A DNA stretch of 64,000 nt from Psychroserpens sp. Hel_I_66 (GTDB taxonomy: Bacteria; Bacteroidota; Bacteroidia; Flavobacteriales; Flavobacteriaceae): NCBI RefSeq assembly GCF_000799465.1, contig NZ_JUGU01000001.1:2810501-2874500 (forward strand), given 5' to 3'. Below the pieces are notes generated by a model. It had not been told where the DNA came from. It did no database searches and worked only from the letters and a program-made list of their open reading frames with translations. The translations under genes were made by a program, and so were the position numbers. Shown here piece after piece: positions 1-64,000 of the stretch (position 1 is the first letter of the stretch; each line of letters opens with the position of its first letter).

Positions 1-988
1 TTGACATCCTCTTAAACCGCAATGTAAATACTGTAGACAAAATAAGTATTAAGCTCAAAAGACCATTAAGATTACTTATTGGATAAACCAATTCTAGTGT
101 TTTTGGACTTATAAAAATCATCACAAAAAGAACACCAATAACTAAATATATAGCATTGTAAAACTTTTTGAAACTAGCCAGTCTTTCATTAACTTTTAAA
201 AAGTATTCGCAGTATTTAAGCAAAAAGAAATTAGAAAACAAAGCAGCAATTAAAACAGTTCTGCCATTTAAATAACCACCATCTGGCAGTATATATTGAT
301 GTATAAATCCATCTAGCGCAGCTTGCATTAAACCAATAGAAAAGACATAGATCCCATAATACAAAAATGTTTTTTCTTTTAGACTTGTGTAGAAAAACAG
401 GTAAATGATAGCAGCTAAAGACAATAGACCATAGAACAAGCCTAAAAACAGTTGTTGCCTATAATTCATCTCCCAAAATGAAGTCTCGCTATAAAGGTTG
501 AGAGGCATATTTATAGTTTCGCCATCACTGTTTAAGTGTAAATAGATTTGATGGGTTGAGTTGGCGGGCAACTCTAATTTAAAAATCGTGGCCCTATGGT
601 TTAATTGACGTTCTTTAAATGGAATTTGATCTCCACTTTTTGCTGTAGTTATCCCTTCTTCGGAAATTTGATACATCAAAGCAATATCTGTAATAGGTCT
701 AGCGGTCTCTAGATAATACGTTTTTTGAATATCATCTGAATTTTCCAACTTAAAACGTACCCAAAAGTTATCTGTTGTAAAACCAACACTATGGTTTTCA
801 GACTCTAGGTTTTCATACTCGATGTCAGGGTTTGTTAAGATGGATTCCAGACCAAATGTTTCTTTGCCAACATTAGCAAATTCAGCATACTCAAAGAGCT
901 TGCCTTTACTAGTTTCTGGATTATAAGTTACGTCTTGAGCATATAAACTCAAGCCTAAAAAAAGGGTAAATAGTAGTGTTAGTTTCAC
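1..988 (-). CDS. 7TMR-DISM membrane sensor protein, C-terminus outside window
   Basis: Partial gene; about 329 N-terminal residues are visible. A GTG start at 988 opens a signal peptide ending LSLYAQ. A periplasmic beta-rich region of the 7TMR-DISMED2 type follows (about residues 30-165), with NFWVRFKL and a typical HQIYLHL segment. From about residue 170 there are successive hydrophobic helices (FLGLFYGLLSLAAIIYLFF and others), as in the 7TM-DISM module. Such proteins normally end in a kinase, cyclase or LytTR output domain, which lies outside the window. The ATG upstream of the GTG runs into a stop at once, which supports the GTG. A 19-base motif shared with the region near 62.56 kb lies 61 bases upstream. 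Confidence 0.8.
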   Translation of the reverse strand, partial: MKLTLLFTLFLGLSLYAQDVTYNPETSKGKLFEYAEFANVGKETFGLESILTNPDIEYENLESENHSVGFTTDNFWVRFKLENSDDIQKTYYLETARPITDIALMYQISEEGITTAKSGDQIPFKERQLNHRATIFKLELPANSTHQIYLHLNSDGETINMPLNLYSETSFWEMNYRQQLFLGLFYGLLSLAAIIYLFFYTSLKEKTFLYYGIYVFSIGLMQAALDGFIHQYILPDGGYLNGRTVLIAALFSNFFLLKYCEYFLKVNERLASFKKFYNAIYLVIGVLFVMIFISPKTLELVYPISNLNGLLSLILILSTVFTLRFKRMS

Positions 989-1049
989 GTTTGGGGCATT
1001 TAACTCAATGAAACTTACGAAATTCTAACGTTTGTGGATTTTAATTTTC

Positions 1050-1068
1050 AAAATATTCGACGAAATGC
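1050..1068 (-). promoter_or_regulatory. Shared 19-base upstream motif, copy 1
   Basis: AAAATATTCGACGAAATGC on the plus strand. It matches 18 of 19 bases at 62560-62578, which also sits upstream of a minus-strand gene at a similar distance (61 versus 69 bases from the start codon). It is a candidate operator or alternative-sigma element; the factor is unknown. Confidence 0.5.
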
Positions 1069-1141
1069 ATCTTTCATAAAAATTGAAAAACAATCTAGAA
1101 GTCTATGACTTTAAATAATTTAAAAATTTTAAACGCATGTT

Positions 1142-1939
1142 TTACTTCAATCCGCTTAGAACTAAAACAGGTAAACTAGAACTGTGAAAATCCTTTTTTA
1201 GTATGGTGTTACTTTCCCAAAGTTTAGTAAAAAAACCTCTTTTACGTCTTACTACACACAACAAATCGGGCTTGTTCTCTTTGTGGTGTTCAAGAACTCC
1301 TTGAAACGTTGTTGGGTTTTCAGAATAAGTTGTATTTGTAATTAATGAAGCCAGATCCTCACCAACGTTAAAATCGTTTTCGTTGTGAAATGGTGTCTTT
1401 ACCAATAATAAATTTACAATAGATTTAAATTGATCCTTAATAGATTTTAAAGGATCAAGTGCATCTTCATTTTTAATAATTGCAGATTTTAAAGCAATCA
1501 AAATGTAAATAATTGGCCTGTAAGCATAACCTTCTGGCACTATTAAAGAGGGGATGTTGGTTTGCTTAATAATTTTACCAGAAGTTTTACCTAAATAAAC
1601 CTCATCTTTTATAGAATTTGTTCTTGGCTCAAGCAAAATTAAATCGACATCCAACGCCTTGCAAGCCAACTCTAAAGTATCTACTAATTTCCCTTTAAAG
1701 GTTTTAACTACAACCTCAACACCTTTGGTATCAATTTTAGCAACATGGTTCTTTAAAAAGGTTAAGCTTTCACGTTCTAAAATATGGTCCACTTTTATCA
1801 TAGTGCCAGCTTTTGTATAGACATTATAAATTTGAACCACATAAAGTTTTGCGCCAAAAGCTCTTGCAAAATCAACAGCATATTGTAAATGGCTCTCTGC
1901 GTTTTTAGATGATCCAACTGGGACGAGAATAGACTTCAT
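1142..1939 (-). CDS. Universal stress protein, tandem UspA domains
   Basis: A 265-residue cytoplasmic protein with two UspA folds. The first (about residues 1-140) begins MKSILVPVGSS and ends with IPSLIVPEG, the usual last strand. The second (about 145-265) is more diverged and ends SSLPVLVLSG. Double UspA proteins of this size are common in Flavobacteriia, and the family responds to starvation or redox stress. The start at 1939 was chosen because the protein begins directly at the first beta strand; an upstream in-frame ATG at 2044 would add a non-conserved hydrophobic tail and overlap the divergent gene. The classic GxGxxGx9GS/T nucleotide loop is not obvious, so ATP binding is uncertain. 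Confidence 0.9.
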   Translation of the reverse strand: MKSILVPVGSSKNAESHLQYAVDFARAFGAKLYVVQIYNVYTKAGTMIKVDHILERESLTFLKNHVAKIDTKGVEVVVKTFKGKLVDTLELACKALDVDLILLEPRTNSIKDEVYLGKTSGKIIKQTNIPSLIVPEGYAYRPIIYILIALKSAIIKNEDALDPLKSIKDQFKSIVNLLLVKTPFHNENDFNVGEDLASLITNTTYSENPTTFQGVLEHHKENKPDLLCVVRRKRGFFTKLWESNTILKKDFHSSSLPVLVLSGLK

Positions 1940-1956
1940 AATCAAATATTTAAAAG

Positions 1957-1964
1957 TAACTTTG
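1957..1964 (+). promoter_or_regulatory. Bacteroidota -7 element for the GNAT-MATE pair
   Basis: TAACTTTG fits the Bacteroidota -7 consensus TAnnTTTG. It lies about 30 bases before the ATG at 1995, which argues that an ATG-like codon at 1962 is not the real start. No clear -33 TTTG was seen. Confidence 0.5.
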
Positions 1965-1994
1965 TGTAAATATTTCGCAAAGGTAACTATTATA

Positions 1995-2495
1995 ATGATA
2001 TGTAAAGCAACATCCAAAGATCTTGAAGCAATTTTAAAAATCACAAGAGCATGTGCAAAACATATGGTTTCTAAAGGTATTTTTCAGTGGAACGAACATT
2101 ATCCCAGCAAAGAAGCTTTCGAAAATGATTTGGAAAGAGACGAACTCTACGTGCTCCAAAATAACGATACCGTAATTGGCTGCATTGTTATTTCCACTCA
2201 CATGGACGATGAGTATATACCAATACAATGGCTCACACCAAATGAACATAATATGTATATCCATAGATTGGCAGTCCATCCACAATATCAGGGCAAAGGA
2301 TATGCCCAGGATTTAATGGCTTATGCGGAAATTCACGCTCGTAAAAACCATAAAAATTCCATAAGATTAGACACGTTTTCCCAAAACCAAAGAAACCAAA
2401 AATTCTATGAGCAAAGAGGTTATAAAAAATTGGGAGATATATTTTTTCCGAAGCAAAGTAAATATCCATTTCACTGTTATGAGTTAGTACTTTGA
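1995..2495 (+). CDS. GNAT family N-acetyltransferase
   Basis: A 166-residue single-domain GNAT enzyme, expected to transfer acetyl from acetyl-CoA to an amine. The acetyl-CoA loop (motif A) is visible as RLAVHPQYQGKGYAQDLM, with the Q-x-x-G-x-G/A core. The C-terminal motif B is FYEQRGYKKLG. The substrate cannot be inferred. The start at 1995 begins in the first strand (MICKATSKDLEAI) and follows a -7 element. The stop overlaps the start of the MATE gene by four bases (TTGA), so the two are probably translationally coupled. One copy of the TTCCGAAG word lies at 2446-2453, encoding Pro-Lys. Confidence 0.9.
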   Translation: MICKATSKDLEAILKITRACAKHMVSKGIFQWNEHYPSKEAFENDLERDELYVLQNNDTVIGCIVISTHMDDEYIPIQWLTPNEHNMYIHRLAVHPQYQGKGYAQDLMAYAEIHARKNHKNSIRLDTFSQNQRNQKFYEQRGYKKLGDIFFPKQSKYPFHCYELVL

Positions 2496-3826
2496 AAACA
2501 GATATCACCTTAAAAAATATAAATAAATTGGCTATTCCTGCATTAATTTCGGGAGTGGCAGAGCCTATATTATCTTTAACCGATACTGCAATAATTGGAA
2601 ATGTAGATTACAACGCAGCAGAATCTCTAGCTGCTGTTGGCATCGTTGGAACGTTTATTTCAATGCTAATTTGGGTTTTAGGACAAACCAGAAGCGCCAT
2701 TTCATCAATTGTATCGCAACATTTAGGTGCTAATAAATTAGATGCTGTAAAAAATCTTCCTGCCCAAGCTATTTTTATAATTACATCTATTAGCCTTTTA
2801 ATCATTGTGTTCACATTACCTTTTTCTTCGGAAATTTTTAAACTCTACAATGCATCGGGCTTAATACTAGATTACAGTACAGAATATTACCAAATTAGAG
2901 TCTTCGGGTTTCCTTTTACGCTGTTCACAATCGCCATATTTGGGACATTTAGAGGGCTTCAAAATACATTTTACCCAATGATCATTGCCATTATTGGTAC
3001 TATTGTAAATATAATATTAGACTTTGCTTTTGTTTATGGTATTGATGGTTTTATAAACCCCATGCATATCAAAGGAGCTGCCTATGCTAGTGTGATTGCT
3101 CAAATTGTGATGGCACTTTGCTCTGCTTATTATTTACTCAAAAAAACAGATATCTCTTTACGAGTTTCATTTCCGTTTAATAAAGAAATTATAAACTTTA
3201 GTTTGATGGTTCTCAATCTTTTTGTGCGCACTTTGGCATTAAACGCAACTCTCTACTTTGCAACCCGGTTTGCAACATCGTATGGTACAGCCTACATTGC
3301 AGCTTATACCATTGCCATTAATCTTTGGTTTTTGGGTGCTTTTATTATTGATGGTTATGCTAGTGCTGGTAATATTCTCTCCGGAAAATTCTTAGGTGCA
3401 AAGCAATATGAAAAGCTCATTGAACTAAGTAATTTTCTCATTAAATGCGGAATTGGAGTGGGCATCATCCTAACCGTTTTAGGACTTCTTGCTTATAACT
3501 TTGTGGGCTCTGTATTTACTCAAGACCCAGAAGTTTTAGAACAGTTTTATATTATATTTTGGATTGTTTTAGCAATGCAACCACTTTGTGCATTAGCTTT
3601 TATTTTTGATGGGATGTTTAAAGGCATGGGTAAAATGAAGTTTCTTAGAAATTTATTGTTGCTTTCAACCGGACTCGTATTTATCCCAATTTTATTTTTA
3701 TTAGACAGCTTGGACCTAAAATTATATGCGGTATTTATTGCCTTGACTTTTTGGATTATTGCAAGAGGCTTCCCCTTGATCATAAAATTTAGACAACTAT
3801 TTTTGTCACTTTCACAAAAGGCGTAA
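2492..3826 (+). CDS. MATE family efflux transporter
   Basis: A 444-residue polytopic inner-membrane protein with about 12 hydrophobic segments. The N-terminal half shows the MATE signature region (LAIPALISGVAEPILSLTDT), and a second repeat starts near residue 235. The family exports cationic drugs or metabolites in exchange for Na+ or H+. The annotated start is a TTG overlapping the GNAT stop; no better in-frame ATG exists before the first helix. The sequence is closest in style to the DinF/NorM branch, but I cannot resolve the subfamily. Coupling with the acetyltransferase suggests a shared detoxification or metabolite-handling role (inference). Confidence 0.9.
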   Translation: MKTDITLKNINKLAIPALISGVAEPILSLTDTAIIGNVDYNAAESLAAVGIVGTFISMLIWVLGQTRSAISSIVSQHLGANKLDAVKNLPAQAIFIITSISLLIIVFTLPFSSEIFKLYNASGLILDYSTEYYQIRVFGFPFTLFTIAIFGTFRGLQNTFYPMIIAIIGTIVNIILDFAFVYGIDGFINPMHIKGAAYASVIAQIVMALCSAYYLLKKTDISLRVSFPFNKEIINFSLMVLNLFVRTLALNATLYFATRFATSYGTAYIAAYTIAINLWFLGAFIIDGYASAGNILSGKFLGAKQYEKLIELSNFLIKCGIGVGIILTVLGLLAYNFVGSVFTQDPEVLEQFYIIFWIVLAMQPLCALAFIFDGMFKGMGKMKFLRNLLLLSTGLVFIPILFLLDSLDLKLYAVFIALTFWIIARGFPLIIKFRQLFLSLSQKA

Positions 3827-3871
3827 CTTTGATCTTTAATTTCTTTTTAAAAAAAATCTAAAAATTAGCTT

Positions 3872-3970
3872 ATGGATTTCATGTCTTTTATTAGTGGTAG
3901 CGGACTCTTTTTAATTTTAGGAATCGTCCTTGTTATTGTATATTTCTATAACCGAAACAAAAGACGTTAG
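3872..3970 (+). CDS. Small single-pass membrane protein (32 aa)
   Basis: A short reading frame encodes 32 residues beginning MDFMSFISGSG, followed by one hydrophobic helix of about 16 residues (LFLILGIVLVIVYFYN) and a basic tail NRNKRR, as expected of an N-out/C-in membrane miniprotein. It lies 45 bases after the MATE gene on the same strand. Its stop abuts the stop of the convergent dioxygenase gene with no base between. The function is unknown; it may be an accessory subunit or simply a conserved small membrane protein. Confidence 0.55.
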   Translation: MDFMSFISGSGLFLILGIVLVIVYFYNRNKRR

Positions 3971-4627
3971 TTACCTCGTTTTAAACCAACCTGTAATACT
4001 TAAACGCTCAGTTTCTACGGGTTTAACTTCGTGCTCTATAATTTGGCTTTCAAAAACAACAATGCGTCCAGGGAACGGATAAATTATTTTTTCGGTTTCG
4101 ACACCGTTGTCGTCAAGATACAAAACGAGCTCTCCTCCATTTTCTGGTTTCCAATCTTCAGTATTTAAATAACAAACAAACGATAGTTTGCGTCTGTCAT
4201 CATTTTGAAACGTATCTATGTGACGTTTGTAGAATGTGCCTTTGGGATACAACGCGTAATGAAATTCTTTGTTTAAAATTCCCATAAAACAAGTTCTGTT
4301 CAAATAAGCTACTAAATCATTTATTTGATCAAAAAACAAGTCTTCTGCTGGGTTTGTTTTGGCTTCATCAATCCATAAAATATGATCGCCTCTAATAGAT
4401 TTAATGATTAATTCATTAACGCGATTGCCAATGGCAGCCTTTTTAAATCGATCTTCTTCGTGTTTATCAAAAAGGGACTTTCTTAAATGTGAGACGGTTT
4501 CCGAAGAAAAAAAATGATCTATAATACTGAATTTATGGGATCCAATATCTTGAATAATCTGCTCGTAGATTGGATTTTCAACAAAAGGAATCTCTACAAA
4601 AAGTTGATTAGGCATGGCATCTATCAT
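3971..4627 (-). CDS. 2OG-Fe(II) oxygenase, prolyl-4-hydroxylase type
   Basis: A 218-residue protein with the double-stranded beta-helix core of SM-20/P4H enzymes. The iron triad is visible: His136 and Asp138 in KRHIDTFQND and His199 in IIEHEVKPV. Arg208 in ETERLSITGWF would bind 2-oxoglutarate. The family couples oxidative decarboxylation of 2-oxoglutarate to hydroxylation of a protein or small molecule. The N-terminal 35 residues are not diagnostic. The start at 4627 was chosen over an upstream ATG at 4693 because that one would extend into the promoter region of queD. No partner gene indicates the substrate. Confidence 0.88.
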   Translation of the reverse strand: MIDAMPNQLFVEIPFVENPIYEQIIQDIGSHKFSIIDHFFSSETVSHLRKSLFDKHEEDRFKKAAIGNRVNELIIKSIRGDHILWIDEAKTNPAEDLFFDQINDLVAYLNRTCFMGILNKEFHYALYPKGTFYKRHIDTFQNDDRRKLSFVCYLNTEDWKPENGGELVLYLDDNGVETEKIIYPFPGRIVVFESQIIEHEVKPVETERLSITGWFKTR

Positions 4628-4711
4628 TACTTTTATTTTAAAAAAATTAGAGCTTCTATCGTTAAAAGCGCGCAAATGTAATCTAAAAACCAATTACTTT
4701 TACAAAATGAA

Positions 4712-4719
4712 TATCTTTG
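4712..4719 (+). promoter_or_regulatory. -7 element of the queD-lpxH operon
   Basis: TATCTTTG is an exact TAnnTTTG match, 20 bases before the queD ATG. A -33 element is not obvious in the 20 bases upstream. Confidence 0.5.
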
Positions 4720-4739
4720 CATTGTAAACCTATAATTAA

Positions 4740-5192
4740 ATGAGCAACATTCGCATCACAAAACAATTTTCTTTTGAAACTGGCCATGCACTTTACGGTT
4801 ACGATGGTAAATGTAAAAATGTACATGGTCACAGTTATAGACTGGATGTGACAGTGATTGGAAAACCTATTTCTGACAATAAGAACGTCAAATTTGGTAT
4901 GGTCATTGATTTTAGTGATCTCAAAAAAATCGTAAAAGAAGATATCGTTGATGTGTTTGATCATGCAACCGTGTTTAATAAAAATACGCCTCACGTAGAA
5001 TTGGCTAAGGAATTGGCATCAAGAGACCATAATGTGCTTTTGGTAGATTACCAGCCTACAAGTGAGATGATGGTCATCGATTTTGCTGAAAAAATCAAAA
5101 AACGTTTACCAAACAACATCAAATTACATTCTTTAAAACTTCAAGAAACAGCAACTTCCTACGCGCAGTGGTTTGCTTCAGATAATGAATAG
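4740..5192 (+). CDS. queD: 6-carboxy-tetrahydropterin synthase / PTPS family
   Basis: 150 residues, the normal length for QueD/6-pyruvoyl-tetrahydropterin synthase. QueD converts dihydroneopterin triphosphate to 6-carboxy-tetrahydropterin in queuosine synthesis. The zinc ligands are His16, His29 and His31 (ETGHALYG and KCKNVHGHSY), with the catalytic Cys25 in place. FDHATVFN and the late LQETATSYAQW segment are also typical. The Cys-x3-HGH spacing favours QueD over folate-type paralogues, but no other que gene is visible here. The last eight bases overlap lpxH, so the two genes form an operon. Confidence 0.9.
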   Translation: MSNIRITKQFSFETGHALYGYDGKCKNVHGHSYRLDVTVIGKPISDNKNVKFGMVIDFSDLKKIVKEDIVDVFDHATVFNKNTPHVELAKELASRDHNVLLVDYQPTSEMMVIDFAEKIKKRLPNNIKLHSLKLQETATSYAQWFASDNE

Positions 5193-5958
5193 ACCAAATA
5201 ACATAACAATACCTGCTGGAAAAAAAATCTACTTTTCGTCAGACAATCACTTGGGTGCTCCAACAAACGAAGCGTCATTGCCACGAGAAAAGAAGTTTGT
5301 AGCCTGGTTAGAGGAGATTAGAAAAGATGCAGCAGCGATATTTTTACTGGGTGATTTGTTCGATTTTTGGTTTGAATATGGTACGGTAGTGCCTAAAGGG
5401 TTTGTAAGAACATTAGGTAAACTTGCGGAAATTAGTGACTCAGGAATCCCGATTTACTTCTTTGTTGGTAATCATGATTTATGGATGAATGGTTACTTTG
5501 AAAAAGAACTCAATATCCCAGTATTTCATAAACCAAAAGAATTTATTTTCAATCATAAAACATTTTATATTGCGCATGGAGATGGTTTAGGACCTTATGA
5601 CAAAGGTTATAAACGCATGAAAAAAGTATTTACAAACCCAGTTTTTAAGTTTCTTTTTAAATGGTTACATCCAGATATTGGGATGAAAGTTGCGCAATAT
5701 CTATCTGTTAAAAATAAGCTGATTTCTGGAGAACACGATGCTACCTATTTGGGTGAAGACAAAGAATGGCTCATCCTCTTTAGCAAGTCGGAATTAGAAA
5801 AACAACATCGCGATTATTTTATATACGGTCATCGCCATTTACCTATGGAAGTGGCTTTAAACGACAACTCCAAATACGTCAATCTTGGTGATTGGATAGA
5901 GTATTTTACTTATGGTGTTTTTGATGGTGAAGAATTTGAGCTGAAGACTTATAAATAG
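5185..5958 (+). CDS. lpxH: UDP-2,3-diacylglucosamine diphosphatase (LpxH)
   Basis: A 257-residue calcineurin-like metallophosphoesterase of lipid A synthesis. It hydrolyses UDP-2,3-diacylglucosamine to lipid X at the inner-membrane surface. All metal motifs are present in order: SSDNHLG (about 18-24), GDLFDFW, GNHDLW, HGDGLGPYDKGYK and the late YGHRH. FDFWFEYG is characteristic of LpxH rather than of general phosphoesterases. The ATG at 5185 lies inside the end of queD and places the first metal motif at the usual distance; a TTG at 5173 would add four residues. It is convergent with the MFS gene, whose stop is two bases away. Confidence 0.92.
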   Translation: MNRPNNITIPAGKKIYFSSDNHLGAPTNEASLPREKKFVAWLEEIRKDAAAIFLLGDLFDFWFEYGTVVPKGFVRTLGKLAEISDSGIPIYFFVGNHDLWMNGYFEKELNIPVFHKPKEFIFNHKTFYIAHGDGLGPYDKGYKRMKKVFTNPVFKFLFKWLHPDIGMKVAQYLSVKNKLISGEHDATYLGEDKEWLILFSKSELEKQHRDYFIYGHRHLPMEVALNDNSKYVNLGDWIEYFTYGVFDGEEFELKTYK

Positions 5959-5959
5959 T

Positions 5960-7249
5960 TTAGAGTTCCTCCCTCTCATGCTCTTCAATATCCTTTCTCA
6001 AATCTAATTTTCTAAATGAAGGCGATACCAATCCTGTAGTCACCACAGTTATTAATGTCATGGTTCCTCCAAAAACGACTGCAGTCACAGTTCCCATTAA
6101 TTTTGCGGTGAGTCCGCTTTCAAAAGCGCCTAATTCATTACTCGACCCAACAAACATTGAATTTACAGATGCCACTCTACCTCTCATATGGTCTGGAGTT
6201 TTAAGTTGTAATATGGTTTGACGTATCACCATTGACACACCATCGGTCACACCACTAAAAAACAATGCCACTACCGAAACCCAAAATATGGATGATAAAC
6301 CAAATACAATAATACAGACTCCAAAGCCAAAAATAGCAGCCAATAATTTCATTCCAGCGTTTTTACTAATTGGGATATAGGCAGTCACCAACATCGTCAA
6401 AAAAGCACCAACAGCAGGAGCTGCTCGTAATACTCCAAAACCTTCACTACCAACTTTTAAAATATCTTGTGCAAATACAGGCAATAAAGCAATGGCTCCA
6501 CCAAATAAAACCGCAATCATATCCAGAGTTATGGCACCTAAAATGACTTTTGTTTTAAATACGAATTTCACACCTTCTGTGAGACTTTCAATAATAGGTT
6601 CTCCAATTTTTGGGTTTAAAATGGGTTTCTTTTTTATAAACATCAACACAAACAAGGATAACAAAACAAGCCCAAATACTATAAGCAATGAGTAATGCAC
6701 ACCCATTTGGTCGTTTTTTCCTAACCAATGGATAGAAAATCCTGCAAAAGCAGGTCCTAATACCGAAGCCATTTGCCAAGTCGAACTGTTCCAAGTCGCT
6801 GCGTTTGGATATATTTTCTTCGGAACTATGAGCGCAACCAAAGAAAATATCGTGGGCCCAAAAAACGAACGTAGAAACCCTCCAAAAAACACCAATGCAT
6901 AAATGCTATATAAAATATTTTGTGTTGACCAGTTCTGTGTTACGTCTTCCGAAGTTAACCAAAACAACCCAAAACTTATCAATGAAAATGCTGCGATACA
7001 AATAGCGAGTAGATTTCGCTTTTCTTTTTGATCTACTATATGACCAGCAAATAATGCCATAGTAAAGGCAGGAATAATTTCCATTAGCCCAATTAACCCT
7101 AATGACCATGGATCTTTTGTTAAGGAATAGACTTGCCACTCAATTATGATAAATTGCATAGACCAGCCAAAAACCAGCGCAAACCTTAATATTAAAAAAA
7201 TATTGAATTCCCTATACCGCAATGCTGCGTATGGATCTTTTTTAGCCAT
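5960..7249 (-). CDS. MFS transporter (EntS-like)
   Basis: 429 residues with about 12 transmembrane helices. The loop GHIVDQKEKRN between helices 2 and 3 is the MFS motif A (G-x-x-x-D-R/Q-x-x-R/K). The overall pattern, including GPTIFSLVALIVP and RQTILQLKTPDHMRGRVAS, matches the MFS_3/EntS group of exporters. The substrate is unknown. It starts three bases after recJ ends, so it is the last gene of the osmC-dinB-recJ-MFS run. The C-terminal tail KDIEEHEREEL is charged and cytoplasmic. Confidence 0.88.
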   Translation of the reverse strand: MAKKDPYAALRYREFNIFLILRFALVFGWSMQFIIIEWQVYSLTKDPWSLGLIGLMEIIPAFTMALFAGHIVDQKEKRNLLAICIAAFSLISFGLFWLTSEDVTQNWSTQNILYSIYALVFFGGFLRSFFGPTIFSLVALIVPKKIYPNAATWNSSTWQMASVLGPAFAGFSIHWLGKNDQMGVHYSLLIVFGLVLLSLFVLMFIKKKPILNPKIGEPIIESLTEGVKFVFKTKVILGAITLDMIAVLFGGAIALLPVFAQDILKVGSEGFGVLRAAPAVGAFLTMLVTAYIPISKNAGMKLLAAIFGFGVCIIVFGLSSIFWVSVVALFFSGVTDGVSMVIRQTILQLKTPDHMRGRVASVNSMFVGSSNELGAFESGLTAKLMGTVTAVVFGGTMTLITVVTTGLVSPSFRKLDLRKDIEEHEREEL

Positions 7250-7252
7250 TGG

Positions 7253-8941
7253 TTATGCTTTAATATCTCTCAATTTTAATTGTAAACTCGTATTGCCCTG
7301 CCAATGATTCTCATCAATAGAATATACTGCATCAAAATGCTTATTATCTGTAATCAAATCACATTTATCACCTAAGTTAAAACCAATACAAACTACTTTC
7401 TCTTTGCCCTGAATAGCTGTTATTCGCAAATGTTTATCATCTTCTCCAACACACTTACCATAACCGGTGTCTCTTAACTTTTCGGTCATAAAAATTGGTG
7501 TCATATTTCCTGGACCAAATGGTGCAAATTGGCTAATGATTCTATAAAACTTCGGAGTAATATCTTTTAAATCGATTTGCATATCCACTCGTATTTCTGG
7601 AGTGAGCAAACTTCTATCAATTGTTTTCGTAACCTCGTCTTCAAAGGCTTGTTTAAACGCTTCGTAATTTTCTTCTTTAAGCGTTAATCCTGCTGCGTAT
7701 TTATGTCCGCCAAATTGCTCAATATGCTCTGAGCAAGCTTCTAATGCATTATACACATCAAATCCTTTTACAGATCTCGCAGATGCTGCTAACCTATCAC
7801 CGCTTTTTGTAAATACGAGCGTTGGTCTGTAATAGGTTTCGGTTAATCTTGAAGCCACAATGCCAATTACTCCTTTGTGCCAATTTTCATGATAAACTAC
7901 AGATGTTAATCTATCTTTTTCATTGTTTTCCTCAATTTGAACGAGAGCTTCTTCAGTTATTCTTCTATCTGCTTCTCGCCTATCTAAATTAAACTCATTG
8001 ATTTCTTTGGCGTATTCTTTGGCGAGTTCTTCATTGGTTTCTGTCAATAATGTTACTGCATAATTTCCATGCTTCATTCTGCCTGCAGCATTAATTCTTG
8101 GAGCCACAATAAAAACAACATCGGTAATAGTAAGTTCTTCTTTTTTAACTTGTTCTATAATGGCTTTTATTCCTGGTCGTGGTTGTGTGTTTATAATTTG
8201 TAAACCGAAATAGGCCAACGCACGATTTTCGCCAACAATGGGTACAATATCTGCTCCAATAGCTGTGGCTACCAAATCGAGGTATTCTCCTAAATCTTCA
8301 ATAGTTTTATTATCTTTTGATGCTAAAGCTTGAACGAGTTTAAATCCAACTCCGCAACCACACAGTTCTTTAAACGGATAGTCACAATCGTCTCGTTTTG
8401 GATCTAATACAGCAACCGCTTTTGGCAATTCACTTCCTGGTCTATGATGGTCACAGATGATGAAATCAATGCCTTTTTCCGAAGCATAATTTATTTTTTC
8501 AATCGCTTTTACACCACAATCTAATGCTATTATTAACGAAAACTCGTTGTCTTGGGCAAAGTCGATGCCTTTGTATGAAATCCCGTAACCTTCATCGTAG
8601 CGATCTGGAATGTAGGTTGCAATCCTATGTGATTTTGTTTTCAAATACGACGACATCAATGCTACAGAGGTCGTGCCATCTACATCGTAATCTCCAAAGA
8701 CTAAAATATTTTCATTGTTATGTAGTGCATCTTCAATTCTTGCGACTGCTTTATCCATGTCTTTCATTAAAAAAGGATCATGCAAATCCTCAAAACTTGG
8801 TCTAAAAAAACGCTTGGCTTCTTCGTAAGTTTCAATTCCTCTTTGAACGAGTAAAGTTGCAACAGATTCATCTACCTGAAGCGACTTTTGCAAATCTTCA
8901 ACAGTTTTAGAATCTGGTTTTGGCTTTAACGTCCAACGCAT
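7253..8941 (-). CDS. recJ: Single-stranded-DNA-specific 5'-3' exonuclease
   Basis: 562 residues, normal for bacterial RecJ. It degrades single-stranded DNA 5' to 3' in RecF recombination, mismatch repair and base excision repair. The DHH domain shows DYDVDGTTS (84-92), ALDCG (about 139-143) and DHH at 164-166, which bind Mn2+. The DHHA1 domain contains GGHKYAAG at about 400. The C-terminal OB fold ends in QLKLRDIKA. It lies 20 bases downstream of the dinB-like gene. Confidence 0.96.
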   Translation of the reverse strand: MRWTLKPKPDSKTVEDLQKSLQVDESVATLLVQRGIETYEEAKRFFRPSFEDLHDPFLMKDMDKAVARIEDALHNNENILVFGDYDVDGTTSVALMSSYLKTKSHRIATYIPDRYDEGYGISYKGIDFAQDNEFSLIIALDCGVKAIEKINYASEKGIDFIICDHHRPGSELPKAVAVLDPKRDDCDYPFKELCGCGVGFKLVQALASKDNKTIEDLGEYLDLVATAIGADIVPIVGENRALAYFGLQIINTQPRPGIKAIIEQVKKEELTITDVVFIVAPRINAAGRMKHGNYAVTLLTETNEELAKEYAKEINEFNLDRREADRRITEEALVQIEENNEKDRLTSVVYHENWHKGVIGIVASRLTETYYRPTLVFTKSGDRLAASARSVKGFDVYNALEACSEHIEQFGGHKYAAGLTLKEENYEAFKQAFEDEVTKTIDRSLLTPEIRVDMQIDLKDITPKFYRIISQFAPFGPGNMTPIFMTEKLRDTGYGKCVGEDDKHLRITAIQGKEKVVCIGFNLGDKCDLITDNKHFDAVYSIDENHWQGNTSLQLKLRDIKA

Positions 8942-8961
8942 AGTTTTGTAGAGAATTTTAA

Positions 8962-9504
8962 TTATTGAAACAACACATATCTTGGTGGCACAAGTCCGTT
9001 AAGTCTCATGTAAACTAACATTTGCCCTCTGTGATGTGTAATATGATCTGCAAGTAATAAGAAAATTTGTCGTTTTGTTCTGTTTAATCCAAAATAATCC
9101 AGCTCGTCGCCCAATTGTTTTGGATCAAATTCTTTAAGAAGCTGTATTGCAGATTCAAATGTGTCATTGATGGTTACAATCATTTCTTTTTTAGACTTTT
9201 TATCAGTCTTAAATACAGTATCGGTTTTCCAATCTCGAGCCTCTCTTCCTCCTAATAAGGATTGACTATGCCAATCTACAGCGTATCCAATATGCAATAG
9301 ATTTTCAGCAAATGTCAATGATTCTTGAGAAGCTTTAAAGTTATATTTATCCTCTGGCATTGTTTCGGCAACAAGAATTAAATACTTGCGTGAATTCTCA
9401 AATCGTTCTAAAAAGTCTTTAATAAAAGGATCTTCTTGAGCCATTATTGACGATGAAAACAAACCAAAAAACAAGAAACCTGTAAGAACAAATAATTGTT
9501 TCAT
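8962..9504 (-). CDS. Secreted DinB-like protein
   Basis: 180 residues with a signal peptide (MKQLFVLTGFLFFGLFSSSIMAQ), so it is probably periplasmic. The mature part is a four-helix DinB/YfiT-type bundle with putative metal-binding histidines in ENLLHIGYAVDWHSQ (first helix pair) and DHITHHRGQMLVYMRLNG near residue 155. DinB-like proteins include thiol-dependent transferases and many of unknown function. Exported members are frequent in Bacteroidota. It sits between osmC and recJ on the same strand (8 and 20 base gaps). No specific reaction can be assigned. Confidence 0.85.
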   Translation of the reverse strand: MKQLFVLTGFLFFGLFSSSIMAQEDPFIKDFLERFENSRKYLILVAETMPEDKYNFKASQESLTFAENLLHIGYAVDWHSQSLLGGREARDWKTDTVFKTDKKSKKEMIVTINDTFESAIQLLKEFDPKQLGDELDYFGLNRTKRQIFLLLADHITHHRGQMLVYMRLNGLVPPRYVLFQ

Positions 9505-9512
9505 AATAGGTA

Positions 9513-9932
9513 TTAATTATGATAATGAATAGATGTTTTTACTTCGGAAAACCTTCGGAACATTTCCATAACACCACAATATGTATCAATAGACATATGA
9601 ACTGCTTTTTCAATCTTTTTCTGGTCTAGCTCATTTCCGTAGAAATGATATTCTACTGAAACGGTATGGTAATATTTTGGATGTTCGTCGGTCAATTCGC
9701 CATAGGTATCAATCCTAAAATCGGAAAATGGCACCTTCATTTTCTTAAGAATCGAAACCACATCCAATCCAGAACATCCTGCCAAAGAAGACAACATCAT
9801 TGCTTTTGGTCTTAAACCAGAATTGTGACCTCCATGCTCTTGTGAGGTGTCCATAGTTAGTAGATGACCACTAGGATTATCAGACTCAAACTGTAAATTT
9901 CCTTTCCAATGAGTGACGACTTTATGAGACAT
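9513..9932 (-). CDS. OsmC family peroxiredoxin
   Basis: 139 residues with the OsmC/Ohr fold. Two redox cysteines are visible, Cys53 in AGCSGLDVV and Cys119 in DTYCGVMEM. These reduce organic hydroperoxides in characterised family members. The basic residue usually near the first Cys is present in RPKAMMLSSL. It leads the minus-strand operon and is divergent from an AhpD-like gene, so the intergenic 57 bases probably hold promoters for two peroxide-related genes. Two copies of CTTCGGAA lie near its 3' end in different codon phases. Confidence 0.9.
   Translation of the reverse strand: MSHKVVTHWKGNLQFESDNPSGHLLTMDTSQEHGGHNSGLRPKAMMLSSLAGCSGLDVVSILKKMKVPFSDFRIDTYGELTDEHPKYYHTVSVEYHFYGNELDQKKIEKAVHMSIDTYCGVMEMFRRFSEVKTSIHYHN
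9542..9560. repeat. Two adjacent copies of the CTTCGGAA word
   Basis: Copies at 9542-9549 and 9553-9560, both in plus orientation, 11 bases apart inside osmC. In the gene they are read as TTC-CGA-AGG (Phe-Arg-Arg) and TCC-GAA-GTA (Ser-Glu-Val), two different codon phases. See the finding on the genome-wide word. Confidence 0.8.
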
Positions 9933-9989
9933 ATCTAAAGAATTTTTCGTTTATTGTTAACTCAAAAATACTACTAAAAAAAACAAAAT

Positions 9990-10592
9990 ATGGCATTAGT
10001 TACTCCTTTATCTGCGGAACATGATCCCGAAACAAAAGAACTTGCAACCTTTTTTAATGAGACGCTTGGGTTTTGTCCAAATTCGGTATTAACAATGCAA
10101 CGTCGTCCTGCCATTTCAAAGGCGTTTATAAATTTAAACAAAGCTGTAATGGCTAATGAGGGTCGTGTGACTTCTGCTTTAAAACGAATGATTGCGTGGG
10201 TTTCTAGTAACGCTACAGGTTGTCGTTATTGCCAAGCTCACGCTATTCGTGCTGCAGAACGTTATGGTGCAGAGCAAGAGCAATTAGATAATATTTGGGA
10301 TTACAGAACACACAGTGCATTTAGCGAAGCAGAGCGTGCTGCACTAGATTTTAGTCTCGCTGCTTCTCAAGTACCAAATGCTGTAAATGCAGATATTAAA
10401 GAGCGTTTATACAAACATTGGAATGAAGGAGAAATCGTAGAAATGCTTGGAGTTATTTCATTGTTTGGTTATCTCAACCGTTGGAATGATTCTATGGGAA
10501 CAGACATTGAAGAGGGAGCGGTAGAAACCGGAAACCAATATTTGGGCAAGCATGGTTTTGAGGTTGGTAAGCATGATGGATCTAAATATTAA
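9990..10592 (+). CDS. Carboxymuconolactone decarboxylase / AhpD-like protein
   Basis: A 200-residue all-helical protein of the CMD/AhpD superfamily. The active-site motif is Cys78-Arg-Tyr-Cys81-Gln-Ala-His84, the CxxC-x2-H arrangement of alkylhydroperoxidase-type members. The CxxC pair acts as a peroxidase or disulfide reductase in relatives. It is divergently placed from osmC, supporting an antioxidant role (inference). It is followed two bases later by the zinc-ribbon membrane protein, so the two are cotranscribed. Confidence 0.88.
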   Translation: MALVTPLSAEHDPETKELATFFNETLGFCPNSVLTMQRRPAISKAFINLNKAVMANEGRVTSALKRMIAWVSSNATGCRYCQAHAIRAAERYGAEQEQLDNIWDYRTHSAFSEAERAALDFSLAASQVPNAVNADIKERLYKHWNEGEIVEMLGVISLFGYLNRWNDSMGTDIEEGAVETGNQYLGKHGFEVGKHDGSKY

Positions 10593-10594
10593 TT

Positions 10595-11107
10595 ATGGAA
10601 GATTCTTATTGTCCTAATTGCCAAGAATTAATTTCAAAAATAGAATTTGAATGCTCTAACTGTGGGTTTCCAATATCTGGAACTGAAAAAGAAAAATCAA
10701 TTTTTATTGGAAAACAAATTGCAAATAAATCTAAAATTGGTAACGCTAAAGCGTCTCAGAATAAAGTAAGACTTATTCTTTATATCATAGGAGGATTTCA
10801 GGTTTTTAATGGAGTTCTTGCTATTTATCAAGGTTTTGAAATGGTTGATTATATGTTCTACTTCATCTTGGGATTACTATTTATAATTTTTGGGTTTCTC
10901 TCACCTAAACAACCATTAGTTTTTATATCACTGGCACTAGCACTTTTATTGGCGTATTATGTATTTCTCTACACCATTGACCCTCAACTAATATTTCAAG
11001 GCATTGTTTGGAGACTAGTGGGAATTGCATTTTTAATTTATGGGTTGGTAAACTCTTTTGAAGAACGCAAACTTAAAAAGGGAAATAAATTTTTGAATAA
11101 GAGCTAA
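10595..11107 (+). CDS. Zinc-ribbon membrane protein, unknown function
   Basis: 170 residues. The N-terminal zinc ribbon has ligands Cys6, Cys9, Cys20 and Cys23 (CPNCQ and CSNCGF). A short linker (about 30-55) is followed by four hydrophobic helices (LILYIIGGFQVFNGVL, YFILGLLFIIFGFL, FISLALALLLAYYVFLY, LVGIAFLIYGLV). The tail is basic. Zinc ribbon plus four helices is a common Bacteroidota architecture without a known job. It ends just before a strong terminator. Confidence 0.75.
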   Translation: MEDSYCPNCQELISKIEFECSNCGFPISGTEKEKSIFIGKQIANKSKIGNAKASQNKVRLILYIIGGFQVFNGVLAIYQGFEMVDYMFYFILGLLFIIFGFLSPKQPLVFISLALALLLAYYVFLYTIDPQLIFQGIVWRLVGIAFLIYGLVNSFEERKLKKGNKFLNKS

Positions 11108-11131
11108 TAAATATGTTTCGAAATTTGAATC

Positions 11132-11170
11132 AACCTCTTCTTTCCATACTTCGGAAAATAGAGGTTTTTT
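11132..11170 (+). terminator. Rho-independent terminator with CTTCGGAA in the loop
   Basis: Stem AACCTCT (11132-11138) pairs with AGAGGTT (11160-11166), followed by a T run to 11170. The 21-base loop contains CTTCGGAA at 11149-11156. It ends the AhpD/zinc-ribbon operon. Confidence 0.75.
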
Positions 11171-11233
11171 ATACTTCCCTAATTAAAAACACCTGTTCAC
11201 TCATTACTGGTTTTTAAAATCGTAATGCTATTA

Positions 11234-11241
11234 TAGATTTG
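11234..11241 (+). promoter_or_regulatory. -7 element of the receptor/A2M operon
   Basis: TAGATTTG matches TAnnTTTG, 20 bases before the ATG at 11262. It lies between a terminator and the receptor gene, where a new transcript must begin. Confidence 0.5.
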
Positions 11242-11261
11242 AGTCATCAAACCACCACACT

Positions 11262-14087
11262 ATGACTCGATTTCTACTTTTTATCTTCTTAATCTCTTCA
11301 ATAGCATATTCACAAGAAGGCATTGTCTCCGGAACATTAAAATCACAAACAGACGGGTTGCCATTACCAGGCGTGAGCGTCATTGTAAAAGGCACAACAA
11401 GAGGCGTGCAAACCGATTTTGATGGTTATTACCGTATCAAATGTTGGGTTGGCGAAACGCTTATTTACAGTTTTGTAGGGATGAAATCTCGTGAGGTGAG
11501 AGTGACGCCTCAGTTATTTAAAAGTCAAACACATGACGCGATTATAGAGGAAATCCCTGTTAAACCCATCGAAAGCGATGCGTATAAAAAAGCCATAAAA
11601 GACAAGACAAGTGCTAAACTATTGATTCCCGATTTACAACAAACCAATCGTACCTACAATAAACTAAATGATTATCAGTACCAAAAAATTAAACATATTG
11701 ACGTAAAAAACAAAACCGTAAACTTTACCTATTTTGATCCCAGTATTTTTTATGAAGTTGGCTTTAATAGTATTTTTGGAGTTCAGTATTTTAAGGATAG
11801 AAATCTTCCAAAGCTCCAATCTACCTATGCGCAAGGTGTATCTCAAAATGGGGAACTCACATTTCAAGGTGCAGATACTGGGAATCCGTTTTCATACGGA
11901 CCAAAAATTAGCAATTTAGAATTTGATGGCAGTAATTACGAATATGATCTAAACGGTCAATTAGTTGCGTTGGGAGCAGGTAATGGCAATTTGGCAAATC
12001 GTTATGATAATTCGGTTTTAGACACTTCTATTAAAACGTCAAACCATTTGTTTTTTAATATGTCTTCAGAAAAAAGCCTCATCGAACTGAATTACATAAA
12101 TACAACACTAAAAGATGTTTTTAACAGGGAACAAAGCCAAGGAAATGATTTAAGTTTCTCATTTAAAAGAAAAGGTAAAAGCATCAATAATCTTAACTGG
12201 ATGGCTTTTGTAAAGTATGGCGATTTTGAAAACAACCAACCCAATATCAACGGATTCATAAATAACGTTTTGCTCAATACTTGGGCAACACCTCCAACGT
12301 TTAGCAATAATCAAGGTACTGTTCTTCAAGATTTCTCTCCTCGTCGCTTTAATGCAAATTTTAATAATCCCAATTGGCTACTTGGCAATAATCAAAACAG
12401 CGATACCAATCAATTCTTTATTGCAACCCTTCAAAATGACATAGATCTTTCAGAGAAAATAAACATTGAAAGCAACCTGAGTTATACTCAAAATAAAAAC
12501 ACCCAGAATTTCGGTTTAATAGCAACTACTGCTGGATTTGAAGATGGTTATCTAACTTCAAAATCTATAAAAAATGATGATTTCAATGCTTTATTAAAAT
12601 TTCATTTTAAAAGCAGGAGATACAATCCGTCCATTGAGGCTGTCTCGCAATTTGATTTTTCTTCGGAAAAAATGAACTACGCATTCAATGAGGCTTCTGG
12701 TTTTGCGCCATTTTCATTTCAAAATCCAACTACAGAAAACTCCAACACTACAACACTTACAAGATCGAGTCTAAGATTGCTGAATTCTTGGGCAAAGGAT
12801 TTTAAAAAAGAACATATTAAAATTACTCTTGCCAATAATTCATACCTCTCCTCCATTCAAAATAACAAGTGGTTTTTGCCATATCTTGAATTAGAAATTG
12901 ATGTGGAAGAACTTTTAAATATTAATTTTCTTGATCTTTTCAGCTTAACTGCGACAACATCTTACGATGTGAAAGAACCCCAACTATTCTATAACAATAC
13001 AAGTCATAACAGTCTTTTATTTACTCCAGAGCAAAGTCTTTCTTACACCACAAATAATGATCTTTTTTTAAGTAATACGCTTCAATTAGAAGAAAAACGC
13101 CACTTTGAATTAGGTGCAACATTAGACTATTATTTATTTGATACATCTTTTGAATTTACTGCTTCATATTACAATTCTGAAACCAAAGGTTCTGTCTTTC
13201 CTGTTTTGGAAAATAACACGTTTTCACTTCAAAACACCGCAAATATTAGCAACAGTGGCTTTGAATTAAATCTAAATACAAACGTCTATTTAGATTATCA
13301 ATTTTACTATTCACCAAGTATTGTATTCTCCACATACAAAACCAAAGTTCTTAAACTATACAATGATGCTGAAATAATCCCAATCGCTGGATTTTCTTCA
13401 GTATCAAAAAACCTAATTGCTGGAGAACAGGCAGGTGTTATTGTTGGATCTGCATATGAAAGAGATGCACAAAATAATATGATTATCGATGATGATGGAT
13501 TTCCAATAGTGGCTTCCGAAGAAAAAATAATAGGCAATCCTATTCCAGATTTCAATTTGGGTTTTGAAAACAACCTTAAGTTTAAAGACTTTAATCTCAA
13601 TTTTGTTTTCGACTTTCAAAAAGGTGGTGATGTTTGGAACGGAACACAAAATACACTCAATTATCTGGGCACCTCACAACAATCGGCAAACGAGAGAACC
13701 ATCACAGATTTCATTTTTGCAGGTGTCAATCAAGACGGTTCCCAAAACACAATTCCTGTTGATTTCTACAACCCTGAAAACGATATTTCACAAAACAGAT
13801 TTGTGCGCTACGGATTTTCGGGAGTTGACGAAGATTCTATTGAGGATGGGAGTTATATCAATCTAAAATCAATAGCACTATCCTATAAAATCAACAGAAA
13901 AAACGACCATAAGTTTTTTAGGGAAATTGATGTTACTCTCTACGCCAATAACCTCATCACCTGGACTGCTTTTGAAGGCGCATCGCCTTATAGAAACCTC
14001 TATGATTCTCCATCTGGTCAATCTTTAAACTTTTTTAATATGCCAATTACAAGTGAAGTTGGTTTTAAACTCAACATTAAAATATAA
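11262..14087 (+). CDS. SusC-like outer-membrane barrel lacking a plug domain
   Basis: 941 residues. Signal peptide 1-17 (ending SIAYSQ). Residues about 20-93 form the carboxypeptidase-regulatory-like domain of SusC proteins (GLPLPGVSVIVKGTTRGVQT, FDGYYRI, YSFVGMKSREV). A normal SusC then has a TonB box and a plug of about 120 residues (DEVVVVGYG, LQGR, VLKDASATAIYG). None of these is present. Instead a 60-residue linker leads straight to the barrel start (LPKLQSTYAQGVSQNG, PFSYGPKISNL). The remainder is beta-barrel, including LNFVFDFQKGGDVWN and the C-terminal strand EVGFKLNIKI. The length equals a SusC minus its plug, and the frame is open throughout. The next gene, four bases away, carries the missing plug. 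No SusD gene is adjacent. Confidence 0.85.
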   Translation: MTRFLLFIFLISSIAYSQEGIVSGTLKSQTDGLPLPGVSVIVKGTTRGVQTDFDGYYRIKCWVGETLIYSFVGMKSREVRVTPQLFKSQTHDAIIEEIPVKPIESDAYKKAIKDKTSAKLLIPDLQQTNRTYNKLNDYQYQKIKHIDVKNKTVNFTYFDPSIFYEVGFNSIFGVQYFKDRNLPKLQSTYAQGVSQNGELTFQGADTGNPFSYGPKISNLEFDGSNYEYDLNGQLVALGAGNGNLANRYDNSVLDTSIKTSNHLFFNMSSEKSLIELNYINTTLKDVFNREQSQGNDLSFSFKRKGKSINNLNWMAFVKYGDFENNQPNINGFINNVLLNTWATPPTFSNNQGTVLQDFSPRRFNANFNNPNWLLGNNQNSDTNQFFIATLQNDIDLSEKINIESNLSYTQNKNTQNFGLIATTAGFEDGYLTSKSIKNDDFNALLKFHFKSRRYNPSIEAVSQFDFSSEKMNYAFNEASGFAPFSFQNPTTENSNTTTLTRSSLRLLNSWAKDFKKEHIKITLANNSYLSSIQNNKWFLPYLELEIDVEELLNINFLDLFSLTATTSYDVKEPQLFYNNTSHNSLLFTPEQSLSYTTNNDLFLSNTLQLEEKRHFELGATLDYYLFDTSFEFTASYYNSETKGSVFPVLENNTFSLQNTANISNSGFELNLNTNVYLDYQFYYSPSIVFSTYKTKVLKLYNDAEIIPIAGFSSVSKNLIAGEQAGVIVGSAYERDAQNNMIIDDDGFPIVASEEKIIGNPIPDFNLGFENNLKFKDFNLNFVFDFQKGGDVWNGTQNTLNYLGTSQQSANERTITDFIFAGVNQDGSQNTIPVDFYNPENDISQNRFVRYGFSGVDEDSIEDGSYINLKSIALSYKINRKNDHKFFREIDVTLYANNLITWTAFEGASPYRNLYDSPSGQSLNFFNMPITSEVGFKLNIKI

Positions 14088-14091
14088 CGTT

Positions 14092-17000
14092 ATGAATACT
14101 ATAAAAAACAAACTCAAATTGTTGCTTTTTGCAATAGTTACCACCTTGTCTTTTACTGCTTTTAAAGCTTACAAAAAGACGATGGCTCCAGTCGAAAAAA
14201 TCTATACACAAACCGATAGACCTTTTTATTTTCCTGGCGAAACGATTTGGTTCAAGTCGTATTTGGTAAATCAAGATCACACGATTTCTAATATTAGTGA
14301 TGTGGTGCATGCACAGCTCATTTCTCCAAGAGGCACAGTGGTCAACTCACTTAAACTTGCTGCAAAAGACGGTTACGTGTATGGCGATTTTTATGTGGAT
14401 TCTAATTGGGTTGGTGGCATATACACACTAAAAGTGTTTACAAATTGGATGCGAAATTTTGGAGAAGACTCCTTTTTTACAAAACAAATAACTGTACAAA
14501 AAGTCGTAAAACCCAACTTGCTATTAAAATTAGAATTTGAAAAAGAAGGCTACGGAAAAAGCTCTGATGTCATCGCCAATTTCGAAGCTAAAGATTTAAA
14601 CAATAATCTGTTAACAGAAAAAGAAATCACTTTTGAAGTCACCATCAAAGGAGAACATTTATTGACTCAAACCATTAAAACCGATGCCTACGGAAAAGCA
14701 AAACCTACATTTACTTTACCCAATGATTTAGAATCTACAGATGTGGTGCTCAATGTGCTGATACCGCACAATGGCAGTACAGAAGCTATTTCACGTGCAG
14801 TACCTATAGTTTTAGATACTATCGATCTTCAGTTTTTTGCAGAGAGCGGACAACTCATCGCTGGCACAGAAAACACAATAGCCTTTAAAGCCATCAATGA
14901 GTTTGCAAAACCAGTTGATGTGAGTGGCGATATCGTAAATGGAAAAGGTCAAATCGTTGCTAATTTTTCCAGTTTTCACGACGGGATGGGAAGTGTTACG
15001 ATTTCCGCAGAAAAAGGAGAACAGTATGTCGCCAAATTGAAAACACCATTCGTTTCTACTAGAATTGTAAGATTGCCACAAGTTGAAAATAAAGGCACAC
15101 GGTTTACTGTAAAAACCCAAAATTCTAAAGCAGAACTCAAGCTTTTTTCTTCGGAAAATGAGCCTTTACTTTTAGAAGTATCAAATGCAACAGCTGTCTT
15201 ATTTCAAAAGAAAGTGACACCAAATAGAAAGCCAATTAGTATAGATACTGAAGATTTTCCGATGGGGATTTCCACCTTCAGTATTAAAAATTCAAAAGGA
15301 AACATCGTTGCAGAACGGTTGGTTTTTATCAATGCTAACAAAGAATTGTGTATTGATATCGAGATGGAAAAAACCGTTTACCAAACTCGTGAAAAAGTAA
15401 ATTTGACCATAACTACCAGCGATTCTAACGGAAACCCCATACCGTCAAATCTGTCAATTTCGGTTGCAGACAATAAATTATTGTCCTTCGCAGATGACAA
15501 ACAAGATCATATTTTATCTTACTTATTATTGTCTTCAGAATTAAAAGGAAAAATCCATGAACCGAGTTTTTATTTTAATCCAAATGAAGAAAAATCTACA
15601 GAGGCTTTGGATTATCTTATGCTCACCCATGGTTGGAGAAATCACAGAGATGAAGCAAAAGCTAACATTGAAACGACCTCTTTTTTACCAGAGCAACATG
15701 CCACACAATCTGGTTTTATTGTAGATAAAAAAGGAAATCCTACTACTGCACATTTACTTTTATTGGATCAATTTGGCAATAAAATACTGGTTTTTGACAC
15801 AAAGGATGATGGCTCATATTCCTTCAAACTTGGCGATAATCGTTCTCTGGTTTTATTGGCTTACCGCGATGACAAAACACCGGTAACCATCAAAAAATTT
15901 GAACTCAACAGAAATCAAATTGCTAATCAAAAATTGGTTGAAAATGAAATGAACACCAAAAAAGTTGAGACCTTTAAAACTAAAGACAAATCCCCTAGGG
16001 CAATTACAAATGAGCAGCAAGCAGTGGCGTCAATCGCTATGGATGAAGATCAATCGGCTTTAGATGAAGTTGTCATAACAGGTTACGCTGGAGCAACCAA
16101 CAGCAGTAAAATCACAAGTGCTGTAGCAACAGTTAGTAGTGAAAGTATTATTTCTGTTCCAACAAATTCTATTGACCAGTTATTGCAAGGTCAGGCAGCA
16201 GGTGTAAATGTATCTACTGGCTCTGGGCAACCTGGACAGAGTGCGACGATTCTTATTAGAGGTAGAAATAGTCTTTCTGGTGATGTTGAGCCCTTGTTTA
16301 TTGTTGATGGTGTTCCTGTTGATCAAAGTAATTTTAGAAACTTGAGTTCTTCAAATATCAAATCCATGACTGTTCTCAAAGATGCAGCTGCCACAGCAGT
16401 TTATGGTAATCGAGCTGCTGGAGGTGTTATTGTTATCTCAACAAACAATGGTTATTATATTAATAACTACGGGAAGAAAAAACTCAATAACAGAAAATAC
16501 AAGAACTATGCTGTTGAACAATTCACTTTTTACAAACCTATCGGAATTGATCAACCCAAACAGTTTTATATCCCAAAATATGAATCTAAAGATGTACCTG
16601 AGGAGCGAACAGATTTTAGAGAAACCATCTATTGGAACCCTGTTGTTCAAACCGATGAAAATGGAAAAGCAGAATTAGAATTTTACAACAGTGATGCCAT
16701 CACCTCTTTTAAAATTACTGCGGAAGGTATAAGCTATAACGGGAAACTTGGCAGAATAGAAAAGACCTACGCTACCAAAAAATTATTGAATGTAGATTTC
16801 AAGGCACCAAACTATATGGCTCTTGAAGATGAAGTCATTTTACCAATAACAATCATAAATAACACAGAAAACCCTATCGAAGCAGATTTGAATATCTCGT
16901 TACCAGAACATTTAAAATTTGCTAACGATTATGAAAAGAAAGTAAGCATTGCTGCTAATAGTTCCGTATTGAAAAATGTTGCTGTGATCCCAGTTAAAAC

Positions 17001-18675
17001 GGTTAAAAATACCACGATATATATTTCAGTAAAATCAAAAAAGCACAGTGATATTGTCAAAAAAGAAGTCACAATTTTGAGTCCGTATTTTCCAACAGCA
17101 ACATCAATTTCTGGATCAAGCTCAAAAGCTTTTAAGTTTGATATTAACAGTGTTGTACCTGGAAGTCTTCAAGCAGAATTCAATTTATACACAGATGTTA
17201 TTGGCGATGTGATGGATGGAATTGATGCACTTATTAGAGAACCTTACGGTTGTTTTGAGCAAACCTCATCGTCAACCTACCCAAATATTATGGTGCTTCA
17301 ATATCTTAAAGAATCTGGAAAAAGCAATCAAGAAATTGAAGCTAAGGCATTAGATTTTATTGAAAGAGGGTATAAAAGACTTATTAGTTTTGAAACCAGA
17401 GAAAATGGATTTGAATGGTTTGGAAAAACGCCTCCTCACGAAACCTTAACTGCTTATGGCGTTTTGGAATTTACAGAAATGAAATCTGTTTTTGATGGCG
17501 TCGATCAAAAAATGATCGATAGAACCGTGAAGTGGCTCATGAGCAGAAAAGATGGAAATGGTGGTTTCAAAAAAAGCGAAAAAGGCTATGATAGTTTTAG
17601 AAGTTCTACCATTGATGTTGCCAACGCTTATATCGTGTATGCGATTTCCGAATCTGGAGTTGATGCCAACGTTAGTTTTGAGTACCAAACTGCTTTTAAA
17701 GATGCTTTAAAAAGTAAGGATACCTATAAAATGGCCATGATGGCATTGGCAAGTTATAATTTAGAAGAGACCGAAAATGCAGCAGTATTACTTTCTGAAA
17801 TTAAAAAGAATATCTCTACATATGATTTCGACAAATTACCAGTTGAAGAAACCATCACAAAATCTTACGGAAATGCTAAAAACTTAGAAACTACAGCGTT
17901 TACATTACTAGCATTGATGCGAGAAAAAAATCCAGATGACGCTCTTATTGCAAAAGGCATTGAGTATTTAGTAGGCCAAAGACAACATAATAGATTTGGC
18001 TCTACACAATCTACAGCAATGGCTTTAAAGGCTTTGATTACTTATACAAAGCAACAGAAACAAAAGGTGATCAATGAAAATGATTCCGTAGAAATCGTAA
18101 TTAACGGGAAGTCATTAAATTCAAAATTACAAATCAGTGCTAATGGTAAAATTACTGTTGACGGTTTGGGTGCATATTTAAAACAAGGCAAGCAAAACGT
18201 TGTGGTTAGATTTAATAATGAAAAATCAACGTTTCCTTATACTATGGCGATTGGTTGGGACAGTTATGTGCCCGATTCTTCGACCACTCCATTTCTGGAT
18301 TTAAAAACCAGTGTTGCAAATCAATCATTTAATGTTGGTGATAATGTGAGTATGACGATTGATGTCAAAAATTTAAAAAACGAATCGTTGGGAATGGTGA
18401 CTTCAATAATTGGGTTGCCATCTGGAACGACCGCACAACCATGGCAATTAAAAGCTATTTTGGAAGAAGAGAAAGTAGCGTATTACGAGATTTTTGATAA
18501 TTATCTGGTTTTTTATTGGCGATCATTTAACCCGAAAGAAATTAAGACAATTCGATTAGATCTTAAAGCTGATATCGCTGGAAAGTACCAAGCTCCTGCC
18601 AGCACTGTTTACCCCTATTACGGTGATGAATTCAAAACATGGATCAAAGGAAATACCGTTGAAATTTTAAATTAA
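14092..18675 (+). CDS. Alpha-2-macroglobulin-like protein with an embedded TonB plug
   Basis: 1527 residues from the ATG at 14092. An N-terminal hydrophobic signal (KLLLFAIVTTLSFTAF, no lipobox) precedes macroglobulin domains starting EKIYTQTDRPFYFPGETIWF. Residues about 656-786 are a SusC-type TonB box and plug: LDEVVITGY (657-665), LLQGQAAGVNV, ATILIRGRNSL, LFIVDGVPV, MTVLKDAAATAVYGNRAAGG. The C-terminal half returns to A2M: FRETIYWNPVVQTDENGKAE, then a bacterial-type thioester site YGCFEQTSS with Cys1054 and Gln1057, then the alpha-alpha toroid (about 1050-1340). Bacterial A2M proteins trap proteases in the periplasm. It is the second gene of a two-gene operon with the plugless barrel. The start is preferred over a TTG-like codon at 14053 because it begins the signal peptide. 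Confidence 0.88.
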   Translation: MNTIKNKLKLLLFAIVTTLSFTAFKAYKKTMAPVEKIYTQTDRPFYFPGETIWFKSYLVNQDHTISNISDVVHAQLISPRGTVVNSLKLAAKDGYVYGDFYVDSNWVGGIYTLKVFTNWMRNFGEDSFFTKQITVQKVVKPNLLLKLEFEKEGYGKSSDVIANFEAKDLNNNLLTEKEITFEVTIKGEHLLTQTIKTDAYGKAKPTFTLPNDLESTDVVLNVLIPHNGSTEAISRAVPIVLDTIDLQFFAESGQLIAGTENTIAFKAINEFAKPVDVSGDIVNGKGQIVANFSSFHDGMGSVTISAEKGEQYVAKLKTPFVSTRIVRLPQVENKGTRFTVKTQNSKAELKLFSSENEPLLLEVSNATAVLFQKKVTPNRKPISIDTEDFPMGISTFSIKNSKGNIVAERLVFINANKELCIDIEMEKTVYQTREKVNLTITTSDSNGNPIPSNLSISVADNKLLSFADDKQDHILSYLLLSSELKGKIHEPSFYFNPNEEKSTEALDYLMLTHGWRNHRDEAKANIETTSFLPEQHATQSGFIVDKKGNPTTAHLLLLDQFGNKILVFDTKDDGSYSFKLGDNRSLVLLAYRDDKTPVTIKKFELNRNQIANQKLVENEMNTKKVETFKTKDKSPRAITNEQQAVASIAMDEDQSALDEVVITGYAGATNSSKITSAVATVSSESIISVPTNSIDQLLQGQAAGVNVSTGSGQPGQSATILIRGRNSLSGDVEPLFIVDGVPVDQSNFRNLSSSNIKSMTVLKDAAATAVYGNRAAGGVIVISTNNGYYINNYGKKKLNNRKYKNYAVEQFTFYKPIGIDQPKQFYIPKYESKDVPEERTDFRETIYWNPVVQTDENGKAELEFYNSDAITSFKITAEGISYNGKLGRIEKTYATKKLLNVDFKAPNYMALEDEVILPITIINNTENPIEADLNISLPEHLKFANDYEKKVSIAANSSVLKNVAVIPVKTVKNTTIYISVKSKKHSDIVKKEVTILSPYFPTATSISGSSSKAFKFDINSVVPGSLQAEFNLYTDVIGDVMDGIDALIREPYGCFEQTSSSTYPNIMVLQYLKESGKSNQEIEAKALDFIERGYKRLISFETRENGFEWFGKTPPHETLTAYGVLEFTEMKSVFDGVDQKMIDRTVKWLMSRKDGNGGFKKSEKGYDSFRSSTIDVANAYIVYAISESGVDANVSFEYQTAFKDALKSKDTYKMAMMALASYNLEETENAAVLLSEIKKNISTYDFDKLPVEETITKSYGNAKNLETTAFTLLALMREKNPDDALIAKGIEYLVGQRQHNRFGSTQSTAMALKALITYTKQQKQKVINENDSVEIVINGKSLNSKLQISANGKITVDGLGAYLKQGKQNVVVRFNNEKSTFPYTMAIGWDSYVPDSSTTPFLDLKTSVANQSFNVGDNVSMTIDVKNLKNESLGMVTSIIGLPSGTTAQPWQLKAILEEEKVAYYEIFDNYLVFYWRSFNPKEIKTIRLDLKADIAGKYQAPASTVYPYYGDEFKTWIKGNTVEILN

Positions 18676-18704
18676 TGGTTGGTTGATTTTAATTGTTGTT
18701 TGAG

Positions 18705-18732
18705 AACCTCTTCAGAAATGGAGAGGTTTTTT
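18705..18732 (+). terminator. Terminator after the A2M gene
   Basis: AACCTCT (18705-18711) pairs with AGAGGTT (18722-18728), followed by TTTT. The same stem sequence is used at 11132. The T run overlaps the stop codon of the convergent glycosylase gene. Confidence 0.75.
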
Positions 18733-19300
18733 AAATAACAGTATTCACTTTCATTTTCAACTCTCCCAAAACCTCCTCCTCAAACCAGGGATTCTTAGTC
18801 AGCCAAAACCGATTTCTAGGACTTGGATGCGGTAATGGGAAATATTTAGGCAAATAAGATTCATAATTAGCAACCGTTTCGGTTAATGTGCGTTTTGCCT
18901 CTTTTTTTAAGTATTGTTTTTGGGCATATGCTCCAATTAGAATTATCAATTCCACGCTTTTAAGTTCTTTCCAAAGTAAATCGTGCCAAGTCGGAGCACA
19001 TTCTGGTCTTGGTGGTAAATCTCCACCTTTTCCTTTTCCGGGATAACAGAAACCCATGGGCATAATGGCGAAATTATTGGGATTATAAAAGGTGTCTTCA
19101 TCTACTCCCAACCAATCCCTTAGTCGCTTACCGCTGGCATCGTCCCATGCCATTCCTTTTTGGTGGGCTACTCTTCCTGGAGCTTGACTTAGCAAAACAA
19201 TTTTTGAATCTTTATGTGCTTCTACAATAGGTTTTGCACCTAAAGGTAAATGTGGTTCACAAATGCTGCACTGTCTAATATCGTGGAGTAAATCCTGCAT
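18731..19300 (-). CDS. Uracil-DNA glycosylase superfamily protein, probably Fe-S type
   Basis: 189 residues. The first catalytic loop is LSQAPGRVAHQKGMAW and the second is PLPHPSPRN, typical of the uracil-DNA glycosylase superfamily. Four cysteines (Cys11, Cys14, Cys85, Cys101) follow the C-x2-C ... C-x15-C arrangement of family 4 enzymes, where they hold a 4Fe-4S cluster. It removes uracil or damaged bases from DNA (family knowledge). It starts one base after the end of the flavoprotein gene, so the two are cotranscribed, possibly with rsmI. Confidence 0.85.
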   Translation of the reverse strand: MQDLLHDIRQCSICEPHLPLGAKPIVEAHKDSKIVLLSQAPGRVAHQKGMAWDDASGKRLRDWLGVDEDTFYNPNNFAIMPMGFCYPGKGKGGDLPPRPECAPTWHDLLWKELKSVELIILIGAYAQKQYLKKEAKRTLTETVANYESYLPKYFPLPHPSPRNRFWLTKNPWFEEEVLGELKMKVNTVI

Positions 19301-19301
19301 G

Positions 19302-20663
19302 TTAATCGTCGTTTTTCAACATGCTCTTTAAGTCATTGGTGTATGATGGATACGTGAAAATCATTTTTTTAAAAGCATCAACCGTCATATTATTATTCAT
19401 TGCAGTGGCAAGGATATTTATCGTTTCATTGGCTTGAGAACTTAACAAATGTGCACCCACAATTTCATTGGTACGCTCGTTGGCTATAATTTTAAAAGCA
19501 TAGGCATCTGCATTTTCCTTTTCAGCATTGTACCAGTTTGAAGCGTCACCTTTAAAAATCTTTATGTTTTTGTATCGGTTTTTAGCCTCTTCTTCAGAGT
19601 AACCAACCATTGATAAATTAGGGTGAGTAAATACAATAGAAGGCACTAGAGGATCTTCAAATTTTTTCTTGTTTCCGAAGCAAATATTAAGACCAACAAT
19701 ATAACCTTGCAATCCAGAAAGTGGCGTCAATGGCAGTGATTTGCTAGAAACATCACCGCAGGCATATACGTTTTCATTGCTCGTGCTCTGTAAAAAATCG
19801 TTGACCTTAACTCCGCCTCCATCTGCGGTAACATTCGCTTTTTCTAAGTCTAATAAATCAATAGCAGGCACGCGACCAGATGTATTAATCACCATTCTCG
19901 ATTTAATGGTTTTAGTTTTACCCTTGTGTTTATAAGTGATACGACGGTTTTTCTTTAATTTTTTTACTGAAATCGTCTCGGCATTAAACTTGAATTTTAC
20001 ACCATTTTGCTTTAGGCTTTTTACAACTTTTTCCACCAAAAACGAATCAAACTGAGATAGAGCCTCAGCTCCAACTTCTAATATCGTGACCTTGCAGCCC
20101 ATTGTGGACAGCATGTAAGCAAACTCCATCCCAACATATCCCGAACCTATAAACGTTGCAGATTTTGGGATTTTTTTCAAGTTCAAAATATCATCACTTG
20201 TCTTTAAAAACTCTGCACCTTCAAATTCTAAGGTTCGGGGCACATAACCTGTAGCGATGACAAATTTATCTGCGGAAATTTTCTTGCCCTCAACCATAAT
20301 CTCTGTTTCACTAATAAATTTTGGAGATTGATGGTAAAGATCAATTCCTAATTCTGAAAGATTCTTCTCAGTAGATTTTGGAACTGGATTTGTAAATGAA
20401 GATTTGAATTTTTGCACCGCTTTCCACTTAATCTTTGGAACTTTCTTAACCCCTAAATCCTTAAGTTGTTTGGTGTGCTGCAAAAGATCTGCAAATTGCA
20501 TCATTATTTTTTTGGGATCGCAACCTCGTATTGCACAGGTACCTCCAAATTCTCTTTTATCTGTAATCGCAACTTTTAAACCTTTTTCAATACAGGCTTT
20601 TGCAACAGTTTGTCCAGCAATACCACTTCCAATAACAAATACATCGTAATGTGTCGTTTCCAT
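19302..20663 (-). CDS. Pyridine nucleotide-disulfide oxidoreductase (glutathione reductase-like)
   Basis: 453 residues from the ATG at 20663; an extra upstream ATG at 20693 adds ten unconserved residues. FAD-binding GSGIAG is at 12-17, the redox disulfide Cys43/Cys48 is in FGGTCAIRGCDPKK, and the NAD(P)H loop is GSGYVGMEFA. The C-terminal dimerisation domain is present, but the catalytic His-Glu pair (HPTxxEE in glutathione reductase and dihydrolipoyl dehydrogenase) is replaced by YPSYTND. Thiol substrate chemistry may therefore differ from the classic enzymes. The substrate is unknown; mercuric reductase and lipoamide dehydrogenase are less likely without the His. Confidence 0.85.
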   Translation of the reverse strand: METTHYDVFVIGSGIAGQTVAKACIEKGLKVAITDKREFGGTCAIRGCDPKKIMMQFADLLQHTKQLKDLGVKKVPKIKWKAVQKFKSSFTNPVPKSTEKNLSELGIDLYHQSPKFISETEIMVEGKKISADKFVIATGYVPRTLEFEGAEFLKTSDDILNLKKIPKSATFIGSGYVGMEFAYMLSTMGCKVTILEVGAEALSQFDSFLVEKVVKSLKQNGVKFKFNAETISVKKLKKNRRITYKHKGKTKTIKSRMVINTSGRVPAIDLLDLEKANVTADGGGVKVNDFLQSTSNENVYACGDVSSKSLPLTPLSGLQGYIVGLNICFGNKKKFEDPLVPSIVFTHPNLSMVGYSEEEAKNRYKNIKIFKGDASNWYNAEKENADAYAFKIIANERTNEIVGAHLLSSQANETINILATAMNNNMTVDAFKKMIFTYPSYTNDLKSMLKNDD

Positions 20664-20744
20664 AATTTTATTTAAGAATAGAAAATTACTCAAATTGACA
20701 CTAGTATGATACTTTTAAAAAGTTAAAAGTTAGCTCAAACACTA

Positions 20745-21416
20745 TTATTTCTTACCTCCAACAATAACTACAATCTCACCTTTTGGTGGTTTATTGGTGT
20801 AATGTTCTAATACTTGTTTTGCAGTTCCTCTTATGGTTTCTTCGTATAGCTTAGTAAGTTCTCGCGATACCGATACTGGACGTTCCTCCCCAAAATACTC
20901 ACAAAAATGAGTAAGTGTCTTTATTAACTTATGAGGACTTTCATAAAAAATAATAGTTCTTGTTTCTTCGGAAAGCAGCAATAAACGAGTCTGTCTTCCT
21001 TTTTTTACCGGAAGAAATCCCTCAAACACAAACTTATCATTTGGCAATCCAGAATTTACCAGTGCAGGAACAAAAGCTGTAGCTCCAGGCAAACAATCTA
21101 CTTCAATATCATGTTCTACACAGGCTCGAGTCAACAAAAATCCAGGATCGGAAATGGCAGGAGTTCCTGCATCACTTATGAGTGCGATGGACATTCCGCT
21201 TTTTATTTTTTGAACCAAATTATCGACCATTTTATGCTCATTGTGCATGTGGTGGCTTTGCATTTGTGTTCCAATTTCGTAATGTTTCAATAATTTTCCG
21301 GAGGTGCGAGTATCTTCGGCTAAAATCAAATCGACGTCCTTTAACACTTCAACAGCACGAAATGTCATGTCTTTTAAATTTCCGATAGGTGTCGGAACTA
21401 TATATAGTTTGCTCAT
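20745..21416 (-). CDS. rsmI: 16S rRNA (cytidine1402-2'-O)-methyltransferase
   Basis: 223 residues, a tetrapyrrole-methylase-fold enzyme that 2'-O-methylates C1402 of 16S rRNA using SAM. The signatures TPIGNLKDMTFRAVEVL (9-25), AEDTRTSGKLL and ISDAGTPAISDPG are unmistakable, as is the YESPHKL motif. The C-terminal helix domain found in E. coli RsmI is shortened here, as is usual in Bacteroidota. It has its own -7 element at 21435-21442. Confidence 0.95.
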   Translation of the reverse strand: MSKLYIVPTPIGNLKDMTFRAVEVLKDVDLILAEDTRTSGKLLKHYEIGTQMQSHHMHNEHKMVDNLVQKIKSGMSIALISDAGTPAISDPGFLLTRACVEHDIEVDCLPGATAFVPALVNSGLPNDKFVFEGFLPVKKGRQTRLLLLSEETRTIIFYESPHKLIKTLTHFCEYFGEERPVSVSRELTKLYEETIRGTAKQVLEHYTNKPPKGEIVVIVGGKK

Positions 21417-21434
21417 TTTTAAGAAATTTCATTT

Positions 21435-21442
21435 CAAATTTA
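21435..21442 (-). promoter_or_regulatory. -7 element of rsmI
   Basis: On the minus strand this reads TAAATTTG, an exact TAnnTTTG match 18 bases before the rsmI ATG. Confidence 0.5.
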
Positions 21443-21509
21443 CAATGTTTTCGTATATTTTGACGCAACCAATAACAATATCTGGCATCTTGTAAAAAAC
21501 TAAACCACT

Positions 21510-24500
21510 ATGAATGTAAAATTAGTCCGCTTTCTATTTTTCTTCATTCTTTGTTTCCAAATACAGGCACAATCTACAGATGTATCAATTGTGGCACAAG
21601 CACAAAGCCTAGGTGGGACGGATGTTTCTCAAGTAGAGATTTTTGAGGATTTTCAATATATAGTGACCATCATTAATTCTGGTAATGCGGTTAACAATGC
21701 CACATTTCAAATCACAATGGATGAAGATTTACAAAACCTTGCCTTAACGAGTATCACATCACAAAATAATATAGGTGGAGCCTCTGATGCTGGCGGTTTT
21801 AATTTGTCTGCATCTAATGTTTTAACGGGTTCGGTCAACAGTTTACCCTCAGACTCAAGTGTAGAAATTAAGATTGAAGTCACTGCACCTTCAACCGTTG
21901 GTGGTATTGCAATAAATGCGATTATCTCTCCACCTGACGGAACTACAGACACGAACACAAGTAATAACCAATCCCTAATTTCAATTGATGTTATTGATGT
22001 TGATATCAACTTTTCGGTCACCCATTCGCAAATTTCACCTGCAGCTGGTACACCAATTCCTTCTTGGAATTCTCCCGTTACTTACAGATTTACAATAACC
22101 AATAATAGTGAGATTGATTTTCCTGTGGAATTCATGAAAACCAAATTGAACTTATTAACGTCTCTAAATTTTGGTCGACCAAATGTTCAACTAATTTCAG
22201 TAGAATGCATTGAAGCAACTAACGGTACAGAATGTCCAAATGTTGATGGCATTTCTGGTTCACCTGTATTGGTTAGCGCAACTGTAGATATATTCAATTT
22301 TACAACACCTCATGTGTATACTGCTGGTGGAGCTGTAACCTATGAAATCGTTTATCAATATTTAGATCCTTCCTGTGCTATAGAATTAAATCCAATAAAT
22401 GTACAAAGCAGAGTAGAGATAGGGATAAATCATATTAACTCTGGAAATAGTCTTTCAAGTCCAATCGTTACTAATCTTTTAGAATCTGAACTTTGCCAAA
22501 CTACAGACATTTGTATTGACACCATTCAAATTGATCCCGATCCAACTATAATTGTGGATTGGAACCAAGAGGTAACATTTGAGACTACAGTATGTAATAA
22601 TGGACCTTTAGACGCAAATATTGCTTTCTTTCTTCAAAATTTAGCTCCATCCATTGAGTGGGAAATCCTTAGTGCTGAATGTATTGGAACAACGGGAACC
22701 ATTTTATGTGACGATGTAAATATTACCATTAATGATATTTTTTGGGTAAGTGATGCATTTGTAATGCCTGTTGACGCGACGGTAACAATTAGAACTATAG
22801 CCAGATTTCTTGAACCCGAATGTTCTATAAATACAGATAATAATCAAGCACTTATTAGAAGTGGCACAAATGTTTTGGAGGCAGATATTCTAGACTCCAA
22901 TTTAGCAAATAGTGCACAAAATGATTATGTGTTATTACCACCAACCTCTGCATGTGAAGTTGTGAATTTAAATGTCACAAAAACACAAATTAGTCCAGAA
23001 CTACCTAATGGTGGCTCAGAAGATAATCCAACTCAATTGGGGGAAATTACTTATGAAATTACTGTAACCAATCCAAGTGAAGTAGATACGTTTATTGAAC
23101 TTCAAGAATATATTCCAGGTCCTGGACTAATCCCATTTACAGGCACATTAGTCTCTGTAAACTGTGTTTCAACAACAGGATCTGCCAATTGTCTTGAAAT
23201 TCAAAATACCAATATAGGTATTGAATTTGATGGCGTGCCCCAAAGCGGAGAACCCGATATTTTTTGGGAAATTTTACCTGAAGATAATTGGAGTTTGCCA
23301 GCAATGAGCTCTGTTACTTTTCAACTAACAGTATTGTGGGATACTGATTGCTCTGTTGACGCTATCCCTGTTTTTAATGCAGTAAGTGTTGGAAATGCCA
23401 ACAGTAATACAGATAATAATTTTAATGATAATTTGGCACAAGTTGCCACTTTTTTTGCGCCATGTGTGGATTTGGTTGTTCAAACATTTCCTGAATTTAC
23501 GCAAGTTAATGTCAACCAAGATTTTGACTGGATTATTGATATCACCAACAGTGAAACAAGCTCAAATGCCATTAATATTGATTTTGAAAATACTGTAAAC
23601 GACGTATTTACGATTAATGGAACTCCAACTTGTGAAGTCACCAATGGGAGCGCAACCTGCATTACCAATCTTGATATTGTTTCAAATGTAGTTACGGGAA
23701 CAATTGATAACATGGAAGCTGCCTCAACCATTAGAATTAGAATTCCCGTAACTGCACCTAGTTTTGGAGGTGCCTATAACAATATTGCTGTTGCAACACC
23801 CAATGAAAATGATAATAGGGAAATATCTCCCGAGACCAATACCTCTATTAGTAATGTGCAAATCGTGGCTCCAATTCTATCTAAAAGCTATGATCCAACA
23901 ACAATTACAATAGGCGAGCAAAGTACGTTAACCTTTACAATTCAAAATTTACCAAATAGTCCATCTCAAAATAATATTTCGTTTACAGATATTTTTCCTT
24001 CGGAAATATCGCTGGTATCACCACCAGAATGGGTTGAACAAAATGGCTGTAGTACAACCTTTTTAGGAAATGCTGGAGATAATTTTGTTGGTGTTGACAA
24101 TTTGGTGCTTCCCGAAGGTGTGTCTTTTTGTTCTTTTAGTGTAGTAGTCACCTCAAATACTCCCGGAGTTTACCTCAACGATACCACAAATTTTGATGCA
24201 CAAAACAATATTGATACTTCACAAACAAATGCAACACTTACCGTTTTAGATGATCCTTCAAATGTGGATATTGAGGTTTTAAAAACCGTGAATCCTCAAG
24301 AAGTCTCTATTGGAGAACAGGTTACTTTTCAAATTACAATCTCAAATTTGGGAACCACTCAGGCCACTAGTATTGAAATACTAGACGAGTTTCCTAATGG
24401 TATGAACTTTATTTCTGCAACAACAACTGAAGGTTTTTTTGACGATACGAACTTTATTTGGTCTGTAGAAACCTTAGATCCAAATCAATCTGCAACGTTA

Positions 24501-24905
24501 ACTATAGTTGCCCAAATTATATCTGGAAATGAGTTGGTGAATGTCGCTTTACTTAATCAAGTAAATGAACCAGATAGGGACGATACTAATAATATGGATA
24601 GCGCAGAAGTTTTTGTAGATGTATGCCTCTTTATCCCTGATGGTCTTTCGCCTAATGGAGATGGTTTAAATGACACATTTTTTATAGAATGCATAGATGA
24701 GTATGTTGATAATCTTATAAAAATCTATAACAGATATGGTACCCAAATTTATGAGCGACGTAATTATGAAAATGATTGGGACGGAAGACCAAATATTGGT
24801 TTGCCTGAAATTTCAACGATACTTCCTGTGGGTAATTACTTTTATATTTTAGATTTAAACAATGGACAAAAACCAATTTTTGGTTGGGTGTACTTGAATT
24901 ATTGA
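21510..24905 (+). CDS. Large DUF11-repeat surface protein, T9SS type B signal
   Basis: 1131 residues. Signal peptide ending FQIQAQ. Several copies of a DUF11-like beta-sandwich of about 120-130 residues follow (for example YIVTIINSGNAVNNATFQI, YEITVTNPSEVDTFIELQEY, FQITISNLGTTQATSIEILD). The last 90 residues are a gliding-motility/CHU_C domain: FIPDGLSPNGDGLNDTF, IYNRYGTQIYERRNYENDWDG, LPVGNYFYILDLN. That is the type B signal recognised by the type IX secretion system, so the protein is exported and surface-attached. It is probably an adhesin. It stands alone, convergent with the gene at 24941. Confidence 0.9.
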   Translation: MNVKLVRFLFFFILCFQIQAQSTDVSIVAQAQSLGGTDVSQVEIFEDFQYIVTIINSGNAVNNATFQITMDEDLQNLALTSITSQNNIGGASDAGGFNLSASNVLTGSVNSLPSDSSVEIKIEVTAPSTVGGIAINAIISPPDGTTDTNTSNNQSLISIDVIDVDINFSVTHSQISPAAGTPIPSWNSPVTYRFTITNNSEIDFPVEFMKTKLNLLTSLNFGRPNVQLISVECIEATNGTECPNVDGISGSPVLVSATVDIFNFTTPHVYTAGGAVTYEIVYQYLDPSCAIELNPINVQSRVEIGINHINSGNSLSSPIVTNLLESELCQTTDICIDTIQIDPDPTIIVDWNQEVTFETTVCNNGPLDANIAFFLQNLAPSIEWEILSAECIGTTGTILCDDVNITINDIFWVSDAFVMPVDATVTIRTIARFLEPECSINTDNNQALIRSGTNVLEADILDSNLANSAQNDYVLLPPTSACEVVNLNVTKTQISPELPNGGSEDNPTQLGEITYEITVTNPSEVDTFIELQEYIPGPGLIPFTGTLVSVNCVSTTGSANCLEIQNTNIGIEFDGVPQSGEPDIFWEILPEDNWSLPAMSSVTFQLTVLWDTDCSVDAIPVFNAVSVGNANSNTDNNFNDNLAQVATFFAPCVDLVVQTFPEFTQVNVNQDFDWIIDITNSETSSNAINIDFENTVNDVFTINGTPTCEVTNGSATCITNLDIVSNVVTGTIDNMEAASTIRIRIPVTAPSFGGAYNNIAVATPNENDNREISPETNTSISNVQIVAPILSKSYDPTTITIGEQSTLTFTIQNLPNSPSQNNISFTDIFPSEISLVSPPEWVEQNGCSTTFLGNAGDNFVGVDNLVLPEGVSFCSFSVVVTSNTPGVYLNDTTNFDAQNNIDTSQTNATLTVLDDPSNVDIEVLKTVNPQEVSIGEQVTFQITISNLGTTQATSIEILDEFPNGMNFISATTTEGFFDDTNFIWSVETLDPNQSATLTIVAQIISGNELVNVALLNQVNEPDRDDTNNMDSAEVFVDVCLFIPDGLSPNGDGLNDTFFIECIDEYVDNLIKIYNRYGTQIYERRNYENDWDGRPNIGLPEISTILPVGNYFYILDLNNGQKPIFGWVYLNY

Positions 24906-24915
24906 GTATTCAATT

Positions 24916-24923
24916 TTCCGAAG
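24916..24923. repeat. Intergenic TTCCGAAG word
   Basis: One of two copies outside coding sequence, placed in the 35-base convergent gap between two stop codons. Codon usage cannot explain it. Confidence 0.7.
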
Positions 24924-24940
24924 AAAAGAATATTTTAAAA

Positions 24941-25675
24941 CTAATTGAATTTACGCTCTATAATGTCTAAAAAGCGTTCTTCAAATTCTTCTTTACCTAT
25001 CCAATTATTATAATCTGGCTTTACCACATCTGTGATAAGATGTGAAGCTTCTTTATAAGAACTCGTCGTATTTAATTGAGATAAAACACGTTCATACTCC
25101 TCAATTCTACCATTGAATAAATGTTTTATAAATGCCAACTTATCATTGAGACCTATGTTAAGACCGCCATTTTTAAGTTTATCATTTAAAGATTTTCTAA
25201 AATTTTCATTGGCTTGATCAACAGGTTCAAAAATTGGGATATCCTCAAAACCTGCAGTAATATCTTCGAGATGATTTTTAGAAACCTCTTTTTTGGTCAC
25301 TGCAATTTCTACCATGTCATCAACTTGTTGTGATTCTTGAGGCATTTGGGCAACCATATCTTTTATTTTCTCCATTACTGGTTCGTAAATATGGTCATCC
25401 TCCTTTTCATCTAGATCTACATAAATCCTATCATTGACTTCTAAATTATCACTAACCTTATTATTAAAAGCGGTATCTAACATGTCAAAAAATGACGAGT
25501 CATTTCCTATAGTTGGTAGATCACCTTCAAAATTATCATTAGCAAATTTTAGTACAGACAGTTTTTCATATAATTCACGAGCTTCGGCATGCAATTTTAC
25601 CACATCTTCTTTGCCTTTGAGTTTTAAAATTCTATGTGCAATGCTTATCAAATCTGCCTCCAACTTCTTCTTCAT
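24941..25675 (-). CDS. Conserved Bacteroidota hypothetical protein
   Basis: 244 residues, soluble, acidic in the middle. The N-terminal 45 residues (KKLEADLISIAHRILKLKG) are predicted helical, possibly coiled-coil. A low-complexity acidic linker spans about 75-150. The C-terminal block (about 170-244) is the most folded-looking part, with GLNDKLAFIKHLFNGRIEEY and a conserved-looking WIGKEEFEERF. It resembles a protein family often found beside tdk in Flavobacteriia (from memory). No function is known to me. It is divergent from tdk with a 103-base gap. Confidence 0.75.
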   Translation of the reverse strand: MKKKLEADLISIAHRILKLKGKEDVVKLHAEARELYEKLSVLKFANDNFEGDLPTIGNDSSFFDMLDTAFNNKVSDNLEVNDRIYVDLDEKEDDHIYEPVMEKIKDMVAQMPQESQQVDDMVEIAVTKKEVSKNHLEDITAGFEDIPIFEPVDQANENFRKSLNDKLKNGGLNIGLNDKLAFIKHLFNGRIEEYERVLSQLNTTSSYKEASHLITDVVKPDYNNWIGKEEFEERFLDIIERKFN

Positions 25676-25778
25676 AACTTTTATTTTTTATTGCTTATTA
25701 GGTTTTTGTTTTTTAATAAATTTACGTCACCTTTATACAAAACGAACTTTTGGTTTGTTTTAGTGTTAAAATTACAAA

Positions 25779-26426
25779 ATGTTTCTCGAAAATACAGTAA
25801 ATCATAAAGAACAATTTGGATGGATTGAAGTCATTTGTGGCTCAATGTTTTCTGGCAAAACCGAAGAATTGATTCGTAGGCTCAAACGCGCTAAATTTGC
25901 AAGGCAAAAAGTAGAAATCTTTAAGCCTGCTGTTGATGTTCGCTATGATGAAGATATGGTGGTGTCACATGATGCAAATGAAATTAGATCAACACCAGTT
26001 CCAGCAGCTGCAAATATTCCAATATTGGCAGATGGTTGTGATGTTGTTGGTATTGATGAAGCTCAATTTTTTGATGATGAAATTGTTAGGGTTTGTAATG
26101 ACTTAGCCAATAAAGGTATTAGAGTAATAGTCGCTGGTTTAGATATGGATTTTAAAGGAAACCCATTTGGGCCAATGCCCAACCTAATGGCAACTGCAGA
26201 GTATGTTACAAAAGTACATGCCATTTGCACCAGAACTGGAAATCTAGCACAATATAGTTATAGAAAATCAACAAGTGATGCGCTCGTTTTGCTTGGTGAG
26301 GTCAATGAGTACGAGCCATTAAGTAGAGCTGCATACTATAAAGCGATGGTGCGCGACAAAGTGCGAAATATGAAAGTAAACGATGCAGAAGAGGTTTCTA
26401 ACAAAGACAGTAAGTCAAATGCCTAG
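25779..26426 (+). CDS. tdk: Thymidine kinase
   Basis: 215 residues, a TK1-type kinase of the salvage pathway (thymidine to dTMP). The P-loop is [12 protein letters not shown] (about 24-35), DEAQFF holds the Walker B Asp and catalytic Glu, and the lasso region is [18 protein letters not shown]. The usual zinc cysteines (CxxC in the lasso) are reduced to a single Cys here. The end overlaps alr by eight bases. Confidence 0.94.
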
Positions 26427-27525
26427 AGCAAAGGAGACCATTCTAGAAATTGATTTAAAAGCACTCAAGCATAACTTCGAGTACATCAAATCAAAATTAA
26501 AAAGTGATACAAAAATTTTAGCAGTTGTTAAAGCATTCGCTTATGGTAGTGATGCCAATACCATTGCTGTTTTTTTACAAGATTTAGAAGTTGACTATTT
26601 TGCTGTAGCTTACGTTAGTGAAGGTGTAGCGCTTAGAAATGCTGGTGTTATTGTACCTATTTTAGTATTGCATCCACAAGCTGTCAATTTTAAAATGCTA
26701 ATTGAGAACTGTTTAGAACCTAGCTTATATAGTGCTAAAATTTTAAATGAGTTTATTGCGATAGCTTCCGAAGAAAAACAAAAAAACTATCCCGTCCATA
26801 TTAAATTTAATACGGGACTGAATCGTCTAGGGTTTCGAGAAAGTGACATAGATGCTATTGTCTCAATAACTTCAAGATCGTCTAGTATACGAGTGAAGTC
26901 TATTTTTTCACATTTGGCTGAAAGTGAAAACTTAGACGATACTGCATTTACAAAAAATCAAATAGATAGTTTTAAGAACATTTCAAAAAGGTTCACTAAA
27001 GCTATTGGTTATCAACCTATGCTGCACCTGGCAAATACGTCTGGAATTTTAAATTATACCGATGCGCATTTAGACATGGTACGAACAGGAATAGGCTTGT
27101 ATGGTTTTGGAAATTCTGAAAAAGAGAACAAAAATCTTCTTCCAATGGCAACGTTAAAATCTGTAGTTTCCCAAATTCATACTATTGAAAAAGGAGAAAG
27201 TGTAGGTTATAATAGAGCATATAAAAGCGATAACCTAAAAAAAACCGCGACAATCCCAATTGGACATGCCGATGGGATTGGAAGACAATACGGTAATCAA
27301 AAGGGATTTGTTACCATAAATAACAAACCTGCTCCAATTATTGGCAACGTGTGCATGGACATGATTATGGTAAACGTCACAGATATTGATTGCAAAGAAG
27401 GCGATGAGGTTGTTATCTTCGGAAAAGAAACAGATGCATCTGCTTTTGCAAAATCTGCGAACACCATTTCTTATGAAATCATTACTGCTATTTCCCAACG
27501 TGTTAAACGCGTAATATTAGAATAA
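26419..27525 (+). CDS. alr: Alanine racemase
   Basis: 368 residues from the ATG at 26419. The enzyme makes D-alanine for peptidoglycan. The PLP lysine is Lys38 in AVVKAFAYG. The opposing catalytic Tyr lies in SVGYNRAY in the C-terminal beta domain, and GNVCMDM is also diagnostic. An in-frame ATG at 26383 would add 12 residues; the start at 26419 is preferred because IDLKALKHN follows at the usual distance and it overlaps the tdk stop. Confidence 0.95.
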
Positions 27526-27607
27526 AGTCATTACGGTTCTGTTAACATTTTAGAATTTTTATTACATTCGTCATTCTAATTAATTATCTAACTATAAATT
27601 AAGAATT

Positions 27608-28012
27608 ATGTTTAAAGAGTTTAAGAATTTTATCATGACAAAAAATGTCATTGATTTAGCAGTAGCTGTTATTCTTGCAAGCGCAGTTGGAATGGTAGTA
27701 AATGGTTTTGTAAGCGACATTATGATGCCAATCGTTGGTATGTTCACGGGAGGAATCGATTTTTCTGATATGAAATACGTATTATCTCCAGCAATTGTTG
27801 GCGCAGATGGTTCTATTACTAAGCCAGAAAATGCAATCATGTATGGTAAATGGGTTACCGCGATAATCAACCTTATAATTGTTGGGTTTGTATTGTTTAT
27901 GATTGTAAAGGCTTACAATAAAACTAAAGAACCAGCTCCAGAGCCTGCTCCTAAAGGACCAAGTGAGCTTGATATATTAAAGGAAATAAGAGACGAATTG
28001 AAAAAGCAATAA
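27608..28012 (+). CDS. mscL: Large-conductance mechanosensitive channel
   Basis: 134 residues, two transmembrane helices. The first is AVAVILASAVGMVVNGFVSD with the pore glycines, the second is IINLIIVGFVLFMIVKAYN. A periplasmic loop lies between (about 45-80), and the cytoplasmic C-terminal bundle has a Pro/Ala linker and ILKEIRDELKK. It opens on hypo-osmotic shock to release solutes. It ends in a terminator at 28051. Confidence 0.96.
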   Translation: MFKEFKNFIMTKNVIDLAVAVILASAVGMVVNGFVSDIMMPIVGMFTGGIDFSDMKYVLSPAIVGADGSITKPENAIMYGKWVTAIINLIIVGFVLFMIVKAYNKTKEPAPEPAPKGPSELDILKEIRDELKKQ

Positions 28013-28050
28013 TTATAGCTTACCGCTACATTACATATTTTAATAACTTA

Positions 28051-28080
28051 AACCGCTTCTAATGGAGGCGGTTTTTTTTA
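28051..28080 (+). terminator. Terminator after mscL
   Basis: AACCGC (28051-28056), extended by wobble pairs, matches GCGGTT (28068-28073) and is followed by a run of seven T. Confidence 0.8.
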
Positions 28081-28213
28081 TTGAATTCTTAAAAAATTGA
28101 ATTTCAAAATCATAAACTTCATTTTAAAATGTGTTTTTTTAACAAAAAAAATGGATTACTAAAACGGTTTAATCTAATAAAAACAATAATTTTATCCCTC
28201 AAATTTTTTACTT

Positions 28214-29203
28214 ATGAAAGTAGCTGTAGTTGGTGCCACAGGTCTTGTTGGCGAAGTAATGCTTAAAGTTCTTGCAGAACGTGATTTTCCTGTTTCCGAA
28301 TTAATTCCTGTCGCTTCAGAGCGATCTATTGGTAAGTTGATTTCCTTTAAGGGAACTGATTATAAGGTTGTGGGAATGCAACAAGCTATTGACATGAAAC
28401 CTGATGTGGCTTTGTTTTCTGCAGGCGGAAACACGTCTATGGAATGGGCTCCAAAATTTGCTGAAGCTGGCATTACAGTGATTGATAACTCATCGGCATG
28501 GAGAATGGACCACTCTAAAAAATTGGTGGTTCCTGAAATTAATGCGAACGCATTAACTTCCGAAGATAAAATTATTGCAAATCCAAATTGCTCAACAATA
28601 CAAATGGTTGTTGCGCTTGCTCCTCTTCATAAAAAATATAAAATAAAACGTATTGTTGTTTCAACCTACCAATCTATAACTGGTACTGGTGTTAAGGCTG
28701 TTAAACAGCTTGAAAACGAAATGGCTGGCATAAAAGGCGAGATGGCCTACCCATATCCTATTCATCAAAATGCGATTCCGCACTGTGATGTTTTTGAAGA
28801 TAACGGGTACACAAAAGAGGAAATGAAATTGGTGAGGGAAACCCAGAAAATATTGGATGATCGTACGATTGCTGTGACAGCTACAGCTGTTAGAATCCCT
28901 ACTGCTGGAGGGCATAGCGAAGCAGTAAACGTAGAGTTTCAAAATGATTTTGACCTTACTGAAGTAAGACATATTTTAAGCCAGTCTCCTGGGATTGTTG
29001 TGCAAGATAATATTGATGTGAATACCTACCCAATGCCAATATATGCAAATGGGAAGGATGATGTTTTCGTTGGAAGGATTCGTCGTGATGGCTCTCAGCC
29101 AAACACACTTAATTTATGGATAGTTAGTGATAATTTGAGAAAAGGAGCTGCTACGAACACCATTCAAATTGCTGAATATTTAGTTGCCAATAAATTAATT
29201 TAA
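28214..29203 (+). CDS. asd: Aspartate-semialdehyde dehydrogenase
   Basis: 329 residues. It reduces aspartyl phosphate to aspartate semialdehyde for lysine/diaminopimelate, threonine and methionine synthesis. NADP-binding GATGLVGEVM starts at residue 8. The catalytic Cys126 is in NPNCSTIQM, and the catalytic His is in TAGGHSEAVNVEF. The 201-base gap upstream contains the mscL terminator and then AT-rich DNA without a clear -7 match. Confidence 0.95.
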   Translation: MKVAVVGATGLVGEVMLKVLAERDFPVSELIPVASERSIGKLISFKGTDYKVVGMQQAIDMKPDVALFSAGGNTSMEWAPKFAEAGITVIDNSSAWRMDHSKKLVVPEINANALTSEDKIIANPNCSTIQMVVALAPLHKKYKIKRIVVSTYQSITGTGVKAVKQLENEMAGIKGEMAYPYPIHQNAIPHCDVFEDNGYTKEEMKLVRETQKILDDRTIAVTATAVRIPTAGGHSEAVNVEFQNDFDLTEVRHILSQSPGIVVQDNIDVNTYPMPIYANGKDDVFVGRIRRDGSQPNTLNLWIVSDNLRKGAATNTIQIAEYLVANKLI

Positions 29204-29416
29204 AATCCTGTTATTTTTAATACGTTTTTAAAGAAATTGCATTAGGGTTTTAGAGACAATATGTGTTTATTAATTACAGATGATTATCTATACTCTAGAA
29301 ATCCTTTTTCTTTATGGTCAAATCTTTCTTGTTGACTGATAAAAAGTGTATTACAACTAATTAATTGTTTACCTAGAAGGTTTGTAATTATATTTACCAT
29401 CCAAATTTTGCTATAA

Positions 29417-30784
29417 ATGTTAAAAAATTATCTTAAATTCTTTAGCATATTTTCGTTATTCATTGGGTTTATATCCTGTAGTGATGACGATAACTATGTA
29501 CCTGTAACCATCGAGGCTAATATAGATGTTGTGGAGGTATCACAAAATAGCTCAATCACTATTGATGTACTTTCAAATGATATTGATGTTCCAAATAATG
29601 GTTCTTTAATTCCTTCAAATGCTCAAAATGGTACTACTGAAGTTTTAGATATTAATAACACACCCGATAATCCTTTTGACGACGTTGTAAAATATACGCC
29701 AAACACAGATTTTTCGGGAAATGATTCTTTTATATATACTATATGTGATAGTAACGAGAATTGTGGTTCAGCAACTGTGAATATAACGGTTACACCTGTT
29801 TCTATAGTAAGTTTTGATTTAGATGAAATTCCTTATAATACACTTTCAGAATACAATTTTTTCTCTGGTGAAATGAAAGATTTAAATCCTACACATGGTG
29901 TTATACCTTATGATTTGAATTCTACGTTATTTACAGACTATGCCCATAAAAAAAGATTTGTTTGGATGCCAGATGGGAGTAAAGCGAGTTACAACAGTGA
30001 TTTTACACCCTTAGATTTCCCTTTAGGCTCTGTACTTATTAAAAACTTTTATTACGATAATGTACAGCCATCCAATACCACTCGTATTATAGAAACACGA
30101 TTAATGTATATGACTGCGGAAGGTTGGGATTTTGCAAAATATGTTTGGGATGATGAACAAAGCGAAGCTACGTTTACAAACTCTGGTAGTGTTACCAATA
30201 TACAATGGATTGAAGATGGAATTACAAATAATGTGAACTACCGCATTCCCTCAAGAAATGAATGTTTTGCATGCCATAATAAATTTGGAACTCCTGTACC
30301 AATAGGACCAAAACCGCAGAATCTTAATAGAGATTTAAACTATGCAGAAGGCACAACAAATCAGCTTCAAAAATGGATAGATTTTGGTTATTTAGAAAAT
30401 AATTTGCCAACATCAATAGTATCTACAGTAGACTGGGAAGATGAAACTCTTGACTTAAACCTAAGGTTGCGCTCTTATTTGGATATTAATTGTGCGCATT
30501 GCCATTCCGAAGAAAGTTATTGTGAATATAGACCTATGCGCTTTGCTTTTAATGATAATGAAGATGACACCAATAAAGGAGTTTGTGTTCCTCCAGATAC
30601 TCAAATTGAAGGCACTACGCATATCGTTGTGCCAAATAATATAGAGGCTTCAGTATTAAGATTTAGAGTCTCTTCAATTGAAGAACAAAATAGAATGCCT
30701 TTGTTGGGTAGAACCCTTAAACACGAAGAGGGTGTTAGACTTATTGAAGAATGGATAAATTCTCTTACTGGAGATTGTCAATAA
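29417..30784 (+). CDS. Diheme c-type cytochrome lipoprotein (SO2930-like)
   Basis: 455 residues. A lipoprotein signal ends at Cys21 (FIGFISCSDDD), and the acidic DDD after the Cys is compatible with surface export in Bacteroidota. Residues about 35-130 form a cadherin-like/Ig domain (VLSNDIDVPNN, YTPNTDFSGNDSFIYTI). The rest resembles the SO2930-type diheme family, with haem sites Cys283-Phe-Ala-Cys286-His287 and Cys359-Ala-His-Cys362-His363. RFVWMPDGSKASY is also typical. It is followed 12 bases later by an FG-GAP surface protein, suggesting a shared extracellular redox or binding role (inference). Confidence 0.82.
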   Translation: MLKNYLKFFSIFSLFIGFISCSDDDNYVPVTIEANIDVVEVSQNSSITIDVLSNDIDVPNNGSLIPSNAQNGTTEVLDINNTPDNPFDDVVKYTPNTDFSGNDSFIYTICDSNENCGSATVNITVTPVSIVSFDLDEIPYNTLSEYNFFSGEMKDLNPTHGVIPYDLNSTLFTDYAHKKRFVWMPDGSKASYNSDFTPLDFPLGSVLIKNFYYDNVQPSNTTRIIETRLMYMTAEGWDFAKYVWDDEQSEATFTNSGSVTNIQWIEDGITNNVNYRIPSRNECFACHNKFGTPVPIGPKPQNLNRDLNYAEGTTNQLQKWIDFGYLENNLPTSIVSTVDWEDETLDLNLRLRSYLDINCAHCHSEESYCEYRPMRFAFNDNEDDTNKGVCVPPDTQIEGTTHIVVPNNIEASVLRFRVSSIEEQNRMPLLGRTLKHEEGVRLIEEWINSLTGDCQ

Positions 30785-30796
30785 AAAATAATTACT

Positions 30797-32824
30797 ATGA
30801 TTATGAAATTAAGATTACTTGTATGTTCAGTTTTATTTCTAGCATTTTGCTCAACATCGTTTGGGCAACCTGCTAATGATAACATAAGTGGTGCAATACC
30901 AATCACTCCTTCTCCAGAAGGTACAGGCTGTGAAACACCAACCTTTAACTTACCTTTTTCTACGGATGGAACTACCGATAGTGGTGTTCAAGGATCTTGT
31001 ACACTCTCTGGTAACGACCAATTCTTTACATGGACAGCTACAACAACTGGACTGTTTTTTTCTTCGGAAATTCCAGGCGATCCAGGTATCGTGGTTTGGG
31101 ATTCTACGGGAACAATAGAATTTGCTTGTACAAATACGTTTGCTTCAGAAAGCATAGGCGGTTGGGAAATAAACGACGAACTTATTATTCAAATTTTTGA
31201 TTTTTCAACAAATTCTGATGTAGCTTTCTGCTTAGAGGCTGTTGATTTTATTCCTCTTCCTCCTGCTCCTGTTACTTTTGACACACAATCGTCTGGAACT
31301 TCTGGAAATTATAGATTAGCTGTTGTTGATATGAATGGAGATTTCCTTGATGATTTAGTGACAATATCTCCAACAAATGTTAATATTAGAGAACAGAATG
31401 TTAGCGGTGGTTTTACAACTAAAAATATCACAACAACTACAGCTGATTATTTACCAACTTGGAGTTTAGCTGCAGCAGATTATGATGGCAATGGCTATAC
31501 AGATTTATTATATGGTGGTGGTAACGGTGTTACCTTCATGAAAGCGAATAGTAGTGGTACAGGTTTTACAGAAATTTCAGGTTCTGAATATGTGTTTTCA
31601 CAACGTTCGAACTTTGTGGATATTGACAATGATGGTAATCTAGATGCATTTGTTTGTCATGATCAAGCACCAAATGTTTATTACTTAAATGATGGTAGTG
31701 GGAATCTAACTTTTTATCAATCTAATGACCCTACTGCTCCTTACGAACTAGGTAATTATTCTTCTGGTGGAGATTATGGATCCATATGGATTGATTATGA
31801 CAATGACAGAGATTTAGATTTGTTCATTGCCAAATGTGGAGGAGAATTAGCTCGTCGTACAAATGTTATGTATACAAACGATGGAAATGGAAACTATATT
31901 GAAAATGCCGCTGCCATTGGTTTAGCAGACCCTATGCAAACGTGGTCTGCAGCTTGGGGTGATTTTGATAGTGATGGTGATATGGATGTTTTTATTGGCG
32001 CAAGTACTGGATCTCACAAATTAATGAGAAACGATAATGGCGTTTTCGTAGATGTAACAACAGGATCTGGTATTAGTTTTTTAACAGATACCTCAACAGA
32101 AACAGTAACTTTTGATTTTGATAATGATGGTCATTTAGATTTAGTTTCTGGAGGTAACGTTTTATATAATAACGGTGACATGACATTCACTGTTTATAAA
32201 GATACATTTCCGGGTACTGGCTCTTATGGAGATTTAAATAATGATGGATATATTGATTCTTTTAATTCAGGAGCTATACATTTTAATAATGCTGAAAGCA
32301 ATAATAACTGGATAAAAATTCATACCATAGGTACTGTAAGTAATCTAAATGGCATTGGTGCTCGTGTTGAGGTTCATACGCCATCTGGTGTTAAAATAAG
32401 AGATGTAAAGAGTGGTGATGGTTTTAGATATATGAATTCGTTAAATACACATGTTGGCATAGGAACTGACGCAACAATTAGCAGTATTGTCATCTATTGG
32501 CCTTCTGGTATCATTGATACTATTAATAATCCCTCTATCAATGGAGCATTAGAGGTAATTGAAGGTGACACCTTAAGTTTGGAAAATTCTTTAACTAATG
32601 AGTTGATTGTATTTCCTAATCCTGTTAAAGAGGTTTTAAATATAAATGGCTTAGATTTAAATGACAATACGCTTTATACAGTTTTTGATATTTCAGGTAA
32701 ACGTGTTATGAACTCTAAACTTAAAAATACAACTATAGATGTTTCAAAATTATCACCTGGTAATTACATATTAAGAATAGTATCAAACAAATCTATAAAA
32801 AGTCAAAAATTCATAAAGAATTAA
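30797..32824 (+). CDS. FG-GAP/UnbV surface protein, T9SS type A signal (copy 1)
   Basis: 675 residues with a signal peptide (ending TSFGQ). Residues about 30-150 form a beta domain. From about 165 come VCBS/FG-GAP repeats with calcium-type loops ([54 protein letters not shown]). An ASPIC/UnbV domain follows (about 505-590: GIGARVEVHTPSG, YWPSGIIDTI). The last 75 residues are a type A T9SS signal ([21 protein letters not shown]). It is paralogous to the next gene over the FG-GAP, UnbV and sorting regions, but the N-terminal domain differs. The protein is surface-exposed; the ligand is unknown. Confidence 0.88.
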   Translation: MIMKLRLLVCSVLFLAFCSTSFGQPANDNISGAIPITPSPEGTGCETPTFNLPFSTDGTTDSGVQGSCTLSGNDQFFTWTATTTGLFFSSEIPGDPGIVVWDSTGTIEFACTNTFASESIGGWEINDELIIQIFDFSTNSDVAFCLEAVDFIPLPPAPVTFDTQSSGTSGNYRLAVVDMNGDFLDDLVTISPTNVNIREQNVSGGFTTKNITTTTADYLPTWSLAAADYDGNGYTDLLYGGGNGVTFMKANSSGTGFTEISGSEYVFSQRSNFVDIDNDGNLDAFVCHDQAPNVYYLNDGSGNLTFYQSNDPTAPYELGNYSSGGDYGSIWIDYDNDRDLDLFIAKCGGELARRTNVMYTNDGNGNYIENAAAIGLADPMQTWSAAWGDFDSDGDMDVFIGASTGSHKLMRNDNGVFVDVTTGSGISFLTDTSTETVTFDFDNDGHLDLVSGGNVLYNNGDMTFTVYKDTFPGTGSYGDLNNDGYIDSFNSGAIHFNNAESNNNWIKIHTIGTVSNLNGIGARVEVHTPSGVKIRDVKSGDGFRYMNSLNTHVGIGTDATISSIVIYWPSGIIDTINNPSINGALEVIEGDTLSLENSLTNELIVFPNPVKEVLNINGLDLNDNTLYTVFDISGKRVMNSKLKNTTIDVSKLSPGNYILRIVSNKSIKSQKFIKN

Positions 32825-32848
32825 AAAGTCAACAAAAATTTTAATATA

Positions 32849-32882
32849 AAGTCTCTAAATCAATAATTTAGAGACTTTTTTA
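32849..32882 (+). terminator. Terminator after FG-GAP copy 1
   Basis: A perfect 12-base stem, AAGTCTCTAAAT (32849-32860) with ATTTAGAGACTT (32866-32877), 5-base loop, then a T run. Confidence 0.85.
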
Positions 32883-32912
32883 TTAAATTTAGCACCATTA
32901 ATTATTCTAACT

Positions 32913-35324
32913 ATGAAAAAAATTACTTTCACACTTTTTTTGTTTAGTGCTTTTCTTGGTTTTTCGCAAATTTTAAATCAACCTGCGAACTGGCCAAATA
33001 CAAATTGGACAGTAACAGGAGATTATTTAACAAGTACAGATGTATTTGAAGCAGATCCAAGAATAGATTCTAACTTTGCGTACGATGACGATGATGCCCA
33101 AAACGGTCACGCAGATGATATCGCTGCAGAATCTCCAGTTATTGATTTAACTGCTGCCTTTAACGGGAATGAAACTTGGATATATGTTGGATCAAGTTAT
33201 GTTTTCCGTGATTTTGGTGAAATTCTAATAGTACACTATTGGGATGCCGATTCGAACTTATGGGTCAATTGGGGAACTGAATTAACAGGTACTGAAAATC
33301 CTCCAACTAACAATTTTTGCTCTGGCAGTTACGAAGAGTTTTTATCTTCTCCGCTTGATATATCATCTTTTAACGCTAATCAATTGAGTAATTTTAAGTA
33401 TCGCATTTCTTACGATGATAATGATGTTTGGGGATATGGTTTTTGTTTTCAATCACCTACAATAAGTTCTCAAACACCTCCCTCTTGCCCAAACATTACT
33501 AATTTAAGTGTATCAAACATTAATACAAATTCTGCTGATATCTACTGGCAAGCAGGTAGCACAGAAACAAATTGGGAAATCGCTGTTCAAAGTCTTGGAG
33601 CTGGTGTTCCATCTGGTTCTGGTGTTTCTACCTCAACAAACAATCCTTATCCACTATCATCATTAAACGCTTCGACATCTTATGAAATATATGTAAGAGG
33701 TTTTTGTGGTGGTTCAGATTATAGTAATTGGGTTGGACCAATAACGTTTACAACTTTAGTTGATTCGCGTGTAAATTTTTCAATTCAACCAATATCAATA
33801 GGAGGTTATGACCTAACAGTAGTTGACATGGATGGAGATCATCTAGATGATATCGTGTCTGCTTCTTCTTCTAGTGTAAACATTCATTATCAATTAAGCA
33901 CTGGAGGGTTTAATGAAGTTAATGTACCAACGCCTAATGCAAATTTTCTTCCAGGATGGAGTATGGCTGCTGCAGATTTTGATAGAAATGGTAAAACCGA
34001 TTTACTTTATGCTGCTGGAAGTGGTGTAACTTTTATGAAATCTAATAATTCTGGCACAGGATTTACGCAACAATCGACCTCAGAATATGTATTCTCACAA
34101 AGATCAAACTTTGCTGATATTAATAATGATGGTAATCTAGATGCCTTTGTTTGCCATGATGTTGCTCCTAATGTTTATTTTATAAACGATGGGTCAGGAA
34201 ATTTAACGTTTTACCAATCTAGCGTAACACCTGGAGCCCCTGTTAATTTAGGAGATTTTCCTTCTGGAGGTAATTATGGCTCAATATGGATTGACTATGA
34301 TAACGATAGAGATTTAGACATGTTTATTGCTAAATGCGGTGGTAGTGTTGATAGAAGAAAAAACAATATGTTAACCAATAATGGAGACGGTACCTTCTTT
34401 GAAAATGCAGCTACATTGGGATTAGATGATCCTATGCAAACGTGGTCATCGTCGTGGGCAGATTATGATAATGATGGTGATATGGATTTATTTGTTGGAG
34501 CAAGTTCAGGAGCACATAAACTACTTAGAAATAATGGTAACAGTACATTTACAGATGTCACAGCAGGAGCTGGCATAACAGCGCCTACAGGCCATGAAAA
34601 CATTAGCCACGATATTGATAATGACGGTTACATTGATATTATATGTAATGGAACTATTCTCTACGGAAAAGGAGATCTTACCTTCGAAGATGCCGATGGA
34701 AATCAATTAAATTATAAAAATGGGTCCATAGGAGATTTAAACAATGATGGTTTTTTAGATGCGTATTATAACGGGAACATCTATTGGAACTTAACTACAG
34801 ATAATAACTGGATTACAATAAATACCGTTGGCGTAGCAAGTAATATTGATGGTATTGGCGCAAGAGTAGAACTTCATACAGCCAATGGCACACAAATTAG
34901 AGACGTACGAAGTGGTGAAGGGTTTGAATATATGAGTACACTAAACACTCATTTTGGGATTGGTACTCTAACAGAAATCGATCAAATAATCATTTACTGG
35001 CCTTCTGGCGTTATTGATATCATTAATGATCCAGCCATAAATGCGCCACTTGAAGTTGTTGAGGGAGCCACGCTCACATTAGAGAATTCTATTGTAAATG
35101 ACTTGGTAATCTATCCAAACCCAACAAAAGATATATTAAATATTTCATCAATTAATGGTTTAGAAAACGCCATTTACACCATTTTCGATATTAACGGTAA
35201 ACGAATTCTAAATTCAAAACTAACCCAAAACACAATTGACGTATCTAGTTTAAATACAGGGAATTATATTTTAAGAATAGTTTCTGGAACGACAATTAAA
35301 AGTCAAAAGTTTATCAAGCAATAA
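32913..35324 (+). CDS. FG-GAP/UnbV surface protein with FnIII domain, T9SS type A signal (copy 2)
   Basis: 803 residues. Signal peptide ending FLGFSQ. The N-terminal domain (about 25-190) is a jelly-roll-like sandwich rich in Trp and Asp. A fibronectin type III domain follows (about 193-285: [41 protein letters not shown]). Then come FG-GAP repeats with DxDxDG loops, an ASPIC/UnbV domain ([23 protein letters not shown]) and a type A T9SS tail ([22 protein letters not shown]). It duplicates copy 1 over the last 500 residues. A terminator separates the two, so it probably has its own promoter. Confidence 0.88.
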
Positions 35325-35345
35325 TAATTCTTAACTTAATATTAA

Positions 35346-35379
35346 AAAAGCCTCTACATTCATTTGTAGAGGCTTTTTT
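35346..35379 (+). terminator. Terminator after FG-GAP copy 2
   Basis: A 13-base perfect stem, 35346-35358 with 35365-35377 (core GCCTCTACA / TGTAGAGGC), 6-base loop, flanking T run. Confidence 0.85.
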
Positions 35380-35416
35380 CATTATTTTTATAATTCTAAT
35401 CAAAGACCTAATCAAA

Positions 35417-37585
35417 ATGAAAAAAATTTCATTACTAATAGTGGCTATTATCGCGTTTACTTCATGTAAACAAGAAGCTAAAGAACAAAAAAAAGACATT
35501 GTGGTTAATTATCCCGAAACTAAAAAAGTTGACACCATTACAAATTACTTCGGAACAGAAGTAAAAGATCCATATCGCTGGCTAGAAGACGATAGAAGTG
35601 AAGAAACAATGTCTTGGGTAAAAGCTCAAAATGAATCTACTTACGGATATTTAGATAACATCCCATATCGCGAAGAACTTAAAGACCGTTTGTCTAAATT
35701 ATGGAACTACGAAAAAGTAGGCTCACCATTCATTGAAGGTGACTATACCTATTTTTATAAAAATGACGGACTCCAAAATCAATATGTCATTTACCGTTAT
35801 AAAACTGGTGAAGATCCTGAAACTGCCGAAGTTTTCTTAGATCCTAACACATTTAGTGACGAAGGCACAATCTCCCTTGGAGGCGCAAGTTTTTCAAAAG
35901 ATGGCAAAACCCTCGCGTATGCAATTTCCGAAGGAGGAAGTGATTGGAGAAAAATTCTAATTATGAATACCGAAACAAAAGACATTGTAGAAGATACATT
36001 AATCGATATCAAGTTTAGCGGTATGTCATGGTACAAAAACAAAGGATTCTACTATTCTAGTTACGACAAACCAAAAGGAAGCGAACTTTCTGCAAAAACA
36101 GATCAACATAAAGTGTACTACCATAAATTAGGAACGCCTCAAAAAGAAGATCAATTGATTTTTGGAGGAACGCCTCAAGAAAAACATAGATACATTGGTG
36201 GCTCAGTTTCCGAAGATGACAAATATCTGTTTATTTCAGCCAGTACATCAACCTCTGGAAATAAGCTTTTTATGAAAGACCTGTCTCAGCCAAACAGCAA
36301 ACTTATTACCATTTTAGATAATACAGATAGTGATACTTATGTAATAGAAAATGAAGGCAGCAAACTGTTTCTGGTTACAAACCTCAACGCTCCAAATAAA
36401 AAGATTGTTACTGTAGATGCAGCAAATCCAAGTCCTGAGAATTGGACAGATTTTATTCCAGAAACGAAAAATGTTTTAAGCCCATCAACAGGTGGTGGTT
36501 ATTTCTTCACAGAATATATGGTTGATGCAGTCTCAAAAGTCATGCAATATGATTACGACGGTAAATTAGTGAGAGAAGTGGAATTGCCAGGAGTTGGAAG
36601 TGCTGGTGGCTTTGGCGCTAAAAAAGAAGATGATGTACTATATTACTCGTTTACAAATTATGTAACGCCAGGAAGTATTTATAAATATGATATTAAAAAT
36701 GGTACTTCGGAAGTTTTCGTAAAACCAGAGATTGATTTTAATCCAGAAGACTACGAAAGCAAGCAAGTATTTTACAATTCTAAAGATGGTACAAAAATAC
36801 CTATGATCATCACCCACAGAAAAGGATTGAAACTCAACGGGAAAAACCCAACCATTCTTTATGGTTATGGAGGGTTCAACATTAGCTTAACACCTTCATT
36901 TAGCATCGCAAATGCTGTTTGGATGGAGCAAGGTGGTATTTATGCAGTACCTAACCTTCGTGGTGGTGGAGAGTACGGAAAAGCTTGGCATGATGCAGGA
37001 ACACAATTAAAAAAGCAAAATGTATTTGACGATTTCATCGCAGCTGCAGAATATCTAATTGCTGAAAACTATACATCTTCAGATTATCTTGCCATTAGAG
37101 GTGGCTCAAATGGAGGTTTATTAGTAGGCGCAACAATGACTCAACGTCCAGATTTAATGAAGGTGGCTTTACCAGCAGTTGGAGTTTTAGATATGTTACG
37201 TTACCACACTTTTACAGCAGGAGCTGGTTGGGCTTATGACTATGGCACCGCAGATGATAATAAAGAAATGTTTGATTATCTTAAAGGATACTCACCAGTT
37301 CACAATGTCAAAGAAGGGGTATCATATCCTGCAACCATGGTAACAACAGGAGATCACGATGATCGTGTAGTGCCAGCCCACAGTTTTAAATTTGCTGCGG
37401 AATTACAAGACAAGCAAACCGGTAATAATCCAACCCTAATCCGTATCGAGACAGATGCTGGCCATGGCGCAGGAACTCCAGTCACTAAAACTATCGAGCA
37501 ATATGCAGATATTTTTGGATTTACCCTTTACAATATGGGATTTGACGTATTGCCTAGTAAAACGAAAGAGAAAGTAAAAGGATAA
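35417..37585 (+). CDS. Prolyl oligopeptidase (S9A) lipoprotein
   Basis: 722 residues. The signal has a lipobox ([11 protein letters not shown]), so the enzyme is membrane-anchored outside the cytoplasm. After a short N-terminal stretch comes a seven-bladed beta-propeller (about 80-430), then the alpha/beta-hydrolase domain. The catalytic triad is visible as Ser564 ([10 protein letters not shown]), Asp in [10 protein letters not shown] (about 647-650) and His in DAGHGAG (about 685). It cleaves short peptides after proline. It is a single gene between two terminators. Confidence 0.94.
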
Positions 37586-37606
37586 TTTTAAAAAAAATTT
37601 AAATTT

Positions 37607-37644
37607 AAGACCTGCAAGGTTTCCAAAACCTTGTAGGTCTTTTA
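37607..37644 (+). terminator. Terminator after the prolyl oligopeptidase gene
   Basis: A 16-base stem with one G-U pair, 37607-37622 with 37626-37641 (AAGACCTGCAAGGTTT against AAACCTTGTAGGTCTT), with a 3-base loop. It ends ten bases before the next ATG. Confidence 0.8.
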
Positions 37645-37654
37645 TATTTATAAT

Positions 37655-38566
37655 ATGCTAAACGTAAAAAATCTAAGCTTTTCTTACCAAAAAAAAGCAG
37701 TTTTAAAAGACCTCAACTTTACCGTAGAGCAAGGTGAAAATGTTGCGATTATTGGAGGAAGTGGTTCTGGTAAGAGTACACTCCTCAAACTGCTATATGG
37801 TAAGTATGATCTTAACTTCGGAAATATCCACTGGAAAGACACCGAGATCCTTGGTCCAAAATACAATCTCGTAGTTGGTTACGAGTTTATGAAATATGTG
37901 GCGCAAGAATTTGATTTGATGCCCTTTATTTCGGTGGAAGAAAATATTGGCGAATTTCTCTCTAATTTCTTTCCGAAAGAAAAAAAAGAGCGCACTGCCG
38001 AATTATTGGAAGTCGTAGAACTTACCGAGTTTGCTAAAATAAAAGTCAAAACACTCTCTGGCGGACAAAAACAACGTGTAGCCTTAGCAAGAGCTTTAGC
38101 AAAACAACCAGAAATTATTTTGCTAGACGAACCTTTTAGCCATATAGATAATTTTCAAAAACAATCATTGAGAAGAAAGGTTTTTAAATATCTCAAGAAT
38201 AAAAACATAACTTGTATTGTTGCTACCCATGATAAGGATGATGTGCTTGGCTTTGCAGACTGCATTTTAGTTTTAAACAACCAACAAATTGAAGCAAACG
38301 ATTCACCCGAAAACCTATATAACAATCCTGAAACTCCATTAATTGCATCATTTTTTGGGGAGTTTAATGTGATTGATCATAAAATAATTTATGCGAACAA
38401 ACTCAAAGTAGTCAAAAAATCAAATTTAAAAGCAAAAGTAATTTCAAACTATTTTAAGGGAAATTATTATTTAATTGAAGCCGATTTGGATGGAGAAAAG
38501 GTGTATTTTGAAAATCGTTTTCAACTTAAAAAAAACGAAATTATCTATCTCGAAATTACAGAATAA
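37655..38566 (+). CDS. ABC transporter ATP-binding protein, orphan
   Basis: 303 residues. Walker A GGSGSGKST (34-42), signature LSGGQKQRVALARAL, Walker B IILLDEP, and an H-loop in CIVATHDKDD. After the ATPase core (about 1-225) comes a 75-residue extension with a small beta domain resembling the TOBE-type tail of importers. No permease or binding-protein gene lies beside it, so its partner must be encoded elsewhere. The start follows the preceding terminator by about ten bases, leaving little room for a leader. Confidence 0.88.
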   Translation: MLNVKNLSFSYQKKAVLKDLNFTVEQGENVAIIGGSGSGKSTLLKLLYGKYDLNFGNIHWKDTEILGPKYNLVVGYEFMKYVAQEFDLMPFISVEENIGEFLSNFFPKEKKERTAELLEVVELTEFAKIKVKTLSGGQKQRVALARALAKQPEIILLDEPFSHIDNFQKQSLRRKVFKYLKNKNITCIVATHDKDDVLGFADCILVLNNQQIEANDSPENLYNNPETPLIASFFGEFNVIDHKIIYANKLKVVKKSNLKAKVISNYFKGNYYLIEADLDGEKVYFENRFQLKKNEIIYLEITE

Positions 38567-38671
38567 TTACATTTAAAGCATAAACGAAAACGGTCAAATT
38601 GATATTTATGAACTTAGTTTTCAATAGAAAACCACAATTTTATAATTAAAATTTGCTTTTTTCAAAAAATT

Positions 38672-38688
38672 ATAATACTTCGTATTAT
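38672..38688. repeat. Short perfect inverted repeat
   Basis: ATAATAC-TTC-GTATTAT in the AT-rich DNA of the 578-base gap 38567-39144, upstream of a promoter-like pair. It could be an operator or a weak hairpin; there is no T run. Confidence 0.4.
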
Positions 38689-38721
38689 GTGCTCCAATTT
38701 TCAAGAAAACAAAAAATAAAT

Positions 38722-38753
38722 TTTGAAAAGTCAAAAATAAATGTAAATCTTTG
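38722..38753 (+). promoter_or_regulatory. Promoter-like -33/-7 pair in the rtcB leader
   Basis: TTTG at 38722-38725 and AATCTTTG at 38746-38753, separated by 20 bases, fit the Bacteroidota TTTG-N19/20-TAnnTTTG layout with one mismatch. A transcript from here would start near 38760 and meet the terminator at 38903. Confidence 0.5.
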
Positions 38754-38799
38754 CAACGCATTTCAACCAAAATAGAAGTTGAATTAAAAATTAGAAACC

Positions 38800-38874
38800 A
38801 TGAGTTTATTTGTAACATATCAAAACGATCCAAAAGGAATACTGCCTTTTGTGATGCTTCGTGATTATCGTTAG
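38800..38874 (+). CDS. Putative 24-aa leader peptide or small protein
   Basis: An ATG opens a 24-codon frame beginning MSLFVTYQNDPKG and ending MLRDYR, then TAG. It lies about 40 bases after the predicted start of transcription and 28 bases before a strong terminator. No family is recognised. It may be a regulatory leader peptide, a small protein, or chance within a small RNA. Confidence 0.35.
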   Translation: MSLFVTYQNDPKGILPFVMLRDYR

Positions 38875-38902
38875 ATAAACTTTTCAAAATTATAAATGAA
38901 AG

Positions 38903-38937
38903 ATCCGAAGCAAGTAAAACACTGTTTCGGATTTTTT
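38903..38937 (+). terminator. Terminator/attenuator in the rtcB leader
   Basis: ATCCGAAGCA (38903-38912) pairs with TGTTTCGGAT (38923-38932) including one G-U, then a T run to 38937. It lies 207 bases upstream of the first gene of the operon, so it either ends a small RNA of about 175 bases or attenuates the operon. Confidence 0.7.
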
Positions 38938-38991
38938 GTTTTCAGTCATAAGCAAACCTGCTAAAACAATTTCCACAAGAGTTAGAAAATT

Positions 38992-39109
38992 AAGTTCAGC
39001 ATTTGAACTTGGCGAGATATATCGCAAAACATTAATTATTTAAAAACATATGAAACACATCTATTTATTTCAATAAGGATTCTAGCGATTGGGAGTACTC
39101 ACTGGAATC
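38992..39109 (+). ncRNA. Candidate structured leader: three successive hairpins
   Basis: Three hairpins are visible. AAGTTCA (38992-38998) pairs with TGAACTT (39004-39010). GCGA (39012-39015) pairs with TCGC (39022-39025). GATTCTAG (39078-39085) pairs with CTGGAATC (39102-39109) with one G-U; its loop holds the self-complementary GAGTACTC. No known riboswitch class is recognised. It lies directly upstream of the gene at 39145. Confidence 0.35.
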
Positions 39110-39144
39110 TGCTCAAAGACAACATTAAAATTTAAAAATGTCTA

Positions 39145-39819
39145 ATGAAACCAGTAAATATTAAAAAACAACGAGAAAAAGAAGTTCGTCATTTGTTGGA
39201 AAGACAGTGGGAAATTTGGGATTTAGAACGCGAATTAGGTTTTATAAAACTAGAACGTCCTATAAGACACGGATGGTATAAAGAAATTGTAATTACTCAT
39301 AAAATTGAACTGTATAAAAATCAAAAATACATTCTTGAAGTTTACGATAAAATTGAAAAATTCGTTTGGGCAAGAACTAAAGAAAAAGCTGATTTTCAAT
39401 GGCAACATAAAACGTCACAGTATCTCATTTACAATGATATTCCAACATTAAGTAAAAAGCAATATAACCGATTGAGTGATAAAGCTAAAAGTCTATGTGT
39501 TCCATTTCAGTATTATACCGAAAGACGAAAATTGAGAATTAGATTTTATTTAAAAATCCCGAAAGGAGCTTATAAAATTAAATTTACAAGAGCATATAAT
39601 ACACATCAAAAACGTATTGATCCATGTCTAATTAGTGAAAAAGCGTTTATAGAAAATCAACTCAAAAGACCAGGCTATTATAACATAAATGAAGCGTTTT
39701 ATAGATGGAAAAACCATTGGAATTTTAAGGAATACAAACAAATAAAATTAAAAGAAAAAAGACGTCTTAATGATTTGAAAAAAACACCAATCGATGATGT
39801 CATTAATGACAAATTTTAA
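39145..39819 (+). CDS. Basic protein of the rtcB operon, unknown function
   Basis: 224 residues, strongly basic, with many Lys, Arg, Tyr and Trp. The N-terminal helix KKQREKEVRHLLERQWEIWD is followed by a beta-rich centre (RHGWYKEIVITHKIELYK, KYILEVYDKIEK, RRKLRIRFYLKIP) and a helical basic tail. The composition suggests nucleic-acid binding (inference). I recognise no family. It is followed 12 bases later by the TPR gene and then rtcB on the same strand, so a role in RNA repair is the best contextual guess. Confidence 0.7.
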   Translation: MKPVNIKKQREKEVRHLLERQWEIWDLERELGFIKLERPIRHGWYKEIVITHKIELYKNQKYILEVYDKIEKFVWARTKEKADFQWQHKTSQYLIYNDIPTLSKKQYNRLSDKAKSLCVPFQYYTERRKLRIRFYLKIPKGAYKIKFTRAYNTHQKRIDPCLISEKAFIENQLKRPGYYNINEAFYRWKNHWNFKEYKQIKLKEKRRLNDLKKTPIDDVINDKF

Positions 39820-39831
39820 AATAAAACAACC

Positions 39832-40386
39832 ATGGGATTAACAGTTGCAGACACCTACTATTTAAAAGCTAGAGGTGCATCTTGCGGAATTTTTAGCGAT
39901 TGGGACGAAGTATGTGAATCATTAAATTACGCTTTGTCTTATGACGAAAATCATTGTTCAGCTTTACTATTGCTAGGAGATGTTTACGCATCTCAGTTAG
40001 GAATGTTTGATGAAGCGTTTGAATGTTTTGATAAAGTAATTTCAATAGATCCAAAAAACAAAGATGTATTTGGTGTTTATATCAAATATCTCATTTGGAA
40101 CAAAGCCATTGATCGAGCGGAAAAACTTCTCGAATTTGCTTTGACAATAAAAGAAATTGACATAGCCCATATGCTTTGGCTCTCATCTTATATCGAAGAA
40201 GTAAAAAGCAGATACAAAAGAAGCTTAAAACTTTTGAAACAAGCTAAGAAACATTGCTATAATGATGGATATTTCGACTTTATGCATGATGAAGAAAAAC
40301 GCATTAAGAAAAAAATAGCGCTAGAAAAACCAAAGAAAAAGAAGTCTTCCAAATCTAAAAAGAAGAAAAAAAGGAAGCATAAATAG
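39832..40386 (+). CDS. TPR protein with a lysine-rich tail
   Basis: 184 residues. About three to four tetratricopeptide-like helix pairs occupy residues 1-150 (CSALLLLGDVYASQLGMFDEA, FECFDKVISIDPKNKDVF, YKRSLKLLKQAKKHCY). The last 25 residues are almost entirely Lys, Ser and Arg (KKKKSSKSKKKKKRKHK). That tail would suit RNA or ribosome binding. It lies between the basic protein and rtcB. The function is unknown; a scaffold bringing RtcB to RNA is possible. Confidence 0.75.
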   Translation: MGLTVADTYYLKARGASCGIFSDWDEVCESLNYALSYDENHCSALLLLGDVYASQLGMFDEAFECFDKVISIDPKNKDVFGVYIKYLIWNKAIDRAEKLLEFALTIKEIDIAHMLWLSSYIEEVKSRYKRSLKLLKQAKKHCYNDGYFDFMHDEEKRIKKKIALEKPKKKKSSKSKKKKKRKHK

Positions 40387-40461
40387 AAAAAAATAAGAAT
40401 ATATTTTACTACGCAAAAAGATTGCGCAATAGGGTTAAATATTTGCAGTGTAATCATAAAG

Positions 40462-41942
<1,481 letters not shown>

Positions 41943-41952
41943 GTTTAGAAAA

Positions 41953-41987
41953 AAAAAGTGGGCTGACTTAGGTTGGTCTGCTTTTTA
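41953..41987 (+). terminator. Possible terminator after rtcB
   Basis: AAAAAGTGGGC (about 41953-41963) can pair with GTCTGCTTTTT (about 41977-41987) using several G-U pairs. It is weaker than the other terminators in the window. Confidence 0.4.
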
Positions 41988-42001
41988 TGTAAAAAAAATC
42001 T

Positions 42002-43444
42002 CTATCTCAATAGTTTCAAGACTTCACCTGGAGCTCCAGGTCTTGGGGCATCATTCGTAACAACACTCCCATTTTCATCAACAATTAAATATTGTGGAAT
42101 GGTAATACCATTTTGAATTCGTGAGTGCTCTTTTTCAAAATCTTTATAAAACTCCTGATTTGCTAAATGGTGATAACCAGATAAATCATAATATTTAATC
42201 AACTCAACCCATTTGTCCTTTTCTTCTTTTCGATCCAATGAAATAAATAATTTTTTATAGCCCTTCTCATACAAAATATCTGCAATCATGTGATTATTAG
42301 AAAACTCTTTTTTACATGGTCCGCACCAAGTAGCCCAAACATCTATGTACAACTTTTGTCCTTTAAACTCTTTAAGTAAATCTTCTAAACTATTGATGTT
42401 TTCGCCTTCCACAAAAGTCACGCTTGATGGCAGATCGCTTTTAACTTTTTCTTGATACGCTCTAATTAAATCGATATCATTTTCGAGATATTGGATGAAC
42501 TCACTGTTAGGATAATCTGTTTTAAATTCATTAAAAACACTTACCAGACTCTGTTCATAATTGGTTTGCTTAGAACTATTTAGGATATAATTTGCAAGGA
42601 GATCTTCTCTAAAAGGTTCTTCAATTAGGTTTTGTATTATGTTCATATAAATTGGATGAAGACTATCTTTTGCATAAAATTCTTGACGTTGTTCTTGCGA
42701 GTATTGACTTTGAATCTCAGGATAAATTTTACTTTCCATGACATAATCTGTCCAATTTTGAGGTTTATGTTTTACTGAATAACTATATGTTTTACTTATG
42801 GAATCCATTAAATTTTCAAAACTCTGCTTGTATTCTTTCGAAACTTGACCCCTTCTATAATCTGCCAAACTCACTATTGCGTTGGCATAATAATAATCGA
42901 TATCTGTGTTTAATAATTGATAAAATTCTTCATCAATCTCTTTTTGTTTTAAAAGTTTATCGATTTGGGAAATCTCTTTGTCTTTTAAATCAGATACATG
43001 ATTTTTTACTGATACCACAGTGGTATCTTTATCAAAATCATTTAAAAATGAAAAGGATCCCGTAGGAGTTCTTTTAAATTCATTGTACAGCTGCTGGCCT
43101 TTTGCATTATCACCAAAAAACAAAATACCTCCATCTTTAAGAGTAATCTTATAATTTTGATTAGGTAACAAAAACATTTTGAATCTTTTTTTGTCTAAAA
43201 TAAACCTAACATACTCTGGAGCCTTAACATTAAATTCCCCATAATAGATACTATCTTTGATGAGCTCTAAGCTATCCATGTTTTTATCCCAAACGTCAAT
43301 ACCATTAATTGGTCTAAAAAATATTGGACTGTCCAAAGAATCCACACTTGCTTCTAAAGTAATAGATGTTAACTTTGAAGTTTCTTTTTTTTGACAACTC
43401 ACAAGCACAATTGTCAATAATAGTATAGCAAATAAGTTTCTCAT
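42002..43444 (-). CDS. TlpA-like thioredoxin-fold lipoprotein
   Basis: 480 residues from the ATG at 43444, which starts a lipoprotein signal (MRNLFAILLLTIVLVSCQKK). An upstream in-frame start at 43492 would bury the signal and overlap the PPTase gene further. The N-terminal half has the DUF4369-like beta domain seen in Bacteroidota TlpA/AhpC-type proteins. The C-terminal thioredoxin domain carries the redox motif CGPC in WATWCGPCKKEF (about 372-379), then a cis-Pro near ITIPQYLIVDENG. Expected role: periplasmic thiol-disulfide exchange. It is the last gene after the lipid cluster and may not belong to the pathway. Confidence 0.88.
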   Translation of the reverse strand: MRNLFAILLLTIVLVSCQKKETSKLTSITLEASVDSLDSPIFFRPINGIDVWDKNMDSLELIKDSIYYGEFNVKAPEYVRFILDKKRFKMFLLPNQNYKITLKDGGILFFGDNAKGQQLYNEFKRTPTGSFSFLNDFDKDTTVVSVKNHVSDLKDKEISQIDKLLKQKEIDEEFYQLLNTDIDYYYANAIVSLADYRRGQVSKEYKQSFENLMDSISKTYSYSVKHKPQNWTDYVMESKIYPEIQSQYSQEQRQEFYAKDSLHPIYMNIIQNLIEEPFREDLLANYILNSSKQTNYEQSLVSVFNEFKTDYPNSEFIQYLENDIDLIRAYQEKVKSDLPSSVTFVEGENINSLEDLLKEFKGQKLYIDVWATWCGPCKKEFSNNHMIADILYEKGYKKLFISLDRKEEKDKWVELIKYYDLSGYHHLANQEFYKDFEKEHSRIQNGITIPQYLIVDENGSVVTNDAPRPGAPGEVLKLLR

Positions 43445-43481
43445 GGATTTCTTTATAATAATTTTTAAGATAGTTATTTCT

Positions 43482-44048
43482 CTAATAAGCAAACCCAGAA
43501 AATCGCCCGCAATGGGTTAACGAAACAGAGAGTGTTAGTTTATAACCCTCATAAAATAATTCTGGTATTCCATTAACCGTTTTTTTAATCTCTAAATCTT
43601 TAATTGGTAGTTGCTCAGTTTTAGAAACAGATTTTAATAACGCTTTTTTAAGTGCATTACTTTGAACATCGTGCGACACTATTTCAATGTAAAAAATTGA
43701 ACTTAGACTCGTTTTGTTTTTATCAAGTTTTGCAATCGTGTGCAAGTAATCTCCAGTAATTATAGAGGTTGTAAAATATATGTTGTCCTCAATTTTCACC
43801 AATCCATTTTTTTCGGAAATGAGCTCACACACCAACCGTTTAGGGTTAAAAAAACGCTCGCCAAATTGCTGCACATGAACCTTATAAGCAGCCTCTTTCA
43901 TGCTCCAAAGTAACCAAATTGTTTGGTGTTCATTTTCCGAAGATAAAATAAGTGATCGCTCATTCTTGGTGAAGACTTTATCTAAAAATCGAGGACGCTT
44001 CCAATTAGAGGGACTGTATTTTAAATCGACAATGTCATTGCCTATCAT
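43482..44048 (-). CDS. 4'-phosphopantetheinyl transferase superfamily protein
   Basis: 188 residues. The Mg2+/CoA motifs are GNDIVDL (3-9) and WSMKEAAYK (about 68-76), as in Sfp/AcpS enzymes that load phosphopantetheine onto carrier proteins. It overlaps the ACP gene by four bases, so it very likely activates that ACP. A dedicated PPTase inside the cluster argues that the carrier is not the housekeeping AcpP. Confidence 0.9.
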   Translation of the reverse strand: MIGNDIVDLKYSPSNWKRPRFLDKVFTKNERSLILSSENEHQTIWLLWSMKEAAYKVHVQQFGERFFNPKRLVCELISEKNGLVKIEDNIYFTTSIITGDYLHTIAKLDKNKTSLSSIFYIEIVSHDVQSNALKKALLKSVSKTEQLPIKDLEIKKTVNGIPELFYEGYKLTLSVSLTHCGRFSGFAY

Positions 44049-44299
44049 TTTGCAGCTAGCTTTTCGTTTACAATCTCCATGGCAGCTTTTACAGATGTCA
44101 TTTTCTCCATATCATCATTTTCGATTCTAATATCAAATTCGTCTTCAACGTCTAAAATAACATCTACCAAATTAGCAGAATTTATCTTTAAATCATTTAT
44201 AAAATCGGTGTCTTCATTAAGATTTTTGAACGCCTCTTCATCCTGAATATAAGGTTGAACAATGGTTTTAAGTTTAGCAATTAATTCTTCTTTTGTCAT
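44045..44299 (-). CDS. Acyl carrier protein
   Basis: 84 residues from the ATG at 44299; an ATG at 44311 lies inside a hairpin repeat. The phosphopantetheine site is Ser41 in LKINSANLVDVIL, where the usual DSL is replaced by NSA. The fold is helical and acidic, as for type II ACPs. It is placed between the ketosynthase and PPTase genes. It probably carries the fatty chain that primes the type III polyketide synthase (inference). Confidence 0.9.
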   Translation of the reverse strand: MTKEELIAKLKTIVQPYIQDEEAFKNLNEDTDFINDLKINSANLVDVILDVEDEFDIRIENDDMEKMTSVKAAMEIVNEKLAAK

Positions 44300-44304
44300 A
44301 GCAT

Positions 44305-44322
44305 TTCCCACGAAAGTGGGAA
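44305..44322. repeat. REP-like hairpin at the ACP start
   Basis: TTCCCAC-GAAA-GTGGGAA, a 7-base perfect stem with a GAAA loop. It touches the upstream alternative ATG of the ACP gene. Confidence 0.55.
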
Positions 44323-44346
44323 TCTTATTAATTAAACAATTTTTTT

Positions 44347-44370
44347 GTCACTTCGAGCGTAGTCGAGAGA
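44347..44370. repeat. Short dispersed-repeat-like segment
   Basis: The segment around CTTCGAGCGTAGTCGAGA has the look of small dispersed repeats common in Flavobacteriaceae (from memory). It lies between the ACP and ketosynthase genes. Confidence 0.4.
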
Positions 44371-44376
44371 TGTTAG

Positions 44377-45651
44377 TTATTCTTTATACCTTTTAAAGAT
44401 AACACAACCGTTAACATCACCAAAACCAAAACTCGCTTTTGCAGCAATATTTAGTTCAGTTTTTAATGATTTTGTAATTATTTTTTCTTCGGAAATCAGC
44501 GCAGAAATCTCAGGATGCACATCCTCACAATTGATATTTGGGAAGACAAATTGTTCATTTAATTGTAAAACCGTTGCTACAGACTCTATACTTCCTGCAG
44601 CTGCCAAACAATGACCAACCATAGATTTTAAGGAGTTGATATACGGGAAATCGTCGCCTTTTCTGTTTAAGGCTTTTGTCCAATTCTCAACTTCCAGACT
44701 ATCTTTTGATGTTGCGGTTAAATGTCCATTTATGGTATCAATGTCTTCCGCAGAAATATTTGCATTTTTAATCGCGTCCTTGATACAGCGTTGCACAGCT
44801 TCTGCATTTGGAGCTGTCATTGTTCCGCCATTTCTTTGACCTCCAGAGTTGATGTTTCCGCCTAAAACCTCAGCGTAAATTGTTGCATTTCTTTGTAATG
44901 CACTTTCCAAGGATTCCAAAACCAAAGCTCCAGCTCCAGCTCCAGGCACAAAACCAGAAGCACTTTCACTCATTGGTCTTGAGCCTTTTTCTGGAATTTC
45001 ATTATACTTGTAAGTCATCACTCGCATCGCATCAAAACCTCCCCAAATATAAGGTCCATCGTCACTACAGCTGCCAACGAGCATTCGTTTTGCCTGATTA
45101 TTTTTGATGCGTTCATAACCCATTAAAATGGCTTCAGTCCCTGTGGTACATGCCGAAGAATTTGTAGTCACTTGATTGCCCAACCCAAGGATACCGCCAA
45201 GAAACGCACTGATCCCACTAGCCATGGTTTGTACGACAACTGTGCTGCCAAGTCGTTTGACTTCGCCCTCGTCGAGTTTATAAATGGCTTCTCTAAATTT
45301 TTCTACTCCAGAGGTTCCTGTTCCGAAAATAGTTCCGCTATCAAAATCTAAATCACTAGTGTCGTCTACTAAAAATCCAGCGTCTTTCCAGGCATCAATT
45401 CCAGCCATGCAGCCATATAAAATCCCAGAACTATTAAAACCACGCAATTGTAAAGGTGTTAAATATTCGAGTTTTTTTTCTTCGGAAATTTGTGGAATTC
45501 CACCAATGCAGCAGGAAAAATTAAGATCTGCCAATTGCTGATGGAATGTGATTCCAGATTCTCCTTTTTTAATCGCTTTTGAAAACGCATCAAGTCCTAC
45601 ACCGTTTGGTGCTACAACTCCTAACCCTGTTATTACTACTCTGTTTTTCAT
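44377..45651 (-). CDS. Beta-ketoacyl-ACP synthase (FabF-like)
   Basis: 424 residues from the ATG at 45651. The catalytic Cys is in NSSACTTGTEAIL (about 167). The two His are in INGHLTATSKD (about 309) and MVGHCLAAAG (about 343), giving the Cys-His-His triad of condensing enzymes. It elongates acyl chains with malonyl-ACP. The start overlaps the dehydratase stop as ATGA. Located in the lipid cluster, it most likely builds the fatty starter. NGHLTAT instead of NAHGTST suggests a specialised clade. Confidence 0.9.
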   Translation of the reverse strand: MKNRVVITGLGVVAPNGVGLDAFSKAIKKGESGITFHQQLADLNFSCCIGGIPQISEEKKLEYLTPLQLRGFNSSGILYGCMAGIDAWKDAGFLVDDTSDLDFDSGTIFGTGTSGVEKFREAIYKLDEGEVKRLGSTVVVQTMASGISAFLGGILGLGNQVTTNSSACTTGTEAILMGYERIKNNQAKRMLVGSCSDDGPYIWGGFDAMRVMTYKYNEIPEKGSRPMSESASGFVPGAGAGALVLESLESALQRNATIYAEVLGGNINSGGQRNGGTMTAPNAEAVQRCIKDAIKNANISAEDIDTINGHLTATSKDSLEVENWTKALNRKGDDFPYINSLKSMVGHCLAAAGSIESVATVLQLNEQFVFPNINCEDVHPEISALISEEKIITKSLKTELNIAAKASFGFGDVNGCVIFKRYKE

Positions 45652-46085
45652 GATGCTAGCATTCCTGAAATTTTCCCACGACATACAAGTTCTGCTTTTG
45701 AATTTAACAACTTGACATTACATTTCAACTTATTAAAACGAAACACTTCTTTTTCTGAAACTACGGTCACTTTCTCTCCTGGAAAAACTGGTAAAAAGAA
45801 ATCCACTTGGCTAGATGTTAATGCAATTTGTGGTTGATTGTTTTCTGAAAGCTCATCTTTCAGAAGAAAAATTCCAAAACATACAAGTCCAATTTGCGCC
45901 ATACATTCGGTTAATATAACACCAGGTGTTATTGGGTTGTTTTTAAAGTGTCCTTTGTAAAAATAGGCTTCTTTTTTGAAGGTGTAATGGCCTGTTATTC
46001 CTTCCGAAGACATTGTTGTTATGTCGTCAACGAACAGAAAAGGTTCTTGATATGGTAATACATTTATGATGTCTTTACTAGTCAT
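45648..46085 (-). CDS. 3-hydroxyacyl-ACP dehydratase (FabZ-like hotdog)
   Basis: 145 residues from the ATG at 46085. The active-site His46 and Glu60 are in KGHFKNNPITPGVILTECMAQ (first 20 shown by position 44-64). LPYQEPFLFVD (10-20) is the usual FabZ N-terminus. A longer frame from 46130 begins SFLRRQES, a translation of a repeat hairpin, and is rejected. It forms a four-base overlap with the ketosynthase gene. It dehydrates hydroxyacyl-ACP in the starter pathway. Confidence 0.9.
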   Translation of the reverse strand: MTSKDIINVLPYQEPFLFVDDITTMSSEGITGHYTFKKEAYFYKGHFKNNPITPGVILTECMAQIGLVCFGIFLLKDELSENNQPQIALTSSQVDFFLPVFPGEKVTVVSEKEVFRFNKLKCNVKLLNSKAELVCRGKISGMLAS

Positions 46086-46105
46086 ATTTTGTTTTGAATA
46101 AGTGG

Positions 46106-46125
46106 ATTCCTGCCTTCGCAGGAAT
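46106..46125. repeat. REP-like hairpin, copy 1
   Basis: ATTCCTGC-CTTC-GCAGGAAT, an 8-base perfect stem. An identical 20-base copy occurs at 46178-46197. It lies upstream of the dehydratase start. Confidence 0.7.
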
Positions 46126-46177
46126 GACAATATTTTTGAATTCGTGTTTCACTAAAATTATCTTCTCCTAGTTTGAG

Positions 46178-46197
46178 ATTCCTGCCTTCGCAGGAAT
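46178..46197. repeat. REP-like hairpin, copy 2
   Basis: Identical to 46106-46125, 52 bases apart. It sits three bases after the stop of the reductase gene and may act as a transcript-end or processing hairpin. Confidence 0.7.
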
Positions 46198-46199
46198 TG

Positions 46200-46997
46200 T
46201 TAACTAATATGCTCACCACCATCTACAGGAATCACGCAACCGTTGATCCAACTCGCTTCATCTTTTGATAATAAATAAACCGCGTTTGCGACATCTTCGG
46301 GCTGCGTTAATTTTTTAAACGGATTGCGTTTTAGGCTATGTGCTTTTATTTGATCACTACCAGGAATCATTCGTAAGGATGCAGTATCTGTTACACCTGC
46401 TTGGATGCAATTTGCTCTAATACCAAAAGGCGCAAACTCTAAAGCAATGTTTCTGGTAATGGCTTCTAAAGTGACTTTTGCTGCAGAAACTGCTGCGTAA
46501 TTTTGCCAAGCTTTGGTATTGCCTTCGCTGGTAAAACTGATAATTCTGGCGTCTTTTGCAAACAATTCGGATTCAAAAATAGCTTGTGTCCAATCGTATA
46601 AACTAATCGCCATGGCATTTATGGTGAGATTAAAATCGTCGTTTTTTAAGGTTGGTTTTTCTTCGGAAATCATCGGTTTTAAATTCCCTTTGGCGACACT
46701 GTGAACCAGTGTTCTTATTTTATCTTCCGAAGTAAATAGTTCTTTTAATTCTGAAATGATCTCATCACGTTTTTCAGATTTGAACGCATCGACATTATAG
46801 GATACAAACTTGATGCCTTCTGCTTTTATACTATCAAATTCTGAATTGATGTCATCTTCTTGCGCTCTTGAGTTTCTATGAATGATGCAAATATTCATAC
46901 CGTGTTTGGCTAGTTTTTTTGCTGTCGCTAAACCTAATCCAGATGAGCCTCCAAGGATTAGCGCCCAATAGTTTTTATGTTGAAAATCTGTTGTCAT
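46200..46997 (-). CDS. SDR enzyme, probable enoyl-ACP reductase
   Basis: 265 residues. NAD(P)-binding GGSSGLGLATA (16-26). The active site is Tyr167-x6-Lys174 (YAAVSAAK), the spacing of enoyl-ACP reductases (FabI/FabL) rather than the YxxxK of ketoreductases. The C-terminus (NGCVIPVDGGEHIS) is SDR-typical. It would saturate the growing chain of the starter acyl-ACP. The cluster lacks its own ketoreductase, so FabG from elsewhere would be needed. An alternative is a 3-oxoacyl-ACP reductase, which the Yx6K spacing disfavours. Confidence 0.85.
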   Translation of the reverse strand: MTTDFQHKNYWALILGGSSGLGLATAKKLAKHGMNICIIHRNSRAQEDDINSEFDSIKAEGIKFVSYNVDAFKSEKRDEIISELKELFTSEDKIRTLVHSVAKGNLKPMISEEKPTLKNDDFNLTINAMAISLYDWTQAIFESELFAKDARIISFTSEGNTKAWQNYAAVSAAKVTLEAITRNIALEFAPFGIRANCIQAGVTDTASLRMIPGSDQIKAHSLKRNPFKKLTQPEDVANAVYLLSKDEASWINGCVIPVDGGEHIS

Positions 46998-47051
46998 TTC
47001 TATTTAGTTTATGAGATGCTAAAACAAGTTCAGCATGACAAAATGGTTTTG

Positions 47052-48104
47052 TCACCATTCTAATAATATGCGTTGTGCTGAAAACCCTGGACCAAAACTG
47101 AGCATTAATCCGCGATCTCCTTTGGGTAAATTCTTATCCATAAAACGTTCTAAAACATAAAGCACCGTTGCGCTGCTCATGTTTCCGTAGAGTTTTAAAA
47201 CCTCTTTCGTGTCGTCTATGTTTTTTCCCAATGTGCCAAATAATTCTTCAACGGTTTGTACTATTTTTTTCCCGCCAGGATGAAAAATTAAATGGTCGAC
47301 ATCTTCTATTTTAATTCCGTTTCGTTCTAAAAAAGGATGTACGATCTTTGGAAAATGCTCTGAAATCGTTTCTGGTACAGCCTTATCCAATATCATTTGC
47401 AATCCTGTATTTACCAATTTAAAACCCATCATTGTTTCTGCATCATAAAAATGATACATGGCCTCATCGATAATTTTCGGACCTTCTTCATTTTCATAGG
47501 ACGATAAAATGACACTGGAAGCACCATCACCAAAAATAGCAGCACTCACAATGTTCACCATTGAATAATCATCAAGCTGAAATGTTGCGGTTGGTGATTC
47601 TACAGCAATCACTGCTGCACGTTTATTTGGGTTTGCTTTTAGAAAATTCTTAGCATATATAATTCCCGAAACGCCTGCAGCACAACCCATTTCGGTCACG
47701 GGAAGTCTCACGATATCCTGTTTCATATTCAAGTTGTTAATCAAATATGCATCAACTGATGGAATCATAATACCTGTGCAACTTACAGTGATAATGTAAT
47801 CAATATCGGTTGGTTTTAGCTTTGCTTTGTCCAATGCTTTTACCAACGATTGCTCAGCCAATTTAATGACTTCACGTGCATAAATATTATTCTTTTCTTC
47901 AAAAGAGGTGTTGGTAAATACTTCTTCAGCATCCATAATGGAATAACGTCTATCGACACCTGCGTTTTCAAAAAGCTTGATGACCTTTCGCTTGAAACGG
48001 TCTTCTTGACCATCTAACCAAATATTCAAAAACGGGATAATATCCTTTGTTTCTCTGGTATATTTTGGGAGTTGTTTTGCTACTGCTGTTATTTTTACGC
48101 TCAT
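47052..48104 (-). CDS. Type III polyketide synthase
   Basis: 350 residues, a chalcone/stilbene-synthase-fold homodimer that extends an acyl starter with malonyl-CoA. The triad is complete: Cys141 (TEMGCAAGVSG), His275 (IFHPGGKK) and Asn308 (YGNMSSATV). GFGPGF is present as SFGPGF (336-341). Bacterial relatives (SrsA, BpsA, ArsB/ArsC) make alkylresorcinols or alkylpyrones. The start at 48104 lies just after the methyltransferase stop; a longer frame from 48170 overlaps that gene. Confidence 0.93.
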   Translation of the reverse strand: MSVKITAVAKQLPKYTRETKDIIPFLNIWLDGQEDRFKRKVIKLFENAGVDRRYSIMDAEEVFTNTSFEEKNNIYAREVIKLAEQSLVKALDKAKLKPTDIDYIITVSCTGIMIPSVDAYLINNLNMKQDIVRLPVTEMGCAAGVSGIIYAKNFLKANPNKRAAVIAVESPTATFQLDDYSMVNIVSAAIFGDGASSVILSSYENEEGPKIIDEAMYHFYDAETMMGFKLVNTGLQMILDKAVPETISEHFPKIVHPFLERNGIKIEDVDHLIFHPGGKKIVQTVEELFGTLGKNIDDTKEVLKLYGNMSSATVLYVLERFMDKNLPKGDRGLMLSFGPGFSAQRILLEW

Positions 48105-48105
48105 A

Positions 48106-48819
48106 TTATTTTTGCTCCAAAATCCATTGAAAACGGAAAGCCCATTTCCAACGCAATTGATAATTTGCATTAATTTGGTTTGATATCTCTACTAATTCCT
48201 CTTTTTTAAAACCTCTCAAAACAGATGTTAATCCGTCTTCAACTATGGTTTTATTTTTTATGGTTGTGCACAATAGCTTAAATAAATAATAGGCTAGTTT
48301 GTGCCTGTGTAAATCATTAACGACGATTCCCAATTTTGCTTTTTCTAAGACTGGTCGTAAAAACGTTACTAATTCTTCCTCTTTAAAATGGTGCAGAAAT
48401 AACGTGGTTAACACCAAATCGTAATTTAGCTGTTCAAATTCCGAAGAGAAAATATCGATCGCCTTAAATTCAATATTGTCATAATCTGTCGATAGTGAGG
48501 CTGCATAATTTACGGTGTGCGCGTTTGCATCAATACCAATTAAATTAAAATGATAACCGTTTTGTTTCCCAAATCGCGACACTTCCCGCAAGATATCTCC
48601 ACCACCACAACCTAAATCTATGATGGTTATTGGTTTGCTTTTATCACAGTTTTTGAGCGCTTTTTTAAGTCCGTTTATGGTGACTTGGTTGCCTCCTAAC
48701 CACTGATTGATTTTTGCCAGTTTATCTAAAGCGTCATGAAGGATTGGACCGTTATAATCCAGATCATCCATGATTTCCTCTTCCTCGCTTCTATATTTTG
48801 TACTCACTAATAAACTCAT
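48106..48819 (-). CDS. SAM-dependent methyltransferase of the type III PKS operon
   Basis: 237 residues, class I Rossmann methyltransferase. The SAM loop is IIDLGCGGGD (66-75), and acidic residue and post-I motifs (GIDANAHTV, FKAIDIFSS) follow. LHHFKEEEL is motif III-like. It overlaps the flavoprotein by four bases and precedes the PKS by one base, so the three are translationally coupled. By analogy with SrsB/BpsB-type partners it may methylate the phenolic ring, although it is not a BpsB homologue by sequence. Confidence 0.88.
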   Translation of the reverse strand: MSLLVSTKYRSEEEEIMDDLDYNGPILHDALDKLAKINQWLGGNQVTINGLKKALKNCDKSKPITIIDLGCGGGDILREVSRFGKQNGYHFNLIGIDANAHTVNYAASLSTDYDNIEFKAIDIFSSEFEQLNYDLVLTTLFLHHFKEEELVTFLRPVLEKAKLGIVVNDLHRHKLAYYLFKLLCTTIKNKTIVEDGLTSVLRGFKKEELVEISNQINANYQLRWKWAFRFQWILEQK

Positions 48820-49955
48820 TTTGCTTCCATTAATTTACCGTGTGTTCGTTTAATAATATGAGGCAAAACACCTGGAAAGAACTTGAGACCTTTCATAATC
48901 ACTTCGGAAATTCTATGTTGACTAAACAAGTTAGCCACCAAATGTCCTGTTTTTAGTCGGGATTTAAAGGCTTTGTTCCATTCTCTAAGATACTGCTTTT
49001 CGAGAATTTTTCTGTTAGGAATTTCCGAAGAAAAGTACCGCAAAATCAAATGGGACGCTATTTGTGCACTTCTAATCGCCATACTCATGCCATTGCCACA
49101 TAAGGGATGAATCAACGCAGCTGTGTCGCCACACATAATGATATGGTTTTCAATAGGTTTTTTGTCTTCAAACGAGATTTGACTTATGGTTAATGGCTGT
49201 TCAAAAAAAGAAGTGGTGTTTTTAAAAACAGCCTTTAAATGCGGGTTCTTATACACGACTTTCTCTTGAAACTCTTCAATATCCTTATGGTTTTTAAACG
49301 ATTTAAAATTGGTGATGTAGCACAAATTGATATTGTCATTCTCTACTTTTGAAACTCCACAATAGCCACCTTCAAAATTATGGAGCGCAACAACATCATT
49401 AGGGAAGTTGCCTTTTACGTGGGTTTTGACCGCTAAATAAGGAGATTTGGTTTTGATGAATTGCCTATCAAGCCTCACATCCAAATTTGAGCGTTTCCCA
49501 AAAGCTCCAATTACTATTTTTGACGTAAATGTATTATTGTTTTTGGTTTCTACGGAAAATTGATCCTCATAAAACTGAACATCCTCAACCGCGTCCTGAA
49601 GCAGTTTAGCACCATTGTAAATCGCTTTTTTTGCCATTTCATGATCCAAACAAAACCTGCTTATACCGAACCCTCCCAAAGGTAAATCTGCTGAAATTAA
49701 TTGACCATTGGTGGTTGATAGTTGAAACTTATCAATCTTTTTCGCTCCTAATTTAAAGACGTTAATCTCTAAAAAATCTAAATATGGCAAGACTTCATTT
49801 GAAATATATTCACCACAAACCTTATGTTTTGGATACTCGTTTTTTTCAATAACCAAAATACTCAAGTTGTTTTTAGATAAATGAATTGCGCAAGACAATC
49901 CTGCCAATCCACCACCTATAACAATAACATCAAAATGTATTTGGTTTGTATTCAA
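48816..49955 (-). CDS. FAD-dependent monooxygenase/reductase of the type III PKS operon
   Basis: 379 residues of the geranylgeranyl-reductase/halogenase/PHBH superfamily. FAD-binding GGGLAGLSCAIHLSK (13-27), then VCGEYIS (the CGE loop), and the second FAD site CGDTAALIHPLCGNGMSMAI. The lysine motif of true halogenases (GWxWxIP) is not seen. It is the first gene of the cluster on this strand. SrsC in Streptomyces hydroxylates the alkylresorcinol; a similar ring oxidation is the likely job (inference). Confidence 0.88.
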   Translation of the reverse strand: MNTNQIHFDVIVIGGGLAGLSCAIHLSKNNLSILVIEKNEYPKHKVCGEYISNEVLPYLDFLEINVFKLGAKKIDKFQLSTTNGQLISADLPLGGFGISRFCLDHEMAKKAIYNGAKLLQDAVEDVQFYEDQFSVETKNNNTFTSKIVIGAFGKRSNLDVRLDRQFIKTKSPYLAVKTHVKGNFPNDVVALHNFEGGYCGVSKVENDNINLCYITNFKSFKNHKDIEEFQEKVVYKNPHLKAVFKNTTSFFEQPLTISQISFEDKKPIENHIIMCGDTAALIHPLCGNGMSMAIRSAQIASHLILRYFSSEIPNRKILEKQYLREWNKAFKSRLKTGHLVANLFSQHRISEVIMKGLKFFPGVLPHIIKRTHGKLMEAK

Positions 49956-50010
49956 TTTCTAGTTTTCAATCTTTTTTTTAAAGATAAGCCGAAATTGATT
50001 TAGAATGCGT

Positions 50011-50475
50011 TTAGATAACCTCTAAAATTTTAAAAACCTCATCCCTAAATTGTACCTCATCACCAGCTTTTTTTCCCAAGATTAATTGTGAGATTGGTGT
50101 ATTTGCAGAAATAGCATAAAATTTATTAGTTTCTACTAAAAGTTCTCCAGCGCTTACTGCTATAAAATAATTGGCTTTTGTGGTGTAGACGATACTTCCG
50201 AGACCGACGATTTCCGAAGAATTAGAGATCGCTATCTTTGATAATATTTGCCTTGTTTTTTCAATTTCTGCTAATTGAGTTCCTGCTTTCTCGCGTTCTA
50301 ATTGCAGCATCGCACGACCCGTCTCGTGTTTATCTCCTGCGGAACTTTTTGTTTCTGAAGTTAATGATTCTTGAATTTCGTTAATTGTATTTTGAATCGT
50401 TTGGAACCTGTTAGCGATAAATGATGAACACTGGTCATACAGTTCCTGTTTGATGTTATTTCGCTTTTTCATCAC
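50011..50475 (-). CDS. GreA/GreB-family-like protein
   Basis: 154 residues. An N-terminal helical coiled-coil (about 1-85, RFQTIQNTINEIQESLTSE, ATGR-like DKHETGRAMLQLEREKAG) precedes a FKBP-like C-terminal domain (VGLGSIVYT, NTPISQLILGKKAGDEVQF). This is the layout of Gre transcript-cleavage factors or the shorter Bacteroidota relatives. The acidic tip residues of GreA are not obvious. Database entries of this family are often mislabelled as 3-oxoacyl-ACP synthase. It overlaps mtgA by 20 bases. Confidence 0.8.
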   Translation of the reverse strand: MMKKRNNIKQELYDQCSSFIANRFQTIQNTINEIQESLTSETKSSAGDKHETGRAMLQLEREKAGTQLAEIEKTRQILSKIAISNSSEIVGLGSIVYTTKANYFIAVSAGELLVETNKFYAISANTPISQLILGKKAGDEVQFRDEVFKILEVI

Positions 50476-51163
50476 TTGTGGAATAATTTAATGGTCCGAA
50501 ATAATTCATTTGTTTTGTAATCCATGCTTTTCTACTTTCAATGTAAGACGTCGCTGGATTTGCTCTGTATCGTATAGGGTTTGGTAAAATTGAAGCAATA
50601 GCTGCAGCTTCGTATTTAGATAACTTAGCAGCCGATTTTTTAAACCAATATTGAGATGCAGCTTCAGCTCCATAAATACCTGGTCCCATTTCTATACTGT
50701 TGAGATAGACTTCCATGATGCGTTCTTTGCTCCAAATTAATTCAATTAAAAAAGTAAAATATGTCTCTAAACCTTTACGTAACCAACTGCGCTGTGGCCA
50801 AAGAAATACATTTTTTGCAGTTTGCTGACTTATCGAACTTGCGCCTTTTAAGCGTTTTCCTTTTTTGTTGTTTTCGTATGCTTTTTCAATTGCTTCTACG
50901 TCAAAACCGTGGTGATTCAAAAAATTTTGGTCTTCGCTACAGATTACTGCTAATTGTAGATTATTTGAAATTTCTTCAATTGGCACCCAATCATGTTCCC
51001 ATCCTTTTTTGCTGTCATCGGTTTGCTCAATATTTTTAATAACCATTAACGGTGTAATCGGTACTGGCACCCATTTAAACACAAAAACAATCACTATTGA
51101 AAACACAAACAAACATAAAATGGTCTTGAATATAAATTTGAAAAGGCGTTTTATAAATTTCAT
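50456..51163 (-). CDS. mtgA: Monofunctional peptidoglycan transglycosylase
   Basis: 235 residues with one N-terminal membrane helix (ILCLFVFSIVIVFVF). It is a GT51 glycosyltransferase that polymerises lipid II. The catalytic Glu lies in CSEDQNFLNHHGFD (about 75-88); GASSISQQTAKNVFLWPQRS is the second signature, and ERIMEVYLNSIEMGPGIYG the third. The length matches MtgA. Confidence 0.94.
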   Translation of the reverse strand: MKFIKRLFKFIFKTILCLFVFSIVIVFVFKWVPVPITPLMVIKNIEQTDDSKKGWEHDWVPIEEISNNLQLAVICSEDQNFLNHHGFDVEAIEKAYENNKKGKRLKGASSISQQTAKNVFLWPQRSWLRKGLETYFTFLIELIWSKERIMEVYLNSIEMGPGIYGAEAASQYWFKKSAAKLSKYEAAAIASILPNPIRYRANPATSYIESRKAWITKQMNYFGPLNYSTSDEKAK

Positions 51164-51281
51164 GTGTTAAGCGGAACTGTTATGCAAATCTAAGCATTGA
51201 GATTTTAGTTTTAAATAAAGACCAAAAGGTTTTATACTACTAATGCACTCAACAACCAATCTACTCTATCCTTTTAATTTG

Positions 51282-52394
51282 TTAAGGAATTAAATCTGCT
51301 AATTCTTTTCCAATCAAACTCCCAATGGCAACTCCCATTCCACCAAGACGAACTCCGCAAAATACATTATTAGATAATTGTTTGACGATTGGTTTTTTTT
51401 GACTTCCAACTCCCATAATTCCACTCCAGCGATGTTCAATTTCAAAAGTAGTATTTGGTAGAATAGTCGTTTTTAAAATGTCTTCGAGTTTTTTTTGTAT
51501 TAATTCGGTTTGGTTGAACTCAATGGTTTCTTCTGCCTTAAAATCTAAATTTCGTCCACCACCAAACAAAATTCTATTGTCGATATTTCTAAAATAATAA
51601 TACCCTTGATCTAAATGGAACGTCCCTTTTATCTTTAAATTATCTATAGGTTTCGTAATTAATACTTGGGCTCTTGCTGGTTTTACTTCAGGAATATCTA
51701 AACTTGAAGCAAAGCCATTTGTAGCAATGAGAAGCTTTTTTGATGAAAACTCAAATTGATTGGTTTTTATTTTTACTGAATTTTTTTCTTCGGAAAAAGA
51801 CTCGACTGTAATACTGTTCAAAATTTTTATATCTGCGCTCAATACTAAATTTGTGAGCGATACCATCATTTTACCAGTATCAATTTGACCTTCAAATTTA
51901 TTGAAACCTAAAATTTCATTACACTGCTCAAAGCCAAAGCTATTAGGTTGAAAGCTAAAAACATGATCTTTAAATAATGGTTTTAACAACCTGTTGACAG
52001 TATCCTTTTTTTCTTGGCATGTTGCTAATAAATTATCGGTTTTTGAGAATAATTCATATCCTCCATATTGCTTATAATCTATGTTTTTATCGCCTAGAGT
52101 TTCACGCATTAATTGGAGCCCATCGATACGTTTTTTTACGAGATTGAAGACTTCTTCTTCACTATGAGAATTGAGATCATCAATAATTTCGCTAAGACTT
52201 CCAAAACATGCAAAACCTGCGTTTTTGGTACTTGCGCCTTGAGGTAATATGCCTTTTTCCAAGATGAGTATATTGGCTTTTGGAAACCTTTTTTTCAATT
52301 TTAAGGCACAGTTTAGACCAACGATTCCGCTACCAACTATAGTGTAATCTATTTTGGTGAGCCAAGATTTTATTTCCCAGTAGGATAGATTCAT
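51282..52394 (-). CDS. FAD-dependent oxidoreductase (DAO family)
   Basis: 370 residues of the D-amino-acid-oxidase/glycine-oxidase family. FAD loop VGSGIVGLNCALKLKK (20-35), GASTKNAGFACFG is the typical second motif, and GVRLGGMGVAIGS the C-terminal FAD contact. It would oxidise an amine or 2-hydroxy acid; the substrate is unknown. It follows the membrane protein gene after seven bases, so the two form an operon. Confidence 0.87.
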   Translation of the reverse strand: MNLSYWEIKSWLTKIDYTIVGSGIVGLNCALKLKKRFPKANILILEKGILPQGASTKNAGFACFGSLSEIIDDLNSHSEEEVFNLVKKRIDGLQLMRETLGDKNIDYKQYGGYELFSKTDNLLATCQEKKDTVNRLLKPLFKDHVFSFQPNSFGFEQCNEILGFNKFEGQIDTGKMMVSLTNLVLSADIKILNSITVESFSEEKNSVKIKTNQFEFSSKKLLIATNGFASSLDIPEVKPARAQVLITKPIDNLKIKGTFHLDQGYYYFRNIDNRILFGGGRNLDFKAEETIEFNQTELIQKKLEDILKTTILPNTTFEIEHRWSGIMGVGSQKKPIVKQLSNNVFCGVRLGGMGVAIGSLIGKELADLIP

Positions 52395-52401
52395 ATTAGA
52401 A

Positions 52402-52992
52402 TTATATTGGCATTAAAACCGGACCTAAATATTCAAGCCAAAGTATTGCGCTAATAAATGATCCTGGAACAACAAAGATTAGCATCTGTATTTTTTCTTT
52501 TTTATTAAAGCGTTTCAAAAATAAATGTATTGCTAGAACTACTATAATTATACTCAATATAGTTATCACATAGTTTTCTTTAAAATAGTATAGATCTAGA
52601 TTATTATAGTTAAAAATAATAAATGAGATAAACTGAAGACTTGTATACAAGAACAGAGAAAAAAAGAATATTAAAATCCATTTGAGATACGTAGTTATTT
52701 TAAAAAGCTTTATAACTAACATTGACCAACAGCTTAATGATATTAAAAAAGAAACCAATATAATACCATTAATAATAGAAAAATTATGTATCTGATTTAA
52801 TTTTATTAATTGGGCATGAACTAAACAGCCTACTAAGTTACCTGTATAATTATATGTAAAAATATTTGATACATCTCCATTTGTAAATAATAGATCTAAT
52901 ATAAAAATCAGCGCATTATTTAGAATCGCATAAGTGGGAAAGAGCAATAAAAATAAAAAAAAGATAAAAAGTGATTCTTTCTTTTTTAGCAT
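52402..52992 (-). CDS. Multi-pass membrane protein, unknown
   Basis: 196 residues with about five to six hydrophobic helices (IFFLFLLLFPTYAILNNALI, IINGIILVSFLISLSCW, WILIFFFSLFLYTSLQFISF, VITILSIIIVVLAIHLFL, MLIFVVPGSFISAIL). No motif or family is recognised. It lies directly upstream of the DAO-type flavoprotein on the same strand. Very AT-rich even for this window. Confidence 0.7.
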   Translation of the reverse strand: MLKKKESLFIFFLFLLLFPTYAILNNALIFILDLLFTNGDVSNIFTYNYTGNLVGCLVHAQLIKLNQIHNFSIINGIILVSFLISLSCWSMLVIKLFKITTYLKWILIFFFSLFLYTSLQFISFIIFNYNNLDLYYFKENYVITILSIIIVVLAIHLFLKRFNKKEKIQMLIFVVPGSFISAILWLEYLGPVLMPI

Positions 52993-53060
52993 ATTTCAGT
53001 ATTGTTTTATCTCTTAAATATATAAATAACTATCGATTTCTGTTAAGGATGGAGTGGTTT

Positions 53061-53140
53061 GTTTGAGCTCCTCGCAGAGAGCGAGCCACGAGAGCCTGAC
53101 GCTTTGGAGCTGTTTCAGCGAAAAAGGGTAACAGCCAAAC
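53061..53140. repeat. GC-richer structured element, possible dispersed repeat
   Basis: In the 235-base gap 52993-53227 a block of about 80 bases stands out by higher G+C. It folds on paper as a junction: GTTTG (53061-53065) with CAAAC (53136-53140), CTCGC (53071-53075) with GCGAG (53081-53085), and GCTGTT (53109-53114) with AACAGC (53130-53135). No reading frame of note. It may be a REP-like mobile repeat or a structured RNA. Confidence 0.45.
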
Positions 53141-53173
53141 ATTTATTTTCTTAAAAAATTCAATTTATGATAT

Positions 53174-53207
53174 AAAAAAACTCCGAATTTGCTTTCGGAG
53201 TTTTTTT
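53174..53207 (-). terminator. Terminator after the metalloprotease gene
   Basis: CTCCGAA (53181-53187) pairs with TTCGGAG (53194-53200), extended by seven A-T pairs, so it is symmetrical. On the minus strand it lies 20 bases after the protease stop. Confidence 0.85.
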
Positions 53208-53227
53208 GTATTGTCTTTTTAAAAAAT

Positions 53228-55942
53228 TTATTCTACAACAAGTTTTTTGGTTACGACATTTCCACCGTCATTGATATTGAGCAGATAAATCCCAGAGTTA
53301 ACTTTACCTAAATTAATTGATTCATTAAATTCTCCTGACACATTATCAAAAGTTGTATTAAATACTGATCGTCCTCTAACATCAAATACTTGTACGTCAA
53401 CATTATTTGAATTTGCGTTAAACTTGATATTGAACTCTCCATTGTTTGGGTTAGGAAAAACCGATAAAGAGTTTTCTAAACTAGGCTCTTCTACTCCTAA
53501 AACTGTTGTAGTTGTACAGAGTTCTATTGACCACTCATTCACGGTTCCTGTATCTCCATTAAAGAAATCCACAAATACTAAGTTCCAAGTCCCTGATGGA
53601 TTATTACCAGTAAATCCCGTCATTGGATTCGCAGGAGCGTAGGTACCAATAGTTGGTGAAGCACATACAATTGCAGGTGATCCATCCTTAAACGTAACGT
53701 TTATATCTTGAAATTGGGCTGAGTTACAGCTTCTTGCCCAAATATTTGCAAAACCTCCACCACTTGGTGCTTGCAGTTGCATGATCAAATCACCTATATA
53801 ACTATGTTGTACGTCTACACTAACTCTAATATCTGTAATTGGTGTAGTTTCGGAAACAGTAACCGGAATAAATACTGGTGTTCCTTGAACATTTGCACCA
53901 CCACCATCTGGTATATTTGTTGATATTGGACCAGTAGTGTAAGTATTACAAACTGTTGTCACTGTTGCATTTAAAGCAAAATCTGTAGAATTAATATTGA
54001 AGAAAATATTTCCTGCGCCTTCTACCATTACTCTACAAGAGCCTGAAGCTAATCCAAAAGGTACTGTGATGTCCTGACTCCCATCGTTTGGAACATTAGA
54101 TGCCAAAACAGTGTCATAGGTTAATCCTCCATCTATTGATAATAAAATATTTACATTAGCTGTGTTAACTCCACTACCTGTTGTTCCTGCAACATCCCAA
54201 GTAATAGTTTCGGTAGTTCCTGATACCCAAGAAACTCCAGAACTGTTTTGAGAAGTCACTATAAAAGGACCTGCTGCTGTTGTAACCGTAGCCAACATCG
54301 CATCAACTGCTGTTTGACCACCATCTATATCATTGTCCCTAACTGTCAATCTGAAATTTAGATTTCTATTTACTGAAGCTAATTTCTCCCAAGTTGTAGA
54401 ACCACCTGAATTCACTAAATCTGCTAACCGTGGTATATATCTTGATGGATTGTTTGTCCCTTTATATGATCTCACGATTGGACCTTGCACTGTTGTTTCT
54501 GTTGGCGCACCTGTTGGGCCTAAATCATATTGTTCCCATGTATATGTTAAACTTGCTTCACCTCCATCATCGCTACCAGAGCCAGTTAATTTATAAGGAG
54601 TTGAAATTGGAATGATAAAATCTCCTCCTGCATTAGATGTTGGAGCAGCATTCCCGGTTGCTATAAGATTGGCACATTGACTATTCCCATTAGTTATGTT
54701 GTCGAAAATTTCATCTAAACTTTTTTGATGAAAATAGTCGTCACTATTATTTTGTACATTTTGTGGCGGACAGATACCTGCATAAGCCATTATTGTAGAG
54801 CCACTACCTGGCTCATAAGCATTAGATGCTGTTCTTTGTGTAAGACAACTAGAACCTGGAGCGTTACCATTAAATGTGTGCGGACCACCATATTGATGTC
54901 CCATCTCATGACAAACATAATCAACATCAAAAGCATCTCCAATTGGCGTTGCTAAACCAGTAACTCCACGTGCTTTAACAGTTGTACATGGCGAATTTAA
55001 AGCAGCGACACCACCTCCTCCAGTGCTAAACACATGGCCAATATCATAATTTCCAGTTCCTATATTTGTATTAATTGTGGTTTGATTTTCTGTTAACATG
55101 GCAAACCCATCATCATTTGTATATGGATCACTAGTGACACTTGGGCCTAAAAAAATGATGCTTGTATTGGGAACCATAATCATGGTAATAGATAATTCTC
55201 TTTCATAAACACCATTAACTCTAGTCATTGTGTTAACCATAGCAGTCATCACTCCTGGCAATGTCCCACCATGAAATGTAGAATATTCTACAGTACATGC
55301 TAGTGCTAACCTAAATTCACGTAAAAATCCATCATTAGCATTTCTATTTAAACTCGGACCTGATTCTCTGTCTGCATTTTCCTCCAATTCGTCAACATAG
55401 TCACAAACCCATTCATCTGAATTATTTGTCAAACTTGACTTAGAATAAGAAATATAAAAATTATTACTTTCCGTATATGGATCAATAAAATACGTTCCAG
55501 AATCTGTGAATGTCATTGTGTTAACACCTTTTGGTGTAACACTAAATCGAATTACGTTTACTGGATTTTCTATACTTTGACCAACATAACTTTTCATGTC
55601 AGGGAATTGAACTTGGAGAGACTCCTCCATAATTGGAGCTTCTTTTATTCTGAAAGACTCCAAATTACCATCCATAACTGGAAATTGTACAATCACATTA
55701 GATTGTCCTTGAAATGTTTTTCTATTTGGAGCTAATTCTAATGTTTCTTTTAGACCTTCAATGTCTAATTCATAAAAATCTGCTTTTGCAGGTTGTGATT
55801 TTCTTAAAGCAAGTTCTCCTTTTGAGGCTTGAGTTTTAGTTGACTTTATCCAAAAGGATTTTCCTTGTTGAGCAAAACTTGCTGTTGAGCAAAAAATCAT
55901 TGCTACTATTACAATAGTAATTTTTAGGTAATTTTTTTTCAT
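53228..55942 (-). CDS. Secreted zinc metalloprotease with P-domain, T9SS type A signal
   Basis: 904 residues. Signal peptide ending TASFAQ. A propeptide-like region (about 25-195) precedes a reprolysin-type metzincin domain. The zinc site is H345-E-M-G-H349-x5-H355 (HEMGHQYGGPH), the metzincin HExxHxxGxxH. A beta-sandwich region follows, then a P/proprotein-convertase domain (about 670-805: IPDGGGANVQG, VDVQHSYIGDLIMQL, NPSGTWNLVFVDFFNGDTG). The last 80 residues are a type A T9SS signal (VFPNPNNGEFNIKF, GIYLLNINDGG). It is an exported protease, probably nutritional. It is divergent from a lipoprotein gene. Confidence 0.93.
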   Translation of the reverse strand: MKKNYLKITIVIVAMIFCSTASFAQQGKSFWIKSTKTQASKGELALRKSQPAKADFYELDIEGLKETLELAPNRKTFQGQSNVIVQFPVMDGNLESFRIKEAPIMEESLQVQFPDMKSYVGQSIENPVNVIRFSVTPKGVNTMTFTDSGTYFIDPYTESNNFYISYSKSSLTNNSDEWVCDYVDELEENADRESGPSLNRNANDGFLREFRLALACTVEYSTFHGGTLPGVMTAMVNTMTRVNGVYERELSITMIMVPNTSIIFLGPSVTSDPYTNDDGFAMLTENQTTINTNIGTGNYDIGHVFSTGGGGVAALNSPCTTVKARGVTGLATPIGDAFDVDYVCHEMGHQYGGPHTFNGNAPGSSCLTQRTASNAYEPGSGSTIMAYAGICPPQNVQNNSDDYFHQKSLDEIFDNITNGNSQCANLIATGNAAPTSNAGGDFIIPISTPYKLTGSGSDDGGEASLTYTWEQYDLGPTGAPTETTVQGPIVRSYKGTNNPSRYIPRLADLVNSGGSTTWEKLASVNRNLNFRLTVRDNDIDGGQTAVDAMLATVTTAAGPFIVTSQNSSGVSWVSGTTETITWDVAGTTGSGVNTANVNILLSIDGGLTYDTVLASNVPNDGSQDITVPFGLASGSCRVMVEGAGNIFFNINSTDFALNATVTTVCNTYTTGPISTNIPDGGGANVQGTPVFIPVTVSETTPITDIRVSVDVQHSYIGDLIMQLQAPSGGGFANIWARSCNSAQFQDINVTFKDGSPAIVCASPTIGTYAPANPMTGFTGNNPSGTWNLVFVDFFNGDTGTVNEWSIELCTTTTVLGVEEPSLENSLSVFPNPNNGEFNIKFNANSNNVDVQVFDVRGRSVFNTTFDNVSGEFNESINLGKVNSGIYLLNINDGGNVVTKKLVVE

Positions 55943-56032
55943 TTCTTTTATTTAATTTATCAATGTCATAAATGTACATTGAGATTCTTAACCTACAAAA
56001 TATTGAAAGTTAAAATAGTATATATTTGTTAT

Positions 56033-56554
56033 ATGAAAAGTTTGATAGTAATTATAATTATGGGCATCATGATAGCATGTAATGCTAATAAGAAGATAAC
56101 TGATACTGAAAATTTATCTGAATCCTCATCAATATGCCCAAGTGAAGGCACTTGTACTTTGGAAGTTTTAAAAGATAAAGTTTTCAACATTAAAACGGAT
56201 GAATTTGGAAATAGTTATCCCGAATTAATTGATGGAAATAAGATCGTTTTAAAATTCAGTTACAATAAAAATACAATTACAGATGTGGAAGATGATCATT
56301 ATTCTGAAGTTGTATATTTAGAATTTGAAGAAGGTCTTTCTTCCATAAATCTAAAAAATAAAGATCTATCATCGGTAAAAGCTGGATTTTCTAGAGTTTG
56401 CTTCTGTAGAGGCCAAACAGGCACATTTCCGATAAATATAGGTCATTTGAATTTATCAAAACTTACTGATAGCACGTATCAAATAATTTTTGATTTTACA
56501 ATCACTGAAGTTCCGCAGGTAATAAACTCATTTGACAGAACATTCAAATTATAA
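56033..56554 (+). CDS. Small lipoprotein, unknown
   Basis: 173 residues from the ATG at 56033, which begins a lipoprotein signal (MKSLIVIIIMGIMIACNANKK). An upstream frame from 55979 would spoil the signal. Two cysteine pairs (CPSEGTC and CFCRGQTG) suggest disulfides in a beta-rich domain. No family is recognised. A TATATTTG at 56021-56028 would place the transcript start on or near the ATG, so the message may be leaderless. The last gene before a shared terminator. Confidence 0.72.
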   Translation: MKSLIVIIIMGIMIACNANKKITDTENLSESSSICPSEGTCTLEVLKDKVFNIKTDEFGNSYPELIDGNKIVLKFSYNKNTITDVEDDHYSEVVYLEFEEGLSSINLKNKDLSSVKAGFSRVCFCRGQTGTFPINIGHLNLSKLTDSTYQIIFDFTITEVPQVINSFDRTFKL

Positions 56555-56558
56555 AAAA

Positions 56559-56580
56559 AGCGACTTAAAATTAAGTCGCT
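56559..56580. terminator. Bidirectional terminator between lipoprotein and accC
   Basis: AGCGACTTAA (56559-56568) pairs with TTAAGTCGCT (56571-56580). On the minus strand it is followed by seven T, so it serves accC best. Confidence 0.85.
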
Positions 56581-56585
56581 CTTTA

Positions 56586-57935
56586 TTACTCTTGTATGGG
56601 TTGTATTTTAAAATCTTCCATAAATTTAGTGGTATAATTTCCTGCTAAATAGTCTGGATGATCCATCAATTGTCTATGAAATGGTATTGTTGTTTTTATA
56701 CCTTCTATTACAAATTCATCTAAAGCACGTTTCATTTTGTTGATTGCCTCTTCCCGGGTTTGGGCAGTGGTTATCAACTTTGCAATCATAGAATCATAGT
56801 TTGGCGGAATTGAATAACCTGCATAAACATGCGTGTCTAAACGAACTCCGTGACCTCCTGGGGCATGTAATGTTGTAATACGTCCTGGTGACGGTCTAAA
56901 GTCGTTAAAAGGATCTTCTGCATTAATACGACATTCTATAGAATGTAGTTGTGGTAAATAGTTTTTTCCTGAAATTGGAACTCCCGCAGCTACAAGAATT
57001 TGCTCTCTTATCAAGTCAAAATCAATAACTTGCTCAGTAATTGGGTGTTCTACTTGGATACGTGTATTCATTTCCATAAAGTAGAAATTACGATGTTTGT
57101 CTACCAAGAACTCTACTGTTCCTGCTCCTTCGTAACTAATATATTCAGCTGCCTTTACTGCTGCTTTTCCCATTTTTTCACGAAGTGCCTTGGTCATAAA
57201 TGGAGATGGTACTTCTTCGGTCAATTTTTGATGACGTCTTTGAATTGAGCAATCTCTTTCTGATAAATGGCAAGCTTTACCTGTGGAATCCCCTACAATT
57301 TGTATCTCAATATGTCTTGGCTCTTCGATGAGTTTTTCCATATACATATCATCATTTCCAAAGGCTGCCTTAGATTCTGTTCTTGCAGATTCCCATGCGT
57401 TTAGAAGATCTTCTTCTTTCCAAACAGCTCGCATCCCTTTTCCGCCACCTCCAGCTGAAGCTTTTAGCATAACAGGGTAACCGGTTTCAAGAGCTACTTT
57501 TTTACAGTCTTCAAAATCTTTAATGATACCCTCACTTCCTGGAACACAAGGCACTCCTGCTGCAAGCATAGTTGCTTTTGCATTGGCTTTGTCTCCCATT
57601 CTATCAATCATTTCTGGTGAAGCACCTATAAATTTGATGTCATGCTCACCACAAATTTTTGAAAACCTTGCATTTTCTGATAAGAATCCATAACCTGGAT
57701 GAATAGCATCTGCATTAGTAATTTCTGCTGCTGCTATTATATTTGATATTTTTAAATATGACTCGCTACTTGCTGGTGGTCCAATACAAACTGCTTCATC
57801 TGCAAACTTAACGTGTAAGCTATCTGCATCTGCAGTAGAATAGACCGCAACAGTTTTAATGCCCATTTCTTTACAGGTCCTAATAACACGTAGTGCTATT
57901 TCTCCTCTATTGGCTACTAATATTTTTTTAAACAT
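56586..57935 (-). CDS. accC: Acetyl-CoA carboxylase, biotin carboxylase subunit
   Basis: 449 residues, normal for AccC. It carboxylates biotin on AccB with ATP and bicarbonate, the first step of fatty acid synthesis. [19 protein letters not shown] at the start, the ATP-grasp loop [12 protein letters not shown], the catalytic [15 protein letters not shown] and the biotin-site RINAEDP are all present. It lies 91 bases after accB on the same strand. Confidence 0.97.
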
Positions 57936-58026
57936 AGTGTTTTAGTTTAAGAGTTTATGGTTTTTGGTGTTTATCTGTTTCAGCACTATTGCTTCTGCAT
58001 TCAAACATTAAACTTTAAACTTAATA

Positions 58027-58512
58027 TTATGATGGATCAACTAAAAATAGAGGTTGATCAAATTCTACTGGAGATGAATCATCAACTAAAATTTTAACGA
58101 TTTTTCCTGATACTTCAGATTCGATTTCGTTAAATAATTTCATTGCCTCAATAACACATAATACGTCTCCTTCTCCTATTGATGTTCCTACCTCAACAAA
58201 TACTGGCTTGTCTGGAGATGGCTTGCGATAAAATGTTCCTATTATTGGTGATTTGATTGTAATGTATTTTGAATCTTCAGTTGCTGCTGGTGCTTCTGGA
58301 GCAGATGTGGAAGCTGGAGTAGCTGGTATTGCTGGCATAGCTTGTGCAACTGGCTGGTTCATTGGTATTTGCTGAACATAAGTCGTGGAATCACCTTTGT
58401 CTTCTGAACCTGTTCTAATGGTGATTTTAACATCATCCATTTCTAATTTAACCTCACTTGCGCCAGATTTGGCTACAAATTTGATTAAGTTTTGAATTTC
58501 TTTAATATCCAT
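58027..58512 (-). CDS. accB: Biotin carboxyl carrier protein of acetyl-CoA carboxylase
   Basis: 161 residues. An N-terminal helix, an Ala/Pro linker (about 55-80) and the biotinyl domain (82-161). The biotinylated lysine is Lys125 in [10 protein letters not shown] (the usual AMKM is AMKL here, as in many Bacteroidota). [16 protein letters not shown] is the conserved thumb region. It lies 37 bases after fabH. Confidence 0.96.
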
Positions 58513-58549
58513 AATTATTAGTCATTTTAATTAGTTAGTTAAAAGTTGG

Positions 58550-59545
58550 TTATGAATTATAAGCCCACTTTAAATAAATTGAGCCCCAAGTAAATCCGCC
58601 TCCAAAGGCTGCGAATATTATTTTATCGTCTTTTTTGAGTTGTGATTCGTAATCGTGCAATAGTAGAGGTAATGTTGCCGAAGTTGTATTTCCGTATTTA
58701 TGAATATTCATCATTACTTTCTCTGGCACTAAGTTCACTCTATTTGCTGTAGCTTCAATAATCCTCTTATTGGCTTGATGTGGTGCTAGCCAAGAAATAT
58801 CGTCATTTGTAAGATTATTTTGCTTCATGATGCGTTCTGTCACATCTGCCATATTGAAAACTGCATTTTTAAATACCGTTTTTCCTTCTTGAAAAATATA
58901 ATGCTTACCTTCTTTATATGTGTCTTCATTTATTGGATAAGATGATCCACCATAGGTTGCCTGAAGAAAATCTCGTCCTTCGCCATTGCTTCTCAATAAT
59001 TCATCTTGAAGTCCTAAACCTTCATGATTTGGCTGAAATAAAACAGCTCCAGCTCCATCACCAAAAATAATACATGTAGCTCTATCTTCATAATTGATAA
59101 AAGATGAGTTTTTATCTGCTCCAATGAGCAAAACATTTTTGTATTTGCCTGATTCTATATAACTAGAGGCAACCGACATTCCGAAGAGAAAACTTGAGCA
59201 AGCAGCTTCAAGATCAAAAGAAAAGGCATTCGTTGCCCCAATCTTAGTTGCAGTAAAAGCTGCGGTTGAGGCAGCTTTCATGTCTGGTGTTGCTGTTGCA
59301 ACGATTACTAATTCTATATCCTTTGGGTCAATTCCTTTTTTATCAATAAGGTTTTGAGCAGCTTTTATTGCTAAATAGGATGTTCCCTTGCCTTCATCTT
59401 TTAAAATTCTACGCTCTTTAATACCTGTACGAGTGGTAATCCATTCGTCATTGGTATCGACCATAGTTTCTAAAATCTTATTAGTTAACACGTAATCTGG
59501 CACATATGCACCAATAGCTGTAATTGCAGCTGTGATTTTACTCAT
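58550..59545 (-). CDS. fabH: 3-oxoacyl-ACP synthase III
   Basis: 331 residues. FabH condenses acetyl-CoA with malonyl-ACP to start fatty acid synthesis. The catalytic Cys116 is in EAACSSFLFG, with His in APHQANKRI and Asn in YGNTTSAT. The N-terminal TGIKERR and the C-terminal GGGFTWGS are typical. A near-consensus -7 (TTAATTTG on the minus strand, 59637-59644) and the terminator after rpmF suggest that fabH-accB-accC is its own transcript. Confidence 0.96.
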   Translation of the reverse strand: MSKITAAITAIGAYVPDYVLTNKILETMVDTNDEWITTRTGIKERRILKDEGKGTSYLAIKAAQNLIDKKGIDPKDIELVIVATATPDMKAASTAAFTATKIGATNAFSFDLEAACSSFLFGMSVASSYIESGKYKNVLLIGADKNSSFINYEDRATCIIFGDGAGAVLFQPNHEGLGLQDELLRSNGEGRDFLQATYGGSSYPINEDTYKEGKHYIFQEGKTVFKNAVFNMADVTERIMKQNNLTNDDISWLAPHQANKRIIEATANRVNLVPEKVMMNIHKYGNTTSATLPLLLHDYESQLKKDDKIIFAAFGGGFTWGSIYLKWAYNS

Positions 59546-59678
59546 ACTAAACTTTTAATAGTTTCAAAAAGAGACTAAAACTGTGAAAAAACAGTAATTT
59601 TTTAATGAATTTACTAATTTTTCAACGATTATAGTGCAAATTAAGGTTTTTTTAGAGTTTGAAAAATTAAACATAAAA

Positions 59679-59702
59679 AAAACGCTCATTAATGAGCGTT
59701 TT
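59679..59702 (-). terminator. Terminator after rpmF
   Basis: A perfect palindrome with stem AAAACGCTCA / TGAGCGTTTT and a TTAA loop. On the minus strand a T run follows. It lies 20 bases after the rpmF stop. Confidence 0.85.
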
Positions 59703-59722
59703 ATTATATGCATGCATAATAC

Positions 59723-59926
59723 TTATGCTAGATTTTCCTCTTTTTCTGAGTTGTCAATTAACACTTGACCTCTATAGTACAATTTACCTTCATGCCAATG
59801 TGCTCTATGAAAAAGGTGTGCTTCTCCTGTTGTAGGACAAGTAGCTATAGTAGGAACAGATGCTTTATAATGTGTTCTTCTTTTATCTCTTCTTGTTTTA
59901 GAAATTTTTCTTTTAGGATGTGCCAT
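59723..59926 (-). CDS. rpmF: 50S ribosomal protein L32
   Basis: 67 residues, starting [21 protein letters not shown], the L32 signature. It lies eight bases after the yceD-like gene, the conserved arrangement upstream of fabH in many bacteria. One Cys (TCPTTGEAH) remains of the zinc motif found in some L32 forms, so this is the zinc-free type. Confidence 0.96.
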
Positions 59927-59934
59927 TTTATATG

Positions 59935-60489
59935 TTATTTATCCGTTAATAGTTTTTTTAATGTATTCCAACGAGGATCAATTTCCTCTGATGTTTCTTC
60001 TTTTTCGCCCAAACTTTTTGGGCTTAACTCTTCTAATTTTTCAAGTATGTCTGAATCTAATGTACCATCTTCAACGCCTGGATGTATTCTTTTTGCTGGC
60101 ATTGATAAAATGATTAACTCATAGATGTATTGTGCTACATTGATTTCGTATTCACCGTGTGGCAAAATTAAAATATCTTCAAACTCATCATTATATTCTT
60201 CACCAAATTTTACAACCAGCTTAAATTCACCATCAACAAATTGATCGTAAGGCTCGTTTGTAAGATCACAATTAACGTTTACACTACCTGAAATTTCAAA
60301 AAATAATTCAAGTAAAGTTGTTTTTTTTTCAAAAACCAACTCTGTTTTTACGTCTACATCATTAAAATCATCATACTCAAAATGTTCAAAGAACTTTTTA
60401 TCAATCTGATAATCAAAATGGTGCTTTCCTACTTTGAGACCAATAAATGGTATCGTAAATTCCTTTAAGGGCTTCATCATCGCATTCAT
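59935..60489 (-). CDS. YceD/DUF177 family protein
   Basis: 184 residues of the DUF177 family that accompanies rpmF. E. coli YceD and plant relatives are linked to 23S rRNA accumulation (family knowledge). The conserved C-terminal part includes [22 protein letters not shown] and [12 protein letters not shown]. The Cys of the usual CxRC pair is partly kept (NCDLTNEP). The start could be at 60489 or 60477. Its -7 element is at 60500-60507. Confidence 0.88.
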
Positions 60490-60499
60490 TTTGAGCCTG

Positions 60500-60507
60500 C
60501 AAATATA
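60500..60507 (-). promoter_or_regulatory. -7 element of yceD-rpmF
   Basis: Reads TATATTTG on the minus strand, an exact TAnnTTTG match ten bases before the yceD start. Confidence 0.5.
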
Positions 60508-60568
60508 TAAATTTTAATTAATTAACCTATGGTTATAAACAAAAAATGTTGACAACTTGTTAAAGCTG

Positions 60569-61630
60569 TTAGCGCGGAGATTTTTCAGCTCGTTTAGGGG
60601 CTTTCTTTAAAGGGTTTTTTGAATACTCTTTATATTCCTCCCTATTATTATAAATCTCAATAGCTTTAAAAACTGCCTCTTTAAATGAACCATGATCTGC
60701 TTCTCCTTTACCTGCAATCTCAAATGCTGTACCATGATCTGGTGAAGTCCTTACTTTACTTAATCCCGCAGTATAATTAACACCATGACCAAAAGCAATT
60801 GTTTTAAAAGGTATCAAGCCTTGATCATGATACGATGCAATAATGGCATCGAAATTTTTATAATTCTTTGACCCAAAAAAGCTATCTGCAGAGTAAGGCC
60901 CATAAACCATCTTTCCTTTCTCTTTAATTTCCTGTAACGTTGGTCTTAAAATATTATCGTCCTCTTCTCCAATAACGCCATTATCTCCTGCATGAGGATT
61001 AATACCTAACACCGCAATTTTTGGTGTTCTAACCCTAAAATCTTCTATTAATGATTTATAAACGGTATCAATTTTTTCTATAATAAGTTGTTTAGTAATC
61101 TTGCTTGGTACATCCTTAACGGGAACGTGGTCTGTAAGCAACCCAACCTTTAGGGAGTCTGTCACCATAAACATAAGACTTTTTCCTCCTAATTTTTCAG
61201 CTAAATAGTTGGTATGCCCAGGAAATTTGAAACGTTCTGATTGTATGTTATGTTTATGAATTGGTGCTGTTACCAAAACATCAATATTTCCATTTTTCAA
61301 GGCTTCAGCAGCAGCTTCTAAAGATTTTACTGAGTATTCTCCTATTTTAAGATCTTCTTCTCCAAAATTAATATTGACATGATCTTTCCAAACATTCAAC
61401 ACATTAATTTTACCATCAATAATTTGGTCTAGTTGATTTATTCCATGAAAATTAATAGCACTGCTAAAATGCTTTTTAAAAAAAGACATGGTTTTGATAG
61501 ATGCAAAAATTACTGGAGTACAAAACTCCATCATTCTATTATCCTCGAAAGTTTTAATTATGATTTCCGATCCAATACCATTTAAATCTCCAATTGAAAT
61601 ACCAAGCTTTATTTTTTTGTCTTTTTCCAT
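60569..61630 (-). CDS. pdxA: 4-hydroxythreonine-4-phosphate dehydrogenase
   Basis: 353 residues from the ATG at 61630. It oxidises 4-phosphohydroxy-threonine in DXP-dependent pyridoxal phosphate synthesis. IGDLNGIGSEIIIK at the start, VTAPIHKHN, GHTNYLAEKLG, the metal His in YHDQGLIPFK and RTSPDHGTAFEIAGKG are diagnostic. A start at 61678 would add 16 residues and cross the -7 element at 61666. Divergent from ribE. Confidence 0.95.
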   Translation of the reverse strand: MEKDKKIKLGISIGDLNGIGSEIIIKTFEDNRMMEFCTPVIFASIKTMSFFKKHFSSAINFHGINQLDQIIDGKINVLNVWKDHVNINFGEEDLKIGEYSVKSLEAAAEALKNGNIDVLVTAPIHKHNIQSERFKFPGHTNYLAEKLGGKSLMFMVTDSLKVGLLTDHVPVKDVPSKITKQLIIEKIDTVYKSLIEDFRVRTPKIAVLGINPHAGDNGVIGEEDDNILRPTLQEIKEKGKMVYGPYSADSFFGSKNYKNFDAIIASYHDQGLIPFKTIAFGHGVNYTAGLSKVRTSPDHGTAFEIAGKGEADHGSFKEAVFKAIEIYNNREEYKEYSKNPLKKAPKRAEKSPR

Positions 61631-61651
61631 TAAGATGTTTTCTATTGTACG

Positions 61652-61659
61652 TAATTTTG
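61652..61659 (+). promoter_or_regulatory. -7 element of ribE
   Basis: TAATTTTG, an exact TAnnTTTG match, 31 bases before the ribE ATG. It lies next to the oppositely oriented pdxA element. Confidence 0.45.
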
Positions 61660-61665
61660 TATTTG

Positions 61666-61673
61666 CAAATTTA
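61666..61673 (-). promoter_or_regulatory. -7 element of pdxA
   Basis: Reads TAAATTTG on the minus strand, an exact match, 35 bases before the pdxA ATG. Confidence 0.45.
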
Positions 61674-61690
61674 ACCAATTATTCGACACT

Positions 61691-62281
61691 ATGTTTACAG
61701 GCATCATTGAAGATTTAGGGATTGTTACAAAACTTGATAGAGATCAGGGCAACCTTCATTTAACTATTAAGAGCGCTATAACCCAAGAATTAAAAATAGA
61801 CCAAAGTGTTGCGCACAATGGAATTTGCCTAACTGTCGTTTCCATCAATAATGACACCTACACTGTTACTGCAATTAAGGAAACCATCGACAAAACAAAT
61901 ATTGGAGATTTAATGGTTGGAGACATTGTAAACCTAGAACGTGCCATGAAACTTGGTGATCGTTTAGATGGACACATTGTACAGGGACATGTCGATCAAA
62001 TTGGATTTTGCCAAAGTGTTAAAGAAGAAAACGGAAGTTGGTCATATACTTTTGATTATGATGATACCTTCGGAAATGTAACTATTGAAAAAGGGTCTAT
62101 AACTGTTAATGGCGTAAGTTTAACGGTGGTAAATTCAGAAAAAAACAAATTTAGTGTAGCAATTATTCCCTATACGTATGAGCACACAAATTTTAAGAGC
62201 CTTCAAAAAGGATCTAAAATAAATCTAGAATTTGATGTTTTAGGAAAATATATACAAAAGCTATATCAAAATAGACTATAA
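61691..62281 (+). CDS. ribE: Riboflavin synthase, alpha subunit
   Basis: 196 residues made of two lumazine-binding beta-barrels. It dismutates two 6,7-dimethyl-8-ribityllumazines to riboflavin. MFTGIIEDLGIV opens the first barrel and LGDRLDGHIVQGHVDQIG opens the second. ITVNGVSLTVV is the second-domain ligand strand. No FMN riboswitch is seen in the short leader. Confidence 0.95.
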   Translation: MFTGIIEDLGIVTKLDRDQGNLHLTIKSAITQELKIDQSVAHNGICLTVVSINNDTYTVTAIKETIDKTNIGDLMVGDIVNLERAMKLGDRLDGHIVQGHVDQIGFCQSVKEENGSWSYTFDYDDTFGNVTIEKGSITVNGVSLTVVNSEKNKFSVAIIPYTYEHTNFKSLQKGSKINLEFDVLGKYIQKLYQNRL

Positions 62282-62289
62282 GTTTAAAA

Positions 62290-62490
62290 TTAGTCTTTAG
62301 AATTTTGAATGGTTTTCTTTATTCCGAAGTAAGCACCAACAACCAAGGCAAAAGTAGTAAACCCATCAATAGGTAAACCTGGAGGAGGAGGAGGCATTGG
62401 AGGTGGCGGAGTACCATCTTGAGCCAAACACACAAAACTTATTAATACAAATAAGGTTGAGGTTAGGAATTTCTTGTTTTGTATTCTCAT
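62290..62490 (-). CDS. Tiny PID-CTERM-like sorting-signal protein
   Basis: 66 residues from the ATG at 62490. Signal peptide MRIQNKKFLTSTLFVLISFVCLAQ, then DGTPPPPMPPPPPGLPIDG, a hydrophobic helix FTTFALVVGAYFGI and a basic tail KKTIQNSKD. A Pro-rich stretch, PID, one helix and a basic end correspond to the PID-CTERM C-terminal sorting domain of Bacteroidota (from memory). Here the tag is almost the whole mature protein. The longer frame to 62580 adds an AT-rich tail without signal features. A 19-base motif shared with 1050-1068 lies 69 bases upstream. Confidence 0.7.
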   Translation of the reverse strand: MRIQNKKFLTSTLFVLISFVCLAQDGTPPPPMPPPPPGLPIDGFTTFALVVGAYFGIKKTIQNSKD

Positions 62491-62559
62491 TGTGGCGTAA
62501 ATGTATAAAAAAAAAGGTCTCAACAAAATATAATAACGAAAAAACATCCATAAAAGGCA

Positions 62560-62578
62560 AAAATATTCGACAAAATGC
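62560..62578 (-). promoter_or_regulatory. Shared 19-base upstream motif, copy 2
   Basis: AAAATATTCGACAAAATGC, 18 of 19 bases identical to 1050-1068, in the same orientation relative to its gene. The rest of the 259-base gap 62491-62749 is AT-rich with no other recognisable signal. Confidence 0.5.
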
Positions 62579-62749
62579 ACGTATTTGCCCGATTTGCGTC
62601 AAATTTTTATTAAAATCAAATATATACTTTTTTAAGAAATATTGCGTAAAAACAATATAATTTCAATATTAAATCCTTGTTACGATGTTCATTAGGTTTG
62701 TTACACATACGATATAAATGTGATTAGGGTTTTATATATAAATATAAAA

Positions 62750-63499
62750 TTAACGATGCATTTGGTCGAGAATATCGATAACTTTTGCTTTTTTCCTAAC
62801 AGAAACAGGAACATTCTCTCCATTTTTGAGCATTAGGTAACCACCATCTGTTTTTATAAACGCACTAATACATTGTATATTTATAAGATGACTTTGGTGG
62901 ATTCTCAAAAAACCATAAGGTTTAAGCATATCTGCAAAATATTTTAAGGTCTTGGTCACAAATACTTTTTTTCCATCATTTAAATGAAACATAGTGTTGT
63001 TACTATCAGACTCACAACGAATAATATCATCCAAATTCACTATAATTATTTTATCAAGCGTATGCAGTGAAATCTTATCTGGTTTTTTCTCTGGAGCAGC
63101 TAATGTTTCCTTTAAAATATTTAATCTTTCTTGGTTGGGTTGTAGTTGTTCTTTTGCTCTTTCAATTGCATCTTTTAGCTCTTCTTTTGCATATGGTTTT
63201 AGCACATAGTCAATCGCAGCAAACTTAAAAGCTTTTATAGCATACTCGTCACTTGCGGTTACAAAAATGATTTTCGACTTTAAATCAGGAAAAATCTCCA
63301 AGACATCAAATCCAGTGCCATCTCCCAACATGATGTCTAGAAATAGAATATCTGGCTGCACCTTCCGAAGTACTTTTGCTGCCTCTACCACACTTTGAGC
63401 TGTATTTATAATTTTTATGTCAGGATGATGGGATTCAATGTCGCTTCTTAAAAGCTCCATTGCATCTTTCATATCTTCTACTATAATTGCTGTCAACAT
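62750..63499 (-). CDS. LytTR-type response regulator
   Basis: 249 residues. The receiver domain (1-120) has the phospho-acceptor Asp55 in DILFLDIMLGDGTGFD and the Lys of switch region KPYAKEEL. The LytTR DNA-binding domain (about 145-249) includes IIRCESDSNNTMFHL, FLRIHQSHLINI and KVIDILDQMHR. LytTR proteins bind DNA through beta strands as dimers at paired short repeats. Its start is two bases after the kinase gene, so they form one two-component operon. Confidence 0.95.
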   Translation of the reverse strand: MLTAIIVEDMKDAMELLRSDIESHHPDIKIINTAQSVVEAAKVLRKVQPDILFLDIMLGDGTGFDVLEIFPDLKSKIIFVTASDEYAIKAFKFAAIDYVLKPYAKEELKDAIERAKEQLQPNQERLNILKETLAAPEKKPDKISLHTLDKIIIVNLDDIIRCESDSNNTMFHLNDGKKVFVTKTLKYFADMLKPYGFLRIHQSHLINIQCISAFIKTDGGYLMLKNGENVPVSVRKKAKVIDILDQMHR

Positions 63500-63501
63500 A
63501 A

Positions 63502-64000
63502 CTAATAATCTGTTTCTAATGGGATTTTAAATACAATGGTCGTGCCACCAATATTGCCATCTTTTAATTCTATTTCCTTTATTTCTAAGGCGTTTTTACC
63601 AGATATAGATTCCAAGCGTTCTTTTGTAACGGTTAATGCCATAGATTGATGATCTGTTTTGGGTTTTTGTTGTTGAGAGCTAAAGATACCAACACCATTA
63701 TCACTAATAGTGACCTTTAGAATATCTTTAGTATTTTCAAACAATATATATAACTCTCCATTTCTTGGTCCTTTCAATATACCATGCCTAATAGCATTTT
63801 CAACAAAAGGCTGTATGAGCATTGGTGGGATTAATATTTCTTCGGGATCCAGATCTAATTTTAAATCAATATTATATTCAAATGGTTTTTCTGCCATTAA
63901 TTTTTCTACTTCTATATAATGACGTAACGTTTTTATTTCTTGATCTAAATTTATGGCATCCTTTCTAGAATTAACCAACGTTTCTCGAAGTAAAGTTGCA
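63502..64000 (-). CDS. LytS-family sensor histidine kinase, N-terminus outside window
   Basis: The last 166 codons are visible, reading through the window end. The start would lie beyond 64000; a TTG at 63978 is internal (it is preceded in frame by ATLLRE). The His_kinase helix (ATLLRETLVNSRKDAINLDQ, first part by position) is followed by the ATPase N box FVENAIRHGI and the G1 box DNGVGI. The phospho-acceptor His is outside the window. It pairs with the LytTR regulator downstream. Confidence 0.9.
   Translation of the reverse strand, partial: ATLLRETLVNSRKDAINLDQEIKTLRHYIEVEKLMAEKPFEYNIDLKLDLDPEEILIPPMLIQPFVENAIRHGILKGPRNGELYILFENTKDILKVTISDNGVGIFSSQQQKPKTDHQSMALTVTKERLESISGKNALEIKEIELKDGNIGGTTIVFKIPLETDY

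Follow-up and report, generated by a model that had tools for sequence, protein, structure and literature searches.

Psychroserpens sp. Hel_I_66 carries two adjacent genes between which the parts of a SusC-type, TonB-dependent receptor are divided. The first, in the analyzed stretch of 64,000 nucleotides (the window), encodes a SusC-type beta-barrel that has no plug; the second encodes an alpha-2-macroglobulin (A2M)-like protein in which a TonB box and a SusC plug are embedded. Our favored reading, held with moderate confidence, is a naturally two-piece TonB-dependent receptor, in which the plug is docked in trans and the A2M guards the exit of the channel. The features of both genes are collected in Table 1.

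Table 1 Features of the plugless barrel gene and the plug-bearing A2M gene (window positions)
Feature	Position	Strand	Basis
TAGATTTG, possible -7 element, Bacteroidota type	11234..11241	+	read by eye
Plugless SusC-type barrel protein, 941 aa	11262..14087	+	ORF, Pfam, TIGR04056, structure model
CarbopepD_reg_2 domain (SusC N-terminal extension), residues 22-84	11325..11513	+	Pfam E 9e-14
Linker, residues 85-162, slot of TonB box and plug in intact SusC	11514..11747	+	Pfam, plug HMM, model
Beta-barrel, residues 163-941, aligns to BT1763 residues 211-1016	11748..14084	+	structure model
A2M-like protein with embedded TonB box and plug, 1527 aa	14092..18675	+	ORF, Pfam, TIGR04056
MG2 domain, residues 36-118	14197..14445	+	Pfam E 2.6e-11
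CarboxypepD-like Ig domain before plug, about residues 530-603	15679..15900	+	PF13620 in 22/47 relatives; model
Variable disordered linker, residues 604-653	15901..16050	+	pLDDT <50 at 612-682; conservation 0.32
TonB box LDEVVITGY, residues 657-665	16060..16086	+	alignment of 47
TonB-dependent receptor plug PF07715, residues 672-779	16105..16428	+	Pfam E 1.2e-16, TIGR04056
A2M domain PF00207 (MG7 region), residues 845-933	16624..16890	+	Pfam E 1.6e-12
Thioester-containing TED domain, residues 1033-1318	17188..18045	+	Pfam E 3.7e-33
Thioester motif C-F-E-Q, residues 1054-1057	17251..17262	+	GCFEQ in 82/82 plug-bearing A2Ms
Weak bMG10 match, residues 1412-1513	18325..18630	+	Pfam E 0.022, below cut-off

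The A2M frame runs from an ATG at 14092 to a stop codon ending at 18675, and 4 bases separate it from the barrel frame. The candidate promoter element upstream of the barrel gene was compared with TAnnTTTG, which we take to be the Bacteroidota -7 consensus. Elsewhere in the window, positions 21510-24905 encode a 1131-aa repeat protein whose C-terminal end, judged by eye, presumably resembles a gliding-motility/T9SS type B sorting domain.

A single receptor profile is shared out between the two chains. The NCBIfam SusC model TIGR04056 comprises 981 positions and has a curated cut-off of 368.25 bits; its positions 59-207 find their best match in residues 638-788 of the A2M protein (E 4.6e-52) and its positions 630-980 in the barrel protein (E 4.9e-46), with scores of 177.5 and 157.5 bits, respectively, each alone below the cut-off. 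Residues 636-787 of the A2M match residues 85-232 of BT1763 in sequence, and the barrel model matches BT1763 in structure over the residues given in Table 1. Such a division of SusC parts between the two genes is far beyond chance.

Profile and structure model both identify the first protein as a SusC-type beta-barrel. SusC/RagA transporters carry the plug in the same chain as the barrel, which is not the case here; the TonB box is likewise missing from the barrel chain, and positions 59-207 of the SusC model match the A2M protein only. The Plug family of Pfam gave no match in the window's barrel protein even at E ≤ 10, PF07715 was found in 0 of 52 barrel proteins scanned with Pfam, and an HMM built from 47 A2M plugs matched 0 of 80 barrel proteins at E ≤ 10, the window's own and 4 duplicates being among the 80. 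A plug was also absent from all 120 barrel relatives listed, of 208 found. A plug hidden in the linker, which is mostly of low confidence in the structure model, is ruled out by Pfam and by the surveys of 52 and 80 barrels. The barrel itself is kept at full length, with a SusC model match in 51 of 52 barrels. The N-terminal CarboxypepD domain gave no match in 10 of the 52, and L136, L138, L140 and others of about 846 aa seem to be without it.

In the second protein, MG domains, A2M domain and TED follow one another in the order of the A2M superfamily, as seen with Pfam, in the relatives and in the model, and the CxEQ thioester motif of the superfamily is present in 82/82 plug-bearing A2Ms. Its cysteine and glutamine were placed from C255-Q258 of a fragment starting at residue 800. 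The interval before PF00207 is taken up by the Ig domain, the linker, the TonB box and the plug, and the Pfam bait-region family A2M_BRD was found in 11 of 47 relatives. Between the variable linker and the plug, the TonB box forms the conservation peak (L657 1.00, E659 0.96, V660 0.91 and V661 0.94; n=47), and a loose TonB box pattern is matched by 74 of 76 plug-bearing A2Ms. Modeled by itself, the plug is of low confidence (pLDDT 45-66). The same genome also encodes an ordinary A2M (G000:C1:2719524-2721392; frame of 1872 aa), which is 24% identical. The preliminary description had read the first protein as an N-terminal domain followed by a barrel without TonB box or plug, a reading with which Pfam and the HMM agree, and had named residues 94-160 of the linker as a place to look for a plug; a profile search of the barrel protein found none. 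Its placement of a full SusC plug at about residues 656-786 of the A2M, 4 bases downstream, is borne out by Pfam (672-779) and TIGR04056 (638-788), and the thioester that it had located at Cys1054-Phe-Glu-Gln1057 was verified in that position.

To survey the distribution of the pair, 199 genomes of the family were searched for the A2M at E ≤ 1e-100, with few candidates scored per genome; 10 genomes had it, including that of the window, and the barrel matched in the same 10, plus a contig-end fragment in G079. A GTDB scan used the part of the A2M behind the plug as query, and was hence blind to plug and barrel. Its best 80 of 564 loci and 9 loci of the family search make 89 together, and in 79 of these the barrel gene lies immediately upstream in the same orientation. 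In two more (L096 and L132), a barrel neighbors an A2M whose frame is split into two, and the remaining 8 loci end at contig edges. After removal of 4 duplicate genomes (L061, L066, L067 and L068), 75 pairs and the window were retained. Barrel and A2M are 2-6 bases apart in 56 of the 75, overlap in 13 (taking the first start codon) and lie farther apart in 6. Labels among the best 80 of 564 include Flavobacteriaceae, Chitinophagaceae, Desertivirga, Saprospiraceae MAGs, Xanthocytophaga, Nafulsella and Bacteroidales MAG. The plug was detected as PF07715 in 47/47 A2M N-terminal parts tested, by HMM in 76/76 A2Ms (the 75 pairs and the window), and in 120/120 A2M relatives listed, of 1062 found. 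In a draw of 395 genomes across the phylum, with two candidates scored per genome, only 5 held a frame of the plug-A2M family longer than 1500 aa, which makes the distribution of the system wide but patchy. The specific two-gene unit proposed in the preliminary description is thus conserved far outside the genome of the window, and the co-occurrence that it had asked to be checked is seen in those 79 of 89 loci.

Barrel and plug are also absent together. The order of G441, sampled with 198 genomes, gave 28 A2M matches at E ≤ 1e-100 in 27 genomes, and 27 were fetched. L196-L199 have a plug, with a barrel upstream in each, and L216:3979-11095 (G655) is a divergent pair whose truncated, divergent plug, ISIRGSRSASTVYYVDGVRV, in the style of another TonB-dependent receptor, was missed by the HMM and read by eye. 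The remaining fetched A2Ms are plugless; in most of them the slot is filled by Ig-like and acidic sequence, and none has a barrel. L161 is plugless and without a barrel, and L162 is a complete pair. With these two included, the 26 loci with room upstream comprise 6 with both elements, 20 with neither and 0 mixed; rows dropped from the counts of the survey include L199 (same MAG as L119), L200 (same MAG as L157), and L219 and L220, where the 2.6-2.7 kb of upstream sequence is only about as long as one barrel. Over all distinct loci with room upstream, 83 have plug and barrel, 20 have neither and 0 are mixed, the 83 being the 6, the 75 pairs, the window and the 2 broken A2M frames less one duplicate, and including L216 with its plug read by eye. 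A whole-genome search of 25 genomes found a barrel ortholog (E ≤ 1e-58) only in G727, G736, G697, G712 and G655, which are the 5 with a plug-bearing A2M; in the other 20, the best barrel match was E 5e-31 or weaker. In an A2M tree of 62 rows built with the slot left out, a single branch (support 86) separates the plugless rows from the others. With a single change of plug and barrel on this tree, the data amount to one comparison, and the counts of 83 and 20 are therefore not independent evidence. A plugless A2M without a barrel, L212:6495-11156 (G754), holds a TonB box with the stump of a plug (LNEVVVAG...ALQGRVAGVQIQS), which points to loss of the plug and is probably its relic.

Other contents of the slot were observed as well. 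Two members of the plug-A2M family, L159:162-5201 and L157:3-3146, hold a TonB C-terminal domain there (PF03544; E 6e-13 and 2e-16), preceded by a CarboxypepD domain and by a sequence that resembles the box (LQEMAVVGFG or LLDEVVVTSAS), with the upstream region off the contig in both; L200, on the same contig as L157, has a TonB_C-like match in the slot and no barrel. It looks as though the slot of the A2M might offer a general way of connecting to the TonB system.

For the pair itself, we infer docking, a periplasmic location and a pull by TonB. The first gene would supply a SusC-type barrel without its stopper, and the second a putatively periplasmic thioester A2M with a complete SusC TonB box and plug between its MG domains and MG7. 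That this plug docks in trans in the barrel encoded next door appears likely, and we hold this step with good confidence. Because both ends of the plug of a TonB-dependent receptor face the periplasm, the A2M would hang under the barrel, on the periplasmic side of the outer membrane and within reach of TonB. TonB would bind the box and pull the plug, so that a wide channel opens and the A2M moves at the same time. In canonical A2Ms such as human A2M, the bait region lies before PF00207. The A2M, guarding the channel exit, might hold or covalently trap incoming proteases or other proteins, with a trigger that could be either the cutting of the linkers beside the plug, at the usual place of the bait region, or the pull of TonB itself; protease trapping and its trigger are a guess, and a somewhat doubtful one. 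A cut or pulled slot might arm the thioester, since accessible parts of the literature describe, for human A2M, a cut bait region that retracts from the central channel and so triggers collapse (PMC9352918), and a TonB pull strong enough to remodel a plug (PMC5413942). For BT1763, the accessible part of PMC7782687 reports that the TonB box VDEVVV is required for growth on levan and that the plug can leave the barrel whole. A complement-like trap triggered by force, which we rate as rather unlikely, would go further: with the bait segment replaced by a plug bearing a TonB box, a pull driven by the proton motive force of the inner membrane would act on this bait cassette, opening the channel and releasing the thioester in one stroke, and the thioester would capture whatever enters through the opened channel.

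It is unlikely that the plug docks only as a static outer-membrane anchor, in a barrel that no longer transports and on which TonB is inactive. No SusD occurs among the 12 neighboring proteins scanned (4 in the window and 8 from 8 other loci), as would suit such a role, and an alternative anchor would be useful to A2Ms of which 79/82 are without a lipobox-like motif (3/82 have one), the E. coli A2M being a lipoprotein according to the accessible part of PMC3328433. Against a purely structural role, the TonB box is conserved beside a variable linker, and the barrel has remained full length and recognizable to the SusC model.

The ancestry of the plug bears on whether it serves the neighboring barrel at all. 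A quick, unrooted LG+G4 tree of barrels was built from 28 of the 76 pairs and 28 intact SusCs, the latter limited to those found by the orphan-barrel HMM; 8 SusC-like frames with a plug match but no barrel match, and L168, a near-copy of L167, were dropped from the trees. The orphan barrels form one clade (SH-aLRT 100). The plug tree is poorly resolved, with p-AU values of 0.58 for A2M plugs as one clade and 0.72 for their grouping with those SusCs whose barrels are nearest, so that neither arrangement is rejected. Over residues 657-787 (131 residues), the window plug is 76% identical to that of an intact SusC of the same genome (G000:C1:2257750-2260791; L251:2748-5864, minus strand), which has a SusD beside it, and third codon positions between the two are near saturation. 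In a more careful tree, this SusC plug sits among the A2M plugs of Psychroserpens (98/97, 100/98). Plugs have thus passed between A2Ms and intact SusCs at least once, anciently and in one direction or the other. Owing to this exchange and to the poor resolution of the plug tree, plug and barrel need not share one ancestor, and the split of a single receptor favored in the preliminary description is only one candidate origin. The exchange implies that the A2M plug is of a working SusC type, and makes it harder to argue that the plug is finely tuned to its partner barrel. Across 47 pairs, plug distances correlate with barrel distances at r 0.42, versus 0.84-0.88 for the other A2M (MG) domains (partial r 0.21 versus 0.25-0.42), and there is therefore no sign of co-adaptation between plug and barrel.

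These observations lend themselves to a reading that we consider quite improbable, namely that the plug serves other SusC barrels, for instance barrels whose own plug has been expelled or cut, and that the neighboring barrel is one partner among several or has another role. The resemblance to the intact SusC, the supported exchange, plug distances that do not track the barrel and the occurrence of MG-plug proteins without barrel neighbors would all fit. Yet the barrel accompanies every plug-bearing A2M that has room for it and no plugless one, and 118/120 A2M plugs listed have another A2M plug as nearest neighbor when compared with 120 listed SusC relatives; for the window plug, among the matches listed, the nearest A2M plug is 78% identical and SusC plugs reach 77%.

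The preliminary description suggested that pore opening could be coupled to A2M exposure, wording that allows for an A2M on the cell surface. A barrel that exports or displays the A2M as an extracellular lid or protease inhibitor can be envisaged, as a large extracellular lid is usual on SusC barrels and the gene directly upstream of one pair (L162:2891-5206) encodes a 771-aa protein in which a plug (residues 188-291), again outside a barrel, is combined with a VWA domain and a T9SS sorting tail. We regard surface exposure as very improbable: from established knowledge, both plug ends and the TonB box must be periplasmic, and few of the A2Ms carry a lipobox-like motif. Chance neighbors, a local oddity, or the decay of a receptor next to an unrelated shuffling of domains have a negligible probability and found no support here, being ruled out by the conservation of both genes, their order, their full-length frames and their motifs over many genera.

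Each part of this system has known counterparts. Relative to SusC/RagA transporters (TIGR04056; BT1763, BT2264, RagA), box and plug reside on another polypeptide and SusD is missing from the neighboring proteins scanned. In complement C3/C5, human A2M and A2ML1, the place of box and plug is held by a bait or anaphylatoxin segment, and we know of no link between these proteins and TonB. Laboratory work has reportedly separated FhuA into cork and barrel, with the plug supplied in trans; that system was engineered and had no fused partner, whereas the present one is natural. Proteins with MG2, CarboxypepD, a complete or partial plug and MG7 but no TED (760-1350 aa) use the same slot and, unlike the pair, had no barrel neighbor in the loci read; they are often in tandem and spread over the phylum (L163:5440-8148, L164:6927-9641, L165:4694-7363 and L070:1837-10971, among others), and a plug tag alone thus does not require an adjacent barrel. 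Type I bacterial A2Ms (E. coli ECAM/YfhM, Salmonella A2M) differ in that here the slot holds a TonB box and plug, a barrel gene is paired and most members are not lipoproteins by motif; the E. coli type pairs with PBP1c, according to the accessible parts of PMC5764988 and PMC3328433. The open-access literature searched contains no description of the barrel/plug-A2M system, and the accessible part of a 2025 Flavobacterium BAM paper does not mention it. As far as that literature extends, all parts are known and the arrangement is new.

To our knowledge, no earlier natural TonB-dependent receptor in two polypeptides is known, and if the plug works in trans, this would be the first. Whether a plug leaves its barrel whole or only loosens would then become testable by genetics, because deletion, exchange or tagging of the plug would leave the barrel untouched, and the pair gives a defined plugless barrel for study. 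The pair also ties a complement-like thioester protein of Bacteroidota to the energized outer membrane: in many Bacteroidota, the stopper of an import channel sits in a neighboring complement-like protein, which suggests that energized uptake may be joined to protein capture.
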